A stretch of 64,000 nucleotides of DNA. Source: Cloacibacterium normanense. GTDB lineage: Bacteria; Bacteroidota; Bacteroidia; Flavobacteriales; Weeksellaceae. The notes under the pieces are model-generated. The model saw only the letters and a program-made list of their open reading frames with translations. It ran no database searches and was not told where the DNA came from. The position numbers and the translations under genes are program-made. Below are positions 1-64,000 of this stretch, one piece after another (within the stretch, counting starts at the first letter, position 1; each line of letters opens with the position of its first letter). The stretch is from assembly GCF_002943105.1 (NCBI RefSeq), contig NZ_PTPZ01000004.1:62001-126000 (forward strand), read 5' to 3'.

Positions 1-939
1 ATTTGGAATCATTTCATAGTCATTTTTTGACCAATATCCTAAAAATGAAACCGACCATTTACCATTGATATAATAATTGATATACGATTGAAAATCAAAA
101 TATTGAGGATTAAAATCTGTATCTTCATTTAACGTATTCAGAACCAAATTGGTGTTTCTGTATCTTCCTGAGAATAAAGCTGATAATTTCTTATTCTTAG
201 AAGCTAAACCTAAAGACAGTCTTCCGCCAATAAGACTTGCTTCGCCAGAGATTTCAGTTTTTGAAGGTTGTCTGTAATAAATATTAAGCGCAGAACTCAT
301 TTTATCGCCATATTTCGCTTCGAAACCACCTGCAGAAAAGTTAATCATAGAAACCATATCTGGATTAATGATGCTCATTCCTTCTTGCAAAGAATTTCTC
401 ACAAGAAACGGTCTGTAAATCTCAATATCATTGATGTAAATTAAATTTTCATCATAATTACCACCTCTCACCATGTATTGCGATGACAATTCTGCATTAG
501 AATTTACCGAAGGCAAAGACTTAATCAAACCTTCTACACCACCAGAAAGCGAAGCTACAATCTGAGCTTGTTTTGCAGAAATTTCAAGAGAAGTAAGGTC
601 GGTATTCTTTGGTTTTCCTCTTCCACGGAAGGTAATTTCTTGAATATCTTTAGTTTTAATGGAAAGCACCATCAAAACATTTAAGTTTTGGTATTTTAAT
701 TCAGGATTGATTTTCTTGGTAAAAGAAACATAAGATTCCTTTTCTGCCGTCAATACTTGTTCTGTTTCAGCTACAGGAATTTTAGCAAAACCTTGCGCAT
801 TTGTGGTAAAGTTTTGATTGTTATAATTGACTTTTACATCAGAAACTGGACTTCCGTTATCGTCTAAAATTTTCAAATTAATTTGTGAAAAAATAAAGAC
901 TGGAAATGTAAGAACTAAGAATAATATGAGCTTTTTCAA
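1..939 (-). CDS. TonB-dependent outer-membrane receptor, N-terminal part (cut by window edge)
   Basis: Outer-membrane gated porin for uptake of an unknown ligand, powered by TonB. The frame is open from a TTG at 939 to the window edge (313 codons). It begins KKLILFLVLTFPVFIFSQ, a signal peptide of about 19 residues. A carboxypeptidase-regulatory-like beta domain follows (about 20-100), then a plug domain (about 115-180) with the segments SLSGGVEGLIKSLPSV and SQYMVRGGNYDENLIYIND. No ATG lies in frame near the signal peptide, so TTG is the supported start. The barrel lies outside the window. No SusD-like partner is visible on this side, so the ligand cannot be inferred. Confidence 0.85.
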   Translation of the reverse strand, partial: MKKLILFLVLTFPVFIFSQINLKILDDNGSPVSDVKVNYNNQNFTTNAQGFAKIPVAETEQVLTAEKESYVSFTKKINPELKYQNLNVLMVLSIKTKDIQEITFRGRGKPKNTDLTSLEISAKQAQIVASLSGGVEGLIKSLPSVNSNAELSSQYMVRGGNYDENLIYINDIEIYRPFLVRNSLQEGMSIINPDMVSMINFSAGGFEAKYGDKMSSALNIYYRQPSKTEISGEASLIGGRLSLGLASKNKKLSALFSGRYRNTNLVLNTLNEDTDFNPQYFDFQSYINYYINGKWSVSFLGYWSKNDYEMIPN

Positions 940-1041
940 AAGGTTATATTTTAAAGGATAAATTTATAAAATTTAATCAAATTGATAAAGAATTATTTCA
1001 ATGGTAAATTTTAGTAATTTTTTGTGTTTTTCAAAAGAAAA

Positions 1042-1063
1042 AACCAAGCAAAAATGCTTGGTT
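1042..1063 (-). terminator. rho-independent terminator after kdsA
   Basis: A perfect 9-base-pair hairpin (aaccagca-type arms AACCAAGCA/TGCTTGGTT, loop of four) lies six bases past the kdsA stop. It is followed in the minus direction by a T-run. Confidence 0.85.
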
Positions 1064-1068
1064 CAATA

Positions 1069-1881
1069 TTATAAGATTGCTTCTCTTACTCGAGTTAGTT
1101 TTCCTAATAAATCATCGAGCAAATCAAGTTTTAGCATATTCGCTCCGTCTGATTTTGCACAAGAAGGATCTGGATGTGTTTCAATGAAAATTCCGTCTGT
1201 TCCTACTGCAATTCCAGCTTTGGCAATGGTTTCTATCAATTCTGGTCTTCCTCCTGTTACTCCTGAATTTTGATTAGGCTGTTGAAGAGAATGTGTAACG
1301 TCTAAAATGACAGGTGCATAATGTTGCATGGTAGGAATTCCTCTAAAATCTACCACCAAATCTGTATATCCGAAAGAATTCCCTCTCTCAATAATCGCCA
1401 CTTTGTCATTTCCGGAATCTAATACTTTTTGCACCGCAAATTTCATAGATTCTGGCGAAAGAAACTGTCCTTTTTTTAAAGTTACAGCTTTCCCTGTTTT
1501 TGCTGCAGCCACTACTAAATCTGTCTGACGAACCAAAAACGCAGGAATTTGCAAAACATCTACTCCGTAAGAAGCTGCGAGTTCTGCATGAGCGTTTTCG
1601 TGAATATCTGTAGTAGTAGGAATATTAAAATGCTCTCCTACTTTTTTGATAATTTCTAAAGCTTTTTCGTCGCCAATTCCTGTAAAACTGTCTACTCTGC
1701 TTCTGTTGGCTTTTTTAAAACTTCCTTTGAAAATGTAAGGAATCTTATATTTATCTGAAAGTTTTACAATTTTTTCGGCAATTTCAAATGCCATTTCTTC
1801 GCCTTCAATAGCACAAGGACCAGCAATTAAAAAGAAATTTTTAGAATCTTTGTGATGAATTTTATCAAGTAATTGTATCAT
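1069..1881 (-). CDS. kdsA: 3-deoxy-8-phosphooctulonate (KDO-8-P) synthase, metal-dependent type
   Basis: Condenses phosphoenolpyruvate with arabinose 5-phosphate to KDO 8-phosphate, the first committed step of lipopolysaccharide inner-core sugar synthesis in the cytoplasm. The 270 residues show the family landmarks FKGSFKKANRSR (about 51-62) and TDIHE (91-95). C23 in AGPCAIE, H197, E234 and D245 keep exactly the spacing of the four metal ligands of the metallo-class enzymes (Aquifex C11, H185, E222, D233). It should therefore be metal-dependent, unlike the E. coli enzyme, which has Asn at the first position. It follows the PH-domain gene by a few bases and ends at a strong terminator. Confidence 0.95.
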   Translation of the reverse strand: MIQLLDKIHHKDSKNFFLIAGPCAIEGEEMAFEIAEKIVKLSDKYKIPYIFKGSFKKANRSRVDSFTGIGDEKALEIIKKVGEHFNIPTTTDIHENAHAELAASYGVDVLQIPAFLVRQTDLVVAAAKTGKAVTLKKGQFLSPESMKFAVQKVLDSGNDKVAIIERGNSFGYTDLVVDFRGIPTMQHYAPVILDVTHSLQQPNQNSGVTGGRPELIETIAKAGIAVGTDGIFIETHPDPSCAKSDGANMLKLDLLDDLLGKLTRVREAIL

Positions 1882-1888
1882 TATAACT

Positions 1889-2368
1889 TTAAATTTTAGA
1901 TTTTAGGTTTGTGATTTGTTGAATAAAATCTTCTGTATTTTCTGGTGAAAGCATGTAGATTTTCCCAGATTTCATGGTGATTTTTACTTTTTTATAAATA
2001 TTGGTAACGTACCAAACATCATTTCCGTTAAAATAGCCAAAATATCCAAAAACGCCTCCTGCTCCAAATGTTCTGATGTTTAATCCTAACTTTTCTACTT
2101 TTTCAACATAAGAAATATCTTGAATTGAAATTTTAAAATTAACAAAAGCATTTTTTACATGGATTGCATTTTCACTCAAACTGATTTTGGGAATCATGAA
2201 ATAAGCAAAAATAAAAGCTCCTGAAAGAATACTGCCCAAAGTAATTAATGCGAATTTAGGTGCATCTGTATTGAACATGAAAATAACCATTCCAATAGAG
2301 AAAAAAATGTATAAAATGGTGTAAAATAACGTCCATTTATCCATTTTAGCATTCGCAAATTCTTTCAT
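1889..2368 (-). CDS. membrane protein with bacterial PH-like domain
   Basis: Function unknown. Two hydrophobic segments (about residues 10-32 and 37-60) precede a small beta-rich domain resembling bacterial PH domains (about 65-155). The start is placed at ATG 2368. An in-frame TTG at 2384-2386 is the end of a TAttTTTG promoter element (2384-2391), so it is unlikely to be a start. The final residues (LKSKI) are encoded by a 7-base tandem repeat at 1893-1912. The gene is followed closely by kdsA and may be co-transcribed with it. It has its own promoter directly downstream of the preceding operon's terminator. Confidence 0.7.
   Translation of the reverse strand: MKEFANAKMDKWTLFYTILYIFFSIGMVIFMFNTDAPKFALITLGSILSGAFIFAYFMIPKISLSENAIHVKNAFVNFKISIQDISYVEKVEKLGLNIRTFGAGGVFGYFGYFNGNDVWYVTNIYKKVKITMKSGKIYMLSPENTEDFIQQITNLKSKI
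1893..1912. repeat. short 7-base tandem repeat overlapping the 3' end of the PH-domain gene
   Basis: ATTTTAG-type 7-base units (two exact, flanked by drifted ones) cover the last codons and stop of the PH-domain gene. The same unit occurs at 36231-36258 and 57925-57952. Confidence 0.5.
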
Positions 2369-2383
2369 ATCATTAGTTTTAGG

Positions 2384-2391
2384 CAAAAATA
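2384..2391 (-). promoter_or_regulatory. promoter -7 element of the PH-domain/kdsA genes
   Basis: TAttTTTG, the Bacteroidota sigma-A -7 consensus, read on the minus strand about 16 bases before ATG 2368. It contains the TTG that could be mistaken for a start codon. Confidence 0.6.
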
Positions 2392-2393
2392 AA

Positions 2394-2420
2394 AAATTCC
2401 GCTCAAAAAGAACGGAATTT
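2394..2420 (-). terminator. terminator of the nif3 / coiled-coil operon
   Basis: Arms AAATTCCG and CGGAATTT with an 11-base loop, 18 bases past the stop of the coiled-coil gene and followed by T-rich sequence. Confidence 0.75.
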
Positions 2421-2437
2421 ATATTGATTTAACATTT

Positions 2438-3217
2438 TTAGAATTTAATGATAGAAGCCATTTTTTCGTTCTCTTCCATTACCAACTCATCGTCTACCAA
2501 GATTTTACCAGAATGCTCATCGATGATAATTTTCTTACGCTGAGCGATTTCCATTTGTTTCTGTGGCGGAATGGTAAAGAATGAACCTTTTGGCGCACCT
2601 CTTTCCAGACCTACTACTGCTAATCCGTTTCCAGAATTATTTCTAATTCTTTTGTAAGAAGCCAATAGTCTTTCGTCTATTTTTTCTGCAAATTCTTTAG
2701 ATTTTTCTAAAAGATAATCTTCTTCTTTTTGAGTTTCAGAAATTAAAGCATCAAGTTCGTTTTTCTTGAAGTTTAAGTGACTTTCTAACTCTCCGATTTT
2801 ACCTTTCAACTCATCTAAAAGTTCATTTTTGTGAGCGATTTTTGCAGTAAATTCTTTGATTTTCTTTTCAGCCAACTGAACTTCTAAATCCTGAAATTCT
2901 ATTTCTTTAGCAAGCGCTTCGAATTCTTTATTATTTCTTACGTTGTCTTGTTGAGATTTATATTTCTCCATCAAAGATTTAGAATGATTAATAACTTCTT
3001 TTTTGTTATTAATGTCATCATTTAAGTCTTTAATTTCGTTTTCGAATTTTTGTGCTCTCTTGTTAAGACCTTCGATTTCGATTTCTAAATCTTCTACCTC
3101 AATTGGTAATTCACCTCTTGTATTGCGGATTTCGTCTAATCTAGAGTCTATGATTTGTAAATCATAAAGGGCTCTTAATTTTTCTTCTACTGAAATTTCT
3201 ACAGTTTTTTTTGCCAT
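2438..3217 (-). CDS. CdsZ/zinc-ribbon family coiled-coil protein lacking all zinc cysteines
   Basis: The 259 residues form a long coiled coil (about 10-185) followed by the conserved C-terminal region of the pfam02591 zinc-ribbon family, recognisable by GLAVVGLERG and IPPQ. In the family this region carries CxxC...CxxC. Here the four positions are P209, S212, D233 and S236, so no zinc can be held that way. The protein is probably cytoplasmic and its biochemical role is not established here. It starts three bases after the Nif3-family gene stops, and that pairing is common, suggesting a shared process. The lost cysteines may be a lineage trait rather than decay, because the rest of the domain is well conserved. 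Confidence 0.8.
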   Translation of the reverse strand: MAKKTVEISVEEKLRALYDLQIIDSRLDEIRNTRGELPIEVEDLEIEIEGLNKRAQKFENEIKDLNDDINNKKEVINHSKSLMEKYKSQQDNVRNNKEFEALAKEIEFQDLEVQLAEKKIKEFTAKIAHKNELLDELKGKIGELESHLNFKKNELDALISETQKEEDYLLEKSKEFAEKIDERLLASYKRIRNNSGNGLAVVGLERGAPKGSFFTIPPQKQMEIAQRKKIIIDEHSGKILVDDELVMEENEKMASIIKF

Positions 3218-3220
3218 ATC

Positions 3221-4324
3221 TTAAAAGAAATAATTTACAGGGTTGGTTTTTTCTGTGGATTTTGAGAATGCAAATGTAGGAAATTTTTCCGACAAAATCT
3301 CAACTAATTGCTCAGTAACAAATTGTTCTGACTCGAAATGTCCTATATCACAGATGAGCATTTGGTTTTCGCTTTGGAAAAAATCGTGGTATTTTACATC
3401 TCCCGTTAAGTAAGCATCACATCCAGAAGCTTTTGCTGCCGAAATTCCACTGGCTCCACTTCCACCTAAAACGCCTACTTTCTTGATTTTTTTATTCAAA
3501 AACTCAGAATGACGAATCACTTCTAAATTGAATTTTTCTTTCACAAATTTTAAGAAATCTTTTTCTGCCATTTCTTGTTCTAATTCTCCGTATCTTCCTA
3601 AGCCAACGTATTGATTATCATTCTCTAAAGCATAAAGTTGATACGCCACTTCTTCATAAGGATGCGTAGATTTCATCGCAGATAAAATCTGATTCTTTTT
3701 GAAACCTTCAAAAATCACAGAAATCATTTCTTCATCAGCATTTTCTCTCACATTATAAGTTCCCAAAAATGGATTAGAACCTTCAATCGGTCTGAAAGTT
3801 CCATTTCCTTTCACCGAAAAACTGCATTCATCATAGAAACCAATATTTCCTGCACCTGCTTCAAATAAAGCATTTTTCACCTTCTCTGAATAATCAGACG
3901 GAACATAAACTACCAATTGCAGAAGATTTTCTGACTTTGGAATCAGAATTTTTTGATTTTTCAAGCCTAATTCATTGCAGATTCTATAATTCACTCCAAA
4001 ATAATCATTATCAAAAGCTGTGTGAATCGCATAAATCGCAATTTTATTTTCGATGGCTTTTAGAACTGCGCGTTCTACATAGTTTTTGCCAGTGATGGAT
4101 TTTAACCCAGAAAAAATAATTGGGTGAAACGTTACAATCACATTACAATTCTTTGCAATAGCCTCATCTACAACGTTTTCTAGCGCATCATGACAAACCA
4201 AAACTCCAGAAACTTCTCTGGCAGGATTTCCACAAAGCAAACCTACATTATCAAAATCTTCAGCTTGTTTCAGCGAAAATAGTTTATCTAATTCTGAAGT
4301 AAATTCTTTTAAAATCATTTTCAA
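3221..4324 (-). CDS. Nif3-like dinuclear metal centre protein (YbgI/YqfO family)
   Basis: Cytoplasmic protein of the NIF3/DUF34 family. Hexameric rings with a two-metal site are known for the family, and activity remains uncertain (a GTP cyclohydrolase I type 2 label is often transferred). The 367-residue length is the long form: an N-terminal half with TFHPIIF and AIHTAFDND, a central inserted CutA-like domain (about 125-235), and a C-terminal half with GDVKYHDF and GHFESEQ supplying the remaining metal ligands. Two in-frame ATGs (4324 and 4318) are possible starts. It is the first gene of an operon with the coiled-coil gene downstream. A TAttTTTG element lies at 4352-4359 on this strand. 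Confidence 0.88.
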   Translation of the reverse strand: MKMILKEFTSELDKLFSLKQAEDFDNVGLLCGNPAREVSGVLVCHDALENVVDEAIAKNCNVIVTFHPIIFSGLKSITGKNYVERAVLKAIENKIAIYAIHTAFDNDYFGVNYRICNELGLKNQKILIPKSENLLQLVVYVPSDYSEKVKNALFEAGAGNIGFYDECSFSVKGNGTFRPIEGSNPFLGTYNVRENADEEMISVIFEGFKKNQILSAMKSTHPYEEVAYQLYALENDNQYVGLGRYGELEQEMAEKDFLKFVKEKFNLEVIRHSEFLNKKIKKVGVLGGSGASGISAAKASGCDAYLTGDVKYHDFFQSENQMLICDIGHFESEQFVTEQLVEILSEKFPTFAFSKSTEKTNPVNYFF

Positions 4325-4384
4325 ATAATATTTCTGAAAAATTAAGTTTTACAAAAATACAATTTCATTCTTAGTTTTATCTTC

Positions 4385-4413
4385 TTGAAATTTAAATATT
4401 TCTCTTATTTTTG
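4385..4413 (+). promoter_or_regulatory. promoter of the potassium channel gene
   Basis: TTG at 4385-4387, an 18-base spacer, then TAttTTTG at 4406-4413 match the Bacteroidota promoter pattern. They lie about 57 bases before the start codon at 4470. Confidence 0.55.
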
Positions 4414-4469
4414 ACAAGAAGAAGCTGTCATTTGATTAAAATGGCACAAAAACACTTAATTTTCTAAAA

Positions 4470-5306
4470 ATGCAAAAAAGAGAACATAATTTAATTGCTG
4501 AAGATACTCCTTGGAAAAAGAAAATTTTCAGGATTATCTATTTTTCTGACACTCCTTCAGGAAAGATTTTCGACTTATTGCTTCTTTTGATGATTATCCT
4601 GAGTACTTTCATTGTTATGATGGAAAGTGTTCAAAAAGTAGATGAATATTATCATTCTCTTTTGGTAAGCTTAGAATGGCTCATTACCATTGCATTTACG
4701 ATAGAATATATTCTGAGGATTTCTGTGGTTAAAAACAAGAAAGATTATATTTTCAGTTTTTTAGGTATTATAGATTTTTTATCACTTCTTCCGTTTTTCT
4801 TGAGCTTATTTTTCCCATTCACCAAGTTTCTTTCTATGATTAGACTCTTGAGAATGCTAAGAATTTTTAGAGTTCTCAATTTATTAGATTACATGAATGA
4901 CGGCCAATACATTGTTCAAGCACTAAAAAACAGCTCTAGAAAAATTTATATTTTCCTTCTTTTCATAATGATTCTAGTGACTATAATTGGTTCACTGATG
5001 TTTGTTATAGAAAACGGAAATAACGGATTTATAGACATTCCTACGTCTATTTATTGGGCAGTTGTAACGATTACTACAGTGGGTTATGGTGATATTTCTC
5101 CAGTTACTCCTTTAGGAAAATTTTTATCCGTCATTTTAATGTTATGCGGTTATAGCATCATTGCTGTTCCTACAGGAATTGTAACCTCTGAAATGAGAAA
5201 AAAAATGGCCAAAACTAGACTTTGCGACAGATGTGGAAATAGTGAAAATGATGAAGATGCAAGATATTGCAAGACTTGTGGCGAAAAACTTATGGAATTA
5301 AAATAA
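4470..5306 (+). CDS. voltage-gated-type potassium channel with C-terminal zinc ribbon
   Basis: Inner-membrane tetrameric K+ channel of the six-helix ion-transport family. Membrane helices span about 33-51, 66-84, 94-117, 118-139 (S4-like, with regularly spaced arginines in IRLLRMLRIFRVL), 157-180 and 215-240. The selectivity filter TVGYGD is at 203-208. After the last helix a short tail carries C252xxC255 and C267xxC270, a rubredoxin-like zinc ribbon, instead of an RCK domain. The 278-residue length is typical of such minimal bacterial channels. It ends five bases from the stop of the convergent RES gene. Confidence 0.92.
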   Translation: MQKREHNLIAEDTPWKKKIFRIIYFSDTPSGKIFDLLLLLMIILSTFIVMMESVQKVDEYYHSLLVSLEWLITIAFTIEYILRISVVKNKKDYIFSFLGIIDFLSLLPFFLSLFFPFTKFLSMIRLLRMLRIFRVLNLLDYMNDGQYIVQALKNSSRKIYIFLLFIMILVTIIGSLMFVIENGNNGFIDIPTSIYWAVVTITTVGYGDISPVTPLGKFLSVILMLCGYSIIAVPTGIVTSEMRKKMAKTRLCDRCGNSENDEDARYCKTCGEKLMELK

Positions 5307-5311
5307 ACTTA

Positions 5312-5764
5312 TCATCTTCTAAATAGCCTTTCATCAAAACTAAAACTTTCTATTTTCAAAATTTTAATTTGATTAAAATTTTTATGTCTCGGATTCACTA
5401 AATAATTAAATTCACCTTGAACTGTAGCAGAAGGAATTTTCAGCACCAAAAATTTCTGCTCTTTCAGAAATTTATCTCCTAACATTTGAGTAGAATTAGA
5501 GTGCGGAAATGTTTGCCAATCTTTTGGTAATCTTTTCAATTCTAAAAAATCTTCATCAGGAACTTCAATATGTACCAATTGATAATCTTTTGGTAAAATC
5601 CCAAGCGGAACGTGAACTGCAATTTCTGTAACGCAAAGCGCAATACTTTGTGAAGTATAAAGCATAGCATTTCCTCTACTATTCCATCTTCCACCAACCA
5701 ATTCAGCTCCTTTTCCAGATAAATCATTGGCAAATTGTGCTTTTGAAAGTCTAAAAACAATCAT
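5312..5764 (-). CDS. RES-domain toxin of a Xre/RES toxin-antitoxin system
   Basis: RES-domain proteins act as toxins by degrading cellular NAD+ (known for several family members). This 150-residue protein has the three residues that name the family in their usual contexts: R26 in GGRWNSRG, E47 in VTEIAVH and S112 in IPSATV, followed by NYLVNP. It lies 13 bases downstream of the Xre-type antitoxin gene on the same strand, the standard antitoxin-first order. It looks intact and the catalytic residues are present, so it should be functional. Regulation is probably through the twin palindromes upstream of the antitoxin gene. Confidence 0.9.
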   Translation of the reverse strand: MIVFRLSKAQFANDLSGKGAELVGGRWNSRGNAMLYTSQSIALCVTEIAVHVPLGILPKDYQLVHIEVPDEDFLELKRLPKDWQTFPHSNSTQMLGDKFLKEQKFLVLKIPSATVQGEFNYLVNPRHKNFNQIKILKIESFSFDERLFRR

Positions 5765-5777
5765 TTCTGAATCTATC

Positions 5778-6257
5778 TTATGCTAAAACACCGTGCTCAA
5801 TTCTAACTAATTCATCCATTAATAAATTAATTCCAAAAGAATTTTTAAGTAAATCCCTTGGTATAATGTTTCCTAGAGCAAGGTTTTCTGTTTCTAGCCA
5901 AGTAGAAAAATTCTCTCTACTGCCGAAAACTTCTTCGCCTTTACTGTGTAAAATTTCTATTTGCATAATACGTTCTGACTGTAAAGCATCAAACGTTTTT
6001 GATTCTTTTTGGTAGCGTGATAAGGTTTTATTAGAAATATGTAAAAAATCCGCCCAATTTTGGAGCGTAAAACTGTATTTTTTTATAATATTTTCGAAAG
6101 CAGTAAAAGAAATCCCTTTATTAATAGAATCTATAATAGCAAAGACGCTTCTATCATCAATAGAAGTAAAATCTACGGAAGTACCATAGAAAGCAGTAGT
6201 TTCTTGTACAAGTTGCACTTCTTTTTCTTCTTGCGTATAAAATTTATTCTTTTTCAT
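5778..6257 (-). CDS. Xre/MbcA/ParS-type antitoxin (DUF2384) for the RES toxin
   Basis: Antitoxin that should bind and block the RES toxin and repress the operon. From ATG 6257 the protein has about 159 residues: an Xre-like helix-turn-helix region in the middle (around LQNWADFLHISNKTLSRYQ), then the DUF2384 toxin-binding region, with FGSRENFSTWLETENLALG near the end. An upstream in-frame ATG at 6326 would add 23 residues, but it lies upstream of the TAtaTTTG promoter element (6274-6281) and inside the operator repeats, so 6257 is preferred. The gene is directly upstream of the toxin. Confidence 0.88.
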   Translation of the reverse strand: MKKNKFYTQEEKEVQLVQETTAFYGTSVDFTSIDDRSVFAIIDSINKGISFTAFENIIKKYSFTLQNWADFLHISNKTLSRYQKESKTFDALQSERIMQIEILHSKGEEVFGSRENFSTWLETENLALGNIIPRDLLKNSFGINLLMDELVRIEHGVLA

Positions 6258-6273
6258 CTCATAAATATTTACA

Positions 6274-6281
6274 CAAATATA
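6274..6281 (-). promoter_or_regulatory. promoter -7 element of the xre-res operon
   Basis: TAtaTTTG on the minus strand, 16 bases before ATG 6257. It abuts the proximal operator palindrome, so repressor bound there would cover the promoter. Confidence 0.65.
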
Positions 6282-6315
6282 AGACTTTTGTCTAAAATAA
6301 AAAGACTTTTGTCTA
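6281..6315 (-). promoter_or_regulatory. twin operator palindromes of the xre-res operon
   Basis: The 14-base word AAGACTTTTGTCTA occurs twice (6281-6294 and 6302-6315). Each copy contains the dyad AGAC-n4-GTCT. The copies are spaced 21 bases start to start, two DNA helical turns, which places two bound dimers on the same face. The position immediately upstream of the promoter -7 element fits autorepression by the antitoxin or the toxin-antitoxin complex. Confidence 0.75.
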
Positions 6316-6349
6316 TTTTTTTTCAATAATAGTTAATAAATAAAATAAA

Positions 6350-6371
6350 AAACGCGCTATTTAGCGCGTTT
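6350..6371 (-). terminator. terminator of the prolyl isomerase operon
   Basis: Arms AAACGCGCT/AGCGCGTTT with a 4-base loop and T-rich flanks on both sides, 25 bases past the isomerase stop. Confidence 0.85.
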
Positions 6372-6395
6372 TTCTTAAATATATTGGGAGTAATA

Positions 6396-7472
6396 TTATT
6401 TTACTTTCACCAATTCTACATCGAAGATTAACCAAGCATTTGGTGGAATTACACCTCCTGCTCCTCTTGTTCCGTAACCTAATTCAGATGGAATTAACAA
6501 AGTAGCCGCTTCTCCTTCTTTGAGAAGTTGGATTCCTTCATCCCAACCTTTGATTACTTGACCAACTCCGATTGGAATTTCGATAGGCTCACCTCTTTTG
6601 AAAGAATTATCAAACTCTTGTCCGTTTGTTAATTTACCAGCGTAGTGTACAGAAACCATGTCTCCAGCTTTTGGAGCTTTACCTTCTGGATTAGATTTTG
6701 TGATTTTATACATTAAACCAGAAGCTGTTGCAGTCATTCCAGCTTTTAAATCTTCTAATTTTTTAGCAGCTTCTGCTTCTTGTTTAGCGATGTAAGCTTT
6801 ATTGTTTTCTTGGATTTTTGCCTTCCCTTCGTTGAAGATTTTAGCAGCATCATATTTTTCGTAATCATCACCTTTAGTGAAAACAGTCACTTTTACAATT
6901 TTAATCTCTTCTTTTGGTCTATCTTGAGCACTAGTTTCAGAATTAGCAATTGCGTCAATTACATCTTCTCCTTTAATTACTTTACCAAAAATAGTGTGTC
7001 TTCCGTCTAACCAAGGTGTAGGAACTTCTGTAATGAAAAACTGAGAACCATTCGTATTAGGTCCAGAATTTGCCATAGAAAGATATCCTTTTCCTTCGTG
7101 TTTTAGGTCGTTTTTCTCATCATCAAACTTATAACCAGGATCTCCCATTCCTGTTCCTTGAGGATCACCTCCTTGAATCATAAAGTTTTTAATCACTCTG
7201 TGAAAAACAATTCCATCATAATAAGGAACTCCTTTTGCTTTTGCTTTATTTTCAATAGTTCCTTGTGCAAGACCTACAAAATTAGCTACTGTAACAGGTG
7301 CATCTTGATCAAAAAATTGGATAATCAATTCACCTTTAGAAGTTTCCATTTTAGCGTAAACACCGTCTTGAAGACCGTTGTAAAAATCTTTGTCTATATT
7401 CATTTTTTTATAAATTGGAGTACAATTAATTAAGGTAATAATTGCAATAGTTAATAAAATTATTTTTTTCAT
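6396..7472 (-). CDS. cyclophilin-FKBP fusion peptidyl-prolyl isomerase lipoprotein
   Basis: Periplasm-facing folding enzyme with two unrelated prolyl isomerase domains in one chain. The signal peptide ends in a lipobox (LINC, Cys17). A complete cyclophilin domain (about 35-200) contains GIVFHRVIKNFMIQGGD, NGSQFFIT and LDGRHTIFG. A lysine/alanine-rich helix links it to an FKBP domain (about 245-358) with VSVHYAGKLTNGQEFDNS and SELGYGTRGAGG. Dual-family isomerases are known from flavobacteria. It starts nine bases after gldI stops, so the two isomerases are one operon for envelope protein folding. Key active-site residues of both domains look intact. Confidence 0.9.
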   Translation of the reverse strand: MKKIILLTIAIITLINCTPIYKKMNIDKDFYNGLQDGVYAKMETSKGELIIQFFDQDAPVTVANFVGLAQGTIENKAKAKGVPYYDGIVFHRVIKNFMIQGGDPQGTGMGDPGYKFDDEKNDLKHEGKGYLSMANSGPNTNGSQFFITEVPTPWLDGRHTIFGKVIKGEDVIDAIANSETSAQDRPKEEIKIVKVTVFTKGDDYEKYDAAKIFNEGKAKIQENNKAYIAKQEAEAAKKLEDLKAGMTATASGLMYKITKSNPEGKAPKAGDMVSVHYAGKLTNGQEFDNSFKRGEPIEIPIGVGQVIKGWDEGIQLLKEGEAATLLIPSELGYGTRGAGGVIPPNAWLIFDVELVKVK

Positions 7473-7481
7473 TTTATGGAT

Positions 7482-7991
7482 TTACAAAATTTTAATTTTA
7501 ATAATTAAAGGCATGTCATTTGGGATTTTTTCATCATCTCCATACGTTCCAAAAGCCAAAACTGAAGGTACTAAAAGTGTAGCTTGTTCCCCCTTTTCCA
7601 TATAACGTACCGCATCTTCTACTGCTTTCAACTCTTCAAATTTTCCTAATGGAGCATCTATATTTTGATTAGGCTTCTCGTATAATTTTTCTTGGTTAAA
7701 ATCATATAAATCATATTCATACGAAACCAATTCACCATCTTTTTTCTTACTTCTAGATTCAGAATCACTAATATCCGTCCAATAATTTAGTCCTGTAGAA
7801 TAGAATTTTTTGTCTTGCTGGTCTATCCAATCTTGAATTTGTTTTCTTTCTAATAAATTGAGATTTTTTGCTCTATTTTTAGATAAATTTAAGTCTTCTT
7901 GTGACAAAACACCACCAACTGGAGGATGGGCTGGCGAATTTTTAACACAAGACAAAAGTGATAATAATGAAATGAAAACTACCTTTTTCAT
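7482..7991 (-). CDS. gldI: GldI-like FKBP-type prolyl isomerase lipoprotein
   Basis: Small lipoprotein with a lipobox (LLSC, Cys15) and a reduced C-terminal FKBP domain (about 85-169, ending LAFGTYGDDEKIPNDMPLIIKIKI). The N-terminal region (PPVGG, then a charged helix to LNYW) resembles GldI, a chaperone-like isomerase required for gliding in Flavobacterium. No other gld gene is in the window, and GldI homologues also occur in non-gliding relatives, so gliding cannot be inferred. It sits upstream of the cyclophilin-FKBP gene in the same operon. Confidence 0.72.
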   Translation of the reverse strand: MKKVVFISLLSLLSCVKNSPAHPPVGGVLSQEDLNLSKNRAKNLNLLERKQIQDWIDQQDKKFYSTGLNYWTDISDSESRSKKKDGELVSYEYDLYDFNQEKLYEKPNQNIDAPLGKFEELKAVEDAVRYMEKGEQATLLVPSVLAFGTYGDDEKIPNDMPLIIKIKIL

Positions 7992-8034
7992 ATTGACTGC
8001 GAAAATACTAATTACTCAATAAATAACAACGAAA

Positions 8035-8060
8035 AAACCGAGAAAAGATTTCCTCGGTTT
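8035..8060 (-). terminator. terminator of ilvE
   Basis: Arms AAACCGAG and CTCGGTTT with a 10-base loop, 22 bases past the ilvE stop. A T-rich run follows on the minus strand. Confidence 0.75.
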
Positions 8061-8081
8061 AAAATATTTAAAGTCTTATTT

Positions 8082-9155
8082 CTAAGCAGTTTCTAAAATA
8101 TGCTTTTCTACTTTTACTCTCCATCCAAAAGGATCTTCAGCTTTATTGGTTTGAATATCTACCAATGCTTTTTTAAGAGTTAACGCGAAACTTTCTTCTT
8201 CTGAAAGTTCTGGTAAAGTTAATTTTTGGTCTTTATAACCTATCGCTTTGAAAACGCTAGTTACTACAGCAGTTCCTACTCCCCAAACTTCAATTAACTG
8301 ACCTTTTGAATGTGCTTCTAGAACTTTAGGAACTTCTACTGGCTCTACTTTTACGTCAATTCCTTTGTGTTTTGCTAATTGAAGGAAACTATCTCTAGTA
8401 ACTCCATCTAGAATTTTTTCAGAAGTTGGCGGTGTATAAATAGTATCGTTTATTCTTACAAAAACATTCATTGTACCACTTTCTTCGAAATATTTATGAG
8501 TAGCATCATCTGTCCAGATGATTTGCTCATAACCTTCTTCTGCAGCTAATTTTGTTGGATAAAATGAAGCAGCGTAATTTCCTGCAGCTTTAGCAGAACC
8601 TACTCCACCACTTGCAGCTCTAGAATAAAAATCTGAAATTTTTACAGAAACTGGCTCCGTGTAATAACTTTGCACGGGAGTTGCAACAATCGCAAACATA
8701 TATTTATTAGCAATTCTTGCTTTTAGAGCTTCTTCTGTTGCAAAAATTAAAGGTCTTATATAAAGAGCTTTACCTTCTCCATAAGGAATCCAATTTCTAT
8801 CCATATCTACTAATGCTTTAAGACCACCGATAAACATTTCTTCAGTGATTTCCGGCATTGCAAGACGCTTTGCTGACTTATTAATTCTTTCGAAATTTTT
8901 CTCAGGACGGAAAAGATACACTTCTCCATCTTTATCTTTATAAGCCTTCATTCCTTCAAAACAAGCTTGCCCATAATTTACGCCCATCATTGCTGGTGTA
9001 AAAGGAAGTGGACCATATGGCATAAGCCTGACTTCACCCCATTTTCCATTTTCGTACTCACATACAATCATATGATCTATAAATGCTGTACCAAATCCAA
9101 TGTTTTCTGGGTCAAATTCCCCAATTCTTGAGTTTGAAGTTTTTTGAATTATCAT
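8082..9155 (-). CDS. ilvE: branched-chain amino acid aminotransferase
   Basis: PLP enzyme that interconverts valine, leucine and isoleucine with their 2-oxo acids using glutamate/2-oxoglutarate. The 357 residues match the eukaryotic-type BCAT subfamily: YGQACFEGMKAY, FRPEKNFERINKSA, the PLP lysine in GSAKAAGNYAAS (about 190), FEESGTMN and the phosphate-binding VTRDS and GTAVV segments. It is monocistronic, with its own promoter (9181-9210) and terminator, and divergent from mnmD. Confidence 0.95.
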   Translation of the reverse strand: MIIQKTSNSRIGEFDPENIGFGTAFIDHMIVCEYENGKWGEVRLMPYGPLPFTPAMMGVNYGQACFEGMKAYKDKDGEVYLFRPEKNFERINKSAKRLAMPEITEEMFIGGLKALVDMDRNWIPYGEGKALYIRPLIFATEEALKARIANKYMFAIVATPVQSYYTEPVSVKISDFYSRAASGGVGSAKAAGNYAASFYPTKLAAEEGYEQIIWTDDATHKYFEESGTMNVFVRINDTIYTPPTSEKILDGVTRDSFLQLAKHKGIDVKVEPVEVPKVLEAHSKGQLIEVWGVGTAVVTSVFKAIGYKDQKLTLPELSEEESFALTLKKALVDIQTNKAEDPFGWRVKVEKHILETA

Positions 9156-9180
9156 TTTAAAAATTTTAATTGAGTTTCTA

Positions 9181-9210
9181 CAAATTTAATATAATTTTTT
9201 AAATATCAAA
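9181..9210 (-). promoter_or_regulatory. promoter of ilvE
   Basis: On the minus strand TTTG (9207-9210), an 18-base spacer and TAaaTTTG (9181-9188), 26 bases before the ilvE start. This is a full match to the Bacteroidota consensus. Confidence 0.7.
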
Positions 9211-9219
9211 ATTTTAATT

Positions 9220-9227
9220 TATTTTTG
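9220..9227 (+). promoter_or_regulatory. promoter -7 element of mnmD
   Basis: TAttTTTG on the plus strand, 13 bases before TTG 9240. It contains the TTG at 9225 that would otherwise be read as the start. Confidence 0.6.
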
Positions 9228-9239
9228 ACAAAAAATACT

Positions 9240-9923
9240 TTGAAAAGAGAAATAAAAACCACGTTAGACGGAAGCAAGACATTGTATATCAATGATTTAG
9301 ACGAAAACTACCATTCTCACAATGGAGCCATCCAAGAAGCAGAACATGTATTTATAAAAAATGGATTAAAAAATGTTTATGATTACGAAATCAACATTTT
9401 AGAGATGGGATTTGGCACAGGTCTTAATGCTTTAGTCACAATTAATGAATATTTGAAAAATGATAAAAATCATGTTTTTCACTATTTCACATTCGAAAAA
9501 TATCCCGTAAATAATCAAGAAATCGTAGAATTGAACTATGCAAAGCATTTTACATTCGAAAATGCGCAAGAAATTTATCAAAAAATTCATGAATTAGAAT
9601 GGAATAAAACACATGAAATTTTGCCAAACTTCTTCTTTACTAAATACAATTTGGACTTTTTTAAGATAAAAGAGATAAATTTACCTGCGATTAACTTAGT
9701 ATATTACGATTGTTTTGGTGCAAAAGTTCAACCAGATTTATGGGAAAAACCGCTATTTGAAATCGTAAAAAGCAAAATGAAAGATGGTGGACTACTCACT
9801 ACTTATTCTTCAAAAGGAAGCGTAAGAAGAATTCTGAAGGAACTTAATTTCGAAGTTACTAAATTAGAAGGTCCAAAAGGAAAACGCGAAATGATTAATG
9901 CGGTTTTAAAAGAAACAAGTTAA
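9240..9923 (+). CDS. mnmD: tRNA (mnm5s2U34) methyltransferase MnmD
   Basis: SAM-dependent methyltransferase for the last step of 5-methylaminomethyl-2-thiouridine formation at tRNA wobble position 34. In E. coli the activity is the N-terminal half of MnmC; here, as in many Gram-positive and Bacteroidota genomes, it stands alone without the FAD half. The SAM-binding motif EMGFGTGLNAL and the later VYYDCFGAKVQPDLW segment identify it. I choose TTG 9240 (protein begins KREIKTTLDGSKTLY) because the upstream TTG 9225 is part of the promoter -7 element. Its stop codon lies inside a 7-base repeat (9919-9939). Confidence 0.85.
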   Translation: MKREIKTTLDGSKTLYINDLDENYHSHNGAIQEAEHVFIKNGLKNVYDYEINILEMGFGTGLNALVTINEYLKNDKNHVFHYFTFEKYPVNNQEIVELNYAKHFTFENAQEIYQKIHELEWNKTHEILPNFFFTKYNLDFFKIKEINLPAINLVYYDCFGAKVQPDLWEKPLFEIVKSKMKDGGLLTTYSSKGSVRRILKELNFEVTKLEGPKGKREMINAVLKETS

Positions 9924-9939
9924 AAGTAAAAAGAGCCAA
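9919..9939. repeat. 7-base tandem repeat at the mnmD stop codon
   Basis: Three 7-base units, GTTAAAA GTAAAAA GAGCCAA. The words GTAAAAA and GAGCCAA recur, on the other strand, in the repeat at 35515-35542. Confidence 0.5.
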
Positions 9940-9958
9940 TAAATAAAAAAAACAAAAC

Positions 9959-10375
9959 ATGATAGATAAAATTAACATAAGAGTTTACGCCATTTACATT
10001 AATGAAAATCAAGAAATAATGGCTCTAGATGAAGGTTATGCCGGACAAAAACTAATCAAATTACCTGGTGGCGGTTTAGAATTTGGCGAAGGAACCTTAG
10101 AATGCCTTCACAGAGAATTTGCAGAAGAACTTAACCTAAAAATAAATGTTCTAGAACATTTTTACACTCAAGAAGATTTCTTGGTTTCTAGATTTAGAGA
10201 AAACGAGCAATTGCTAACTATATATTATAAGGTAGATATTTTAAATCTAGACGAATTGCAGATTTTAGATGAAAGCATAGAAAAAATAAAATGGATTTCC
10301 TTACATGAAGAAAACCCATTAGAATTGCCTATTGATCAAATTGTATTTCAGAAACTGAAAGAAAAATTATTGTAG
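9959..10375 (+). CDS. Nudix hydrolase
   Basis: Cytoplasmic hydrolase of a nucleoside diphosphate linked to another group; the substrate cannot be told from sequence. The 138-residue protein is a single Nudix domain. The Nudix box runs from the GG of PGGGLEFGEG to REFAEELNL (about residues 36-58) and fits Gx5Ex7REUxEExGU except Asn for the last Gly. It lies 35 bases after mnmD, separated by the 7-base repeat, and its last nine bases overlap the convergent nuclease gene. Confidence 0.88.
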   Translation: MIDKINIRVYAIYINENQEIMALDEGYAGQKLIKLPGGGLEFGEGTLECLHREFAEELNLKINVLEHFYTQEDFLVSRFRENEQLLTIYYKVDILNLDELQILDESIEKIKWISLHEENPLELPIDQIVFQKLKEKLL

Positions 10376-11158
10376 TATTTCGTCTAAAACTTTAGCCAGT
10401 CTTAATCCACCAGTTAATAATTGCTCTTCTAACAATCCTGAAAATTTATAATTATAATCATAACTGTAAACGCCATTTGGTTTGGTCTGCGTGTAGATTC
10501 TATTGGCTTTCGTGTAACTTTCATACAACCAATTTTCAAGACTTCCGCTTTGTATTTTTTGGATTTCCTCTTTAGATTTATAATCTAGCACTTTAGCAAA
10601 CTCTTTATATGAATATCTTTGATAATCTACCAATTTAGTATCCCATAAACTGTGTAAATTCGTTTGGTCTCTATTGAAAGTTAACTGGATTAAATTTCCT
10701 CCTAAATCTTCAGCTCTTCCCACATGCATTGGTTGGTGCAAATCTCCCATTAAATGAACCAAAAACTTAAGCGCTACAACTTTTTCGTCTTTTGATGAAT
10801 TTTTATTAGCGATAATTTCTTTTTGCTTAATAATTTGATTGTAAAGGTTGGGAGTACTAAGTTCTTTTAAAGACTTCTCAAATTCTATAAAATTCTGGTT
10901 TGGTTTTACATTCACATAATGCCAAACTTCTGTTTCTTTATAGGTATTCAGCGTATCAGATTTCACGAAATCTGGCCAGTTGGCAATATAAGCTAGATTT
11001 TGTTTTCCTATAATCTTTTTAAGCTTACGCTTAGATTTATTTGAAATGTGATTTTCTGCAATTTCTGCAATGGTTCTATGCCCAATAATTCCCCATGAGT
11101 AAGCTTCTGCAGAATATAAAATGCTTACCGTAAATAATAGTTTGAATAAAAATTTCAT
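10367..11158 (-). CDS. S1/P1-type secreted zinc nuclease
   Basis: Exported phospholipase-C-fold nuclease with a three-zinc site that cleaves single-stranded DNA/RNA, probably for nutrient scavenging. From ATG 11158 a signal peptide ends at about AEAYS. The mature chain begins with the obligatory Trp (WGIIGHRTIAEIA), which supplies an N-terminal zinc ligand together with the following His. Other ligand motifs follow: NWPDF, WHYVNV, LVHLMGDLHQPMHVG and the DLGGN loop. An upstream in-frame ATG at 11194 lies within the preceding gene and would bury the signal peptide, so it is rejected. The start abuts the end of the DUF4294 gene, suggesting one operon. Confidence 0.88.
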   Translation of the reverse strand: MKFLFKLLFTVSILYSAEAYSWGIIGHRTIAEIAENHISNKSKRKLKKIIGKQNLAYIANWPDFVKSDTLNTYKETEVWHYVNVKPNQNFIEFEKSLKELSTPNLYNQIIKQKEIIANKNSSKDEKVVALKFLVHLMGDLHQPMHVGRAEDLGGNLIQLTFNRDQTNLHSLWDTKLVDYQRYSYKEFAKVLDYKSKEEIQKIQSGSLENWLYESYTKANRIYTQTKPNGVYSYDYNYKFSGLLEEQLLTGGLRLAKVLDEILQ

Positions 11159-11159
11159 G

Positions 11160-11870
11160 TTATTTTTTTGTTTTAAAATCTCTGTAACCTTCATAAGGCT
11201 GCAAATATCCTAAATTCCAGTTAGAGTACAAAAGAGATTCTACAAAAGCGTCTTGTCTATTTGCATGCGGATCATAAGGTTCTTTAATGTCTACATCTGC
11301 AATATTTCCTTTTACATTCCACCAAAAAGCACTCCAGTTTCCACGCAATTCTTTAATGATTTCGTACACTGTTTTTCCAGTAGCTCGGTGCATTAATTTT
11401 GCAAAAATTCTACCTTCTGTAGTTGTTAAATCCCTTAATTGGGTTTCATATTGATTGGCGAGTCCTTCTTGTCTTTTCCTGATGTAAGCTCTTTTTTTCT
11501 CATCATCTATTTTAGAAAGTTCATCTTGAATATCTCTGTATTGCTCTAAAGCTGTAATGAAATAAGGATAAACTCTATTCAATTTTTTATTGAGAAAATA
11601 ATAGAAATTACGGTCAAGTTGATTATTAAAATGTGGTCTTTGCATGAGAAGTAACTCATCCATCACTACTACTTTTTCTCCGTTGATTTCGTAAATTCTA
11701 GCTTTCTGCTTTTCATCATAATAAAAAACATTCCCAAAATCATCTTTTTGAAGTTTTTCTTTTGGAATATCTTTTAGTGCCTTCAATTCTATTTTTATAG
11801 TATCTTGTTGAGCCTGAAATGATAAGCTAAACAACAAAAGAAATATGGTGAAAATGTTCTGAAATTTCAT
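11160..11870 (-). CDS. DUF4294 family exported protein
   Basis: Conserved Bacteroidota protein of unknown function. It has a signal peptide (about 1-20, ending FQAQ). The mature domain is rich in charged helices, with the motif EVDELLLMQRP-like GEKVVVMDELLLMQRP near 65-80 and HRATGKTVYEIIKELRGNWSAF-like conserved C-terminal blocks near 170-195. At 236 residues it is a typical length. It sits directly upstream of the nuclease gene. Confidence 0.78.
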   Translation of the reverse strand: MKFQNIFTIFLLLFSLSFQAQQDTIKIELKALKDIPKEKLQKDDFGNVFYYDEKQKARIYEINGEKVVVMDELLLMQRPHFNNQLDRNFYYFLNKKLNRVYPYFITALEQYRDIQDELSKIDDEKKRAYIRKRQEGLANQYETQLRDLTTTEGRIFAKLMHRATGKTVYEIIKELRGNWSAFWWNVKGNIADVDIKEPYDPHANRQDAFVESLLYSNWNLGYLQPYEGYRDFKTKK

Positions 11871-11925
11871 TATTTTTACCTGAGTTAAAATTTAATTTTA
11901 AGTATCACAAAAATCGTTCCTTTAT

Positions 11926-13002
11926 ATGAAATTTGAAAATAAATCTTTAAAATTTTTAGAAAAATATTTGAACACTGCTTCGCCAACTGGTTTTGAGCAG
12001 AACGGACAGAAAATTTGGGCTGATTATATTAAGCCTTATGTAGACGAAATAAGAGTAGACCACTATGGAACTTGTTACGGAATCATCAATCCAGAAGCGG
12101 AATTCAAAGTAGTGATAGAAGCACATGCAGACGAAATTTCTTGGTACGTAAATTACATTTCGGATGATGGAATGATTTACGTAATCAGAAACGGAGGTTC
12201 TGACCAAATGATTGCTCCTTCTAAAATGGTACACATTCACGGAGAAAAAGGCATTGTAAAAGGTGTTTTCGGTTGGCCAGCCATTCATACCAGAAGCGCA
12301 AATCCTCATGAACCAATTCCAAAAATTGAAAATATTTTCATCGATTGCGGTTGTACATCTAAAGAAGAAGTAGAAAATTTAGGAATTTATGTAGGTTGCA
12401 TGATTACTTATCCCGATGAATTTTTTGAACTCAACGACCGTTATTTCGTTTGTAGAGCGCTAGACAACAGAATGGGCGGATTTATGATTGCCGAAGTAGC
12501 GAGACTTTTAAAAGAAAACAAAAAGAAATTACCTTTCGGGTTATATATTACCAATTCTGTACAAGAAGAAGTTGGTTTATATGGAGCAACCATGATTGCA
12601 CAAACTATAAAACCAAACATCGCTATCGTTACAGACGTTACTCATGACACCACTACTCCACACATCGAGAAGAAAAAAGAAGGTCACATGAAATGTGGAG
12701 ACGGACCTGTAATTGCTTATGCGCCATCTGTTCATCACATCATCAGAGATTTAATCACAGATACCGCTAAGAAAAAGAAAATTCCATTCCAGAGAAATGC
12801 TTTGAGCAGAGCAACAGGAACCGATACAGATTCTTTCGCATTTTCTAACGGAGGCGTTCCTTCTGCACTGATTTCTCTACCATTAAGATACATGCACACT
12901 ACGGTAGAAATGGTTGCCAAAGAAGATGTAGCCAATGTTATTAAACTCATTTATGAAACACTGCTTCAAATAAAACCAAACATGAGTTTAAAATATTTTT
13001 AA
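11926..13002 (+). CDS. M42 family aminopeptidase
   Basis: Cytoplasmic dinuclear-metal aminopeptidase of the glutamyl aminopeptidase / TET type. All ligands are recognisable in order: His in IEAHADEI (about 66), the bridging Asp in CRALDNRMGGF, catalytic and ligand Glu in VQEEVGLYGA, Asp in VTDVTHD and the C-terminal His in YMHTTVE. The 358-residue length fits the family. It is divergent from the DUF4294 gene and is followed by its own terminator. Confidence 0.92.
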   Translation: MKFENKSLKFLEKYLNTASPTGFEQNGQKIWADYIKPYVDEIRVDHYGTCYGIINPEAEFKVVIEAHADEISWYVNYISDDGMIYVIRNGGSDQMIAPSKMVHIHGEKGIVKGVFGWPAIHTRSANPHEPIPKIENIFIDCGCTSKEEVENLGIYVGCMITYPDEFFELNDRYFVCRALDNRMGGFMIAEVARLLKENKKKLPFGLYITNSVQEEVGLYGATMIAQTIKPNIAIVTDVTHDTTTPHIEKKKEGHMKCGDGPVIAYAPSVHHIIRDLITDTAKKKKIPFQRNALSRATGTDTDSFAFSNGGVPSALISLPLRYMHTTVEMVAKEDVANVIKLIYETLLQIKPNMSLKYF

Positions 13003-13022
13003 CCAAAATTCATGATAACATC

Positions 13023-13058
13023 ACGCTTTCAAGGGATTAGAACTTGGAAGCGTTTTTT
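13023..13058 (+). terminator. terminator of the M42 peptidase gene
   Basis: Arms ACGCTTTCAAG and CTTGGAAGCGT (one G-T pair), loop of nine, then six T residues, 20 bases past the stop. Confidence 0.85.
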
Positions 13059-13103
13059 ATTTTAGATTTCAAAAAATTTGTATTTTAGAAAATTAAAAAA
13101 ATA

Positions 13104-13745
13104 ATGTCAGACAAATTTAAAAAATTAATAAATTCAGATTTTGGTAAAATATCCAAAGATGTTTTAGAAATGCCTTTAGATTCTTTTATTGATAATGAAA
13201 CTCTAAAAAAGGTACCTTTTTTTGGAACTATTGTAAATTTATATAATTTAAGTTCTACAATAAGTGATAAAATTTTTGCAAATAAATTAATTCATTTTTT
13301 GAAAAAAATTGAAGATATTAATCCAAACATTATTCAGAGAGAAATTCAATATATTGATGATAGTAATGAATACAAACATAAAGTTGGAGAAAAAATATTG
13401 GAAATAATAAATAGAATTGATTCTGAAGAAAAACCAAAAATTATTGGAAGACTTTTTAAGAATTTTATATTGAAGAAAATAACATATATTGAATTTTTAA
13501 AGTTTTGTTATTTAATTGAACAACTTTTTTATTTTGATGTAATAAAATTGATTGATTACGATGAAAGAAATTCTCTTTTTGTTGAACAAGAGATTGAGAT
13601 TTATAACTTTGGACTATGTGAAGGATTAGGTATTGGAGAATGGGGAGAAACTTCCAATGAAGAAAGAGAATATCAAGATAAAGTAAAAGCAAAAATTACT
13701 GATTTAGGAAAAAAATTAGTTGAATTTGGATTAAAAGAAACTTAA
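13104..13745 (+). CDS. hypothetical protein, AT-rich orphan gene
   Basis: I do not recognise a named family. The 213-residue protein has no signal peptide and no clear transmembrane helix. It is mostly helical, with [24 protein letters not shown] near 33-56 and a second helical block ([26 protein letters not shown], about 93-118). The gene is visibly richer in A/T than its neighbours and stands alone between a terminator and the CoA-transferase operon, which hints at recent acquisition. Similar-looking helical proteins occur as scattered accessory genes, but I cannot assign a role. Confidence 0.75.
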
Positions 13746-13753
13746 AAAAAACT

Positions 13754-14455
13754 ATGATAAACAAAACAGTAAAAAACGTAACAGAAGCTTGTGCTGATAT
13801 TCAAGACGGCGCTACCATTATGCTCGGAGGTTTCGGTTTATGCGGAATTCCTGAAAATTCTATCGCCGAACTCGTAAAAAAGGGAGTTAAAAACCTTATT
13901 TGTATTTCTAATAATGCTGGTGTAGATGATTTCGGATTGGGTTTATTATTGCAAAAAAAGCAAATCAAGAAAATGATTTCTTCTTACGTGGGCGAAAACG
14001 CTGAATTTGAGCGTCAATTGCTTTCTGGAGAATTAGAAGTTGAACTGATTCCTCAAGGCACTTTAGCAACTCGCTGTATGGCTGCAGGTTACGGAATGCC
14101 CGCAATTTTCACTCCAGCTGGTGTAGGAACCGAAGTTGCAGAAGGAAAAGAAGTGAGAAATTTTAATGGAAAAGATTATTTGTTAGAATATGCTTTTGAC
14201 GCAGATTTCGCGATTGTAAAAGCTTGGAAAGGCGATACTGCAGGAAATCTCATTTATCGTTCTACCGCTAGAAATTTTAATCCAATGATGGCAATGGCTG
14301 GTAAAATTACCATAGCAGAAGTTGAAGAATTGGTAGAAGCTGGAGAACTAGACCCAGACCAAATTCACACTCCAGGAATTTATGTTCATAGAATTTTCCA
14401 AGGTGAAAATTATGAAAAGCGTATTGAACAGAGAACTGTAAGACCAAAAAAATAA
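13754..14455 (+). CDS. scoA: CoA transferase subunit A (succinyl-CoA:3-ketoacid type)
   Basis: Alpha subunit of a class I CoA transferase that moves CoA from succinyl-CoA to acetoacetate or a related 3-oxo acid. The Rossmann-like start [22 protein letters not shown] and the block [24 protein letters not shown] are typical of subunit A. At 233 residues it is full length. Its partner scoB follows after an unusual 154-base gap that forms a large inverted repeat. It starts eight bases after the orphan gene's stop. Confidence 0.92.
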
Positions 14456-14459
14456 TAAA

Positions 14460-14585
14460 CACATTAGATTTTAAAAAAAGTTGAAAACAAATAAGAATTT
14501 TTAAAGAACACATCAGTTGAAAATCTTTAATTTTCAAAACCTTATATGTTCTAGTTTTCATCAATTTTATCTATAATCTAATGTG
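14460..14585. repeat. nested imperfect inverted repeat filling the scoA-scoB gap
   Basis: Outer arms CACATTAGATT (14460-14470) and AATCTAATGTG (14575-14585) are exact complements. Inside are AGAACACAT/ATATGTTCT (14505-14513 and 14544-14552) and a central hairpin TTGAAAAT/ATTTTCAA (14517-14524 and 14530-14537). The gap could fold into one long rod in RNA. It could be a miniature mobile element or an mRNA element setting the two subunits' expression. Confidence 0.65.
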
Positions 14586-14609
14586 ACTCATGTGTTAAAA
14601 TATTAAAAT

Positions 14610-15266
14610 ATGGCTTTAACAAAAGAACAAATTGCAATGAGAATTGCAAGAGAAATAAAAAACAACACGTATGTAAATTTAGGAATTGGTATTCCTACAT
14701 TGGTAGCGAATTACATTCCAGAAGGTTTTAATGTAGTGCTACAATCTGAAAACGGAATTCTAGGAATGGGTCCTTTTCCTTATGAAGGTGAAGAAGATGC
14801 AGATCTTATTAATGCAGGAAAACAAACCGTTACTTTATTAAAAGGTGCATCTATTTTTGATGGCGCAACAAGTTTTGGGATGATTAGAGCTCAAAAAGTA
14901 GACTTAACGATTCTTGGCGCAATGGAAGTTTCTGAAAATGGAGACATTGCCAATTGGAAAATTCCTGGAAAAATGGTGAAAGGAATGGGCGGCGCAATGG
15001 ATTTAGTTGCTTCGGCGAAGAATATCATCGTAGCCATGCAACAAGTCAATAAACATGGCGAAAGCAAACTTTTACCAGAATGTACTTTGCCTTTAACTGG
15101 AGTGAAATGTATTAAAAAAATTGTAACAGAATTAGGCGTTTACGAAGTTAAAGATGGCGCATTTCATTGCTTAGAAAGAGCTCCTGGAGTTTCTATAGAC
15201 GATATCAAAAAAGCAACTGCTGGAAAATTAATCATTGATGATAATGTACCTGAAATGAAATTTTAA
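14610..15266 (+). CDS. scoB: CoA transferase subunit B (succinyl-CoA:3-ketoacid type)
   Basis: Beta subunit that carries the catalytic glutamate of class I CoA transferases, here in VLQSENGILGMGP (about residue 51). NLGIGIPTLVANYIP and the closing GGAMDLVASAKN block are family hallmarks. The 218 residues are full length. With scoA it forms the alpha2beta2 enzyme linking ketone-body metabolism with the TCA cycle. Confidence 0.93.
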   Translation: MALTKEQIAMRIAREIKNNTYVNLGIGIPTLVANYIPEGFNVVLQSENGILGMGPFPYEGEEDADLINAGKQTVTLLKGASIFDGATSFGMIRAQKVDLTILGAMEVSENGDIANWKIPGKMVKGMGGAMDLVASAKNIIVAMQQVNKHGESKLLPECTLPLTGVKCIKKIVTELGVYEVKDGAFHCLERAPGVSIDDIKKATAGKLIIDDNVPEMKF

Positions 15267-15268
15267 AT

Positions 15269-15868
15269 ATGAAAAAACTAATCACCATAATTTCTATAGT
15301 TAGTTTAATTTCTTGCAACAAAGAAGCTAGAACTGAAGCTATACCAAAAAATGAAACAGATAAAGTTATTTTAAAAGATAATGATATAAAATCTTTTTCT
15401 AGATACTCAAATGACAACAATTCCTTGATTGAGAAAATTTATTATAAAATAATAGAAAATGATCAAAATCTCACCAAATTAGATGAAGAAATAAGTAAAT
15501 TAAATGATGAGAGCAGAGAATATAAAAGAAGTTTAGACGATATCTTGCAAAAGCCTGATGATTATTATAAAGATGCGAAATATAGAACTAAATTTTTAAA
15601 AGATTCTTTATTAAAAAAAGAAATCCTTAAATTAATAGAATCTAGTGAAAAGAATTTTACAAAGAATACATCTGTTCTTAAGGGGAAAATGAAACAAACT
15701 AACCTTAACACAATTTCTATAAACGAACTTTATAGTATTTATAAAATAAGGAAAACTTTACCAGCAATAGAAGATTTTCAAAAAACAATTCCAAATAATA
15801 AAAAAATCGACAGCATTATAAATGAGCAAGAAAAATTAATTCAGCAATTAAAATCCTTAAAAAACTAA
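15269..15868 (+). CDS. hypothetical lipoprotein
   Basis: The 199-residue product has a lipoprotein signal peptide (lipobox LISC, Cys16). The rest is highly charged and helical with coiled-coil character (KLDEEISKLNDESREYKRS, about 70-88). I recognise no family. It begins three bases after scoB and probably reads through from it; a functional link is doubtful. Base composition is more AT-rich than scoB. Confidence 0.75.
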   Translation: MKKLITIISIVSLISCNKEARTEAIPKNETDKVILKDNDIKSFSRYSNDNNSLIEKIYYKIIENDQNLTKLDEEISKLNDESREYKRSLDDILQKPDDYYKDAKYRTKFLKDSLLKKEILKLIESSEKNFTKNTSVLKGKMKQTNLNTISINELYSIYKIRKTLPAIEDFQKTIPNNKKIDSIINEQEKLIQQLKSLKN

Positions 15869-15896
15869 AGGAACTTCAATTGAAGTTCCTTTTTTA
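15869..15896. terminator. bidirectional terminator between the sco operon and the GNAT gene
   Basis: A perfect 22-base palindrome at 15869-15890 (arms AGGAACTTCAA) is followed by a T-run on the plus strand and T-rich sequence on the minus strand. It serves two convergent genes. Confidence 0.85.
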
Positions 15897-16157
15897 TTCT
15901 AAAATATCTGAGTAATTATCCTTTTTCAATACATGCGAAGCAAGCGAACAAAGTGGTTTCACTTTTAGGTTTTTATGCCTTGCATATTCTACAGCAGTTT
16001 TTACCAATTCTGTGGCAATTCCCTTACCAGAATGTTTTTTATCTACTTCAGTATGAGTAATTTTCATTACTCCATTTACAATATTAAAATCGATATGCCC
16101 GATTTTATGCCCTTCTTCAGATACTTCGAATCCTTTGACCAATTTACTAAATTCCAT
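15894..16157 (-). CDS. small GNAT-like N-acetyltransferase (COG2388/YjdJ type)
   Basis: An 87-residue minimal acetyltransferase fold. It has a beta strand region GHKIGHIDFNIVNGVMKITHTEV, then the acetyl-CoA-binding turn HSGKGIATELVKTAVEYAR (about 42-60) and PLCSLASHVLKK. The substrate is unknown. It converges on the lipoprotein gene at a shared terminator and lies downstream of the Crp-like regulator. Confidence 0.8.
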   Translation of the reverse strand: MEFSKLVKGFEVSEEGHKIGHIDFNIVNGVMKITHTEVDKKHSGKGIATELVKTAVEYARHKNLKVKPLCSLASHVLKKDNYSDILE

Positions 16158-16184
16158 TTATGTTTTTTTGCTAAATATAGAAAA

Positions 16185-16763
16185 TTATTTTTTCCGCACC
16201 AATTCTTTTCTCACTCTACTTAAACTTTCTGGTGTAATTCCTAAATAAGACGCCACCATCCATTGTGGAACTCTTTCAAAAATATTAGGATAAGTTTTCA
16301 AAAAATCCACATATCTTTCTTCTGCAGTGGCTCCCAATAATTGGGTAATCCTTCTCTGCAGACTGCTTACATGTTTGTGCAAAAGAACATTCTGTTTCGC
16401 AATAACTGAAGGTTGATTTTCCGCTAAAAAATCAAAATATTCTGGCGAAAGCACCAAAACTTCTGAAGGTTCTACCGCATCTATGTAATAATCTGAAGGT
16501 TGATTAAGATAAAGACTACTTCGGTCTACTAAAATCCAGTTTTCTGGAGCAAAATGCAAGATGTGTTCTTTACCATTTTTATCAATGCTATACATTCTTA
16601 GTAAGCCTTTATTCACAAAAAATGTATCATTACATACTTCGCCGGGTTGTAAGAAAAACTCGCCTTTTTGCACATTTTTAACTTTGATTTTCTCACTACA
16701 AAACTGTACGATTTCTATAGGAGCATCAAGTAATCTAGAAATTTGAAATTGAAAATTTTCCAA
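16185..16763 (-). CDS. Crp/Fnr family transcriptional regulator
   Basis: The 192-residue regulator has an N-terminal cyclic-nucleotide-binding-like beta roll (about 22-115, with GEFFLQPGEVCNDTFFVNKG) and a C-terminal winged helix (PQWMVASYLGITPESLSRVRKEL, about 165-188). The phosphate-binding cassette residues of true CRP are not evident, so the ligand is uncertain. It starts 11 bases after ytxJ stops, in an apparent four-gene run with DUF1569, ytxJ and the GNAT gene. Confidence 0.87.
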   Translation of the reverse strand: MENFQFQISRLLDAPIEIVQFCSEKIKVKNVQKGEFFLQPGEVCNDTFFVNKGLLRMYSIDKNGKEHILHFAPENWILVDRSSLYLNQPSDYYIDAVEPSEVLVLSPEYFDFLAENQPSVIAKQNVLLHKHVSSLQRRITQLLGATAEERYVDFLKTYPNIFERVPQWMVASYLGITPESLSRVRKELVRKK

Positions 16764-16774
16764 TTGTTTTGTTT

Positions 16775-17161
16775 TTATAATGCTAAGATAAGACTTAAAT
16801 CAATATTATCATGTGAAGCATGATGAATAACTTGACCATTTTCTATCACTACAATTTGTGGACTCTGATGAACCACCGAAAATTTTTGGGCAATTTCATT
16901 AGAAATACCGCGATGGTTTAATAAATCTAAATAATAAAATTTTGGCAAGTCAACAGATTCTAACTCTATTTGTCTTTCAAAATTTCTAAGAACTGTTTTG
17001 CTAATCATGCATCTGGTAGAATGTTTGAAAATCACTACTTTTCCTAGTTTTGATGCTTCTATTGCAGTTTCTAAATCTTCTGAAGACTCTATTTCGTTCC
17101 AAAACTCTTTCAGAGAAGAACCATTAGAATTTCCGCCAAATAAATTGTCAAAAATACTCAT
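16775..17161 (-). CDS. ytxJ: bacilliredoxin YtxJ (bacillithiol system)
   Basis: Thioredoxin-fold monothiol protein that removes bacillithiol from S-bacillithiolated proteins. The active-site Cys is in FKHSTRCMISKTVLRNFE (about residue 51), the TRCxIS motif of YtxJ. The cis-Pro region is HQSPQIVV. Its presence implies that the organism makes bacillithiol, as many Flavobacteriia do. The start overlaps the DUF1569 stop by four bases. Confidence 0.88.
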   Translation of the reverse strand: MSIFDNLFGGNSNGSSLKEFWNEIESSEDLETAIEASKLGKVVIFKHSTRCMISKTVLRNFERQIELESVDLPKFYYLDLLNHRGISNEIAQKFSVVHQSPQIVVIENGQVIHHASHDNIDLSLILAL

Positions 17162-17616
17162 ACATTAAATTGTTTTAAATGATGATGAAGATGTTTATAC
17201 TCTAAAAATCCCCAGTCAAATTTCGTCATTTTCCCGAATAATTGGTGAGTTTTGGGTAAATTATTTTGTGAAGCATTCCAAACATATTCATCTAAAGTTG
17301 TCAATAAATATTTTTTACTTTCTAGAAAATCGCAGGTTTCGTTTACTATCACTTCTTTGAAAGTAGGCATATTATGTGGAATTCCATTATTGAAAATTCT
17401 GAGCTCGTACTTGGTTGCTACTCCAATAAGCCGAATTAGAAAATGAGGATGTCTTAGTTGTAAATTTTTATTGGGAACTTCTAGAATTTTAGCACAATGA
17501 ACCATCATTTGTGAGACATTCATGCTTCCCCATTTTCTAGGAGAATTCTCATGTAGAAGATGTATTCTATTGATGATTTCGTTTACGTCTGAAAGATTGT
17601 GTAAAGATTTTCTCAC
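17158..17616 (-). CDS. DUF1569 (DinB-like) protein
   Basis: Four-helix-bundle protein of the DinB/YfiT-like superfamily. The 152 residues include KWGSMNVSQMMVHCAKILE (about 29-47) and LFGKMTKFDWGFLEYKHLHHHLKQF at the C terminus, where His residues typical of a metal site lie. Function is unknown; family members often act in thiol metabolism, which would suit coupling by 4-base overlap to ytxJ. Confidence 0.8.
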   Translation of the reverse strand: MRKSLHNLSDVNEIINRIHLLHENSPRKWGSMNVSQMMVHCAKILEVPNKNLQLRHPHFLIRLIGVATKYELRIFNNGIPHNMPTFKEVIVNETCDFLESKKYLLTTLDEYVWNASQNNLPKTHQLFGKMTKFDWGFLEYKHLHHHLKQFNV

Positions 17617-17642
17617 TTTTTTTTAACGCAAAACAATAAAAA

Positions 17643-17662
17643 AGAGCGTTATAAAACGCTCT
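17643..17662 (-). terminator. terminator of the pseudouridine synthase gene
   Basis: Arms AGAGCGTT/AACGCTCT with a 4-base loop, followed on the minus strand by a T-run. Confidence 0.85.
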
Positions 17663-17679
17663 ACAATTTCTTTATTTTC

Positions 17680-18672
17680 TTACAACATTTTCAGGTTGTT
17701 GACTTCTAAATCTGTAAGAATTCGCCAGTAGCCTCGTTTTACATTTTTCTTGGTAAGTCCTGCAAACATTACTCTGTCTAGTGCTTCTACTTCGTAGCCC
17801 ATTTTCTGGAAAATTCTACGAACTACTCTATTCCAACCAATGTGGATTTCTATTCCCACCTCATTTTTAGGTTTTCCATCGATGTAAGAAATCGCATCTA
17901 CTTCTGCTACACCTTCTTCTAATCTAATTCCGTCTGCAATAACTTGCATATCCTCTTTAGAGATTTTTCTATCAAGCGTTACGTGATAGATTTTTTTCAT
18001 GTTAAAAGATGGATGCGTCAATTTTTTAGTCATGTGTCCATCATTCGTCAATAGAATAACTCCAGTAGTACTTCTGTCTAATCTACCAACAGGAAATAAA
18101 CGATATGGCGAAGCATTTGCCACTAAATCCATTACGGTTTTGCGCATTTTTTCGTCCTTAGTTGTAGAAATATAACCTTTTGGTTTATTTAACAAAACAT
18201 ACACTGGTTTTTCTGGTGTAATTCCTTGTCCGTCAAAAACTACTCTATCAGTTTTTTGTACTTGGTAACCTAATTCTGAAATTACTTTACCATTAACTTC
18301 TACCAAACCTTGAGTAATCAATTCATCTGCTTCTCTTCTGCTACAAATTCCAGAATTGGCAATATATTTATTTAAACGAATGGTTTCTTTGTTCTCAGAT
18401 TTTGCTAGTTTTTCTAGACGTCTTTTTTGAACGAAAGATTTTGCTTTGTCTTCGTCTTTTTCGAATTTTTTGAAAGGCTTTTTGCTTAACTTCAGATCAC
18501 CTTTTACATATTTCTCTCTAGAATCAAAAGTTTTCTCGCCCCCTCTTTTTGGAGTGTCAGTTCCTCTTGTTCTCTTTGGTTTATCAAATGAAGGTTTTGA
18601 GCTTTTAGGTGAGGAAGGTCTCCTCTCAGAATTTCTATTGTTACTTTTGCCTGAATTTCTTTCTCTGCTCAT
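17680..18672 (-). CDS. RluB/RsuA-type pseudouridine synthase with basic N-terminal extension
   Basis: Makes pseudouridine in rRNA (RluB family, 23S rRNA). The first ~95 residues are a Ser/Arg/Lys-rich disordered extension, common in Bacteroidota. Then come an S4 RNA-binding domain (LNKYIANSGICSRREADELI) and the catalytic domain with GRLDRSTTGVILLTNDG (catalytic Asp near 198). The start is ATG 18672. The TTG at 18697-18699 is part of a TAttTTTG element (18697-18704) and lies next to a second one, TAccTTTG (18689-18696). It is monocistronic. Confidence 0.9.
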   Translation of the reverse strand: MSRERNSGKSNNRNSERRPSSPKSSKPSFDKPKRTRGTDTPKRGGEKTFDSREKYVKGDLKLSKKPFKKFEKDEDKAKSFVQKRRLEKLAKSENKETIRLNKYIANSGICSRREADELITQGLVEVNGKVISELGYQVQKTDRVVFDGQGITPEKPVYVLLNKPKGYISTTKDEKMRKTVMDLVANASPYRLFPVGRLDRSTTGVILLTNDGHMTKKLTHPSFNMKKIYHVTLDRKISKEDMQVIADGIRLEEGVAEVDAISYIDGKPKNEVGIEIHIGWNRVVRRIFQKMGYEVEALDRVMFAGLTKKNVKRGYWRILTDLEVNNLKML

Positions 18673-18688
18673 AAATAATAAATTTTTG

Positions 18689-18704
18689 CAAAGGTACAAA
18701 AATA
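18689..18704 (-). promoter_or_regulatory. promoter -7 elements of the pseudouridine synthase gene
   Basis: Two adjacent matches to TAnnTTTG on the minus strand (18689-18696 and 18697-18704), 17-25 bases before ATG 18672. Confidence 0.6.
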
Positions 18705-18799
18705 AGTTTTAACATTTTTGTCATAAATCATTATGATTTTTCACCCAAAAAAAGAATTTAATCAAACTAATACTTAATTTTGAAATCTTAAAAATATCT

Positions 18800-19810
18800 A
18801 TGCATTCTAAAAATAATGTAATTATTACACCAGTCAAAAATAATGTATCACTATACAAAATTACCAATAAAAATGGTATAGAAATAAATATCACTAATTA
18901 TGGTGCAACACTACTTTCGCTCTATGTTCCTACCAAAAATGGTAAAATAGACGTCGTTTTAGGGTTTCATTCGGTTGATGAGTATATTAAAGCTTTCGAA
19001 ATAGGTGCTTCTCCTTATTTTAATGCAGTGGTAGGAAGATTTGCTGGAAGAATTAAAAACGCTCAATTTCAACTGAACGGAAAAACCATTCAATTAGACC
19101 AAAATCACGGGAAACACCATTTACACGGCGGGAAACACCAATTAAGTAACGTCGCTTGGAATTTTGAAAACTACAACGAAGAAACCAATACACTAACTTT
19201 TTCTTATTTCAGTAAAGCCAACGAATTTTATCCTGGAGATGTTACCATAGAAGTAGTTTATACTTTAACAGATGAAAACGAATTAAATATAAAATATAAA
19301 GCAACTACTACAGAAGACACTCTTCTAAACCTTACCAATCACGCTTATTTTAACCTTGATGGAATTTCTGGAAATACTCTTGACCAAAAATTACAAATCA
19401 ATGCTGAAAAATTCTTAGAATTAGACGATGAAAACATTCCTACAGGAAATTTTATTCCTATGGAAAACCACGCATTTGATTTCAGAAGTTCTAAAAATGT
19501 AGTGGCTGGAATAGACCATTGTTTTGTTTTAAAGAACAATAAAGAACCTGCAGCTATTTTAGAAAGTGTGAAAAATGGTTTAACCATGAAGGTTTACACA
19601 GACCAACCTGCGGTACAGATTTACGTAGGCGGAAAAACTTCTGATGAACTTCAAAATAAAGAATCTGTAGAATATCACACAGAAAGCGGAATTTGTTTTG
19701 AAACTCAAGTCTTTCCAGATGCTCCTAATCACGAAGATTTCCCGAATGCTATTTTAAGAAAAGGCGAAACATACCAACAAAATACAACCTTCCAATTTAT
19801 AATTTCTTAG
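18800..19810 (+). CDS. galM: galactose mutarotase (aldose 1-epimerase)
   Basis: Interconverts alpha- and beta-anomers of galactose/glucose. Landmarks are TNYGATLLSLYVP, NAVVGRFAGRI, LTNHAYFNLDG (catalytic His near 180) and the catalytic Glu in GICFETQVFPDAPNH (near 300). No signal peptide is visible, so it should be cytoplasmic. It ends three bases before the GH53 galactanase gene, making a small galactan/galactose operon. A TAatTTTG element is at 18775-18782. Confidence 0.92.
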   Translation: MHSKNNVIITPVKNNVSLYKITNKNGIEINITNYGATLLSLYVPTKNGKIDVVLGFHSVDEYIKAFEIGASPYFNAVVGRFAGRIKNAQFQLNGKTIQLDQNHGKHHLHGGKHQLSNVAWNFENYNEETNTLTFSYFSKANEFYPGDVTIEVVYTLTDENELNIKYKATTTEDTLLNLTNHAYFNLDGISGNTLDQKLQINAEKFLELDDENIPTGNFIPMENHAFDFRSSKNVVAGIDHCFVLKNNKEPAAILESVKNGLTMKVYTDQPAVQIYVGGKTSDELQNKESVEYHTESGICFETQVFPDAPNHEDFPNAILRKGETYQQNTTFQFIIS

Positions 19811-19813
19811 AAA

Positions 19814-20896
19814 ATGAAAAAGTTAATTTTCTGTTTTTTAACATTAGCACTCATTTCTTGTAGTTCTGGCGGCGATAATCCAGAACCTACTCCTACTCCA
19901 ATTCCTACAGAAGATAGTTTTATTAGAGCTGCAGATTTATCATTTTTACCAGAAATAGAAGCAGCAGGAGTTTCTTTTAAGTACAATAATACTGTGCAAG
20001 ACCCATTACTTACTTTAAAAAATGCTGGAGTAAATTACATTAGAATTCGTCTTTGGAACAATCCTAGTAACGGACATTCTAATTTATCTGAAGTAAAACA
20101 ACTGGCAACTAAAGTTAGAACCCACGGAATGAAAGTTTGGCTCACCGTTCATTATTCTGATACTTGGGCAGATCCAGGCAATCAAACGAAGCCTGTAGCT
20201 TGGCAAAATTTAAATTTTTCTGATTTAAAATCTGCTGTAAGCTTTTATACTAAACAAGTAGTCACCGAAATAAAACCCGAAATCATACAAATAGGAAATG
20301 AAACCAATGATGGATTTCTATGGCCAGAAGGAAAACTTTCTACCAATGAAACTCAATATTTAGAATTAACAAATACTGCTATTTCAAGCGTGAAAACCGC
20401 CAATAGTGCTACTAAAATTATGTTGCATTTTGCGGGAAATTCTAGTTCAGCAGATTGGTATTTTAATAAAGTGAAAAACCTAAATTATGATTACATTGGC
20501 ATTTCTTATTATCCCGTTTATCATGGAACGTCTTTAACTGATTTAAAAACCAAGCTCACTACACTAAGCCAAACGTATAACAAAAAAATCATTTTAGCAG
20601 AAACCTCTTATCCTTTTACACTAAGTTGGAATGATTGGACCAATAATGTGGTGGGACAAAGCAATCAATTGGTTGCAGGTTATGACGCTACTGCTTCTGG
20701 TCAAAAAAATTATATTCTCGCCATCAAATCATTGGTAAAATCAGTTCCGAATGGTACTGGATTCTGTTATTGGGGAGGAGAATGGATTGCCTTCAAAGGA
20801 AATCAAGCAACCAATGGCTCTACTTGGGAAAATCAAGCACTTTGGGATTTTAATCATAACGCTTTAGAAGCTATTCAAGCATTTAATAAAGATTAA
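19814..20896 (+). CDS. GH53 endo-beta-1,4-galactanase lipoprotein
   Basis: Cleaves beta-1,4-galactan of pectic arabinogalactan. It has a lipoprotein signal peptide (LISC, Cys16) followed by SSGGDNPEP and a Pro/Thr linker, consistent with surface display. The TIM-barrel catalytic domain covers about 35-355. The acid/base Glu163 is in IQIGNETNDG and the nucleophile Glu263 in ILAETSYPF. Galactose released could be handled by GalM encoded just upstream. No susC/susD pair or sugar transporter flanks the locus. Its stop overlaps the convergent UbiA gene by four bases. Confidence 0.92.
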   Translation: MKKLIFCFLTLALISCSSGGDNPEPTPTPIPTEDSFIRAADLSFLPEIEAAGVSFKYNNTVQDPLLTLKNAGVNYIRIRLWNNPSNGHSNLSEVKQLATKVRTHGMKVWLTVHYSDTWADPGNQTKPVAWQNLNFSDLKSAVSFYTKQVVTEIKPEIIQIGNETNDGFLWPEGKLSTNETQYLELTNTAISSVKTANSATKIMLHFAGNSSSADWYFNKVKNLNYDYIGISYYPVYHGTSLTDLKTKLTTLSQTYNKKIILAETSYPFTLSWNDWTNNVVGQSNQLVAGYDATASGQKNYILAIKSLVKSVPNGTGFCYWGGEWIAFKGNQATNGSTWENQALWDFNHNALEAIQAFNKD

Positions 20897-21786
20897 AACC
20901 TTTCAAAAATGCCATTGATCAACATGAAAATTACGCCAACAAAAACCCAAATTCTAAAGAAATTGATTACCCAAAATAATTTAGATTTTTGATAAGTAAG
21001 AATAGGAAAACTCATCATTACGAAAAAAAGAATACTTAATGAAAAGTAACCTAACATATAATTGGTTTTCGGGATGAAGAAAAGCAACAGAATAGATACC
21101 AAAACATTTGCAAAAATCACAAATCCGATGACAATATAACTCACTTTTTTTTCGAAAAAATTGGCAATTGTATTATAGCCAAAAACTCTATCTACATTTC
21201 TGGTCAATACATCTTTAATCAAATCAATGGTCAACATAATTAAAAATAAAAATGCTGCCATTAAAAATAATTTATACGAAAAATGCTTATAGTAAACTAA
21301 TAATCCAAAAAATGGATATAGTGTCAAGCTAACAAAAGTAAGATTATTAATAATGAGCATTTTGCTCAATTTATGACTGTAAAACCAAATAATAAATTGA
21401 TAAATCAAGAAAAAAATAAGAATTCTCCAAGAAAGCATTGCAGAAATTCCCAATGAAAAAATATTGAGAATTATATAACTGTACAAGAAATATTTTTCCT
21501 TTAAGAAACTTTGTAATCTGCTTCTAAATGGCTTTTCTACTTCGTCTTTTTCCTTGTCATAAAAACGGTTGATAATTCCGCCTGCTGCAATACTCAGCAT
21601 CGCACAGAGAATGATTCCATGAACTTTATAATCGAAAACAAATTTTCTGAGACTTTCTTCTTGGTTAAAAAGAAAAAAAGTAGAAACATACAGCGTAAAT
21701 GTGAACAATGCCAATACAAAAATCCTTGCTCCTAAAAGCAAACTCACCAATTGAGATAAACGATGAAGAATGGGATTGTTACTCAT
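20893..21786 (-). CDS. UbiA-family prenyltransferase
   Basis: Polytopic inner-membrane enzyme (about eight helices, 297 residues) that joins a prenyl diphosphate to an acceptor. The two Asp-rich motifs are present in variant form: NRFYDKEKDEVEKP (about 69-82) and DLIKDVLTRNVDR (about 148-160). The acceptor is not certain; flavobacterial members are often labelled geranylgeranylglycerol-phosphate transferase-like. The next gene upstream, on the same strand, is mevalonate kinase, which supports an isoprenoid role. A 28-base heptad repeat ends two bases before its start codon. Confidence 0.82.
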   Translation of the reverse strand: MSNNPILHRLSQLVSLLLGARIFVLALFTFTLYVSTFFLFNQEESLRKFVFDYKVHGIILCAMLSIAAGGIINRFYDKEKDEVEKPFRSRLQSFLKEKYFLYSYIILNIFSLGISAMLSWRILIFFLIYQFIIWFYSHKLSKMLIINNLTFVSLTLYPFFGLLVYYKHFSYKLFLMAAFLFLIMLTIDLIKDVLTRNVDRVFGYNTIANFFEKKVSYIVIGFVIFANVLVSILLLFFIPKTNYMLGYFSLSILFFVMMSFPILTYQKSKLFWVINFFRIWVFVGVIFMLINGIFERF

Positions 21787-21787
21787 T

Positions 21788-21815
21788 AGATTTGAGATTT
21801 TAGATGTCAGATTTC
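21788..21815. repeat. 28-base heptad tandem repeat upstream of the UbiA gene
   Basis: Four 7-base units AGATTTG, AGATTTT, AGATGTC, AGATTTC, immediately 5' of the UbiA start codon. Confidence 0.6.
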
Positions 21816-21856
21816 AGAGAAAAAATTTGAAAATTTCAGACTTCTTTACAAAAATC

Positions 21857-22783
21857 TTAAAATCTATAAATCACTTCTTTGTTGAAGCCTTCTAGCATTT
21901 TGTCGGCTTTTTCATAATCTTTAGCGAAACCAAGAATATAACCGCCGCCTCCACTTCCGCAGAGTTTTAAGTAATAAGCATTGGTATCAAGACCTTTTTT
22001 CCAAGCGTTGTAAAGATTGGTAGGAATCATCGGTTTAAAATGAACATAAGCCCATTTAGAAAGGTCTTTCAAGTGTTTGAAAAACGGAGTCATTTCTTTG
22101 TTCAAGAAAGTATCAATACAAGCATTATTGTACTTAATGAATTCTTCTTTCAACGTCTTTCTGAAACCTTCATTTTTTAATTTTTCGAAGAAAATTTGGA
22201 CCATTGGTCCAGTTTCGCCTACAGAACCAGAATCTATCAAGAAAATTGCACCTTTTCCAGCTTCTTCTTTTGGAATAGAAACTTTGTCTACACTTTCTTT
22301 GTTTTCAATTAAAATCGGAAGGTTCATGTAGCAAATCAATGGGTCAATTCCAGAAGATTTACCATGAAAATAAGACTCTAATTCTCCGAAAACTTTTTTC
22401 AAATCTTTTAATTGATTTTTAGAAATCTCTTCGGGATTATATTTAATGAAAGAATATTTTTCGAAAATTGCTGCTACCAAAGCTCCAGAACTTCCTACGC
22501 CATAACCTTGTGGAATATTAGAATCAAAAAACAATCCTTTTTCGATATCTTTTTTGAAGGCTTCTACATTAATTTTAAAAGCTTCAGGAAGACTTAATTT
22601 AGATAAATATTGAGCGTATTTAGATAGAGATTCGTTTGATTTTTTCTCGAAATCAGATTGATTTTCAGAAAATTTAAGCGTGCCTTTGTAGAAACTGTAC
22701 GGTAAGGTTAAACCTTGAGAATCTTCTATGATTCCGTACTCTCCGAAAAGCAATATTTTAGCGTAAAATAACGGGTTCGTCAT
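21857..22783 (-). CDS. mevalonate kinase (GHMP kinase)
   Basis: Phosphorylates mevalonate in the mevalonate route to isopentenyl diphosphate. The GHMP ATP-binding motif is IPQGYGVGSSGALV (about 89-102). The catalytic region is SYFHGKSSGIDPL (about 137-149) and the C-terminal motif is KLCGSGGGGYILGFA. Its N terminus (FYAKILLFGEYGIIEDSQGL) matches mevalonate kinases. It is upstream of a UbiA prenyltransferase. Other pathway genes are not in the window. Confidence 0.88.
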   Translation of the reverse strand: MTNPLFYAKILLFGEYGIIEDSQGLTLPYSFYKGTLKFSENQSDFEKKSNESLSKYAQYLSKLSLPEAFKINVEAFKKDIEKGLFFDSNIPQGYGVGSSGALVAAIFEKYSFIKYNPEEISKNQLKDLKKVFGELESYFHGKSSGIDPLICYMNLPILIENKESVDKVSIPKEEAGKGAIFLIDSGSVGETGPMVQIFFEKLKNEGFRKTLKEEFIKYNNACIDTFLNKEMTPFFKHLKDLSKWAYVHFKPMIPTNLYNAWKKGLDTNAYYLKLCGSGGGGYILGFAKDYEKADKMLEGFNKEVIYRF

Positions 22784-22870
22784 TAATCTATTCTATGTTT
22801 GATAATGCAAAGATAATAAAAAATCTTTTTCTATGTAAAGATACTGATTATCAATAAAATCAATCAGAAA

Positions 22871-23797
22871 TTACAACTGATTTTGCTCATCTGCTTCTTC
22901 CATCAATTTAAGATAAGTAATATATCTGCTTTCTAGAATTTCGCCGGTTTCTAAGGCTTCTAAAACGGCACATTTTGGCTCGTTGATGTGTTTACAATTA
23001 TGAAACTTACACTCTCTTCCTTTTTCAAAAATTTCCGGGAAATAATGTTGAATTTCTTCTTTTTCTACATCTATCATTGCAAATTCACGAACTCCAGGTG
23101 TGTCTATTACTGCACCACCAAAATGCCAAAAATGCATTTGAGCAAAAGTAGTGGTGTGCTTTCCTTTGTTGTGCGTTTCAGAAATTTCGTTGGTTTTCAA
23201 TTTCAAATCAGGTTGAAGTGCATTTGCCAAAGTAGATTTTCCAGCACCAGAATGACCAAAGAAAACGCAAGTTTTATCTTTTAAAATTTCTTGAAGTTTA
23301 TCTAAATTGAGTTTTTCAGCAGAAGAAACTTGCAACGTTTGATAACCTAAATTTTCGTACATGGCTTGCAATTCCTCAACCAATTCTACTTCTTCGAAAT
23401 TCAATAAATCTATTTTGTTAAAAAGAATGAGAACGGGAATATTATACGCTTCGCAACACGCTAAAAATCGGTCTAAAAATCCTAAAGACGTTTCTGGAGA
23501 TTGCAAGGTGAAAATAATACACGCCAAATCGAGATTACTCGCAATAATGTGCGCTTCTTTAGATAAATTCACGGATTTCCTGATAAGATAATTTTTGCGA
23601 GGTTCTATTTTGGTAATCCACGCAATATCATCTTGCTCCAATTGAAATTCTACAAAATCACCCACAGCCAAAGGATTGGTGAGTCTAGTTTTGATCAATT
23701 TAAATTTCCCACGAATTCTCGCCTCGAAAACTTGCCTAGTTTCCAAATCTAAAACTTGATACCAACTTCCTGTAGATTTTGTGATGAGTCCTTTCAA
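22871..23797 (-). CDS. rsgA: ribosome small subunit-dependent GTPase A
   Basis: Circularly permuted GTPase that checks and completes 30S subunit maturation. The order is OB-fold (about 1-75), G4 LFNKIDLL, then G1 FGHSGAGKSTLAN and G3 DTPGVREF, followed by a zinc-binding C-terminal domain with CKFHNCKHINEPKC. The start is TTG 23797. Family proteins begin at just this point (KGLITKSTGSWY), so the TTG is accepted although it also falls within a TAgtTTTG sequence. The upstream region carries the direct repeat 23816-23863. Confidence 0.92.
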   Translation of the reverse strand: MKGLITKSTGSWYQVLDLETRQVFEARIRGKFKLIKTRLTNPLAVGDFVEFQLEQDDIAWITKIEPRKNYLIRKSVNLSKEAHIIASNLDLACIIFTLQSPETSLGFLDRFLACCEAYNIPVLILFNKIDLLNFEEVELVEELQAMYENLGYQTLQVSSAEKLNLDKLQEILKDKTCVFFGHSGAGKSTLANALQPDLKLKTNEISETHNKGKHTTTFAQMHFWHFGGAVIDTPGVREFAMIDVEKEEIQHYFPEIFEKGRECKFHNCKHINEPKCAVLEALETGEILESRYITYLKLMEEADEQNQL

Positions 23798-23815
23798 AAC
23801 TAATTTCTTTTGTGC

Positions 23816-23863
23816 AATTTACGAAATCTTCTTACAATAAAAAAACACGCTTTTCAGCGTGTT
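23816..23863. repeat. direct repeat copy 1 (terminator-containing, 48 bases)
   Basis: It matches 24519-24567 with one substitution and one single-base length difference. Each copy contains an aaatttacgaaatcttc-type word plus a GCGTGTT hairpin, and the two copies bracket the orphan membrane gene. Confidence 0.85.
23844..23863 (-). terminator. terminator of the orphan membrane gene
   Basis: Arms AACACGC/GCGTGTT with a 6-base loop, followed by T-rich sequence on the minus strand. It lies nine bases past the stop. Confidence 0.8.
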
Positions 23864-23872
23864 CAATAAATT

Positions 23873-24487
23873 TTAATCTCCAAAAATCCTATACCAATTA
23901 TTATCAATTTTCCAGTTTCTTTCTGGGTCATTTTTTATTTTTTCATTATAATATTTTATATTTTGGTCATCTTCAGTATAAATTAAGTATGTAGAAGGTG
24001 AATCAAAGAAATTTCTAAAAACCCAAAATTTTACAGTGTATTTTTGATTGGTTTTATTTTTAGAAATCCATATATCATTTCCTCCGTTAGAAACAACTGG
24101 AAACTCAAAAGGAAGTTCACAAACTACATTATTCCAACTAACATTAGATTTTAAAATTCCCTTTTTTACATCAGAAACAATATCTTTACGTTTCTCTTTT
24201 AAAATAATCCAATCTAGTTTTTCTATAAATAAATTTGGAATACCATAAAATTTATAAAAAGAGAAAAATGTGATTAATGAAACTGAAATAAAAATTACAA
24301 TTCTTTGTCTTGAAATATTCTTTCGCTCTTTAAAAATTTTAATCATTTGAATTAAAACAATTACAAGTAAGACTAAAACATTTAATAACCAAACAAGTGG
24401 AAGAATAAAATATGGCATGTAATAATAGTTTATTAAGATTAGAAAAATCCAAACTATAATTAGAATTTTTAATTTTTTATGCTTCAT
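23873..24487 (-). CDS. hypothetical membrane protein between direct repeats
   Basis: No family recognised. From ATG 24487 the ~204-residue protein has three hydrophobic segments in its first ~95 residues (KILIIVWIFLILINYYY, then PLVWLLNVLVLLVIVLI, then IVIFISVSLITFFSF). A soluble C-terminal domain of about 110 residues is rich in Trp and Asn (WNNVVCELPFEFPVV, NDPERNWKIDNNWYRIFGD). A GTG at 24538 is in frame but lies inside direct-repeat copy 2. The gene is AT-rich and precisely bracketed by a 48-base direct repeat, so it looks like an insertion between the DAHP synthase gene and rsgA. Confidence 0.72.
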   Translation of the reverse strand: MKHKKLKILIIVWIFLILINYYYMPYFILPLVWLLNVLVLLVIVLIQMIKIFKERKNISRQRIVIFISVSLITFFSFYKFYGIPNLFIEKLDWIILKEKRKDIVSDVKKGILKSNVSWNNVVCELPFEFPVVSNGGNDIWISKNKTNQKYTVKFWVFRNFFDSPSTYLIYTEDDQNIKYYNEKIKNDPERNWKIDNNWYRIFGD

Positions 24488-24518
24488 TTTAGAAGTTTTT
24501 GGAATAAATGTTTTTGGA

Positions 24519-24567
24519 AATTTACGAAATCTTCTCACAATAAAAAAAACACGCTTTTCAGCGTGTT
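24519..24567. repeat. direct repeat copy 2 (terminator-containing, 49 bases)
   Basis: Near-identical to 23816-23863 (46 of 48 positions). It carries the terminator of the DAHP synthase gene. Confidence 0.85.
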
Positions 24568-24569
24568 TT
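24546..24569 (-). terminator. terminator of the DAHP synthase gene
   Basis: Arms AAAACACGC/GCGTGTTTT around a 6-base loop, five bases past the stop, with a T-run on the minus strand. Confidence 0.85.
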
Positions 24570-24573
24570 GTTG

Positions 24574-25653
24574 TTATTTATCAATCATGATATTATTTTG
24601 AACTTCAATGGATTCTTCATGAATCGCTTTGAAAACTTTTTCTATAAAATCTTTGCCCATTCCAGATTCTTCGGCTCTTGCAGAGGCATATTCTGCAATC
24701 ACTTTCCAACGGTCTGGCTGGAAAATCGCGATGTTATTCTCTTTCTTCAACGCTCCAATTTTTTCAGAAATTTTCATTCTGTTTGATAATAATTCTATTA
24801 ATTGGAAGTCGATATCAGAAATTAAAGCTCTGTGTTTGCCCATTTCTTCATCAAATCCTGAAATATCAGAGTTTCTGATTTGTAGATTTCCTAACATTTC
24901 AGCCAAAACTTCTGGCGTAATTTGTTGAGCTGCATCACTCCAAGCTGCATCAGGATTGCAGTGAGATTCTATCATCGCTCCTTCGTAACCTACGTTAAAT
25001 GCTTCCTGAGTAACATCTGAAAGCAAATCTCTTCTACCACAAATGTGAGAAGGGTCTACAAACATTGGAATATTTGGATATTGGTGTTTAAAATCTAATG
25101 CGATTTGCCAATTGGGTAAATTTCTATATTTTGTTTTTTGATAAGATGAAAATCCTCTGTGAATAACGCCTAAGTTTTTCACATCTTGACCTAAAAGTCT
25201 TTCTAAAGCACCAATCCAAAGTGCTAAATCTGGATTTACCGGATTTTTCACCAAAACAGGTTTATTGGTTCCTTTTAATGCCACAGCAATTTCTTGAACG
25301 GTAAAAGGATTTACGGTAGAACGCGCTCCAATCCAAAGAATATCTACATCTGCTTCTAGAGCTGCATAAACGTGATGTGCATTGGCAACTTCGGTTGCTG
25401 TTTTAAAACCAAACTCGTCTTTTACTTTTTTAAGCCAATTAAGACCGATAACTCCTACTCCTTCGAAACCATTTGGTTTGGTTCTTGGCTTCCAAATTCC
25501 TGCTCTAAAAACGGGAACTTCTGCACCACTATCTTTCAATCTTTGTGCAGTTTCCATCATTTGTGCTTCTGATTCTGCACTACAAGGTCCTGCTATAATT
25601 AATGGTTTCGGGAACTCATTAATCCAATCGTTTTGTAAATCTTTTAAATTCAT
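24574..25653 (-). CDS. bifunctional 3-deoxy-7-phosphoheptulonate synthase / chorismate mutase
   Basis: The first step of the shikimate pathway (phosphoenolpyruvate plus erythrose 4-phosphate to DAHP) is joined to chorismate mutase. Residues about 1-255 are a type I-beta DAHP synthase with AGPCSAES (metal Cys24), GARSTVNPF, VKNPVNPD, DPSHICGRRD and ESHCNPD. Residues about 265-355 are an all-helical AroQ mutase (DIDFQLIELLSNRMKISEKIGALKK). The C-terminal mutase arrangement is typical of Bacteroidota and allows allosteric feedback by prephenate. It uses the same fold as KdsA at 1069-1881. Confidence 0.93.
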   Translation of the reverse strand: MNLKDLQNDWINEFPKPLIIAGPCSAESEAQMMETAQRLKDSGAEVPVFRAGIWKPRTKPNGFEGVGVIGLNWLKKVKDEFGFKTATEVANAHHVYAALEADVDILWIGARSTVNPFTVQEIAVALKGTNKPVLVKNPVNPDLALWIGALERLLGQDVKNLGVIHRGFSSYQKTKYRNLPNWQIALDFKHQYPNIPMFVDPSHICGRRDLLSDVTQEAFNVGYEGAMIESHCNPDAAWSDAAQQITPEVLAEMLGNLQIRNSDISGFDEEMGKHRALISDIDFQLIELLSNRMKISEKIGALKKENNIAIFQPDRWKVIAEYASARAEESGMGKDFIEKVFKAIHEESIEVQNNIMIDK

Positions 25654-25686
25654 ACTTCGTGATTCTTACAACTTTTATAAAATACA

Positions 25687-25707
25687 GAACACGCAAAAAG
25701 CGTGTTC
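25687..25707 (-). terminator. hairpin after the ClC gene
   Basis: Arms GAACACGC/GCGTGTTC with a 5-base loop between the ClC stop and the DAHP synthase start. The following T-run is weak. Confidence 0.6.
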
Positions 25708-25763
25708 AATTATGTTCTTTTTTGAAATATTTTTCAAATATAGAAAATTACGACTATTTGTTT

Positions 25764-27173
25764 TTATTTTTTTTCAATATTTTCTTGATTCAGAGCCTTT
25801 TCGATATATTTTTCTTTCAGAACATCATAAAAAGCTCTCTTGGTTACAAAATTACAAACCAAAGAAGCGAGAACTGCTCCCAATAATAGAAAAAAGATAA
25901 TACTATGTCTGTCTGTCATTTCAAATATAATAATTGCAGAGGTAAATGGCGCTCTGGTAACTCCTGTAAGAAAAGCAGTCATCCCAATTAAAATCAATAA
26001 ATTAGCATTATCTCCTGTTAATTGTAGCAATTGAGCAATTAACGCTCCAAAACTTGCTCCAGAACTTAATGAAGGGGCAAAAACGCCTCCTGCTCCACCA
26101 AAACTGAAAGTAGCAATTAAACCATTCATTCTCAAAAAAGGTAAATACCATTCTACCGATTTATCTGAGGTAAAAAGCAATCTTTCCATTAATTCTTTAC
26201 CAGAGCCCATAACTTCGGTTCCGAAAAAATAGATGAAAGTTGCCACAAAAAATCCACAGAAAAAAACGATAAAAACTTGTTGATAGTTTTTCTTGAATTT
26301 CTCAAAAAAACTCATCACTGCAATGATAATGCTACACATTTTACTTCCAAAATATCCAGCAACAATAGCCGTAATAAAAATTCCTACAAAAACCAGCCAA
26401 CCAGAGTAATTGGTTTTAGGATAACCTAGATACAAGTAACTGCCACCAAAACCTTGCGCAGTGAGACCGGCGATGATAACTGCTACAAAAAGTGGAGATT
26501 TAATATACTTAATATGTGTTTTGGCTAATTCTTCAATCGCAAAAATAATTCCGCCAAGTGGTGTGTTAAAAGCAGCAGCTAAACCAGAAGCAGCTCCTGC
26601 AATCATTACATTTTTCTCGGAAATTGGAACCCACCATTTTGGCAATCTTTTATGAATTTCCACAAAAATAGAACCTGCAATTTGTATCGTTGGCCCTTCT
26701 CTTCCTGCAATTCCTCCACCAAAAACTTTTACAGCACTTGCTAAAATTTTGATGATGATTATTCTTAAACTCAAAAATCTTTTAACAAGATAATGTGTAT
26801 TTGGTTTTGACAATTCTACTGAAGCCATGACTTGCGGAATTCCGCTTCCTGCAGAATATTTAGCAAAAGTTCTTACCAAAAACCAAGAAATGAAAAAACT
26901 CAAAGGCGTGATGATGAAAATATATAATTTATTCTGATGAAAAATTTCGTGAGACCATTTTTCTGAAAAGGTGAATATTTTACTGTACAAGAAAGCCACA
27001 AAACCAGTAATGAATGAAGCCAATAAAAAGGGTAAAAACTGTAGAAACTGCTTTTTGAGGGTAGAATTGGCATAAGTGGTTCTTTGGTATACGTTTTTAA
27101 AATAAGAAAGTAGATTTCTTACAATAAAATTTTTCCGAATGGGAACCAGCAATCTTTTGTAATGAAAATTCAT
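25764..27173 (-). CDS. ClC-family chloride channel or H+/Cl- antiporter
   Basis: Homodimeric inner-membrane anion transporter of about ten or more helices (469 residues). The anion-binding motifs are GSGIPQV (about 107-113), GREGPTIQ (about 157-164, including the gating glutamate) and GGAGGVFAPS (about 360). The short C terminus lacks CBS domains. The gating Glu is kept; whether it is an antiporter or a channel cannot be settled from these motifs alone. It may be co-transcribed with the DUF389 gene upstream, with a gap of about 35 bases. Confidence 0.92.
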   Translation of the reverse strand: MNFHYKRLLVPIRKNFIVRNLLSYFKNVYQRTTYANSTLKKQFLQFLPFLLASFITGFVAFLYSKIFTFSEKWSHEIFHQNKLYIFIITPLSFFISWFLVRTFAKYSAGSGIPQVMASVELSKPNTHYLVKRFLSLRIIIIKILASAVKVFGGGIAGREGPTIQIAGSIFVEIHKRLPKWWVPISEKNVMIAGAASGLAAAFNTPLGGIIFAIEELAKTHIKYIKSPLFVAVIIAGLTAQGFGGSYLYLGYPKTNYSGWLVFVGIFITAIVAGYFGSKMCSIIIAVMSFFEKFKKNYQQVFIVFFCGFFVATFIYFFGTEVMGSGKELMERLLFTSDKSVEWYLPFLRMNGLIATFSFGGAGGVFAPSLSSGASFGALIAQLLQLTGDNANLLILIGMTAFLTGVTRAPFTSAIIIFEMTDRHSIIFFLLLGAVLASLVCNFVTKRAFYDVLKEKYIEKALNQENIEKK

Positions 27174-27207
27174 TGAATATTTTTTACATGATTTGAAGCT
27201 TTAAAAT

Positions 27208-28482
27208 TTATTTATACACTTCTACATTTGATTTATTAAGTCTTTTCTCAATCCAGTTTTTCAGTTTTATTTGGTCTTCATCTGTAAGATTTTCTGATGA
27301 TTGATAAATAAGTACAGGTTTTTCAACCAATGAATCACCTTGTGCAAAACTGAGTTCAGAAACATTTATCGCATTAATATTTGGAAACAAAACTTGAGCT
27401 TCTTTAAGCAACTGCATATTATCTTCTAAAGATAAAGTTTGACTTTTTAAAGCCAATAATTCTTTATCTCTTTCAGAATTTTTATTGATTTCATTGAGAA
27501 TATCGTCTTTTAAAACTTCTAAATTTTGATAATTATTAGCTTTAATAATAAGTTCTGTATTGTTTAGACCAATTTCTGAAAGACTTTGGTTCATTTTTTT
27601 TATTTCATCTTGAGTAAAATTTCTCTTTAAGAAAGCTAATTCTATTTTCCTAGGATTACTTAAAAAATTTATTTTTTTGTAAACCAAAGTATTTCCTTTT
27701 TCTATAAATTCTTTTTCAATAAACTGGTCTGCTTTAATCCTAAATTCCTGTTCTTTATATAATGAATAGGCAAAATAAATACTTGGCAAAAGAACAAGTA
27801 AAGAAAGTAGAGTTATCAAATTTTGCACTCTTTTTCTCTCCTTTAAATCTACAAATTTAACCGATGGATATTTAAGAAATTTAACAATCAAAAATGTAGA
27901 AATCCCTATAAAAACACAATTAATAGTATAAAGAAATAATGCTCCAAAAAAGAACTTAAAATTACCTGTTGCCAAACCAAAACCTGCTGTACATAATGGT
28001 GGCATAAGAGCTGTAGCAATGGCAACACCAGGAATAGGATTTCCTTTTTCCACTCTAGTTATTGCAATAACACCAGCTAAACCACCAAAAAATGCAATAA
28101 GCACATCATAAATATTGGGAGATGTTCTGGCTAATAATTCTGATTGAGCTTCTTTGAAAGGACTAATATAAAAATAGATGGTAGAAACTAATAAACTCGC
28201 AATGGTAGCAATAAGCAAATTTTTTAATGATTTTTTCAGTAATTCAAAATCAAAAACACCAAGTGCAAAACCAGCGCCTACAATAGGCCCCATCAAAGGA
28301 GAAATAAGCATGGCTCCAATCACCACTGCTGTAGAATTTACATTAAGACCTACAGATGCTACAAGAATCGCAGCCATTAGAATCCATAAATTAGAACCAG
28401 AAAAAGAAATATTATCTTTTACGTTTTCTAAAACTTTTTGTTTGTTTTCTTCTCCTTTATGTAAATCTAATAATCTAAACAT
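27208..28482 (-). CDS. DUF389 (TIGR00341-like) membrane protein
   Basis: Conserved membrane protein of unknown function. The N-terminal half has about six helices with the family block VVIGAMLISPLMGPIVGAGFALG and GVAIATALMPPLCTAGFGLA. The C-terminal half (about 230-424) is a soluble periplasmic or cytoplasmic region with a helical hairpin. It begins 12 bases after the end of the dnaX tail frame and may be part of that transcript. Confidence 0.85.
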   Translation of the reverse strand: MFRLLDLHKGEENKQKVLENVKDNISFSGSNLWILMAAILVASVGLNVNSTAVVIGAMLISPLMGPIVGAGFALGVFDFELLKKSLKNLLIATIASLLVSTIYFYISPFKEAQSELLARTSPNIYDVLIAFFGGLAGVIAITRVEKGNPIPGVAIATALMPPLCTAGFGLATGNFKFFFGALFLYTINCVFIGISTFLIVKFLKYPSVKFVDLKERKRVQNLITLLSLLVLLPSIYFAYSLYKEQEFRIKADQFIEKEFIEKGNTLVYKKINFLSNPRKIELAFLKRNFTQDEIKKMNQSLSEIGLNNTELIIKANNYQNLEVLKDDILNEINKNSERDKELLALKSQTLSLEDNMQLLKEAQVLFPNINAINVSELSFAQGDSLVEKPVLIYQSSENLTDEDQIKLKNWIEKRLNKSNVEVYK

Positions 28483-28494
28483 GAAATGGAATTT

Positions 28495-29109
28495 TTAACT
28501 TAAATCTAATCTCATCAATTCATCTAAATCTTTTAAAACGGGATTAATTTCTACAAATTTTTGGAAAATATCTCTTTTCGTTTCTTGTTTTTTGATGAGT
28601 TTTTTGTCTTCTCGGTAAGAAACTTCTATTTTGTAGTTGTTGACTTTTCTCTTGAAATGATTAAAAAATTGCGCTTGAATTTTCTCAAACTCAGTTTTTA
28701 CCAAATCTGAAGGATATAAAATCTCCACTACATTTTCTTCCTTTTTATGAAGTTTTGCTGTATTTACGGCAAAATAAGTGACTTGGTCTTTTATAAATAA
28801 ATCATTTAGAAAAATTTGCCATTCTGTTTGTAAATCTTTCTCGGTGAAATGATGATCTGGTAAATCTTCTTCTTTTTTCTGAAGAGTGACAACTACTTCT
28901 TCTTCCTCTTTTTTATTGAGCGTAGCAAGAATACTAAATTCTGAAACAATGGTTTTCTTAACAATTGGTTCAGTAATTTTTTGAACAGTTTTTGGAACAG
29001 ATTCTTCTGTTTTTTTAGTTGACGGTAAAGTTTCTTGTGGTTTTTCTGGAACTACTTTTTGCTTTTCGCTTTCCTTTTTACGAAATAGTGGCGCTAGAAT
29101 TAAGAACTT
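28495..29109 (-). CDS. dnaX: dnaX tau-specific C-terminal tail, read only by frameshift
   Basis: This frame is open for 204 codons in the -1 frame relative to the gamma reading frame. It begins at the A-run (29108-29117) and ends at 28495. It has no ATG, GTG or TTG in its first ~125 codons, so it cannot be an independent gene over most of its length. It encodes a Lys/Glu/Pro-rich linker and then a compact C-terminal region (DLQTEWQIFLNDLFIKDQVTYF, then EILYPSDLVKTEFEKIQ) like the tau tails of Bacteroidota DnaX. Read through by a -1 shift, DnaX becomes about 563 residues. Confidence 0.75.
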   Translation of the reverse strand, partial: KFLILAPLFRKKESEKQKVVPEKPQETLPSTKKTEESVPKTVQKITEPIVKKTIVSEFSILATLNKKEEEEVVVTLQKKEEDLPDHHFTEKDLQTEWQIFLNDLFIKDQVTYFAVNTAKLHKKEENVVEILYPSDLVKTEFEKIQAQFFNHFKRKVNNYKIEVSYREDKKLIKKQETKRDIFQKFVEINPVLKDLDELMRLDLS

Positions 29110-30185
29110 TTTTTTTTATCATCACTTTTTGCAGCAGTAAGACTGGCCAACTGCATCAAAGCGATTTCTACCGTTAATCTTGGATTTTTAGAATTTTTGT
29201 AATTAATGTCTGCATGATTACAGATTTCTATAGCATCTATGAGTTGCTGTGCACTCCAATTTTTGCTCTGTTCAGAAAACTTCTGTTTCGTGTTCTCACC
29301 TACTTCTATTAAAGCAAGTGTAGAAGCATTCTGTGCCATCATTAAATCACGGAAATGACTTCCCAATCCACCAATAAATAAATGTGGGTCAAAACCTTTT
29401 TTAACAATATCATTGAAAGCGGTAAGAATTCCCGGAATGTTATTTTCTTTTGCTAAATCTACAATTTTCAAATATTGATCGTAATCTAGAATATTGAGAA
29501 CTTCTGCAGCTTTAGCAAGTGTAATATTTTTTTGAGTAAAAGTGGTAAGTCTATCAAAGATAGAAAGTGCATCTCTCAGTGCTCCATCAGCTTTTTGAGC
29601 AATTAAAAACAATGCATCATCTTCATAATTTACGCCTTCTTTTTCTGCAATTTTTCTAAGATGTTCCTGTATATCTTCGATGGTGATTCTTTTGAAATCA
29701 TAAATCTGACATCTTGACAAAATGGTAGGAATAATCTTATGTTTTTCGGTAGTTGCTAAAATAAAAATAGCGTGAGCTGGAGGTTCTTCTAATGTTTTAA
29801 GAAAAGCATTAAATGCCGCTGTAGACAGCATATGAACCTCGTCTATAATGTAAATTTTATATTTCCCAACTTGTGGAGCAAAACGAACTTGGTCTGTTAA
29901 ATCTCTAATATCATCAACTGAGTTATTAGAAGCAGCATCTAATTCAAAGATATTATACGCAAATCCGTCTTCTGAGGTAGAACCATCTTTTTCGTTGATT
30001 TTTCTAGCCAAAATTCTAGCACAAGTAGTCTTTCCTACACCTCTCGGTCCGCAGAAAAGCAACGCTTGAGCCAACTGACTATTTTCTATGGCGTGTTCTA
30101 AGGTATCTGTAACGTGAGATTGTCCTACAACAGTATCAAACTCTTGCGGACGATATTTTCTTGCGGATACGATAAAATTTTCCAT
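29100..30185 (-). CDS. dnaX: DNA polymerase III subunit gamma (short DnaX product)
   Basis: AAA+ ATPase of the clamp loader. The 361-residue zero-frame product holds domains I-III: SARKYRPQEFDTVVGQSHV, Walker A GPRGVGKTT (about 45-53), Walker B IIDEVHML, the SRC sensor ILSRCQIYDF and sensor 2 GALRDALSIFD. The usual four-Cys zinc module between Walker A and B is replaced by a short Cys-free loop (RKINEKDGSTSEDGFAYNIFELDAAS). The frame stops eight bases after a run of ten A residues. A -1 shift there continues into the tau tail (28495-29109). One gene therefore probably makes two products. Confidence 0.92.
   Translation of the reverse strand: MENFIVSARKYRPQEFDTVVGQSHVTDTLEHAIENSQLAQALLFCGPRGVGKTTCARILARKINEKDGSTSEDGFAYNIFELDAASNNSVDDIRDLTDQVRFAPQVGKYKIYIIDEVHMLSTAAFNAFLKTLEEPPAHAIFILATTEKHKIIPTILSRCQIYDFKRITIEDIQEHLRKIAEKEGVNYEDDALFLIAQKADGALRDALSIFDRLTTFTQKNITLAKAAEVLNILDYDQYLKIVDLAKENNIPGILTAFNDIVKKGFDPHLFIGGLGSHFRDLMMAQNASTLALIEVGENTKQKFSEQSKNWSAQQLIDAIEICNHADINYKNSKNPRLTVEIALMQLASLTAAKSDDKKKSS
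29108..29117 (-). promoter_or_regulatory. ten-A slippery run in dnaX
   Basis: On the coding strand GATGAT is followed by ten A and then GTTCTTAA. Zero frame gives Lys-Lys-Lys-Ser-Ser-stop. One extra A, or a -1 ribosomal shift, gives AAG TTC TTA and the tau tail. Thermus dnaX uses a comparable A-run for transcriptional slippage. Confidence 0.7.
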
Positions 30186-30248
30186 TGGTCAAAAATAGGG
30201 AAATAAATGAAATTTTAAAAATTATAATGACAAAGTTTTTCAAAAAAA

Positions 30249-30273
30249 AACCGCCGTAAAAAATACGACGGTT
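30249..30273 (-). terminator. terminator of hppA
   Basis: Arms AACCGCCGTA/TACGACGGTT (one mismatch) with an A-rich loop, followed on the minus strand by a run of T, eight bases past the stop. Confidence 0.85.
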
Positions 30274-30279
30274 AGATTT

Positions 30280-32553
30280 TTATTTACAACATTGAAAATG
30301 TTCGGTTTCACAATTTTTTCCTTGAGCGGAACATTCTTCCATACATTCTGTAGTGCAATTGTTCATAGAAACAGATTTCTTTTGAGAGGCAGAAATCATG
30401 GTTTCTATTTTATGCTGTCTATCTTTTTCAATTTTTTCGGCAAACATAGAAGCTAATGTAGGTGCGATTACCAATGAAACAATTGACATTAACTTAATCA
30501 AAATATTCATAGAAGGTCCAGAAGTATCTTTAAATGGATCACCTACTGTATCACCCGTTACCGAAGCTTTGTGCATTTCAGAACCTTTATAATAAGTTTC
30601 TCCATTCACTTCAACTCCTTTTTCAAAAGATTTTTTCGCATTATCCCAAGCTCCACCAGCGTTATTTTGAAACATTCCCAGTAAGACACCACTTGCAGTA
30701 GCTCCTGCTAAAAAGCCTCCTAAAACTTCAGGCCCCCAAATAAAACCAACTAATAATGGCGTAACAATAGCAATAGAACCAGGTAATAACATTTTTTTGA
30801 TAGAAGCATCCGTAGAAATAGCAACACATTTGTCATATTCTGGTTGCCCAGTTCCTTCTAAAATTCCTGGAATTTCTCTGAACTGTCTTCTTACTTCTTC
30901 TACCATTGCCATAGCCGCTTTTCCTACTGCATTAATTGCTAATGATGAGAAAATAAATGGAATCATTGCTCCAATAAAAAGCCCAGATAAAACATCTGCT
31001 TTATAAATATCAATACCATCAATTCCTGCAATTCCAACAAATGCTGCAAATAATGCTAACGCAGTAAGTGCCGCTGAAGCAATTGCAAATCCTTTTCCAG
31101 TAGCTGCAGTAGTGTTTCCTACAGCATCTAAAATATCTGTTTTTTCTCTTACACTTTTTGGCAATTCACTCATTTCTGCAATTCCACCTGCATTATCTGC
31201 AATCGGTCCAAAAGCATCAATCGCTAATTGCATAGCAGTAGTTGCCATCATTCCAGCAGCAGCAATAGCTACTCCATATAAACCTGCACAAAGATAAGAA
31301 CCCCAAATTCCCGCAGAAAGTACAATCATAGGTAATAAAGTAGATTCCATTCCTACAGAAAGTCCACCAATAATATTAGTAGCGTGTCCCGTAGAAGATT
31401 GTTTCACAATACTTGTCACAGGTCTTTTTCCCATTGCTGTGTAATATTCAGTAATGATAGACATCAATGTTCCTACTACTAAACCTACCATAATCGCTCC
31501 AAAAACACCCATTCTGGTAAACTCAAAACCTCTTAATGTCATATTTTCAGGAAGAATGAAATTCACTAAAAAATATGAAGCAACCGCTGTTAGAATAATA
31601 CTTCCCCAGTTCCCCATATTTAATGCTTTTTGAACTTTAGCAGTGGTATCTTCTGTTTTGTCAGAAATTTTAACAAAGAAAGTTCCTATAATTGAAAATA
31701 CAATTCCAGTTCCTGCAATAAGCATTGGTAAAAGGATTGGAGCAAAACCTCCATAATTATCTACCGATAAAGTTTCTCTACCCAAAACCATAGTTGCTAA
31801 AACTGTAGCCACATAAGAGCCAAATAAATCTGCTCCCATTCCTGCAACATCTCCCACATTATCTCCTACATTATCCGCAATCGTAGCTGGATTTCTAGGA
31901 TCGTCTTCAGGAATACCTGCTTCTACTTTTCCTACTAAATCTGCTCCTACATCTGCTGCTTTGGTATAAATACCACCGCCAACTCTTGCAAATAAAGCAA
32001 TAGATTCCGCTCCCAAAGAAAAACCAGTCAATATTTCGATGGCTCTTTCCATTTCGTGGGAATCTACACTGGCTTCTGGCGCGAAAATTTGTTTAATAAT
32101 TAAGAATAAAGAACCTAAACCTAAAACAGCTAGACCTGCCACTCCCATTCCCATTACAGAACCTCCAGTAAAAGAAACTTTAAGTGCTTGAGCTAATGAA
32201 GTTTTAGCAGCTTCTGCAGTTCTTACATTTGATTTAGTTGCGATTTTCATTCCTATATAACCTGCTGTAGCCGAAAAAACTGCTCCTACAGCAAATGCTA
32301 TTCCTATACTCCAATGAGAATTAGCATTGCTAAATCCCATAATTCCCAATAATATACCTACCACAATTACAAAATAAGTAAGGATACGATATTCAGCTTT
32401 TAGAAAAGCCATCGCTCCATCTGCAATATGACCACTAATGGTTTTCATTCTGTCATTACCTGCAGGTTGCTTACTTACCCAAGAACTTTGAACGAAGGTG
32501 TAAAGTAAGGCTATGACACCAAAAAGAGGTACTAAATAAAATAGTAAATTCAT
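30280..32553 (-). CDS. hppA: membrane-bound ion-translocating pyrophosphatase
   Basis: Couples hydrolysis of pyrophosphate to H+ and/or Na+ export across the inner membrane with about 16 helices. Catalytic segments are [35 protein letters not shown]-type (about 200-235; note [10 protein letters not shown]) and the later [10 protein letters not shown] (about 455) and [10 protein letters not shown] (about 668). [10 protein letters not shown] has Ala and Gly at the two determinant positions, the signature of the K+-dependent class. The final 28 residues form an unusual Cys-rich tail (C733, C737, C741, C748, C755, C756). It lies downstream of the soluble pyrophosphatase gene. Confidence 0.93.
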
Positions 32554-32679
32554 AGAATATTAATTTTTGTTAACAATTGATGGGACTAATATAGTAAAAA
32601 CAATAACACAAAAAACAAATTTAGATTTAAGATTTTTTAAGTTATGATTTATATCGTAAAGTACTGAAAATAAAACAAA

Positions 32680-32707
32680 AAAATCTAGCGAATATTCGCT
32701 AGATTTT
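32680..32707 (-). terminator. terminator of ppa
   Basis: A perfect 28-base palindrome (arms AAAATCTAGCG) with T-rich flanks, 24 bases past the ppa stop. Confidence 0.85.
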
Positions 32708-32731
32708 GTAAATTTACTCAAATTTCGGCTT

Positions 32732-33349
32732 TTACATAATTCCCCCGAATTTATCAGAATAATCTTTTTGTGAAGCTACAATTACTTCTTTTGCATGTTC
32801 AGCTCCGTATATTTCTTCTATTCTACAAGTTGCTTCTTCGTAAGGAAGATTTTTGTAAGTTAAGAAGTAATGTTTTAGTCTGAAAACTTCAGCTTGTGGC
32901 AATTCAGAAATATCTCTGATATGACCATACACTTGATCTCCCACCATTACCGCTACGATTTTATCATCTGCTTCACCTTTGTCAATCATTTTAAAACCGC
33001 CTACAGGAATCGCATCCATCAATAAACCTCCAGAGTGAATATTGTGTGAACTTAACACTAAAATATCCAATGGATCGTGGTCTCCTTCTGAAACATCTAC
33101 TGCTCCTTCTCTAATCGCTAATTTTTTAACTTCTTCGTGGCAATACGTTCTAGGAATAAAACCGTACAATGCTGGAATAATATTCGAAAATTTCTGTGGT
33201 CTGTCTACTTTTAAATATCCACTTTTTTTGTCTACTTCATACTTAATTGTATCTGCTGGAACTATTTCTATGAAAGTAGTTACCACATTTGGAGCATCAT
33301 CTCCTGCAGAAACTCCATGCCATGGATGTGCTTTAAAATTTGGAATCAT
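32732..33349 (-). CDS. ppa: soluble inorganic pyrophosphatase (family I)
   Basis: Hydrolyses cytoplasmic pyrophosphate made by biosynthesis. It has YGFIPRTY, the Asp-rich metal site EGDHDPLDILVL (about 90-101), DDKIVAVMVGD and FLTYKNL. The 205-residue form is slightly longer than the E. coli enzyme and common in Bacteroidota. Next on the same strand, after a terminator and 178 bases, is hppA, so the cell has both a wasteful and an energy-conserving route for pyrophosphate. Confidence 0.93.
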   Translation of the reverse strand: MIPNFKAHPWHGVSAGDDAPNVVTTFIEIVPADTIKYEVDKKSGYLKVDRPQKFSNIIPALYGFIPRTYCHEEVKKLAIREGAVDVSEGDHDPLDILVLSSHNIHSGGLLMDAIPVGGFKMIDKGEADDKIVAVMVGDQVYGHIRDISELPQAEVFRLKHYFLTYKNLPYEEATCRIEEIYGAEHAKEVIVASQKDYSDKFGGIM

Positions 33350-33378
33350 AATTATACTTGTTTCTAATTTTTACAAAG

Positions 33379-33888
33379 TTAAGATAATAAAATGGCATCT
33401 TTTCTTAAATCTTCTATAGTGTTTGCTATAAAATCTTCGCCATTTACATAATTCATTAAAAATATGGTTTTGAAATCTTGTAAACTTGCAGTATTACTAA
33501 GACTTTCGTAAGTTTTTCTCATCAACTGAATTACATTATTCTTAGATGCAACAACATTCTCCCAAGAATTTCTAGAAATATACAATTGCTGAGAACTGTT
33601 ATACTCAAATTCTTCTGTAATATTCTTTTCTAAAAGATAAATAAACTCATGAATCGCTAAGTCTTTATCAAACTTATTGACCAAATTCGATGGTTTTATT
33701 CTTTCTAAAAAAAGCGTCATTCTTTCGTAGGCTTGCATTTTTAAATCTCCATTTGCCTTTACCACTAAAAGCTTTAACTCTTTGTTTTTCAGATTAATAT
33801 AAGTAAAAACAAATTGTCTCAATAAAAAAATTATTGGGAGCGCAATGATTAATGCAAAAGCATAAGGAAGCATGTTTTCAAAATTCAT
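33379..33888 (-). CDS. hypothetical membrane-anchored protein
   Basis: Unrecognised family, seemingly conserved in Flavobacteriia. It has one N-terminal membrane helix (about 8-28, ALIIALPIIFLLRQF), then a helical cytoplasmic region of about 140 residues with KMQAYERMTLFLERIKPSNLV. No enzymatic motif is visible. It lies between the GNAT/FemAB-like gene and ppa on the same strand with short gaps. Confidence 0.72.
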   Translation of the reverse strand: MNFENMLPYAFALIIALPIIFLLRQFVFTYINLKNKELKLLVVKANGDLKMQAYERMTLFLERIKPSNLVNKFDKDLAIHEFIYLLEKNITEEFEYNSSQQLYISRNSWENVVASKNNVIQLMRKTYESLSNTASLQDFKTIFLMNYVNGEDFIANTIEDLRKDAILLS

Positions 33889-33923
33889 TTTACGAAAAAT
33901 TGAGGGTGCAAAGATAGGAATAA

Positions 33924-34820
33924 TTATTGTCTAATAAAATACGATTTAAGTAACTGAATCTTAGAGTTTTCTACGAAAGAGTAATTTTCTTCTGTCGCGC
34001 CAAAACGCCTATAAAATTCTGCAATTTCAGAAATATTACTTCCATGAAAGTTAAAATCCTTTTTCTCAATGTTTTTTCTGAAAATTTGGTCAAGAATAAT
34101 AGACGACAAATTATACTTAGAAAATTTCTTATCATTAATAAAATTAACCAAAAAATCTTCATTTTCAGATTCTATTAGATACGCTTGTGAAGCCAATTCT
34201 CCTTCAAAATACAGTTCATATACTTTCAAAAGATTTTGACTCAAAAAGTTTTTCATATTTTCAAAAGCTCGCTTTTTCAAAGAAAAATTTGAAAAACCAA
34301 TCACATTTTCAGTAAAAAATGATTCACAATGATTCAGATTTTCGGCTTCCGTAAATTTTATTTTATCCCGCAAAGCATTTGTAATCCTCACGTTTCTTCT
34401 TCTGTGAATAGAATATTTCTTTTTGATACTTTCGTAATCTTCAGCAAATAATTTATAGTTTTTTCTAGTTTTTAAAAGAATTGTAAACTCATTTTTGGCA
34501 TTAAAAGCATAGTAAAACACCTTATAATGTTGTTGAAAAAACTTTAAAAAAGATTCATTTAATTCTTGAGTATCTTTTTCTGAAAAAACCCCTAATTGTT
34601 GAGTTTGCAAAGGCATTACTACAAAGGTAAATCCCCATTTTTTCGCTAAAGGAATGGGCATTACTGCTTCGTAATCATTATCAACAAGAATTTCCCAATT
34701 TTGATGAAGCAAAAGGTCTAAATATTTTTTTTCGGCAAAGAAAATGTATTGTTCAGACTGCTCTAAACAATTTTGATATTTCTGCCAATCTACTTCTTCA
34801 TATTTCAGTCGCTTTATCAT
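33924..34820 (-). CDS. GNAT/FemAB-like acyltransferase fold protein
   Basis: The 298-residue protein resembles the two-lobed FemAB/GNAT-like proteins. The first lobe has AVMPIPLAKKWGFTFVVMP (about 53-71) and a YSIHRRRNVRI basic segment (about 135). The second lobe has GELASQAYLIESENEDFLVNF and FHGSNISEIAEFYRRFGA. The substrate is unknown. Its start overlaps the radC stop by four bases, indicating translational coupling. Confidence 0.7.
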   Translation of the reverse strand: MIKRLKYEEVDWQKYQNCLEQSEQYIFFAEKKYLDLLLHQNWEILVDNDYEAVMPIPLAKKWGFTFVVMPLQTQQLGVFSEKDTQELNESFLKFFQQHYKVFYYAFNAKNEFTILLKTRKNYKLFAEDYESIKKKYSIHRRRNVRITNALRDKIKFTEAENLNHCESFFTENVIGFSNFSLKKRAFENMKNFLSQNLLKVYELYFEGELASQAYLIESENEDFLVNFINDKKFSKYNLSSIILDQIFRKNIEKKDFNFHGSNISEIAEFYRRFGATEENYSFVENSKIQLLKSYFIRQ

Positions 34821-35494
34821 AATAAACCTGCTTCTGCGAAACTGTAAAATGAATTTTCGCCAATGATGATATGGTCAAGCAATTTAATATCTAAAATTTC
34901 GCCAGCATTTTGAATATTTTTAGTCATTCTAATGTCTGCTTCGCTCGGTTTTAGAACACCAGTTGGATGATTATGCGCCACGATAATATTGGTGGAAAAA
35001 TTTTCTAAAGCTTCTTTAAAGAGCACTCTCACATCTACATGAGTTGCAGAAATTCCGCCTTTTGAAATTTGAGTTTTTTTAATCAGTTGATTTTTCTGGT
35101 TCAAGAAAATTACCCAAAACTCTTCAGTTCTGAGGTCGGAAAGATGTGGCAAAAGTATTTTATAAGCCTGTTCAGAACTTTTGATGACTAATTTTTCTGG
35201 AATTTCTTGCGATGCTTTTCTTCTGCCAATTTCTAACGCTGTAGCAATAGAAATGGCTTTTGCTTCGCCAATTCCTTTGAATTTCATCAAATCTTTTATG
35301 GAAAGTAAACTCAGATTCTGCCAATTATTATCTACACTTTTCAAAATTTTCTGAGCGAGTTCTACAGCAGATTCTTCTGTATTTCCACTTCCTAAAATAA
35401 TCGCCAGTAATTCTGAATCTGAAAGCGCAGATTTACCCTTCAAAAGAAACTTTTCTCTTGGTCTGTCATCTTCTGAAAGGAATTTTATGGACAT
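34817..35494 (-). CDS. radC: RadC family JAB-domain protein
   Basis: The N-terminal helix-hairpin-helix region (FKGIGEAKAISIATALEIGRR, about 70-90) is followed by a JAB1/MPN metalloprotease-like domain with AHNHPTGVLKPSEADIRMT (about 172-190), the HxHx10D zinc motif. Despite the name, a repair role is not established for the family. The gene lies between lolD and the GNAT/FemAB-like gene on one strand. Confidence 0.92.
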   Translation of the reverse strand: MSIKFLSEDDRPREKFLLKGKSALSDSELLAIILGSGNTEESAVELAQKILKSVDNNWQNLSLLSIKDLMKFKGIGEAKAISIATALEIGRRKASQEIPEKLVIKSSEQAYKILLPHLSDLRTEEFWVIFLNQKNQLIKKTQISKGGISATHVDVRVLFKEALENFSTNIIVAHNHPTGVLKPSEADIRMTKNIQNAGEILDIKLLDHIIIGENSFYSFAEAGLL

Positions 35495-35514
35495 TTTTTT
35501 AGCTTTAGATAAAC

Positions 35515-35542
35515 TTGACTCTTTTTACTTTTTACTTGGCTC
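35515..35542. repeat. 28-base heptad tandem repeat in the lolD-radC gap
   Basis: Four 7-base units on the plus strand, TTGACTC, TTTTTAC, TTTTTAC, TTGGCTC, filling the gap between the lolD stop and the radC start. It shares words with 9919-9939. Confidence 0.6.
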
Positions 35543-35544
35543 TT

Positions 35545-36210
35545 TTATAAAATAAGTCCGTCTTTCATGACTAATTTTCTATCGGTACTTTCTGCCAGTT
35601 CTTTATTGTGCGTTACAATCACAAAAGTCTGATTGTATCTGTCTCTTAAATCAAAAAAAAGTTGATGTAGCGAATCTGCATTTTTGGAATCTAAATTTCC
35701 AGTGGGTTCGTCTGCAAAAATAATTTTCGGAGAATTGATTAAAGCTCTGGCTACGGCTACACGTTGCGCTTCACCACCAGAAAGTTCTTTTGGTTTATGC
35801 TGAATTCTATGCGCAATATGTAATTCTTCGAACAACAGAAATGCTTTATCCATAGATTCTTTTTCGTTTTTCCCAGAAATTCTCGTAGGCATCAGTACAT
35901 TTTCTAAAGCTGTAAATTCTGGCAATAACTGGTGATGCTGAAATACGAATCCTATGTTTTCATTTCTAAATTTAGAAATCTCTCTGTCATTCATTTTTAG
36001 AAATGATTGATCACCAATCGTTAATTCTGTTCCGTATTTATCTATATGAGAAGGCAAATCTAAAGTTCCCAGAATGTGTAGCAAAGTAGATTTACCAGCT
36101 CCTGATTCCCCAACAATGGAAACAATTTCGCCTGTTTTTATTTCTAAATCTACTCCTTTTAGAACTTCTAAATCACCGTAAGATTTGTGAATATTTTTCG
36201 CTTTAATCAT
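35545..36210 (-). CDS. lolD: lipoprotein-releasing ABC transporter ATPase
   Basis: ATP-binding subunit for extraction of lipoproteins from the inner membrane (LolCDE type). Walker A is GESGAGKST, the signature is LSGGEAQRVAVARAL and Walker B is IIFADEPTGNLDS. The 221-residue length and FQHHQLLPEFTALENVLMP fit LolD and the related MacB/FtsE class; the membrane partners are not adjacent, so the exact assignment rests on similarity. Confidence 0.85.
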   Translation of the reverse strand: MIKAKNIHKSYGDLEVLKGVDLEIKTGEIVSIVGESGAGKSTLLHILGTLDLPSHIDKYGTELTIGDQSFLKMNDREISKFRNENIGFVFQHHQLLPEFTALENVLMPTRISGKNEKESMDKAFLLFEELHIAHRIQHKPKELSGGEAQRVAVARALINSPKIIFADEPTGNLDSKNADSLHQLFFDLRDRYNQTFVIVTHNKELAESTDRKLVMKDGLIL

Positions 36211-36230
36211 AGTTCAAAAATAGTAAATTG

Positions 36231-36258
36231 ATTTTAGATTTTAGATTTTAGATTTTAG
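36231..36258. repeat. 28-base heptad tandem repeat upstream of lolD
   Basis: Four exact ATTTTAG units 20 bases upstream of the lolD start. It opens the 386-base gene-free stretch 36211-36596. Confidence 0.75.
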
Positions 36259-36339
36259 ATTTTTTAAAATTTTTAAAATAAGGATGCTTTTATAATTTCA
36301 AAGAGAAATGAAAATGAAAGATTTAATAAAAAAATACTT

Positions 36340-36515
36340 TCGCGTAAGTGATTGTAGCGTAAATCCCGCAATGAAATGGCGCGAGCGAAGCGAGCGTAAA
36401 TGAATGAGGAATTGCCAATAATATTTTTAATGTTTTGAAAGGAATTGGCGAATTTCGTTCCTTAATTTGCAGCGAAAAGCACGGTCTAGTTATAAAATAA
36501 CTTGGGAATTGCAAT
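36340..36515. repeat. degenerate dispersed element in the lolD-pdhC gap
   Basis: The gap 36211-36596 holds no credible gene. This part is locally richer in G/C, with CGCGTAAGTGATTGTAGCG at the left (from 36341), GCGAGCGAAGCGAGCG in the middle and GGAATTGCC/GGAATTGGC repeated at 36408 and 36441. It resembles, in reverse orientation, the element at 42955-43085 (shared GCGTRAGTG and AGCGAGTGAGCG-like words). I take it as a decayed repeat of a family common in Bacteroidota intergenic DNA. A 63-codon open frame inside it is probably chance. Confidence 0.45.
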
Positions 36516-36546
36516 GGATTTTACAACAAGATACACCAAAATAAAA

Positions 36547-36573
36547 AAATCCTTTCAAAAAATGAAAGGATTT
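36547..36573 (-). terminator. terminator of the pdhC gene
   Basis: Arms AAATCCTTTCA/TGAAAGGATTT with a 5-A loop, followed on the minus strand by a T-run, 24 bases past the stop. Confidence 0.88.
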
Positions 36574-36596
36574 TTAATATATAAAATTGTAAAATT

Positions 36597-38210
36597 TTAC
36601 AATAACATAGTCAACGGACTTTCTAAATAAGTTTTAAGAGTCTGTAAGAATTGTGCACCTGTAGCGCCATCTACTACTCTATGGTCACAAGCTAAAGAAA
36701 GTTTCATAGTATTTCCTACCACGATTTGACCGTTTTTAACCACTGGTTTTTCAATAATTGCACCTACTGAAAGGATACAAGAATTCGGTTGGTTAATAAT
36801 CGAAGTAAAGGTTTCGATTCCAAACATACCAAGGTTAGAGATAGAGAAAGTAGAACCTTCCATTTCATTAGCTTTAAGACCTTTTGATTTCGCTCTAGAA
36901 GCCATATCTTTTACAGATGCAGAAATTTGATTATAATTCATATAATCTGCATTTTTAAGAACTGGAACTACTAAACCATCTGGAATTGCAACTGCTACAC
37001 CTACGTTGATATTTCCGTGGTGAATAATTTTATCACCTGCCCAAGAAGAATTTACTTGTGGGTGTTTTCTCAATGCTAAAGCAGTAGCTTTAATCACCAT
37101 ATCATTGAAAGAAACCTTAGTGTCTGGTAAACTATTCAGCTCTTTTCTTGCTTCGATAGCTTTGTCCATATTGATTTCTACCATTAAATAGTAGTGCGGT
37201 GCAGTAAATTTACTTTCAGAAAGTCTTTTTGCAATAACATTTCTTACTTGAGAGTTTACGGTTTCTGTAGTTTCACCTGCTACGAAATTCATAGCCACTT
37301 GAGCAGCAGGAGCAGAAGCTACACTTGTAGAAACTGCAGCAGTTTGTTGAACTGGAGCTGAACTTGGTTGATAATTTTCAATATCTTTTTTAACGATTCT
37401 TCCGTTGTCGCCACTTCCTTTAACGGTTGAAATATCAATTCCTTTTTCTGAAGCCATTTTTTTAGCTAAAGGAGAGATATTAATTCTTCCACCAGTAGAA
37501 GTTGTAGTAGAAACTGTAGCATTTACCGCTGGTGCTGTTTCAGTTTTTGGAGCTTCTGTAGCAACTGGAGCAGAAACTTTTCCACCACCTGCAACAATTG
37601 CAGATACATCTGTTCCAGCAGGACCAATAATGGCTAAAATTTCATCAACATTTGTTGCGTTTCCTTCTGAAACACCTTGGTAAAGAAGAGTTCCTTTAAA
37701 TTCTGATTCAAAATCTTGAACCGCTTTATCTGTTTCAATTTCTGCAAGAATATCACCTTCTTTTACATCATCACCTACATTTTTGTGCCATTTAGCCACT
37801 TTTCCTTCAGTCATGGTATCAGAAAGTCTAGGCATAGTAATTACTTCTACACCTGCAGGAATCTCTGCTGAAACAGCCGAAACTTCTGGTGCAGAAACTG
37901 CAACTTCTTCTTTCTTTTCTTCTGTTTGAGGAGCAGAATTACCTCCTGAAACTAAACCAGAAATATCTTCTCCGGCATTTCCTATAATTGCTAAAACGCT
38001 ATCTACAGGAGAATTACTTCCTTCTTCTGTACCAATGTATAAAAGAGTACCGTTAAATTCTGATTCAAAATCTTGAACGGCTTTATCTGTTTCGATTTCG
38101 GCTAAAACATCGCCTTCTTTTACTGTATCACCTACTTTTTTATGCCATTTTGATACTTTTCCCTCGGTCATTGTATCAGAAAGTCTGGGCATTGTAATTA
38201 CTTCAGCCAT
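36597..38210 (-). CDS. pyruvate dehydrogenase E2 (dihydrolipoamide acetyltransferase), two lipoyl domains
   Basis: Core of the pyruvate dehydrogenase complex. Two lipoyl domains (about 1-78 and 121-198) each carry the lipoylated Lys in ETDKAVQDFE. Between and after them are Ala/Pro/Val-rich swinging linkers. A peripheral subunit-binding domain lies at about 243-282 (ISPLAKKMASEKGIDISTVKG) and the catalytic trimer-forming domain at about 310-537, with CDHRVVDGATGAQFL. The E1 alpha gene is directly upstream on the same strand; E1 beta is not in the window. A heptad repeat lies 13 bases before its start. Confidence 0.94.
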   Translation of the reverse strand: MAEVITMPRLSDTMTEGKVSKWHKKVGDTVKEGDVLAEIETDKAVQDFESEFNGTLLYIGTEEGSNSPVDSVLAIIGNAGEDISGLVSGGNSAPQTEEKKEEVAVSAPEVSAVSAEIPAGVEVITMPRLSDTMTEGKVAKWHKNVGDDVKEGDILAEIETDKAVQDFESEFKGTLLYQGVSEGNATNVDEILAIIGPAGTDVSAIVAGGGKVSAPVATEAPKTETAPAVNATVSTTTSTGGRINISPLAKKMASEKGIDISTVKGSGDNGRIVKKDIENYQPSSAPVQQTAAVSTSVASAPAAQVAMNFVAGETTETVNSQVRNVIAKRLSESKFTAPHYYLMVEINMDKAIEARKELNSLPDTKVSFNDMVIKATALALRKHPQVNSSWAGDKIIHHGNINVGVAVAIPDGLVVPVLKNADYMNYNQISASVKDMASRAKSKGLKANEMEGSTFSISNLGMFGIETFTSIINQPNSCILSVGAIIEKPVVKNGQIVVGNTMKLSLACDHRVVDGATGAQFLQTLKTYLESPLTMLL

Positions 38211-38222
38211 AATTTTTATATT

Positions 38223-38254
38223 GATTTGAGATTTGAGATTCGAGATTCGAGATT
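38223..38254. repeat. heptad tandem repeat upstream of the E2 gene
   Basis: GATTTGA twice, then GATTCGA twice, then GATT: four 7-base units plus a partial one in the E1 alpha-E2 gap. Confidence 0.7.
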
Positions 38255-38305
38255 AAAACTCAAAGAATTTCAAACTCAAATTTCAAATTTCAAATGAATT
38301 TAAAA

Positions 38306-39307
38306 TTAATTTTCTAATTTATCTAAGAATGGATAGTTTGGTTCAGAATAAACATATTCGTATACTTTTTCTGCACTTGGATATGGAGATTCTTCTGCAA
38401 AAGCTTCACATTCTTCTACAAACATTTTAGATTTTTCTTCGATAGCTTCTAATTCTTCTTCAGTAGCCCATTTGTTTTCTAAAATTCTGTTTTTAACTAA
38501 AACGATTGGGTCTTCTTCTTTTTTAAGAGCTACTTCTTCTTTAGTTCTATATGGTTCAGCATCTGACATAGAGTGACCTCTGAATCTGTAAGTTCTAGCT
38601 TCTATGAAAGTAGGTCCGTCTCCTCTTCTTGCTCTTTCCACAGCTTCGTAAGCTACTTCTGCTACTTTTTCTGGATCCATAGCATCTACAGGCATACAAG
38701 GCATTTCGTAACCTAAACCTAATTTGTAGATATCTTCGTGGTTTGCAGTTCTAGAAACTGATGTTCCCATAGCGTATTGGTTATTTTCTACCACGAAAAC
38801 TACTGGAAGTTTCCAGTTCATTGCCATGTTAAAGGTTTCGTGTAAAGCACCTTGTCTTACAGCTCCATCACCAAAATAACAAATGGTAACTCCACCTCTT
38901 TCAAAATACTTATCTGCAAATGCAATACCTGCTCCTAATGGAATCTGACCACCTACAATTCCGTGACCTCCGTAAAATCTATGCTCTTTTGAGAAAATGT
39001 GCATAGAACCACCTAATCCGTTAGAAGTTCCTGTAGCTTTACCACACAATTCTGCCATAATTCTTTTAGGATCTACTCCCATTGCCATAGGATGAACGTG
39101 ACATCTGTATGCTGTAATCATCGCATCTTTAGTAAGATCCATCGCATGTACAAATCCTGCAGGAATAGCTTCTTGGCCATTGTATAAGTGTAAAAAACCT
39201 CTAATTTTTTGTTTTAGATAAAGAGAACGGCATTTGTCTTCAAACCTTCTCCACATTGTCATATCTGCATACCATTGCAAATAAACTTCTTTAGAAAACT
39301 CTTTCAT
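38306..39307 (-). CDS. pdhA: pyruvate dehydrogenase E1 component, alpha subunit
   Basis: Thiamine-diphosphate half of the alpha2beta2 pyruvate decarboxylating enzyme. The TPP motif is CYFGDGAVRQGALHETFNMA (starting about 146) with ENNQYAMGTSVSR. The phospho-loop-like RYRFRGHSMSDAEPYR follows at about 245-260. The 333 residues are full length. It is first in an operon with E2. A promoter -7 element TAttTTTG is on the minus strand at 39378-39385. Confidence 0.93.
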   Translation of the reverse strand: MKEFSKEVYLQWYADMTMWRRFEDKCRSLYLKQKIRGFLHLYNGQEAIPAGFVHAMDLTKDAMITAYRCHVHPMAMGVDPKRIMAELCGKATGTSNGLGGSMHIFSKEHRFYGGHGIVGGQIPLGAGIAFADKYFERGGVTICYFGDGAVRQGALHETFNMAMNWKLPVVFVVENNQYAMGTSVSRTANHEDIYKLGLGYEMPCMPVDAMDPEKVAEVAYEAVERARRGDGPTFIEARTYRFRGHSMSDAEPYRTKEEVALKKEEDPIVLVKNRILENKWATEEELEAIEEKSKMFVEECEAFAEESPYPSAEKVYEYVYSEPNYPFLDKLEN

Positions 39308-39481
39308 TGATAAGTTTTAATTTGTTGATTTTTCAAAATTTAAAATGCCTTTAAAGAACATTTTTCTGAATAATATGCAAAAATAGTAAAATTCTTTTGT
39401 TTATAAGAAAACTTATGTCACAAATAATGATGATATTTGTTTCTTTAAATATTATATTTTTGAAAAAACATTTATAAATCC

Positions 39482-40090
39482 ATGTCTAAGAAAAATTTTT
39501 CTGCTGTTGTATTCCTTTCTAAAGTAATTTCTAACCTACTCAATCCACTTTTTTCGCTACTCATCTTCTTTATTTGTTTTGCTTATGTAAAAATGAATTG
39601 GGAAGAATCTTTAATCAATATTTTATTGATGATTGCGTTAGTGGTTATTCCTATTTTTTCATGGATTGGCTGGAATGTAAAGAAAGGAAACTACACCAAT
39701 ATGGATGTTTCTGACCGAAAACAGAGAAACAGTCTTTATCTTTTTAATTTCATCATCATTGCCATTTATACTGGGGTTTTGTATTTTACAAACCAAAGAA
39801 CAGATTTGCTTTTCATCATAGTTTTCTTGTTTATTCTCATGCTGATTATGCACATCAGTAATTTTTTCATCAAAAGTTCTATGCACACTGCTTTTAATGT
39901 TTTTGTAACAGCGCTATTCTTTTCTTTGAATCCTATTTTAGGCATTATTTGGTTCGTTCTTACATCATTTGTTGCCATTTCTAGAATTATTCTGAAAAGG
40001 CACACGCCGAAAGAAGTGATAATGGGAGCATTTATCGGAACGGTGGTTTCTTTAGCTTACTTATATTTTAATATTCAGACATTTCTATAA
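39482..40090 (+). CDS. PAP2-superfamily membrane phosphatase, divergent
   Basis: Six-helix inner-membrane protein of 202 residues. The acid-phosphatase motifs are present in variant form: SSMHTAFN (about 135-142) for the PSGH motif and SRIILKRHTPKEV (about 163-175) for SRxxxxxHxxxD, with Glu in place of Asp. A lipid phosphate substrate is likely but unproven. It is upstream of, and probably co-transcribed with, the blaI-like gene. TAttTTTG is at 39455-39462. Confidence 0.75.
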   Translation: MSKKNFSAVVFLSKVISNLLNPLFSLLIFFICFAYVKMNWEESLINILLMIALVVIPIFSWIGWNVKKGNYTNMDVSDRKQRNSLYLFNFIIIAIYTGVLYFTNQRTDLLFIIVFLFILMLIMHISNFFIKSSMHTAFNVFVTALFFSLNPILGIIWFVLTSFVAISRIILKRHTPKEVIMGAFIGTVVSLAYLYFNIQTFL

Positions 40091-40131
40091 TCTTAAAATT
40101 TTTACTACATTTATAATTCAATTTCAAGAAT

Positions 40132-40515
40132 ATGGAAAATCTTAAATCCTTGACTTCTGGCGAAGAACAAGTCATGAAAATCATTTGGAAACTTGGCCCT
40201 ACTTATCTTAAAGACATTATGCTTGCTTTTCCCGAGCCAAAACCACACCAAAACACCGTTTCTACTTTTTTGAAAAATTTGGTTATCAAAAACTATCTAA
40301 AACCTGTTTCTGAAGGAAGAATTCATAAATATGAAATCTCTGTAACTCAGGAAAACTATAAAAAAACACTGTTAAAAAACTTCATTCTGAATTTTTACGA
40401 TAATAACCCTAATGCTTTGTTAGTGGACTTAATGAATGAAGGAATGGTTCAGCTTTCCGTACCTGAAAAAGAAAAGGACAAAGACAAAAGGAAGAAAAAG
40501 AAGAAGAAAAAATAA
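40132..40515 (+). CDS. BlaI/MecI-family transcriptional repressor
   Basis: Winged-helix repressor of 127 residues. LTSGEEQVMKIIWKLGPTYLKDIM and HQNTVSTFLKNLVIKNYL cover the DNA-binding half (about 7-65). The C-terminal half would dimerise and ends in an unusual Lys-rich tail (from about 114, alternating Lys/Asp then only Lys). The usual partner, a BlaR1/M56 sensor protease, is not next to it; a DUF4153 membrane protein follows instead. Confidence 0.85.
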   Translation: MENLKSLTSGEEQVMKIIWKLGPTYLKDIMLAFPEPKPHQNTVSTFLKNLVIKNYLKPVSEGRIHKYEISVTQENYKKTLLKNFILNFYDNNPNALLVDLMNEGMVQLSVPEKEKDKDKRKKKKKKK

Positions 40516-40592
40516 TTCTGTTGGATAATGGATGTTATAGGTGAAAAGTTTATGAAATAGAACACCCTTTTTCCAACTTCAAAGCATACATC

Positions 40593-42392
40593 ATGATTAC
40601 AAAATTTAAAGAAATCTGGGGAAAAACCGATGATATTATTTTAAGATATCCTATGGTTCTTACTACAGCGCTTATTGCAGCTATTTCTTCAGTAGTTGCA
40701 ATAGAAATTGACCATCAAGACAATCAATTTTTAGTAACCAAATTAGCTTTTGCTGGATGTTTGGGAATTTCGCTGATGTTTGGTATCAAAATGCTCTCTC
40801 AAAGAATTGGCAAAAGTTTTCTTTTAGAAATTTTGGGAGCTGCATTTCTCGTTTGGTTTTATTTTTATTTGCCAAACTCCGAAAAGCAATTTACAGAAGT
40901 AAATGGCTTCGTGATTTTTGCGCTGGTCATTTTATCTCACTTATTCGTTTCATTTTCAGGATTTTTGAATAAAAAACCAGAACTTAATTTTTGGCAATTT
41001 AATAAAAATTTATTCATCAATATTTTCTTAACCGGCGTTTTCACAGGCGTTTTGGTTTTGGGAGTTGTTTTGGCGATTTTGGCGGTTGATAAATTATTTG
41101 ACTTCAATTTTAACAACAATCTTTATCCTAAAACCATACTATTTTTAGCCATTTCAGGAAGCACTTTCATTTTTCTAATTTTTAACGACAAAGGAATTTT
41201 CCAACTCGAAAAAGATGGAAGTTACCCTCAAATTCTGAAATTTTTCACACAGTTTGTTCTTATTCCGCTATTATTAATTTATGTAACTATTTTATATTTT
41301 TACGCAGGTAAAATATTGATTAACTGGGAATTACCGCGAGGTTGGGTTTCTTATCTTATTTTAATTTATTCAGTGGTCGGAATTTTAGCCTTGCTTTTGG
41401 TTCATCCACTGAAAGAAGAATCTGCAAAATCTTGGGTAAAAGTTTTCTCCAAAATTTTCTATTACACGCTTATTCCATTATTGGTTTTACTTTTTGTAGC
41501 GATTTTTACCAGAATTTTAGAATATGGTTATACAGAACCGAGATATTTCGTTTTGTTATTGGCAATTTGGCTTACCACAGTAGTTTTTTATTTTATTTTT
41601 TACAAAAAAGCGACCATTAAATTTGTACCTATTTCACTGTTTATCTTCGGTGTATTTGCATTGATTTTTCCTTATGTTAATGCTTTTTCTACCGCTAAAA
41701 GAAGTCAAAAAACAGAATTACAACAGATTCTAACCAAAAACCAACTTTTAGAAAAAGGAAAAATTAATTTTGAAAAAGCGATTCAAGATTCAGTAGCTAT
41801 TGAAATTGCCAATAAATTTCAATTTCTGAACGAAAGAAAACAACAAGCATTTCTACTGAATTTTATCCCAAAAACTCATCTTTCTAAATTCAAAAAAATA
41901 TTAGAAAAAGAAAGATATATGGTGAACTCAGAAATAAGAATTTCTTTCAAAAACACCCTTAAATCTAAAGAAAATAAAGATTATCAATATAATTATCAAG
42001 GAGTGTTTTCTAGCAAAAGAAATTATGACATTCAGAACTACGAAAAACTTTTTGTTTTTAGCAATATTGATATTCAAAATGAAGAACAATTAAACGATTA
42101 TAAGCTAAAGACAAAACCAATTAAAGATGGTTATATTTTCTCAGGATATATCATTAATTTAGAATCACCTACAAAAGTTACTCAATCTTATGATTTAACT
42201 CCATTTCTCAAAAAACAATTAGAAAAAGATAATGCAGACCAACTCAGTACTCCATTGGAAGAAATCTCTACAGAATTTGATTTGCACCAGTATCATTTCA
42301 AAGTATATTTTTCAGAAATCATCAACAATAAAGTCAACAAAAAAGATAATATTTCTGTGAGAGACATGGTCATTTTAGTCAAGAAAAAATAA
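40593..42392 (+). CDS. DUF4153 membrane protein
   Basis: Polytopic membrane protein of 599 residues with about 11 predicted helices in the first 370 residues, ending in a soluble C-terminal region (about 375-599) likely on one face of the membrane. It matches the DUF4153 family of unknown function. It follows the BlaI-type gene by 77 bases and may be under its control. It ends at a strong bidirectional terminator. Confidence 0.82.
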   Translation: MITKFKEIWGKTDDIILRYPMVLTTALIAAISSVVAIEIDHQDNQFLVTKLAFAGCLGISLMFGIKMLSQRIGKSFLLEILGAAFLVWFYFYLPNSEKQFTEVNGFVIFALVILSHLFVSFSGFLNKKPELNFWQFNKNLFINIFLTGVFTGVLVLGVVLAILAVDKLFDFNFNNNLYPKTILFLAISGSTFIFLIFNDKGIFQLEKDGSYPQILKFFTQFVLIPLLLIYVTILYFYAGKILINWELPRGWVSYLILIYSVVGILALLLVHPLKEESAKSWVKVFSKIFYYTLIPLLVLLFVAIFTRILEYGYTEPRYFVLLLAIWLTTVVFYFIFYKKATIKFVPISLFIFGVFALIFPYVNAFSTAKRSQKTELQQILTKNQLLEKGKINFEKAIQDSVAIEIANKFQFLNERKQQAFLLNFIPKTHLSKFKKILEKERYMVNSEIRISFKNTLKSKENKDYQYNYQGVFSSKRNYDIQNYEKLFVFSNIDIQNEEQLNDYKLKTKPIKDGYIFSGYIINLESPTKVTQSYDLTPFLKKQLEKDNADQLSTPLEEISTEFDLHQYHFKVYFSEIINNKVNKKDNISVRDMVILVKKK

Positions 42393-42414
42393 TTTCGAAA
42401 TAGACCAATAAAAA

Positions 42415-42438
42415 AAGCGACTCATTCCTGAGTCGCTT
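42415..42438. terminator. bidirectional terminator between DUF4153 and the RRM gene
   Basis: Perfect arms AAGCGACTCA/TGAGTCGCTT with a 4-base loop, and A/T-runs on both flanks suited to both convergent genes. Confidence 0.9.
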
Positions 42439-42464
42439 CATTTTTTTCTTTGAAAAAAGATTGT

Positions 42465-42812
42465 TTACCAACGGCTTCCACCTCTATCGTTTCCACCTCT
42501 GTTATTTCCGTAACCACCTCTGTTTCCGTAACCACCACCTCTGTTGTTATCGAAACTTCTTCTTGGTTTTTCTTCTCTTGGTTTCGCTTCAGAAACGTTA
42601 AGTTCTTTTCCGTTAAATTCTTTACCGTTAAGAGCTTCAACTGCTTGTTGACCTTCTTCATCACTCATTTCTACGAATCCGAATCCTCTACTTCTACCTG
42701 TTTCTTTGTCTGTAATAATTTTGCACGAAGATACTTCGCCAAATTCTGAAAATAAATCTTGTAACTGATAATCTTTAGTTACGTAATTGATGTTTGAAAC
42801 AAAAATGTTCAT
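42465..42812 (-). CDS. RRM-domain RNA-binding protein with RGG tail
   Basis: Small RNA-binding protein of 115 residues. One RRM (about 1-78) shows RNP2 IFVSNI and RNP1 RSRGFGFVEM. The tail (about 82-115) is Gly/Arg/Asn-rich with several RGG-like repeats. Such proteins in Bacteroidota act globally on mRNA. The 5' side has no gene for 340 bases, leaving room for a long leader. Confidence 0.92.
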   Translation of the reverse strand: MNIFVSNINYVTKDYQLQDLFSEFGEVSSCKIITDKETGRSRGFGFVEMSDEEGQQAVEALNGKEFNGKELNVSEAKPREEKPRRSFDNNRGGGYGNRGGYGNNRGGNDRGGSRW

Positions 42813-42954
42813 TGTTAAAAAAAATTAAATTAAAATTGTCCTAAATGATTGAATTATAAAAGATGACAAAAAACGAATGAACATTATTTTGAAAAACATT
42901 TATAAGAAATCTTTCGCAAGATACAACAATAAATGACATAAACAATTTTTATTT

Positions 42955-43085
42955 TGGCGTGCCCTATTTCCCAAAGCCTAAATCCCTGTAAAATAGGTCG
43001 TTCTACGCTCACTCGCTTCCCGAAAATAAATTTTCGGGAGAGCTCAGACAAATGGCTTCGCACTCACGCAATCTTACGTTATAAA
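42955..43085. repeat. degenerate dispersed hairpin element upstream of the RRM gene
   Basis: The gene-free stretch 42813-43152 is AT-rich near the RRM gene and then carries this G/C-richer element. It starts GGCGTGCCCT (42957), has GGTCG and CGCTCACTCGC in the middle, a perfect hairpin TCCCGAAAA/TTTTCGGGA (43018-43039), and ends GGCTTCGCACTCACGCA (43054-43070). The framing GGCGTGCCC...CTCACGCA resembles repeats widely dispersed in Bacteroidota intergenic DNA. A 6-base CTTTAA-type tandem repeat follows (about 43114-43147). Confidence 0.55.
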
Positions 43086-43152
43086 ACACCACTCAACCTC
43101 AAAAAAACTACTCTACCTTTACCTTTAACTTTAACTTTAACTTTACCTAATT

Positions 43153-44019
43153 CTAAGGCACTTTATGTCCCAAACTAGCTTCTAAAAGCGTAAACCAATC
43201 TTCTACAGTTAAATCTATTTCTAAAGATTTTTTCAGAGATTTTATACTTTCGGATTTAGATGTTCCTATAATGGGTAAAATTTTGGCAGGATGTTTTAGG
43301 AGAAACGCAAGTAAAATTTGCGCTTCGTCTGCATTATATTTTTTTGACAAATCGCCCAAAACCGACTTTATTCTCGCGGTTCTTTCAGAATCTTCTGCGA
43401 AATAACTTCCCATCACACTCCAAGCCATAGGTTGCAACTTTTTCATCATCATTTGGTCAATCGTTCCATCGTAAAAAGCTTTGGTTTCCGTCAAAGAAAC
43501 TTCTACTTGATTAGTCACTAATTGCGGAAAATATTTAGAAATTAAATCAAACTGAGTCACCGAAAAATTGCTCACCCCGAAATCTCTTACTTTTCCAGAA
43601 CTTCTTAAAATCCCAAATGCAGCAGCTATTTCTTCAGGATTCATGAGTGGAGAAGGTCTGTGTAACAATAACAAATCGATATAATCTGTTTTTAGATTTT
43701 TCAAACTCTCATCTACCTGATTTAGAATATATTCTTTAGAATAATTATAGTATTTCAGCGGAAAATTTTTCTTTTCAGAAGGCATACAAATTCCACATTT
43801 GGTAATCAACTGAATTTTTTCACGTTCAATTTTCATTCCCGAAAAAGCCTTCCCAAACAACTCTTCTGTGGTATAACCACCATAAATATCTGCATGGTCA
43901 AAAGTATACAAACCTTCTTCTAAAGACGTTTCTATTAATTTTTGCACACCTCTTTCAGAATGATTGGCTCCCCAAATTCCCCATCGCATTATCCCAATAA
44001 TAATTTTTGAAAAATCCAT
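43153..44019 (-). CDS. aldo/keto reductase
   Basis: NADPH-dependent oxidoreductase, (beta/alpha)8 barrel, of unknown substrate. The catalytic tetrad is visible as Asp and Tyr in DHADIYGGY (about 44-52), Lys in LITKCG (about 78) and His in LLLLHRPSP (about 121). The start is ATG 44019, which gives the family N terminus MDFSKIIIG and sits 17 bases after a TAtcTTTG element (44036-44043 on the minus strand). An ATG at 44097 is upstream of that promoter and is rejected. It is divergent from the HMA-AraC gene. Confidence 0.9.
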   Translation of the reverse strand: MDFSKIIIGIMRWGIWGANHSERGVQKLIETSLEEGLYTFDHADIYGGYTTEELFGKAFSGMKIEREKIQLITKCGICMPSEKKNFPLKYYNYSKEYILNQVDESLKNLKTDYIDLLLLHRPSPLMNPEEIAAAFGILRSSGKVRDFGVSNFSVTQFDLISKYFPQLVTNQVEVSLTETKAFYDGTIDQMMMKKLQPMAWSVMGSYFAEDSERTARIKSVLGDLSKKYNADEAQILLAFLLKHPAKILPIIGTSKSESIKSLKKSLEIDLTVEDWFTLLEASLGHKVP

Positions 44020-44035
44020 AATTTTAATTTTTATC

Positions 44036-44075
44036 AAAGATAAGAAAACTACAAGTTCTAAAAGTTGTATTTTTG
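44036..44075. promoter_or_regulatory. divergent promoters, aldo/keto reductase and HMA-AraC regulator
   Basis: The minus strand carries TAtcTTTG (44036-44043) and the plus strand carries TAttTTTG (44068-44075). Between them ACAACTTTTAGAACTTGT (44051-44068 on the minus strand) contains an ACAA/TTGT dyad that could be a regulator site. The plus-strand element is only seven bases from ATG 44083, implying a nearly leaderless mRNA. Confidence 0.55.
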
Positions 44076-44082
44076 TGAATAA

Positions 44083-44646
44083 ATGATGACTATTCACATT
44101 AAAAACATGGTTTGTAACCGCTGCATTACTGCAGTGGAAGACGTTTTCCGAAATTCTGAAATTGATGTGGTTTCGGTGAATTTGGGTTGGGTGGATATTT
44201 CTACAGAAATTTCAAAAAAACAGCTTGAAAAACTCAACGAAAATCTAAAAAAAATAGGTTTTGAAATTCTAGAAGATGCATCACAAAAACAAATCGAAAC
44301 CATCAAAAAACTGATTTTGGAAAAAGTTCAAAATCTTGATATTAATGAAGATTTCTTGCTTTCTAAATACCTTTCCGAGCAACTCCACAAAGAATACAGC
44401 AGTATTTCTAAGGTTTTTTCGCAAACAGAAAACATCACTTTAGAACAATATTTTATCCTTCAAAAAATTGAAAAAGTAAAGGAACTTTTGATATATCGCG
44501 AACTTACCCTTTCTCAGATTGCCGATAAATTAGGTTATAAAACGGTTCAACATCTTTCTCAACAATTCAAAAAAATCACAGGATTTTCGCCATCACAATT
44601 TCAGGAACTCAAAGAAAAAAAGAGACTTCCTATTGATTTGATTTAA
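44083..44646 (+). CDS. AraC-family regulator with N-terminal HMA-like metal-binding domain
   Basis: The 187-residue protein joins a heavy-metal-associated fold (about 3-68, with C11xxC14 in NMVCNRCITAVE) to an AraC-type helix-turn-helix domain (about 128-182, LTLSQIADKLGYKTVQHLSQQFKKITGFSPSQF). The only well-formed DNA-binding half lies at the C terminus. The gene lies 107 bases upstream of a copper-type P1B ATPase on the same strand, so the simplest reading is a copper-responsive activator of that ATPase. This role is inference from domain content and position. Confidence 0.87.
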   Translation: MMTIHIKNMVCNRCITAVEDVFRNSEIDVVSVNLGWVDISTEISKKQLEKLNENLKKIGFEILEDASQKQIETIKKLILEKVQNLDINEDFLLSKYLSEQLHKEYSSISKVFSQTENITLEQYFILQKIEKVKELLIYRELTLSQIADKLGYKTVQHLSQQFKKITGFSPSQFQELKEKKRLPIDLI

Positions 44647-44698
44647 AATTTATTTCCTTAAATCCTAAAAATCTAAATTTCATAACATTCTGCCAAGA

Positions 44699-44729
44699 TT
44701 TGATAATGGTTTTTATTTGATTAATTTTG
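44699..44729 (+). promoter_or_regulatory. promoter of copA
   Basis: TTTG (44699-44702), a 19-base spacer and TAatTTTG (44722-44729), a full consensus match 24 bases before ATG 44754. The TTG at 44727 belongs to this element. ATTTTGAAATTTGTATCAAAAT downstream forms a dyad around the start site. Confidence 0.72.
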
Positions 44730-44753
44730 AAATTTGTATCAAAATTAAGAAAG

Positions 44754-47360
44754 ATGAATACCAAAAAATATAATGTTCTAGGAATGTCTTGCGAAGGCTG
44801 TCAGAAAAAAATTTCTTCTACTTTAAATGATTTAGAAGGAATAAAAGCAGATGTAAATCTCGCAGGAAATTTCGTTGAAATCACTTCTGAACAAGAAATT
44901 GACATCGAAAAGCTCAATTCTGAACTCAAAAATGCAGGAAACTACGTTTTAGAAGACCCAGAAAAACCAAAATCTACAGAATTTATTCCACCTCAAGATA
45001 GAGTTTCCCCGAGTTCGGTTTATTATTGCCCAATGGAATGTGAAGGCGATAAAGTCTATTTCATGCAAGGAAAACGTTGCCCTGTTTGTAATATGTACTG
45101 TGTTCCGATAGAGGAAAAGCAATCGGCATTCGGCAATCAGCCATCAGCTGAAAGCAGAAAGCCGAGTGCAGAAAGCGGCTACTATTGCCCTATGTTTTGT
45201 GAAGGAGATAAAACCTATCCCGAAAATGTAGGTTGCCCAGTTTGTGGAATGGATTTGGTAAAAATCACAGGAAATGACGATGAATCTGAAGATGAAACAT
45301 ACAAAAATCTGAAAAAAAAGTTCTGGATTTCTGTTGCTTTTACCCTTCCCGTTTTTATTTTATCGATGGGAGGAATGTTTTTTGAGTTTCCTTTTAGTTC
45401 AAGAGTTTCTGGGATTTTACAATTGATTTTCACGCTTCCAGTCGTATTTTTCACGGGCTGGTTTTTGTTCAAAAGAGCTTGGATTTCTTTTAAATCTTGG
45501 AATCTTAATATGTTTTCACTGATTGGTTTAGGAGCAAGCGCAGCTTTTGTGTACAGCATTTTTGCACTCACTTTTCCGAGTATAATTCCGCATGAATTTA
45601 TGCAAAATCATCACGAAGTTCCGCTATATTTCGAAGCAGTTGCGGTTATTTTAACTTTGGTGATTTTTGGACAAATGCTCGAAGCAAAAGCCCATCAAAA
45701 AACAGGAAACGCCATCAAAGAACTCATGAATTTGTCTCCAAAAGAAGCACATCTCATTCAAAATAATTCAGAAAAAAATATTCCGATTTCAGAAGTGAAA
45801 ATTGGAGATATTCTTAAAGTAAAGCCAGGAGAAAAAATTCCAGTTGACGGAGAAATCATTGAAGGAAACACCACTATAGACGAAAGCATGATTACTGGAG
45901 AACCTATTCCTGCAGAGAAAAAAATAGGCGACAAGGTCACTTCTGGAACCATCAATGGAAACCAAGTTTTCCTCATGAAAACAGAGAAAATTGGCAAAGA
46001 CACGCTCCTTTCTCAAATTATAGAAATGGTAAATGCTGCAAGCCGAAGTAAAGCGCCAATCCAAAAACTAACGGACAAAGTTTCTAAAATTTTTGTTCCT
46101 GTTGTAATTGCTATTTCAGTTTTGACTTTCGTATTTTGGTACTTTTTCGGTGGAGAAAATCGAGCTATTTTCGCTTTGGTGAATGCTTTAGCGGTTTTAA
46201 TTGTAGCTTGTCCTTGTGCTCTTGGTTTAGCGACACCAATGTCTGTAATGGTAGGAATTGGAAAAGGTGCGAGAAACGGAATTTTAATTAAAAATGCAGA
46301 AGCTTTGGAAGAAATGGAGAAAGTAAACGTAATAATTACCGATAAAACCGGAACTTTAACCGAAGGAAAGCCTTCTTTAACTCAAATTTTCTCAGAAAAT
46401 ATTCCGGAAAATGAAGCATTACAATTGGCTGCTTCTCTTAATAAAAATTCAGAACATCCACTTTCACAAGCGGTTTTAAATGCTGTCATTCTGAATACAG
46501 ACTATAAGTCTGCGAACGTAGTTCAAAAGCGAAATGAAGAATCTGTTAATAAAGATTTTTCGCTAAATTCTTTCGCTCAAAATGACAATGTGAAAAACTT
46601 TGAAAATATTTCAGGTAGAGGAATTTTAGGAGAAATTGATGGTAAAAAATTGTTCCTTGGAAATATTCATTTTCTCAAAGAAAATAACTTTGAAATTTCT
46701 GAAAATTTACTTCAAAAAGCCCAAATTTTAGAAAACGAAGCCAATACCGTTTCATATTTAACGATTGATGGAAAAGCAGTTGCTGTTTTTGGCTTTAAAG
46801 ATAAAATCAAAGAAAATGCAAAATCCGCCATCAAATCTTTACAAAATAAAGGCATTGAAGTTATCATGATGACAGGCGATAATGAAGCGACTGCAAAACA
46901 CGTTGCAGAAAGTCTTGGCATCAAAAAATATTTTGCGAATTGTCTTCCTCAAGACAAAATAAACGAGGTTAAAAACCTCCAAAATCACGGAAAAATTGTA
47001 GCCATGACTGGCGATGGAATCAATGACGCTCCTGCTCTTGCACAAGCCAACGTAGGAATTGCAATGGGAACAGGAACCGACATCGCGATGAATTCTGCAG
47101 AAATTACTTTATTGAAAGGCGATATTTCTGGCGTGGCAAAATCTAAAATTTTGAGTGAAAAAATGATGAAAAATGTAAAAGAAAACTTGTTTTTTGCTTT
47201 TGCTTACAACACGCTCGGAATTCCGATTGCAGCAGGTTTACTCTACCCAATTTTCGGAGTTTTATTATCACCAATGTTTGCTGCTGCTGCAATGAGTTTT
47301 TCATCAGTTTCGGTAATTGCAAATTCTTTGAGATTGAACAATGTAAAATTGAAAATTTAA
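44754..47360 (+). CDS. copA: copper-translocating P1B-type ATPase
   Basis: Exports Cu(I) using ATP. From ATG 44754 it has 868 residues: an HMA domain with C13xxC16; two Cys-rich heavy-metal-binding modules (about 90-120 and 143-171, YYCPMxCEGDK...CPVC); eight membrane helices with the CPC motif (486-488); phosphorylation site D530 in DKTGTLTEG; the HP motif SEHPLSQA; and TGDGINDAPAL. Two features are unusual. The linker between the Cys-rich modules (about 121-142) is encoded by an eight-unit 7-base repeat. About 30 extra residues after the HP motif (about 578-611) are encoded by a palindromic element (46484-46587). Both are in frame, so the protein is intact. Confidence 0.94.
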   Translation: MNTKKYNVLGMSCEGCQKKISSTLNDLEGIKADVNLAGNFVEITSEQEIDIEKLNSELKNAGNYVLEDPEKPKSTEFIPPQDRVSPSSVYYCPMECEGDKVYFMQGKRCPVCNMYCVPIEEKQSAFGNQPSAESRKPSAESGYYCPMFCEGDKTYPENVGCPVCGMDLVKITGNDDESEDETYKNLKKKFWISVAFTLPVFILSMGGMFFEFPFSSRVSGILQLIFTLPVVFFTGWFLFKRAWISFKSWNLNMFSLIGLGASAAFVYSIFALTFPSIIPHEFMQNHHEVPLYFEAVAVILTLVIFGQMLEAKAHQKTGNAIKELMNLSPKEAHLIQNNSEKNIPISEVKIGDILKVKPGEKIPVDGEIIEGNTTIDESMITGEPIPAEKKIGDKVTSGTINGNQVFLMKTEKIGKDTLLSQIIEMVNAASRSKAPIQKLTDKVSKIFVPVVIAISVLTFVFWYFFGGENRAIFALVNALAVLIVACPCALGLATPMSVMVGIGKGARNGILIKNAEALEEMEKVNVIITDKTGTLTEGKPSLTQIFSENIPENEALQLAASLNKNSEHPLSQAVLNAVILNTDYKSANVVQKRNEESVNKDFSLNSFAQNDNVKNFENISGRGILGEIDGKKLFLGNIHFLKENNFEISENLLQKAQILENEANTVSYLTIDGKAVAVFGFKDKIKENAKSAIKSLQNKGIEVIMMTGDNEATAKHVAESLGIKKYFANCLPQDKINEVKNLQNHGKIVAMTGDGINDAPALAQANVGIAMGTGTDIAMNSAEITLLKGDISGVAKSKILSEKMMKNVKENLFFAFAYNTLGIPIAAGLLYPIFGVLLSPMFAAAAMSFSSVSVIANSLRLNNVKLKI
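45120..45175. repeat. eight-unit heptad repeat inside copA
   Basis: Units CAATCGG, CATTCGG, CAATCAG, CCATCAG, CTGAAAG, CAGAAAG, CCGAGTG, CAGAAAG: eight 7-base steps, richer in G/C than the surrounding gene, encoding a flexible Gln/Ser/Ala-rich linker between the two Cys-rich modules. Confidence 0.7.
46484..46587. repeat. palindromic element inserted in frame in copA
   Basis: Ends TGTCATTCTGA (46484-46494) and TCAAAATGACA (46577-46587) are complementary with one mismatch. Inside, GAAGAATCT (46536-46544) faces AGATTTTTC (46553-46561). The words CATTCTGA, GAAGAATCT and TTCGCTCA match a sequence common between Bacteroidota genes and seen also at 54135-54160. It encodes residues that have no counterpart in the usual CopA nucleotide-binding domain. 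Confidence 0.6.
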
Positions 47361-47361
47361 G

Positions 47362-47407
47362 TTGATTTTTTAGACGAAAAATGTATCTTTGAGATAAATA
47401 ATATCTC
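47362..47407 (+). promoter_or_regulatory. promoter and start-site dyad of the amidase gene
   Basis: TTG (47362-47364), a 19-base spacer and TAtcTTTG (47384-47391). Overlapping its end, GAGATA/TATCTC forms a 17-base inverted repeat (47391-47407), two bases before ATG 47410, at the expected transcription start. It may be an operator or a 5' hairpin. Confidence 0.65.
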
Positions 47408-47409
47408 GA

Positions 47410-48969
47410 ATGAAAAGAAAACTTTTATCAATGCTTTCTATGGCTTCATTTTTCTTAATGAATGCTCAAAATACAGATTATAACAAAGATTTTAAATTCT
47501 TAGAATACGATATCGAAAAGCTTCAAAAAGGCTATCAAAATAAAGAATATAAAATTTCAGAAGTTGTAAAATCTTACTTAGAAAGAATAGAAAAAGTCGA
47601 CAAAAACGGAGCAAAACTCAATTCTGTAATTACGGTAAATCCTGATGCGATGAAAATTGCAGACAGCTTAGATCAAGTTCCTTTACAATTAAGGAAAGGA
47701 GCACTTTTTGGCGTTCCCGTTTTGCTGAAAGATAATATTGACACCAAAGATAAAATGCCAAATACAGCAGGTTCTTTGGCAATGAAAGATTCTTTTCCGC
47801 TGCATGATGCATTTTTGGTTGAAAAATTAAGAAAATCTGGCGCTATTATCATCGGGAAAACCAATCTTTCGGAATGGGCAAATTTCCGTGGAATGATGTC
47901 TGTTTCTGGCTGGAGTGGAAATGGTGGTTTAACTAAAAACCCTTATGATCTAACGAGAAATACTTGTGGTTCTAGTGCAGGTTCTGGTGCTGCAATTTCT
48001 GCAAATTTGGGAATTTTCGCGATTGGAACCGAAACCAATGGCTCTATTATTTGTCCGAGTAGCGTAAATGGAATTGTGGGTTTAAAACCTACGGTTGGAT
48101 TAGTGAGCAGATGCGGAATTATCCCGATTTCTGTTTCGCAAGATACAGCAGGACCAATGACGAGAACGGTGAAAGACGCAGCGATTGCTCTTGGCGTTTT
48201 GACAGGTGTTGACGAAAAAGATGCGCATACTTTAGCTTCCAAAAATATCGCAAAAACAGATTATACTTCTTTCTTAAAACTAGACGGTCTAAAAGGAAAA
48301 CGAATTGGTTATTCTAAAAAATCAAGTGGAAATGTAAAAGTAGATGCACTTTTTCAAGAAAATTTGAAATTTTTGGAGAAAGAAGGTGCCATTTTAGTGG
48401 AAATTTCAGAAGAGCCTGTTTCAAATGAAATTCAGGGAAAATCTTTTGATTTAATGATTTTGGAATACAAAGATGGATTGAACAATTATTTCAAATCTTT
48501 AGGACCAAATGCTAAAATAAAATCTGTAGAAGAATTGATAGTTTTCAACAAAAACAATCCTGAAGAAATGAAATATTTCAAACAAGAATTTCTAGAAATG
48601 ACGCAGGCTACAAAAGGAATGCAAGATGAAAATTACGCCAAATTATTAAAAGAAATTCAAGAAGGAAGTCGAAAAAATGGAATTGATGCCACGCTGAAAA
48701 AGTACAAATTAGACGCACTCATCGCTGCTTCTACCAGTCCAGCTTGGAAAACGGATATGGTAAATGGCGACAATTATATTTTTGAAGGTTCTGGAGCTGC
48801 TGCGATTGCTGGTTATCCTAGCATTACCGTTCCTATGGGAAATATTGATGGTTTGCCTGTTGGAATTTTGTTTTACGCAGAAGCTTGGAGCGAAGGAAAA
48901 CTCATCAACATGGCGTATACTTTTGAACAAAAAAATCCACAGAGATTAGTTCCACAGTTTAAAAATTAG
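47410..48969 (+). CDS. exported amidase-signature enzyme
   Basis: Amidase of the Ser-cisSer-Lys family with a signal peptide (about 1-19, ending MNAQN), hence periplasmic or secreted. The triad is visible: Lys in VLLKDNID (about 107), cis-Ser in CGSSAGSGAA (about 188) and nucleophile Ser in TETNGSIICPSS (about 212). It is 519 residues long and resembles GatA-like amidases, but the export signal excludes a tRNA amidotransferase role. The substrate is unknown. Confidence 0.9.
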   Translation: MKRKLLSMLSMASFFLMNAQNTDYNKDFKFLEYDIEKLQKGYQNKEYKISEVVKSYLERIEKVDKNGAKLNSVITVNPDAMKIADSLDQVPLQLRKGALFGVPVLLKDNIDTKDKMPNTAGSLAMKDSFPLHDAFLVEKLRKSGAIIIGKTNLSEWANFRGMMSVSGWSGNGGLTKNPYDLTRNTCGSSAGSGAAISANLGIFAIGTETNGSIICPSSVNGIVGLKPTVGLVSRCGIIPISVSQDTAGPMTRTVKDAAIALGVLTGVDEKDAHTLASKNIAKTDYTSFLKLDGLKGKRIGYSKKSSGNVKVDALFQENLKFLEKEGAILVEISEEPVSNEIQGKSFDLMILEYKDGLNNYFKSLGPNAKIKSVEELIVFNKNNPEEMKYFKQEFLEMTQATKGMQDENYAKLLKEIQEGSRKNGIDATLKKYKLDALIAASTSPAWKTDMVNGDNYIFEGSGAAAIAGYPSITVPMGNIDGLPVGILFYAEAWSEGKLINMAYTFEQKNPQRLVPQFKN

Positions 48970-48973
48970 AAAA

Positions 48974-49297
48974 ATGTCTGATATTCAAAAATATAATCCT
49001 GAGCAATTAATGAACAAACTCATCTCTCATGAGTTTCCTGAAGTTTTGGAAAAATATTCCGAAAATGATTTAGAAAATCATCTCGCCGTTTATATTAATG
49101 AATTGATAGACAAAGATTTCAATAAATTAGTCAACTTATTATACCGAATTGATATCAGCGAACAAAAACTGAAAATTGCCCTTCAAAATGAAGACAAAAC
49201 CATCAGTTCTAGTAAAACCATTGCCAAATTAATTATCGAAAGACAACTTCAAAAACTAGAATTTAGAAAGAAATTCAGTAAGAAAAAAATTGAGTGA
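48974..49297 (+). CDS. hypothetical 107-residue protein
   Basis: Small, charged, helical protein without signal peptide or membrane helix. The first half (EQLMNKLISHEFPEVLEKYS) resembles a helical bundle; the tail is Lys-rich. I do not recognise a named family. It starts four bases after the amidase stop, and its TGA stop shares a base with the sirtuin's ATG, so it is translationally coupled to that gene. Confidence 0.72.
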   Translation: MSDIQKYNPEQLMNKLISHEFPEVLEKYSENDLENHLAVYINELIDKDFNKLVNLLYRIDISEQKLKIALQNEDKTISSSKTIAKLIIERQLQKLEFRKKFSKKKIE

Positions 49298-49986
49298 TGA
49301 AAAAGAAACTCGTCGTTTTATCAGGAGCAGGAATTTCTGCGGAAAGTGGAATTTCTACGTTTAGAGATTCTAACGGACTTTGGGAAAATCACAGAATAGA
49401 AGATGTGGCTTCGCCAGAAGGTTTTGCTAGAAATCCTCAGTTGGTTTTAGATTTTTATAATTTGAGACGAAAACAACTGAAAGATGTAAAACCCAATCTC
49501 GCTCATGAAATTCTCGCAGATTTAGAACAACATTTTGACGTACATATTATTACTCAAAATGTAGATGATTTGCACGAAAGAGCGGGTTCTAAAAAAGTGA
49601 TACATCTACACGGAGAATTAAAAAAAGTACGTTCTGTGAAAGATGAAACCCAAATTTTCGACTGGGAAAAAGATTGTAATTTAGGCGATTGTGATGAATT
49701 GGGAAACCAACTTCGTCCGCATATTGTTTGGTTTGGCGAAATGGTTCCTGAAATGGAAAATGCTACCGAAATCGCTTCAGAAGGGGATATTTTCATCGTG
49801 ATAGGAACTTCTATGCAAGTGTATCCAGCTGCTGGATTGATACATTACGTCCCTAAGAATTGTGAAATTTTTGTGATTGATCCACATTTAGAAAACCAGT
49901 TCACCAAACACGAAAATTTCTTGAAAACATCTGCTACAGAAGGAATGAAAATTTTGAAGGAGAGATTGTTAAAACAAATTATTTAA
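49297..49986 (+). CDS. cobB: Sir2-family NAD-dependent protein deacylase, class III type
   Basis: Removes acyl groups from lysines using NAD+. NAD-binding LSGAGISAESGISTFR and TQNVDDLHERAG are intact and the catalytic His is in HLHGEL (about 110). The Tyr-x-x-Arg motif (Y54, R57 in FYNLRRKQL) marks the class III sirtuins, which prefer succinyl or malonyl groups. Only one Cys pair (CNLGDC) remains where zinc ligands usually lie. I choose ATG 49297 over the GTG at 49294. It is last in an operon with the amidase and the small protein. Confidence 0.9.
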   Translation: MKKKLVVLSGAGISAESGISTFRDSNGLWENHRIEDVASPEGFARNPQLVLDFYNLRRKQLKDVKPNLAHEILADLEQHFDVHIITQNVDDLHERAGSKKVIHLHGELKKVRSVKDETQIFDWEKDCNLGDCDELGNQLRPHIVWFGEMVPEMENATEIASEGDIFIVIGTSMQVYPAAGLIHYVPKNCEIFVIDPHLENQFTKHENFLKTSATEGMKILKERLLKQII

Positions 49987-49989
49987 ATT

Positions 49990-50040
49990 TTGGCTAAAGC
50001 CAATTGATTTTTAAAATTTGAAAACGGGCTAAAGCCCGTT
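49990..50040. terminator. twin hairpins between sirtuin and ACR3 genes
   Basis: Two hairpins share the core GGCTAAAGCC: TTGGC-taaa-GCCAA (49990-50003) and AACGGGC-taaa-GCCCGTT (50023-50040). They lie between convergent genes and likely terminate both. Confidence 0.7.
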
Positions 50041-50098
50041 CCATTTGATTTTAAAATTTTATTTGAATTTCCATTATTAATTTGACTAAAATTTATTG

Positions 50099-51130
50099 TT
50101 ATTTATACCACTTTTTCTTTAACCAAAGACTTGCTTTCACCAATAAAATAAGCACAGGAACTTCTATGAGTGGACCAATTACTCCTGCAAAAGCTTCTTT
50201 GGAATGAATTCCAAAAACAGCAATGGCAACAGCAATCGCAAGTTCAAAGTTATTTCCAGTGGCGGTGAAAGAAACTGAAGCGTTTTTATCATAATCTATT
50301 CCTAATTTACGATTGATAAAGAAACTGGTGAAAAACATCAAAACAAAATAAATCACCAATGGAACTGCTATTTTAAGCACATCAAAAGGCAATTCTACAA
50401 TTTTATCGCCTTTTAAACTGAACATTACCACTATTGTAAATAACAATGCATATAAAGTAATGGGCGAAATTTTCGGAACGAAAACTCTATTGTACCACTC
50501 TTTTCCTTTTTGCTGAATCAAGAAATATCTTGTCAAAAAACCTGCAACAAAAGGAATTCCCAAATAAATGGCAACACTTATTGCTACATCTTTCATGGGA
50601 ACTGAGATTTCAAAATTTCCAAGACCTAAATATTGCGGTAAAAAATTAATAAACAACCAAGCGTAAAAACTGTACGTAAACACTTGAAAAATGCTGTTCA
50701 ACGCCACCAACATTGCAGCATATTCACGATTTCCAGAAGCCAAATCATTCCACACAATCACCATTGCGATACATCTTGCCAAACCAATCAAAATCAATCC
50801 AACCATGTAATTGGGTTCGTCTTTTAGGAAAATAATTGCTAAAACGAACATCAAAATCGGACCAATAATCCAATTGAGCAACAAAGAAACTCCCATCGTT
50901 TTACGGTCTTTAAAAGCCATAGGCAAAAGACTATAATCTACTTTAGCTAGCGGTGGAAACATCATCAGAATCAAACCAATCGCTAATGGAATATTAGTGG
51001 TTCCACTAGAAAATTGATTGATGGTTTCTGGAATTGATGGAATAAATTTCCCGAGCAAAACTCCAAAAATCATTGCTGAAAAAATCCATAATGTTAAATA
51101 TCTGTCGAGAAATTTCAGTTTGGGTTTCAT
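50099..51130 (-). CDS. ACR3-family arsenite efflux transporter
   Basis: Ten-helix inner-membrane carrier that expels arsenite. The family blocks are [22 protein letters not shown] (about 48-69), [21 protein letters not shown] with the essential Cys (about 125), and [21 protein letters not shown] near the C terminus. The 343 residues are full length. It is the last gene of the six-gene ars operon. Confidence 0.94.
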
Positions 51131-51151
51131 GTTAATTTTTATGAGTCTGTT

Positions 51152-51766
51152 TTATGATTTTCTTAAATTTTCAAAGACAAATTTCATTTCTGTAGCGATT
51201 TCTAAACTTCTGTTGAAATACGTTTCGTTCATTTCAGCAGTTCCATCAGATTTTTTAGGATCTTCGTATTTTATTGGAATTCTTGCTTCTGCACCGTAAA
51301 CAATCGGGCAATTTTCATCAGCAGAATCACACGTTAGAATGGTCGCAAATGCTGACTTCGGATTAAAATCGTCGTCATATTTTTTAGAAAAACAAATCAC
51401 CGCATGTTCATTTTCGGCAAATTTTACCGCATAAACAGGATTTTCAGTTTCTGATAATTTTAAAATTTCAAAACCTTGATTTGTAAGCGTTTCTGCTACT
51501 TTCGAAAACATGGCTGTTGCTTCTGTTCCACCAGAATAACAAAATACATTCTTCACTCCAAAATGGTGAGCCATTGTTTGTGCCCAAATCTGCGAAAGAT
51601 GACTTCTCCTAGAATTGTGAGTACAAATAAAATTTAATCTAACTTCTTCATTTTTAGATAATTTAGAAGATATAAACTGAATTAAAGGTTGAAGTATTCT
51701 TTTTCGTTCCTCAGAAATTCTTTCTGTGGAAAGTTGAGCAATTATTTCTCTAATTTTTATGTTCAT
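51152..51766 (-). CDS. arsenate reductase-like low-molecular-weight phosphatase fold protein
   Basis: The phosphate-binding loop CTHNSRRS (about 48-55) is the CxxNxxRS form of arsenate reductases/LMW protein tyrosine phosphatases. Further Cys residues lie in CYSGG, ICFSKK and CDSADENCP, which could serve the thiol relay. At 204 residues it is longer than classical ArsC (about 130). Position between the CDF-like and ACR3 genes supports conversion of arsenate to arsenite for export. Confidence 0.85.
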   Translation of the reverse strand: MNIKIREIIAQLSTERISEERKRILQPLIQFISSKLSKNEEVRLNFICTHNSRRSHLSQIWAQTMAHHFGVKNVFCYSGGTEATAMFSKVAETLTNQGFEILKLSETENPVYAVKFAENEHAVICFSKKYDDDFNPKSAFATILTCDSADENCPIVYGAEARIPIKYEDPKKSDGTAEMNETYFNRSLEIATEMKFVFENLRKS

Positions 51767-51770
51767 GTGT

Positions 51771-52562
51771 TTATTTTGATAGTTTTAAAATCGAAAAAGC
51801 GCCTCTTGTCACCAAGATAAAAATAAGAATACCAATGGCTAAATCTGGCATTTTGCTATGTGTAAAATAGACTAAAATCCCTGCAATTATCACACCTAGA
51901 TTGATCATCACATCATTATTGGTAAAGATTACACTCGCCTGAATATGTGCTTCTTTGCTTTTACTTTTTTGCAAAAGATAAAGACAAGCTGCGTTTCCTA
52001 ATAATGCTAAAAACGAAATAAGCATCATCATTTGAAATTCTGGAACTTCTGTTTTTACAAAAAATCTTCGCAAAACTTCTGTTAAACCTAAAATTGCCAA
52101 AATCAACTGAAAATATCCGCTGATTTTGGCAACATTTTTCTTTCTTTCAATGGCTTTTCCAACTGCAAATAAAGCCAATAAATACACAAAACTATCTGCC
52201 AACATATCTAGACTATCGGCAACTAATCCCATAGAATTAGACCAAAAACCATAGAAAATTTCTAACAAAAAAAAGAAAAAATTGATTCCTAAAACACTCC
52301 AAAGCAATTGTGTTTGATTTTTGTGTTCTTGGAGTTTTTCTTGCGTAAATTCTGTAGAAACATGCTGTGTATCAAAATTTAGTGTTTCTAATTGTTTGAA
52401 AATTTCTTCTTCATTTTCATGATGAAAAACCAATAATTCTCGATTGGGAATATCAAAATCCAAAGCTTCAATCGATGTGAAATTCTGAAGCTTCATTCTG
52501 ATGATTTGCTCTTCTGAAGGGCAATCCATTTTATGGATTTTGAATTTGGACTTTTTCATCAT
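51771..52562 (-). CDS. CDF-like cation transporter with N-terminal HMA-like domain
   Basis: The 263-residue protein starts with an HMA-like fold (about 1-70) whose motif is KMDCPSEEQ, with a single Cys instead of CxxC. Six membrane helices follow, with DSLDMLADSFVY (about 114-125) matching the CDF family's metal site in helix 2. The second site is NNDVMINLGV, without the usual His-x-x-x-Asp, so the substrate may differ from zinc. It sits four bases from the phosphatase-like gene within the ars operon. Its role in arsenic resistance is not known. Confidence 0.8.
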   Translation of the reverse strand: MMKKSKFKIHKMDCPSEEQIIRMKLQNFTSIEALDFDIPNRELLVFHHENEEEIFKQLETLNFDTQHVSTEFTQEKLQEHKNQTQLLWSVLGINFFFFLLEIFYGFWSNSMGLVADSLDMLADSFVYLLALFAVGKAIERKKNVAKISGYFQLILAILGLTEVLRRFFVKTEVPEFQMMMLISFLALLGNAACLYLLQKSKSKEAHIQASVIFTNNDVMINLGVIIAGILVYFTHSKMPDLAIGILIFILVTRGAFSILKLSK

Positions 52563-52568
52563 ATAAAA

Positions 52569-53189
52569 TTACATTTTCTTTTGGAATTCGCAGAAAATAA
52601 AGTTTTGAGTAGTTTCAAAAGGTGTTTTATGTACTTCTTCAAAACTAGAGAGCAGCGAAAAATGAGTTCCGAAAATTTTCAAGAATTTTTCTTTGCTGTA
52701 TTGCATAATTTCTAAACCGCTACATTTTAGAGGCCCTGATTCTGAAAAGGTTCCCACGAAATACAGTCCGTTTTCTCCTAAAATATCGCTCATCAAAGCA
52801 GCATATTTTTGAATATCTTCTTCTTTGGTCAAAAAATGAAAACTCGCTCTATCATGTATCACGTCAAACTTTTCTATTGAAGAAAAATCTAAAATATCAG
52901 ACACTACAAAGTTGACTTTTTCTGCTTTTTCGCCTAGTCTTTTCTTGATTCTTTCTATTGCATTTTCTGAAATATCAAGTAAAGTAAGACTTTCATAATC
53001 TTGCTCTAATAGATTGTCAATCAAATAACTATCTCCACCACCAATTTCTAAAATCTTGGCAGTTTTTGGAATTTTATTTCTTCCAAAAAATTGCAGAGAA
53101 GTTTCAGGTTTTTCTTGATACCAGCTTACTTCTGTTTCTTTTTTGGTGGCGAAAACATTTTCCCAATGTTGCTTTTTGTCAAACTCCAT
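52569..53189 (-). CDS. class I SAM-dependent methyltransferase in the ars operon
   Basis: Rossmann methyltransferase with SAM motif ILEIGGGDSYLIDNLL (about 44-59), LLDISENAIERI and DVIHDRASFHFL. The start ATG 53189 gives the family-like N terminus EFDKKQHWENVFATK. A TTG at 53231 overlapping arsM is rejected. It differs from ArsM and lacks its Cys set, so the substrate is unknown; thiopurine methyltransferase-like proteins acting on selenium, tellurium or thiols are the nearest idea. Gaps to both neighbours are very small. Confidence 0.82.
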   Translation of the reverse strand: MEFDKKQHWENVFATKKETEVSWYQEKPETSLQFFGRNKIPKTAKILEIGGGDSYLIDNLLEQDYESLTLLDISENAIERIKKRLGEKAEKVNFVVSDILDFSSIEKFDVIHDRASFHFLTKEEDIQKYAALMSDILGENGLYFVGTFSESGPLKCSGLEIMQYSKEKFLKIFGTHFSLLSSFEEVHKTPFETTQNFIFCEFQKKM

Positions 53190-53200
53190 GTTTTTATTTT

Positions 53201-54040
53201 TTAACAACATCCAGTATTTGGAGTACAACAACCCACTACTTTTTCTGCATAAACCGTGATGCTGTAAATTCTAGTGGTAGAATCTTTATACTGCTGAATT
53301 TCTTCTTCGTTCAGGTAATTTTTTAGAATATCATCTGGAACGATAATCGGTTTTTTCTTCTGTAAAGTAATGTTTTTGAAACCAGAATTTTCGATAATTT
53401 TCAAATAATCTTCCATTTGAATTGCCGAAGCAACACAACCAGCATACATTTCTGCAGCATTTTTAATTTTTTCTGGTAAATCTCCCACCAAAACAATATC
53501 CGAAATCGAAAAATGACCAGTTGGCTTCAGAATTCGTTGAACTTCTGCAAAAGCTTTTGGTTTGTTTGGAACTAAATTCATGACGCAATTGCTTACCACA
53601 ACATCAGCAACATTACTCATCAAAGGAATATTCTCAATGTCTCCCAAGCGGAATTCTACATTATTGAAGCCTAATTTATCTGCATTATTTCTAGCTTTTT
53701 CTATCATTTCAGGAGTGAAATCTATTCCCACCACTTTTCCAGATTCGTCAGCTTCTGCACGAGCTACGAAACAGTCATTTCCTGCTCCACTTCCTAAATC
53801 TACTACATAATCGCCTTTTTTAATTTTTGCAAATTCTGTTGGCAAACCGCAACCTAATTTTAGATCTGCTTCAGGATTATAACCTTCCAAATGGTCATAA
53901 TCATCCGTCATAATATTGTACACTTCTGTACTGCAACCACCGCTTCCACAATAAGATGAAGCGTTAGTATCTTGGTTTTGCAAAGCAATTTCTGCATATT
54001 TTTGCTTTACCATTTCTTTGATTTCTTCGTTAGAATTCAT
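53201..54040 (-). CDS. arsM: arsenite methyltransferase
   Basis: Methylates As(III) with SAM. It has VVDLGSGAGNDCFVAR (about 75-90), GIDFTPEMIEKARNNA, and the arsenic-binding cysteines in YCGSGGC (about 30-36), CVMNLVPNKPKAF (about 155) and YAGCVASAI (about 204). The protein ends in CCxxxxGCC, common in ArsM. A 28-base heptad repeat lies three bases before its start. It is the second gene of the operon, separated from arsR by a repeat element. Confidence 0.92.
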   Translation of the reverse strand: MNSNEEIKEMVKQKYAEIALQNQDTNASSYCGSGGCSTEVYNIMTDDYDHLEGYNPEADLKLGCGLPTEFAKIKKGDYVVDLGSGAGNDCFVARAEADESGKVVGIDFTPEMIEKARNNADKLGFNNVEFRLGDIENIPLMSNVADVVVSNCVMNLVPNKPKAFAEVQRILKPTGHFSISDIVLVGDLPEKIKNAAEMYAGCVASAIQMEDYLKIIENSGFKNITLQKKKPIIVPDDILKNYLNEEEIQQYKDSTTRIYSITVYAEKVVGCCTPNTGCC

Positions 54041-54042
54041 TT

Positions 54043-54070
54043 TTTTAAATTTTAAATTTTAAATTTTAAA
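54043..54070. repeat. 28-base heptad tandem repeat upstream of arsM
   Basis: Four exact TTTTAAA units ending three bases before the arsM start codon. Confidence 0.7.
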
Positions 54071-54092
54071 TGATAAATTTTAGATATTTTTT

Positions 54093-54227
54093 TTGAAGCT
54101 ATTTCCTGCTTTCGCTACTCGCTTTTTTATTTTTAGATTCTTCGACTCCGCTCAGAATGAAAAAATAAAAAGAGCTCAAACATGTCGCTCAATCAGGGCT
54201 AGTTCCGTTTTCGTTTTTGAAAGAACT
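54093..54227. repeat. dispersed palindromic element between arsR and arsM
   Basis: Left part GAAGCTATTTCCTGCTTTCGC, right part CGCTCAATCAGGGCTAG. Between them a long A/T stem (54124-54134 with 54161-54171) encloses AGATTCTTCGACTCCGCTCAGAATGA-type sequence (54135-54160). Each of these words is familiar from repeats dispersed between Bacteroidota genes. It lies inside the ars operon, where an RNA stem could uncouple arsR from the downstream genes. Confidence 0.6.
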
Positions 54228-54557
54228 TTAGCAGCAAGATTTCTGCTTTTCTATTTTTCTGAAAATTTCGGAGATAAAATGCTCCATTTTTTTCAAAGTT
54301 TCAGGATTAATGCAGTAGCAAATTGCTTTTCCGTCTATTTCACCTTGTATAATTCCGGCGTTTTTCAGTTCTTTAAGATGTTGAGAAACTGTTGGTTGAG
54401 CCAATTTTATCTCGTCTACAATATCATTACAAATACATGAATCTACAGAAAGTAAATATTCTACAATCGCAATTCTAGCAGGATGAGAAAGCGCCTTCAT
54501 TAATTTTGCCACTTCATTTTGTTCTTCTGTAAAATGTTCAGTTTTAGAAATTCCCAT
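54228..54557 (-). CDS. arsR: ArsR-family metalloregulator
   Basis: Winged-helix repressor of 109 residues that should release DNA on binding As(III). The helix-turn-helix is KLAQPTVSQHLKELKNAGII (about 50-69). A Cys pair in VDSCICNDIV (C41, C43) lies where ArsR proteins bind metal, with further Cys in ICYC and a C-terminal CC. It is the first gene of the ars operon and probably represses it. Confidence 0.92.
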   Translation of the reverse strand: MGISKTEHFTEEQNEVAKLMKALSHPARIAIVEYLLSVDSCICNDIVDEIKLAQPTVSQHLKELKNAGIIQGEIDGKAICYCINPETLKKMEHFISEIFRKIEKQKSCC

Positions 54558-54619
54558 ATTTTTATATTTTCATATTGCAATATTACGATGTATAATTTTC
54601 TAAACCAAAATTTTCTTCA

Positions 54620-54627
54620 TAAATTTG
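54620..54627 (+). promoter_or_regulatory. promoter -7 element of yggS
   Basis: TAaaTTTG 18 bases before ATG 54646. It includes the TTG at 54625 that is in frame with the gene. Confidence 0.55.
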
Positions 54628-54645
54628 AAAAAGAAATTCAAAATC

Positions 54646-55299
54646 ATGTCTATTCAAGAAAATTACCATAAAATAAAAGCCCAAATTCGAGAAAACGTAG
54701 AATTAGTTGCTGTTTCTAAATTTCATCCTATTGAAAAAATAAAAGAAGTTTATGATTGCGGACAACGTGTTTTTGGTGAAAACAAAGTGCAAGAACTTTT
54801 AACCAAAGTAAACGAACTTCCTGCTGATATTCAATGGCATTTAATTGGTCATTTACAAACCAATAAAGTAAAATTCATTGCTCCTTTTATAGATACCATT
54901 CAAAGTGTAGATTCTGAAAAATTATTACTAGAAATCAACAAAGAAGCAGCAAGAAACAATAGAAAAATTAAAGTTTTACTTCAAGTAAAAATCGCCGATG
55001 AAGAAACCAAATATGGTCTTGAAATCGCTGAAGCGAAAGAAATTTTCAGCAATTATTTAGAACACAAATACCCAAATATTGAAATTCTTGGCTTGATGGG
55101 AATGGCAACATTTACAGACAACAAAAATCAAGTAAAATCAGAGTTTTTAGTTCTAAAATCTTTATTTGATGAACTTTCAACCTTCAGAAAATTAGAAACA
55201 CTTTCTATGGGAATGAGTGACGATTTTGCACTTGCAATAGAATGTGGCTCTACTTCTGTAAGAATAGGTTCTGCCATTTTTGGAGTGAGAAATTATTAA
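54646..55299 (+). CDS. YggS/PLPBP-family pyridoxal phosphate homeostasis protein
   Basis: TIM-barrel PLP-binding protein that buffers PLP and affects amino acid and vitamin B6 balance. The PLP Lys is in LVAVSKFHPIEKI (about 27) and the family blocks FGENKVQEL, WHLIGHLQTNKVKFI, GLMGMAT and LSMGMSDDFALAIECGSTSVRIGSAIFG are intact. The start is ATG 54646 because the upstream TTG is part of the promoter. It is divergent from the ars operon. Confidence 0.92.
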   Translation: MSIQENYHKIKAQIRENVELVAVSKFHPIEKIKEVYDCGQRVFGENKVQELLTKVNELPADIQWHLIGHLQTNKVKFIAPFIDTIQSVDSEKLLLEINKEAARNNRKIKVLLQVKIADEETKYGLEIAEAKEIFSNYLEHKYPNIEILGLMGMATFTDNKNQVKSEFLVLKSLFDELSTFRKLETLSMGMSDDFALAIECGSTSVRIGSAIFGVRNY

Positions 55300-55308
55300 A
55301 ATTTGAGG

Positions 55309-56196
55309 ATGTCTGAGAAAAAATATATTTACCTCTACTTTGCCATTTTATTTTTCGCAATTTTTATTCCATCTTTCATTTCTTATGGAGGAATAGTTGC
55401 AGATACGCTGAGTTATATAAAAATTGCAGATAGTATTCCTGATGTAAAATCTAATCTTTTTCCACTAGGCTATCCTTTAATTATTAGATTATTTCATTCA
55501 TTAACGGATGATTATTATTTTTCTGCAAGAATAATAAGCATTTTGACTGTTTTACTTATTGGAGTATTTTCTTATTATAAGAAATTTTATTTCAAAGAAA
55601 CCGTTATTTTATTATGTACCAAAATTTTTGTTTTTTGCATATACAATCTCATATCTGAAGGTTTATTTTTAGGAATTTTTTATTTTTTAATCTATTATTT
55701 TCATGAATTTTTTACCAAAAATAAAAAAGGCTGGTCTTTTATATTGCCAACAAGTTTATTATTTCTTGCGTTATTTTTAACCCGATATTCTGGGATTTTT
55801 ATTTACGCAGCAATACTTATATTTTTCTTAATAAATTATAGAAAACCAACGTTTAAGAATTACAAAAAAGATTTTTTCTTTGTTATAATTTTAAGTGGTT
55901 TCTTCATTGCCTCTTACATGCTCTATAATTTTCTGAATTTCGGAGGAATTATGGGCGAAAATGAAAGATTTTCGGTGGATAAATCCAGTATTGGTCTTGA
56001 TATCATTAGAAATTTTCTTGGAGTGATGAACTTAGCAAACCCAATTCTTGGAATAAAACCTGCTCATTTTACTCCCATCACTATTATTATAGAGTTTTTT
56101 CTTTTCTTTATTAATCTTATTTTTATTTATCTATTTTACTATCTCTTCAAAAAAATAAAGCTTGGAAGTCAGATTTTACAATTACATTTTTATTGA
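55309..56196 (+). CDS. GT-C-like membrane glycosyltransferase, N-terminal part (frameshifted)
   Basis: Hydrophobic protein with about eight helices. The first loop (SYGGIVADTLSYIKIADS, about 25-42) resembles the acidic catalytic loop of GT-C (ArnT/mannosyltransferase-like) enzymes, and LTRYSGIFIYAAI is typical of that fold. The frame ends shortly after a run of seven A residues (56149-56155). With eight A the reading would pass directly into the next frame (56193-56684) with sensible sequence (KKNKAWKSDFTITFLLISS). So this and the next entry are almost certainly one gene. The start is ATG 55309. Confidence 0.7.
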   Translation: MSEKKYIYLYFAILFFAIFIPSFISYGGIVADTLSYIKIADSIPDVKSNLFPLGYPLIIRLFHSLTDDYYFSARIISILTVLLIGVFSYYKKFYFKETVILLCTKIFVFCIYNLISEGLFLGIFYFLIYYFHEFFTKNKKGWSFILPTSLLFLALFLTRYSGIFIYAAILIFFLINYRKPTFKNYKKDFFFVIILSGFFIASYMLYNFLNFGGIMGENERFSVDKSSIGLDIIRNFLGVMNLANPILGIKPAHFTPITIIIEFFLFFINLIFIYLFYYLFKKIKLGSQILQLHFY

Positions 56197-56684
56197 TTTC
56201 TTCGGCAACTTATTTGGTTTTAGTAATCATGTCAAAATTTTTTCAAGGCATAGAAGAACTCAATACTAGAATGCTTTCCGAAAGCAGTTTCCCTTTATTT
56301 CTTAGTGCTATAATTCTATATTTTCAATCTGATTATAATAAAAAAATCATTTTTTATTTTGCTGTATTTTCACTTCTATTTAATGCAGCTTACTTGATAA
56401 AAATTCCACAAAATTTTCTTAAAAGAAAAGCAGAAGTTGAGAATCAAATCGTAAATTTAAAAGACAAAAAGTACTATTTTGACAATATTAAAAAAGTAGA
56501 AAAATCGCGTAAAGAATATAAAATCCCTATTATCAATAAAACTTTTTATTACGAACATGGTAATCAACAAAAACCATTTATTGATGGAAATATCATCATT
56601 TCAAGAAAACCAGAAATTAATTTATTGTTAAAAGACACAGTTAAAAATAAAAAAAGTGTTATTTTTAGCAGTGATATTAAATAA
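56193..56684 (+). CDS. GT-C-like membrane protein, C-terminal part (frameshifted)
   Basis: Continuation of the preceding gene in the next frame: two or three more membrane helices (SSATYLVLVIMSKFF, then LSAIILYF and IIFYFAVFSLLFNAAYLI), then a soluble tail of about 90 residues. The apparent start at 56193 is only the first TTG in frame. The frame is already open upstream of it back to the A-run. Either the gene is broken, or it switches by slippage, or one A was lost in assembly. Confidence 0.65.
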   Translation: MISSATYLVLVIMSKFFQGIEELNTRMLSESSFPLFLSAIILYFQSDYNKKIIFYFAVFSLLFNAAYLIKIPQNFLKRKAEVENQIVNLKDKKYYFDNIKKVEKSRKEYKIPIINKTFYYEHGNQQKPFIDGNIIISRKPEINLLLKDTVKNKKSVIFSSDIK

Positions 56685-56712
56685 TTTAAAACAGGTTCTC
56701 CATAAAAATAAA

Positions 56713-56720
56713 TAAATTTG
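56713..56720 (+). promoter_or_regulatory. promoter -7 element of the NtrC-like regulator gene
   Basis: TAaaTTTGC ends four bases before ATG 56725, so transcription should begin at or next to the start codon (leaderless mRNA). Confidence 0.5.
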
Positions 56721-56724
56721 CCTT

Positions 56725-57909
56725 ATGCAAAAAGTATTAATCGTAGAAGACGAAAAAGCAATTTCTGGTGTACTGCACAGTATTTTATCAGATGAATTAA
56801 CCAATTACGAAGTTTTGGTTGCAGAAGATGGTTTAGAAGCCTACAAACTCATCGAAAAAGATGATTTTGCATTGGTGATTTCAGATATAAAAATGCCAAA
56901 ACTTTCTGGTACAGAACTTTTGAAACAAGCACTTCAATTAAAACCAGACACTACTTTTGTCATGATTTCTGGCCATGCTGATATTGATACTGCTGTAAAT
57001 TCTTTAAGAGATGGCGCTTACGATTTTATTTCAAAACCTATTGATATCAATAGATTGATTACCAGCGTAAGAAATGCTCTTGACCGTAAAAATTTGGTTC
57101 AAACGACTAAAGTTCTTCAAAAAGAGAATACTCAACTCAAGAAAAAAGTCAACAAAAAATACCAAATGATTGGTACTTCTGAAGCGCTTTCTAAAATTCA
57201 AAATATGATTGAAAAAGTAGCTGCTACAGATGCAAGAGTTCTCATTACGGGTCCAAATGGTGCTGGTAAAGAATTGGTAGCACATTCTATTCATGCACAA
57301 AGTGAAAGAAGCAGAGGACCAATGATTGAGGTAAACTGTGCGGCAATTCCATCAGAATTAATAGAATCTGAACTTTTCGGTCACGTGAAAGGTTCATTTA
57401 CAGGCGCTATAAAAGACAAACAAGGTAAATTTGAATTAGCGAATGGAGGAACAATTTTCTTAGACGAAATTGGAGACATGAGTTTGGTAGCACAAGCTAA
57501 AGTTCTTCGTGCGCTTCAGGAAAGCAGAGTTTCACCAGTAGGAAGTGACAAAGAAATTAAAGTAGATGTAAGAGTGGTTGCTGCAACCAATAAAAATCTA
57601 CAAAAAGAAATAGAAGACGGAAAATTCAGAGAAGACTTGTATCATAGACTTTCTGTGATAGAAATTTATGTACCTCCATTAGATGCTAGAAAGGAAGACA
57701 TTCCGCTTTTGGTAGAACATTTTGCTCAAATCATTGCAGATGAACAAGGAAATGCAGTTAGAAAATTTGATGATAAAGCGATAAAAGCACTTCAAAATTT
57801 CTCTTGGACAGGAAACATTCGTGAACTGAGAAACGTAGTAGAGCGTTTAATCATTTTGGGCGGAAATCCTGTAACTGCAGAAGATGTAGCAGCTTTTGTA
57901 AGAAAATAG
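56725..57909 (+). CDS. NtrC-type sigma-54-dependent response regulator lacking a DNA-binding domain
   Basis: The receiver domain (about 1-120, phospho-acceptor D54 in ISDIKMPKLSG) is followed by a coiled linker and an AAA+ domain (about 145-385). Walker A is GPNGAGKE, the sigma-54 contact loop is GSFTGA (about 223-228, Ser for the usual Ala), and Walker B is GGTIFLDEIGDM. The protein ends at residue 394 with the AAA+ lid (WTGNIRELRNVVERLIILGG...). The Fis-type helix-turn-helix is absent, so it may act from solution. No sensor kinase is adjacent; a histidine kinase gene lies 3 kb away (60974-62125). Confidence 0.9.
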   Translation: MQKVLIVEDEKAISGVLHSILSDELTNYEVLVAEDGLEAYKLIEKDDFALVISDIKMPKLSGTELLKQALQLKPDTTFVMISGHADIDTAVNSLRDGAYDFISKPIDINRLITSVRNALDRKNLVQTTKVLQKENTQLKKKVNKKYQMIGTSEALSKIQNMIEKVAATDARVLITGPNGAGKELVAHSIHAQSERSRGPMIEVNCAAIPSELIESELFGHVKGSFTGAIKDKQGKFELANGGTIFLDEIGDMSLVAQAKVLRALQESRVSPVGSDKEIKVDVRVVAATNKNLQKEIEDGKFREDLYHRLSVIEIYVPPLDARKEDIPLLVEHFAQIIADEQGNAVRKFDDKAIKALQNFSWTGNIRELRNVVERLIILGGNPVTAEDVAAFVRK

Positions 57910-57924
57910 TATGTTAGATGCAAT

Positions 57925-57952
57925 ATTTTAGATTTTAGATCTTAGATACTAG
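57925..57952. repeat. 28-base heptad tandem repeat after the NtrC-like gene
   Basis: Units ATTTTAG, ATTTTAG, ATCTTAG, ATACTAG between the gene's stop and its terminator. Confidence 0.65.
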
Positions 57953-57976
57953 AAAAATTTAATAAATTTATACACT

Positions 57977-58000
57977 AAACCACGTGATTTTGCGTGGTTT
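57977..58000 (+). terminator. terminator of the NtrC-like gene
   Basis: Arms AAACCACG/CGTGGTTT, loop of eight, followed by a T-rich run. Confidence 0.85.
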
Positions 58001-58047
58001 TTGTTATTTTTAAACTTTAAATTAAAAACTAATAATCTCTAAATTTC

Positions 58048-58572
58048 ATGGCTAAAGTAATCACTTTTTTTACTTCAATAATATTAATTTACATTATATA
58101 CAATTATCCTGTAAACAAAGGTTACCCATTATTGGGATTTCTCATTTGTCTTATTGTTTTATCTTTTTCTGCCTCCAAAATATATTCTGATTACAAAAAA
58201 ATGGGAGATGAAACCTTTGAAAATGTTGAAAAAAATACTGACAAAATATTAAAAAACAATGGAATTTTCGAGTACAAAAATGATGGATTCTCCATCAAAC
58301 AAGGAAATACTCTTGATTTCGTGAAATGGATTGATGTTGAAAGTATCAGTCATTTTGAATTAAAAATGCTCAAAAAAGTAAGTCAAAACGGCATCGAAAT
58401 TGTGACCAATAAAAAAATATATAAAATTCATAATAATGACGAACAAACAATTGGTCTAGAAAAGTTTGAAAATGAAGTAAATAAAAATTTAAGTATAGAA
58501 AAACTCTACGATTCTGAAGTTTTATCTGATGGCTCTTCCAAAACACTACTCTATCAAAAAACTTTAAATTAA
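58048..58572 (+). CDS. hypothetical two-helix membrane protein
   Basis: The 174-residue protein has two N-terminal membrane helices (about 4-20 and 26-46) and a soluble domain of about 120 residues (DGFSIKQGNTLDFVKWIDVESISHFEL, about 74-100) with a beta-rich pattern reminiscent of PH-like domains such as the one at 1889-2368. No family can be assigned with confidence. It stands alone between terminator and M1 peptidase gene. Confidence 0.7.
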   Translation: MAKVITFFTSIILIYIIYNYPVNKGYPLLGFLICLIVLSFSASKIYSDYKKMGDETFENVEKNTDKILKNNGIFEYKNDGFSIKQGNTLDFVKWIDVESISHFELKMLKKVSQNGIEIVTNKKIYKIHNNDEQTIGLEKFENEVNKNLSIEKLYDSEVLSDGSSKTLLYQKTLN

Positions 58573-58632
58573 ATATATTCAAAAACTGTTTTTGTTCCGT
58601 TTTTCTTATTTTTACATCTAAAATATATTTTT

Positions 58633-60240
58633 ATGAACAAAATAGGCTTTTTCCTTATTTTATTAAGTCAAATCACCTTTGCACAAACTTTTACCAAAAA
58701 AGATACTTTAAAAGGTTCTGATACGGCGTTTAGAAATTTTTGGGACGTCAAAAAATATGAACTCACTGTAGAACCTAATATTGAGGATCAATCAGTCAGC
58801 GGGAAAAACACCATTTTCTTCGAAATTACCAAAGATGTAGAAAATCCTACGTTTCAATTAGACCTTCAAAAGCCTATGAATTCTAAAAATTTCATGGGAA
58901 ATTTTAATTATACCCAAGTAAAAACCGAAGACGATTTCATTTTTATAGAAACTCAACAAAGTTTTAAAAAAGGAGAACGATTTTACATGATTTTAGAATA
59001 TTTCGGGAATCCGAGAATCGCAAAACACGCACCTTGGGATGGTGGTTGGGTTTTCACCAAAGATGAACAAGGGAATCCATGGATTTCTGTAGCGCAAGAA
59101 GGTGACGGAACCAGCCTTTGGTTACCTTCAAAAGATATTTGGAATGATGAGCCAGATGAAGGCATAGAAATGAAAATTATTACGCCAAAAGATTTAACAG
59201 GAGTTGGAAACGGCAAATTAATCTCTCAAACCGTAGAAAAGGGCAAAAATATCTTCACTTGGGAAGTAAAAAATCCTATAAATCTATACAGCATTGTTCC
59301 TACCATTGGGAAATTTGAACATTTTTCTGAAATTTATAATGGCGAAAAAGGTAAACTTGATTGCGATTATTATGTACTTTCTTACAATTTAGATAAAGCC
59401 AAAAAACAATTTACGCAAGTAAAACCAATGCTTCAAGCTTTTGAATATTGGTTTGGACCTTATCCTTTCTACGAAGATGGTTATAAATTGGTAGAAACAC
59501 CTTATTTAGGAATGGAACATCAGTCTAATGTAGCTTACGGAAATCATTATTTAAATGGTTATCTTGGTAGAGATTTATCTGGAACTGGAGTTGGATTAAA
59601 TTGGGATTTCATCATTATTCATGAATCTGGTCACGAATGGTTTGCGAACAACATCACCGCAAAAGATCAAGCTGACATGTGGATTCATGAAGGTTTTACT
59701 TGTTACTCAGAAACGCTTTTTACTCAAAATTATTTGAACAAAGAAAAAGCAGAATTGTACATTAAAGGAATCAGACAAAATATTGAAAACGACAAGCCAA
59801 TTATTGGAAAATACGGTGTAAGAAACGAAGGAAGTGGTGACATGTATTACAAAGGTGCAAACATGCTTCACACGATTAGAACTGTAATAAACGACGATGA
59901 AAAATTCAGACAAATTTTAAGAGGAATTGGTAAAGATTTTTATCATCAAACGGTAACTACTCAGCAAATTGAAAATTATATTTCTGAAAAATCTGGAATA
60001 AATTTCTCCACTGTTTTTGACCAATATTTAAGAACTACTCAAATTCCAATTTTAGAATTTTCTCAAAACGGAAAAACGTTAAAATACAGATGGACGAATA
60101 CTGTAGAAGGTTTCAACTTGCCTATCAGAATAGAAAACACAACTCTAACTCCAACTAAAAATTGGCAAACCATTAAACTGAAAGACAAAAAAGACGTAAA
60201 GTTTAATGATAATTACTATGTAAATTTTGTGAAGATTTAA
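58633..60240 (+). CDS. M1-family metallopeptidase, exported
   Basis: Zinc aminopeptidase with a signal peptide (about 1-18, ending FAQ). The zinc motif is HESGHEWF (H330, E331, H334), with the third ligand E353 in WIHEGFTCYSE. The substrate-binding motif that replaces GAMEN is LGMEHQSN. Catalytic Tyr is likely in MYYKGANMLHTIR. The 535-residue length lacks the long C-terminal domain of classical PepN. It is presumably periplasmic or surface-associated for peptide use. Confidence 0.93.
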   Translation: MNKIGFFLILLSQITFAQTFTKKDTLKGSDTAFRNFWDVKKYELTVEPNIEDQSVSGKNTIFFEITKDVENPTFQLDLQKPMNSKNFMGNFNYTQVKTEDDFIFIETQQSFKKGERFYMILEYFGNPRIAKHAPWDGGWVFTKDEQGNPWISVAQEGDGTSLWLPSKDIWNDEPDEGIEMKIITPKDLTGVGNGKLISQTVEKGKNIFTWEVKNPINLYSIVPTIGKFEHFSEIYNGEKGKLDCDYYVLSYNLDKAKKQFTQVKPMLQAFEYWFGPYPFYEDGYKLVETPYLGMEHQSNVAYGNHYLNGYLGRDLSGTGVGLNWDFIIIHESGHEWFANNITAKDQADMWIHEGFTCYSETLFTQNYLNKEKAELYIKGIRQNIENDKPIIGKYGVRNEGSGDMYYKGANMLHTIRTVINDDEKFRQILRGIGKDFYHQTVTTQQIENYISEKSGINFSTVFDQYLRTTQIPILEFSQNGKTLKYRWTNTVEGFNLPIRIENTTLTPTKNWQTIKLKDKKDVKFNDNYYVNFVKI

Positions 60241-60284
60241 AATAATATTCAGAAATTTAAGTTATAATATTTAAAACTATAAAC

Positions 60285-60836
60285 ATGAAATATTCAATTC
60301 TTATTGCTTTGTCAATGATTTCTGTTTCTACATTTGCTCAAGAGTCACCATTAACATTCAATAGAAATACAGAATTTAATTCTGGGTACAACAATTTTAA
60401 CAACAAAAAAGAAACACTTTTAGAGAAACAAATTTTTGATATCGGAAAAATCAAGAATTTGAATTTTCAAAAAATTATTTTAAAAGACTCCAAAGACAAT
60501 TCAAGTCTTTCGGTTTTAGGTATTATGACTTTTTTTGAAACTTTTGATTCTATTTCTAAAAGAACCATCACTTTTGATAAACAAGAAATGAATCTTTTGA
60601 TCAATAATCTTCAAAATTTAGAACAAAAAACAGCAAGTAAACCCAATACAGAAACCAAATATAAATATTTGACTAAAAATTATTTAGAAGTTGGGAGCTC
60701 ATTTAATGATGAGTTAAATTCTTGGATTTATTACTTCAAACTACCTAATTCATCTTCTCAAAATCCAATATTACTAGATAAAACTGAATTTAAAGAACTT
60801 TTAAATATTTTGAAAAAAGTAGAAAAAGATTTCTAA
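60285..60836 (+). CDS. hypothetical exported protein
   Basis: The 183-residue product begins with a signal peptide (about 1-18, ending TFAQ). The mature part is soluble and Asn/Lys-rich, with no motif I recognise. It follows the M1 peptidase by 45 bases and may share its transcript. It ends at a clear terminator. Confidence 0.7.
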   Translation: MKYSILIALSMISVSTFAQESPLTFNRNTEFNSGYNNFNNKKETLLEKQIFDIGKIKNLNFQKIILKDSKDNSSLSVLGIMTFFETFDSISKRTITFDKQEMNLLINNLQNLEQKTASKPNTETKYKYLTKNYLEVGSSFNDELNSWIYYFKLPNSSSQNPILLDKTEFKELLNILKKVEKDF

Positions 60837-60840
60837 AACC

Positions 60841-60862
60841 TTCGGCTCCTAACGGAGCCGAA
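60841..60862 (+). terminator. terminator of the M1 peptidase / exported protein genes
   Basis: Perfect arms TTCGGCTCC/GGAGCCGAA with a 4-base loop, followed by T-rich sequence. Confidence 0.85.
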
Positions 60863-60932
60863 CTTATTTTCTTTTTTCAAATTTTCTACAAACCTTCAAT
60901 TCCTACGGAATTATAAATTAGTACAATAAACT

Positions 60933-60967
60933 CGGAACGCGAAACCCGAAACTTGAAACTTGAAACA
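60933..60967. repeat. five-unit heptad tandem repeat between convergent genes
   Basis: Units CGGAACG, CGAAACC, CGAAACT, TGAAACT, TGAAACA before the histidine kinase stop: same 7-base period, different word. Confidence 0.65.
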
Positions 60968-60973
60968 AAAATT

Positions 60974-62125
60974 CTATGATTTCAGCACAATTCTAAATGT
61001 AGTTCCCTTTCCTACTTCGGATTCTGCGATTTTGATGTCGCCATTATGATATTCATTGATGACACGTTTTGCCAAAGACAAACCAAGACCCCAACCTCTT
61101 TTTTTAGTAGAATAACCCGGTTTAAAAGCACTTCGAATTTGAGTATTGGTCATTCCAGAGCCAGAATCTTTTACGTCTATCAACACGTAATTATTTTTAG
61201 AATAAAGTGAAATTTCCAGTTTCCCCTCTCCTTTCATTGCATCTACCGCATTTTTCACAAGGTTTTCGATTACCCAACTCATCAAAATTCTATTGTGAGG
61301 AATCAAAATTTCTCTTGAAGGAACTTTGAGTTCAAAATTTACTTTTCTGGAAATTCTAGATTTCAGATAATCAAAGTTTTGCTGAACCGTTTCCTTTAAA
61401 TTCAAATCATTCAGTTCTGGAACCGAACCAATTTTCGAAAAACGCTCAGAAATGGTTTTTAAACGATTGATATCTTTGTTGATTTCCAGTAAACCATCGT
61501 CATTTCTATTGGCATCAAGTTTCATCACTTCCACCCAACCAATCATAGAAGAAAGCGGAGTTCCGATTTGGTGAGCAGTTTCTTTAGCTAAACCAGCCCA
61601 CAACATGGATTCATCTGATTTTTTGATGGTGCGCAAAAACCAAAAAGAAAACAAAAGATACAAACCGATGAACAAACCTAATGCATAAGGATAATAACGC
61701 AAATAATTGAGTAAATCTGAGTTATCATAAAACACAAATTGGTTATTAAAATTGGGCAACTGAATTTCAAATGGAGGATATTTATCATCCATTTCGGCGA
61801 TTTTCTGTTTCAGTTTTTCGGGATTGTTTAAGATTTCTTCATCGATATTTTTACTTTCAATCAGATTTCTATTTTTATCGGTGATAATGATGGGAATGTC
61901 TTTATTTTCATCGATAACATTGAGTGACAAGTCATTCAATCGAGAGTCTACATTATTGTCTTGAAGATATTTTACAGCCGTAGCAAGCGATTTTATTCTG
62001 TCGGTTTCTTTTTTTCTAAGATGATTGATTAAGAAATTAGAAGAAACAGCCAGTCCTGCAACTATTATCGTTAATAGCACAAACACAAACCAGTTGTTTA
62101 TCTTAGAAATAAAGTTGTTTCTCAA
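60974..62125 (-). CDS. sensor histidine kinase
   Basis: Inner-membrane sensor with helices at about 11-33 and 147-166 enclosing a ~110-residue periplasmic domain. No HAMP domain is evident. The dimerisation/phosphorylation region has H185 in LAKETAHQIGTPLSSM, a variant H-box. The ATPase domain has NLVKNAVDAM, DSGSGM and GWGLGLSLAKRV. No response regulator is adjacent; the NtrC-like orphan at 56725-57909 is the only candidate in the window. Confidence 0.92.
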   Translation of the reverse strand: MRNNFISKINNWFVFVLLTIIVAGLAVSSNFLINHLRKKETDRIKSLATAVKYLQDNNVDSRLNDLSLNVIDENKDIPIIITDKNRNLIESKNIDEEILNNPEKLKQKIAEMDDKYPPFEIQLPNFNNQFVFYDNSDLLNYLRYYPYALGLFIGLYLLFSFWFLRTIKKSDESMLWAGLAKETAHQIGTPLSSMIGWVEVMKLDANRNDDGLLEINKDINRLKTISERFSKIGSVPELNDLNLKETVQQNFDYLKSRISRKVNFELKVPSREILIPHNRILMSWVIENLVKNAVDAMKGEGKLEISLYSKNNYVLIDVKDSGSGMTNTQIRSAFKPGYSTKKRGWGLGLSLAKRVINEYHNGDIKIAESEVGKGTTFRIVLKS

Positions 62126-62157
62126 GAATTTATAATTTAAAATCTAATTTTTTAGAA

Positions 62158-63507
62158 TTATTTCAAGTGATTCAAAACTTTATACAGCGCATCACTCAAA
62201 TCATTGGCCTGATAATTATTCATAATAATTGCAAAAACATATTTTTGACCAGATTTAGAAGTATGATAACCTGCAAAAGCTCTGCAATCTTTTATGCTTC
62301 CGCTTTTCATTTTCATGCCGTTTCCTTGCACTGGGAAGCCTTCAAAATATTCAGCAAACCAAAGTTGTTTTTTTGCCCAAATTAGAGCTAAAACTTCAGC
62401 TCTGGTAGAAGCATAATTTTGCGGAGACAATCCACTTCCATCTACAAAATTAATCATTCTTTCATCTATTCCACGCTGTTTCCAGAAATTTTTAAGGTAT
62501 TTCATTCCACTTTCAAAAGATGAATTTCCTGTTTTTTCTTTAGCCATTGTTTTCACAAAAGTTTCCCCGTAGAAATTGATGCTTTTTTTCAAAAACCAAA
62601 AGACCATTTTATCTAAAGTAGGCGATAAATATTCTAAAATCACTTTATTTTTAGGAAATGCTAAAGGATTTTGCCCTTCAATCAATCTTTCAGAATTGAT
62701 GATCATTTTTCCGTTAAAAGCGATGTTTTGTTTCTTTAATTCTGCCACAATTTCTAGCGCCAATTGTTTTGGCGGATTAGGTGTCGCTCCAGAAATCGTC
62801 AAATTTTTTGCTGGAAGCGTTCCCGTTACATGCGCCACATCATTATAAGGAGTCGTAAAAATAATGCTTCTGTCTGAAGTTCCTTCCGTTCTTGCATCAT
62901 TCACAAAATGTACACCTTCTAAATTGATATTGAAATTTTTAAAATCTTTACCAAAAGTATTGATGTCAAATTGGTTTTCTCGCCAATTTACGCCCCAAAC
63001 TCCAGCTCCGTAATAATTCCCAATGTCATTATAAGGCCATCCTCCAGGAATTTTTTGAAAATCAAAGTACATGTCATCTATCACCAAATCTCCAGGAATT
63101 TCTTTGATATTTCTAGACTTGAGTGTTTCTATGATTTTTGAAATAAAATGTTCTGGTTTATAACCATCATATCGCCAACTTCCCAAAGTAGGATCTCCAT
63201 TAGAAAAAATATACAGATTTTTATCGAATGCTATTTGAGTTTTGTATTGATAATTCTTTCCTAAAGTCTCTAAAGCAGCAGCAGCTGTAAAGATTTTCAT
63301 GGTAGAAGCGGTAGACAATCCTTTGTTTCCTTGATATTCATAAACAAAGTTTCCGCTTTCATCTGCTACATAAAAAGAAAGATTCCCAGAATACATAGGA
63401 GAAGACGCCAAAAGTGACTGAACTGCTTTATCTAAATTCTGTGTAACCGACTGTGAATAAAATATTTGCAAGCAAAAAACCGTTATAAAGGCAAAAAATT
63501 TCTTCAT
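62158..63507 (-). CDS. dacB: D-alanyl-D-alanine carboxypeptidase/endopeptidase (PBP4, S13 family)
   Basis: Periplasmic penicillin-binding protein trimming peptidoglycan crosslinks. It has a signal peptide (about 1-20, FYSQS), active-site Ser68-x-x-Lys71 in STASTMKIFT, SxN-type motif in VDGSGLSPQNY and the third motif KSGS (MKSGSIKD). The 449 residues fit the family with its extra inserted domains. The start is ATG 63507; the in-frame TTG at 63526-63528 is the end of a TAtaTTTG element (63526-63533). Confidence 0.93.
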   Translation of the reverse strand: MKKFFAFITVFCLQIFYSQSVTQNLDKAVQSLLASSPMYSGNLSFYVADESGNFVYEYQGNKGLSTASTMKIFTAAAALETLGKNYQYKTQIAFDKNLYIFSNGDPTLGSWRYDGYKPEHFISKIIETLKSRNIKEIPGDLVIDDMYFDFQKIPGGWPYNDIGNYYGAGVWGVNWRENQFDINTFGKDFKNFNINLEGVHFVNDARTEGTSDRSIIFTTPYNDVAHVTGTLPAKNLTISGATPNPPKQLALEIVAELKKQNIAFNGKMIINSERLIEGQNPLAFPKNKVILEYLSPTLDKMVFWFLKKSINFYGETFVKTMAKEKTGNSSFESGMKYLKNFWKQRGIDERMINFVDGSGLSPQNYASTRAEVLALIWAKKQLWFAEYFEGFPVQGNGMKMKSGSIKDCRAFAGYHTSKSGQKYVFAIIMNNYQANDLSDALYKVLNHLK

Positions 63508-63525
63508 AAAGAATAATTGTTTTTT

Positions 63526-63533
63526 CAAATATA
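63526..63533 (-). promoter_or_regulatory. promoter -7 element of dacB
   Basis: TAtaTTTG on the minus strand, 18 bases before ATG 63507. Confidence 0.6.
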
Positions 63534-63707
63534 AAGAAAATAAAATGGATTACTTCTTTCTAAATAATTAAAAAAACAAATAAATAGATGATTTATTAGC
63601 AATGTCAATTTATTAAACAATTATTTAATTAATAAAATAATTAATGATTTTTATCAATTTTATATTAAATTTTTATTTTTTAACATTTTATTATCATTTA
63701 TTTAGTA

Positions 63708-63715
63708 TATATTTG
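63708..63715 (+). promoter_or_regulatory. promoter -7 element of the last gene
   Basis: TAtaTTTGC on the plus strand, 33 bases before ATG 63749, in a very AT-rich 240-base gap (63508-63748) that otherwise shows nothing recognisable. Confidence 0.6.
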
Positions 63716-63748
63716 CATCATAATTAACCGACTAAAATTTTTAAAATT

Positions 63749-64000
63749 ATGTCATACACAATTGTAGGGCTCTTCGGAAGCCAAGATCAAGCAAAAGCAG
63801 TTTCTGAAAGTTTAGAAAAAAAAGGTTTCAAAGACTCTGATTACATTGTTTACATTAACCAAAGTAAACCAGTAGAAAAATCATTTTGGAGCAAACTTTT
63901 CACTAATGACATAGACCAAGAAGCTACTGCTGTAGATTCTTTGATTACTAGTGTGGCGATTAATAATGATACTGAATTACAATTGGCAAAAGACGCTTTC
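63749..64000 (+). CDS. stress-protein-like small protein, N-terminal part (cut by window edge)
   Basis: The frame is open for 84 codons to the window end. The protein starts SYTIVGLFGSQDQAKAVSESLEKKGF, a beta-alpha pattern like the general stress protein 17M / YflT-type fold; similarity is only by pattern. Its strong promoter and clear ATG support it as a real gene. The remainder lies outside. Confidence 0.7.
   Translation, partial: MSYTIVGLFGSQDQAKAVSESLEKKGFKDSDYIVYINQSKPVEKSFWSKLFTNDIDQEATAVDSLITSVAINNDTELQLAKDAF

Follow-up and report, generated by a model that had tools for sequence, protein, structure and literature searches.

How can the long, tau form of DnaX be made from a gene whose reading frame stops just behind a run of ten adenines? 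We evaluated this for the dnaX locus of a 64,000-nt window (the whole stretch of DNA analyzed) from Cloacibacterium normanense, combining the anatomy of the locus with profile and structure searches and with a comparison of dnaX loci across relatives. The best explanation appears to be a programmed transcriptional slippage at the run, through which a single dnaX would yield both gamma (361 aa) and tau (about 563 aa), and we assign this reading a probability of roughly 0.83. A preliminary description of the same DNA had already proposed a programmed production of both forms, which the relatives sharing the ten-A run and the selection acting on the tail now support. It had left the choice between slippage and a ribosomal shift open; on this point, the comparative sequence data favour slippage.

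Anatomy and identity of a divided dnaX

The zero frame opens with an ATG and encodes 361 aa, reading GAT AAA AAA AAA AGT TCT TAA across the junction (Table 1). The -1 frame is open for 206 codons from stop to stop, and the earliest codon in it that could serve as a start, a GTG at 28728, lies 129 codons in. Since the first start codon lies this far into the tail, tau requires a frame shift, and since the third frame closes at its own TAA, only one frame leads to tau. Hence the main anatomical statements of the preliminary description, i.e., a zero frame of 361 aa ending eight bases after ten A, a long -1 tail without an early start, and a tau reachable by a shift alone, were borne out. With one A added, the junction reads GAT AAA AAA AAA AAG TTC TTA ATT CTA GCG CCA and stays open to 28495. 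The predicted C-terminal end of gamma is KKKSS, and the predicted junction-spanning peptide of tau is KKKKFLILAPLF.

Table 1 Features of the dnaX locus, in window coordinates.
Feature	Position	Strand	Basis or remark
dnaX zero frame (ATG to TAA), gamma-like protein	29100..30185	(-)	AAA+ domains, lid, domain III; Pfam and NCBI family profiles
A10, candidate slip site	29108..29117	(-)	ten A by direct reading; at least nine A here in 231/239 Bacteroidia loci
Zero-frame stop TAA, terminates gamma	29100..29102	(-)	last base eight bases after A10
Third-frame stop TAA (two extra A or one fewer), gamma-like product too	29078..29080	(-)	sequence reading
Tau tail in the -1 frame, with codons after the run starting at 29106	28495..29115	(-)	open frame, profile matches, dN/dS
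Tau-tail folded part, tail residues 82-173, small alpha/beta domain	28588..28863	(-)	predicted structure

An Rfam search of window positions 20-40 kb at E up to 1 returned no element at the A10 site. Elsewhere in the same genome (2.84 Mb, both strands), the A10 pattern matched 29 times, and these matches merged to 24 distinct runs. Other homopolymers within open reading frames of this genome include a sense-strand T10 in two related ORFs (L271, G000:C15:14481, and L272, G000:C16:21371; 885 and 891 codons within the stretch), where it lies inside a TraG-type conjugation ATPase with an additional DnaJ domain, as well as an A10 in an Abi_C-domain ORF (L267) and a T10 in an RteC ORF (L254).

Profile searches indicate that the gene is DnaX, with the clamp-loader AAA+ domains I-II, domain III and a tau tail homologous to that of the full-length DnaX of the phylum. 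The gamma piece matched PF13177, PF22608 and PF12169 above the Pfam cut-offs, and TIGR02397 with 395.5 bits (cut-off 250, E 2.3e-118). Against the phylum-level gamma/tau model NF011531 (614 positions), it covered positions 1-372, and the tail covered positions 425-613 (E 1.5e-10). Since the two pieces scored 581.8 and 40.5, respectively, and neither reached the whole-protein cut-off of 685 bits, tau is easily overlooked in species with a split gene. The tail matched a profile HMM of continuous tails at E 2.2e-26; overall, 133/133 split tails matched this HMM, built from 98 continuous tails, at E < 1e-5, and no match was obtained with the same tails in a wrong frame (0/133) or shuffled (0/133).

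Fold comparisons said less about the tail. No Pfam family matched the tail of the window, the DnaX_C family PF20964 matched weakly in 3/42 tails (best E 0.0058), and a PDB sequence search gave two weak matches, the best (E 0.023) to an unrelated protein. The structure predicted for the tail had a mean pLDDT of 75.1. Foldseek returned no match for it at E ≤ 0.001, and its best Z scores, 7.8 to DnaA domain I and 7.7 to DciA, are within the tool's level for chance arrangements. Chain E of the E. coli Pol III complex 5fku, which we take to be tau, was matched at a Foldseek E of 0.39 only. At most, the predicted fold is suggestive of a resemblance to tau domain V.

A split at a homopolymer may raise the suspicion of a sequencing or assembly error, or of a decayed gene, given that long homopolymers are error-prone and that this assembly is a draft of 19 contigs. 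We nevertheless regard such an origin as ruled out, its probability being close to nil, by the A10 splits in the genus and the selection on the tail. The dnaX gene was split in 6/6 other same-genus genomes searched, with the same A10 at the same codon in five (L002, L004, L005, L006, L007), four of which are single-contig genomes (G002, G003, G004, G006); the sixth (L008) has an A11, one base longer upstream, with the frame relation unchanged. An open frame of 361-411 aa was present in 48/49 genomes of family f1, and the split -1 state recurs in 126 distinct loci. Among named relatives, Halpernia and Chryseobacterium are the closest. Among 13 chosen pairs, dN/dS of the tail read in the -1 frame was 0.07-0.29 (9 of 11 split pairs where computable; no tail value for L003-L008, L003-L010 and L184-L191, where dS was saturated), and gamma was lower still. 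Read in the other two frames, the same DNA gave 11 values between 0.35 and 3.66, taken from those split pairs that were equal in length. These ratios point to a tau tail under purifying selection.

The selection on the tail also bears on whether the gamma-like form is the sole product, or the tail is translated separately through internal initiation. Gamma alone can exist, as indicated by a 300 kb genome of the same order (L051, G050) with a DnaX of about 345 aa and no tail found. For the window, however, either variant of this reading is very improbable: the tail offers no start codon for 129 codons, and the whole of it is under selection and matches continuous tails. L051 itself has no A-run of seven or more by its stop (a T11 is found there) and no open tail, and seems to be a reduced genome with a gamma-like form only.

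The A-run and the reading frame across Bacteroidia and the phylum

To place the window among its relatives, we fetched 251 loci (L001-L251), of which 249 were classified (L051 and L224 were not located) and 239 retained as distinct, two cut, four short and four identical ones being dropped. This is a non-random sample, with 43 split and 36 continuous loci picked from the best-scoring matches listed, and its ratio of split to continuous genes is not a prevalence. The end of the domain was set by a simple motif, or by a fixed position where the motif failed, and the run was counted within the following 150 nt. At least nine A were found at the site in 241/249 classified loci. For background, the first 990 nt of these genes (246,510 nt in all) contained three runs of this kind, and the remainder of 243 tails (133,484 nt) contained six. 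Among the 239 distinct loci, A10 was by far the commonest length (197), followed by A11 (25), A9 (8) and A13 (1), with fewer than nine A in eight loci. Phase variation by replication slippage was considered and rejected, since 197/239 loci have exactly ten A.

All three frame relations between gamma and tau occur at this site. Tau lies in the -1 frame of a split gene in 126 of the 239 loci, in the same frame of a continuous gene in 105, and in the +1 frame of a split gene in eight, and a run of at least nine A was present in 125/126, 98/105 and 8/8 of these, respectively. The tau frame is open in every state, while both other frames close in fewer than ten codons in 96-100% of loci; at other tail positions, such early closing was found in 51-62%. 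In continuous genes, one extra A leads to a stop within one codon in 71/98 cases. The preliminary description had named relatives with a continuous dnaX and a broken-up run as a pattern that would speak against it; this pattern is absent, with the run kept in 98 of the 105 continuous loci. Seven continuous Bacteroidia genes (L130, L186, L190, L192, L196, L202, L205) lack an A9+ at the site, and these may make one form, or gamma by another route.

In principle, a requirement for a lysine-rich linker behind domain III could be the sole reason for keeping the run, as the run encodes lysines in any frame. AAG would serve equally well, yet an unbroken run was found in 33/35 loci at GC ≥ 0.45, where 9.9 are expected from each gene's own use of AAA and AAG. 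Conservation of the run despite synonymous options was a check that the preliminary description had suggested. The corresponding values were 158/162 against 92.7 at GC 0.35-0.45 and 40/42 against 29.9 below 0.35, and only 8/239 loci have no run. The run furthermore occupies all three codon phases within Bacteroidia, so that the flanking residues differ. A need for lysines is, on these counts, scarcely credible as the only cause; the homopolymer of at least nine A is retained at the DNA level against synonymous change.

A similar run extends beyond the class. In other classes of the phylum, 30/39 fetched loci had A9 or A10 (13 split -1, 17 continuous), up to a GC of 0.65 (A10 in L344), and the nine run-less loci were all continuous. 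For eight loci outside the tree (L319, L320, L321-L326), A9-A10 was present at the site in seven, the exception being L323, with A7 at the site and an A12 further on. Short inverted repeats, read by eye, flank the A9 of L332, L337 and L362 from other classes (e.g., CTGAA...TTCAG), and the A9 there could occupy a hairpin loop.

On a gamma tree built with FastTree only, with splits untested, the frame state changed at least 36 times, compared to a mean of 84 for shuffled labels, and 24 times for the 197 A10 loci alone. Presence of the run changed six times, compared to 7.9 for shuffled labels, with losses scattered; since merely eight loci are without a run, 36 against six is not a fair comparison of rates. 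Changes of state also separate close relatives: L211 (+1) and L246 (in frame) belong to one genus, share 98% identity over the first 60 residues and both have A10, and a further locus of that genus (L347, G235) is split +1 with A10 as L211 is. Among the eight split +1 loci, A10 is found in four (L037, L126, L144, L211), as it is in L347; the other four could be run-length errors, since they have A9 or A11.

From these patterns, we lean slightly towards a broader reading, in which an old slip site across the Bacteroidota (in the GTDB sense, including a high-GC Chlorobium-like family) would be so strong that RNA polymerase nearly randomizes the frame. The frame encoded in the downstream DNA would then be near neutral: although the replication gene is essential, its frame would have drifted dozens of times among the in-frame, -1 and +1 states, with A9-A11 kept under tight selection. 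In a split gene that lost its run (L047), a cassette for ribosomal frameshifting would have come instead.

Probable transcriptional slippage, with ribosomal frameshifting as a rival

In the proposed mechanism, RNA polymerase would gain or drop A's on the A10. Gamma would come from transcripts left unchanged or carrying three extra A, for which the stop is the one at 29102-29100; transcripts with one extra A (or four extra, or two fewer) would read on into the tau tail, and the remaining class would end at 29080-29078 as a further gamma-like product. We infer both the identity of the slipping enzyme, RNA polymerase, and the ratio of the products. Slippage would distribute the transcripts among the three frames, so that little would depend on which frame the DNA itself encodes, and relatives could toggle and yet keep the run. 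A toy model, with k extra A per transcript drawn from a geometric distribution and p = 0.618 set by the 50% tau of Thermus, gave frame classes of 0.50, 0.31 and 0.19, which became nearly equal at p = 0.95. In this model one extra A is the commonest slip, and it is the +1 class that the tau of the window would need. Its output fits the -1 bias of the split genes, the early stop after one extra A in continuous genes, and the tolerance to frame changes.

The main competing explanation is that tau arises through -1 ribosomal frameshifting on A AAA AAA or A AAA AAG inside the run, either by itself or in combination with slippage. An in-frame A AAA AA[A/G] heptamer is found in 231/231 run-bearing loci, so that the ribosome could contribute, although such a heptamer is implied by any run of nine or more A. 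Split genes lie mostly toward -1 (126 vs 8), the direction expected of ribosomal frameshifting, and this counts against slippage alone. The only lysine tRNA found was tRNA-Lys(UUU) (39 tRNA places; three predicted genes, one long and low-scoring), and the accessible part of a 2016 review ties tRNA-Lys(UUU) alone to ribosomal shifting in E. coli and ascribes reversed dnaX cases to ribosomal frameshifting. Shine-Dalgarno-like tetramers are also enriched in the 16 nt upstream of the run (100/231 loci vs 9%), with a GGAG adjoining it in 67/231.

Against this stands above all the use of the run in every frame state. A -1 ribosomal shift could not produce tau in the split +1 genes with A10 (L037, L126, L144, L211, L347), and since one slip site serves every phase, slippage by RNA polymerase is favoured over ribosomal frameshifting alone. 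A heptamer needs six or seven A, but at least nine are present in 231/239 loci and exactly ten in 197. The usual stimulators are likewise missing at the window, where neither a downstream stem-loop (fold z +0.45) nor, ahead of the run, a Shine-Dalgarno-like tetramer was detected, and they are missing in most relatives: among the 79 of 231 loci folded (every third locus), the mean z was -0.33, with z < -2 in 9/79, and a Shine-Dalgarno-like tetramer 8-14 nt upstream of the run was present in 14/231 loci and in 6/37 in the family of the window. In the accessible text on F. johnsoniae, Shine-Dalgarno sequences are described as seldom used and frameshifting at prfB as poor (PMC12421855). On balance, a ribosomal origin of tau at the window is unlikely, even if it deserves more weight than any other alternative considered here.

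One relative suggests how ribosomal frameshifting would look in this gene. L047 (G054, same order) is the sole split -1 gene of 126 without a run of nine; its gamma ends at CCA AAA AAG TAG, and a 14-bp hairpin (-26.5 kcal/mol) starts six bases after the heptamer. This gene probably uses ribosomal frameshifting. Such a ribosomal cassette is plain in L047, where the long run is missing, and there is none at the window. Near the domain end of the seven continuous run-less genes, no such cassette was found either, L192 having an in-frame A-rich heptamer only at 1370.

Relation to known DnaX systems

Transcriptional slippage on dnaX was reportedly described for Thermus thermophilus by Larsen et al. 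2000. The Thermus gene resembles that of the window in having an A-run as slip site, stops in both non-tau frames, and gamma and tau from one gene, according to the accessible parts of two reports (PMC5009743, PMC1088944). The same sources give nine A for Thermus, with tau in frame in the DNA and slippage leading to gamma, whereas in the window the run counts ten A and the in-frame product is gamma. The parallel with Thermus drawn in the preliminary description is therefore sound for the mechanism and reversed for the DNA state. In E. coli, too, an A-rich site allows a single dnaX gene to yield two protein forms; as far as the accessible literature on it goes, A AAA AAG is accompanied there by an upstream Shine-Dalgarno sequence and a hairpin, and the window has neither of these stimulators. 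L047 resembles the E. coli type, without a Shine-Dalgarno sequence. Slippage that joins two ORFs into a long product, as proposed here, is also described in the accessible sources for Shigella mxiE and for IS-element transposases, which are unrelated genes.

No report of a class-wide run or of frame toggling was found in searches of the open-licence literature. The series of orthologues, with one slip site upstream of tau in all three frames, constitutes a natural test set: it lets one ask whether RNA polymerase, rather than the frame of the DNA, sets the gamma:tau ratio, and whether gamma is needed.

The closest precedent is the set of two-ORF dnaX genes of Antonov et al. 2013, which in the accessible part of that paper comprises 17 genes from 12 genera, all -1, nine of them with ten A (PMC3711429). 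The window shares every feature of that arrangement, i.e., a zero-frame gamma, a -1 tail and an A-run at the junction. Transcriptional realignment was proposed there for dnaX, argued from the ten A, and a conserved direction of shift was taken as the mark of ribosomal frameshifting and a mixed one as that of slippage (PMC3711429). Our loci are mixed in this sense, with orthologues that need opposite shifts (126 split -1, 8 split +1) alongside 105 in frame, and they differ from the -1-only set of that paper, as far as it is accessible, in that relatives with tau in the +1 frame or in frame carry this run as well. Genes arranged in this way have been published before, and the window adds a new member to their kind.
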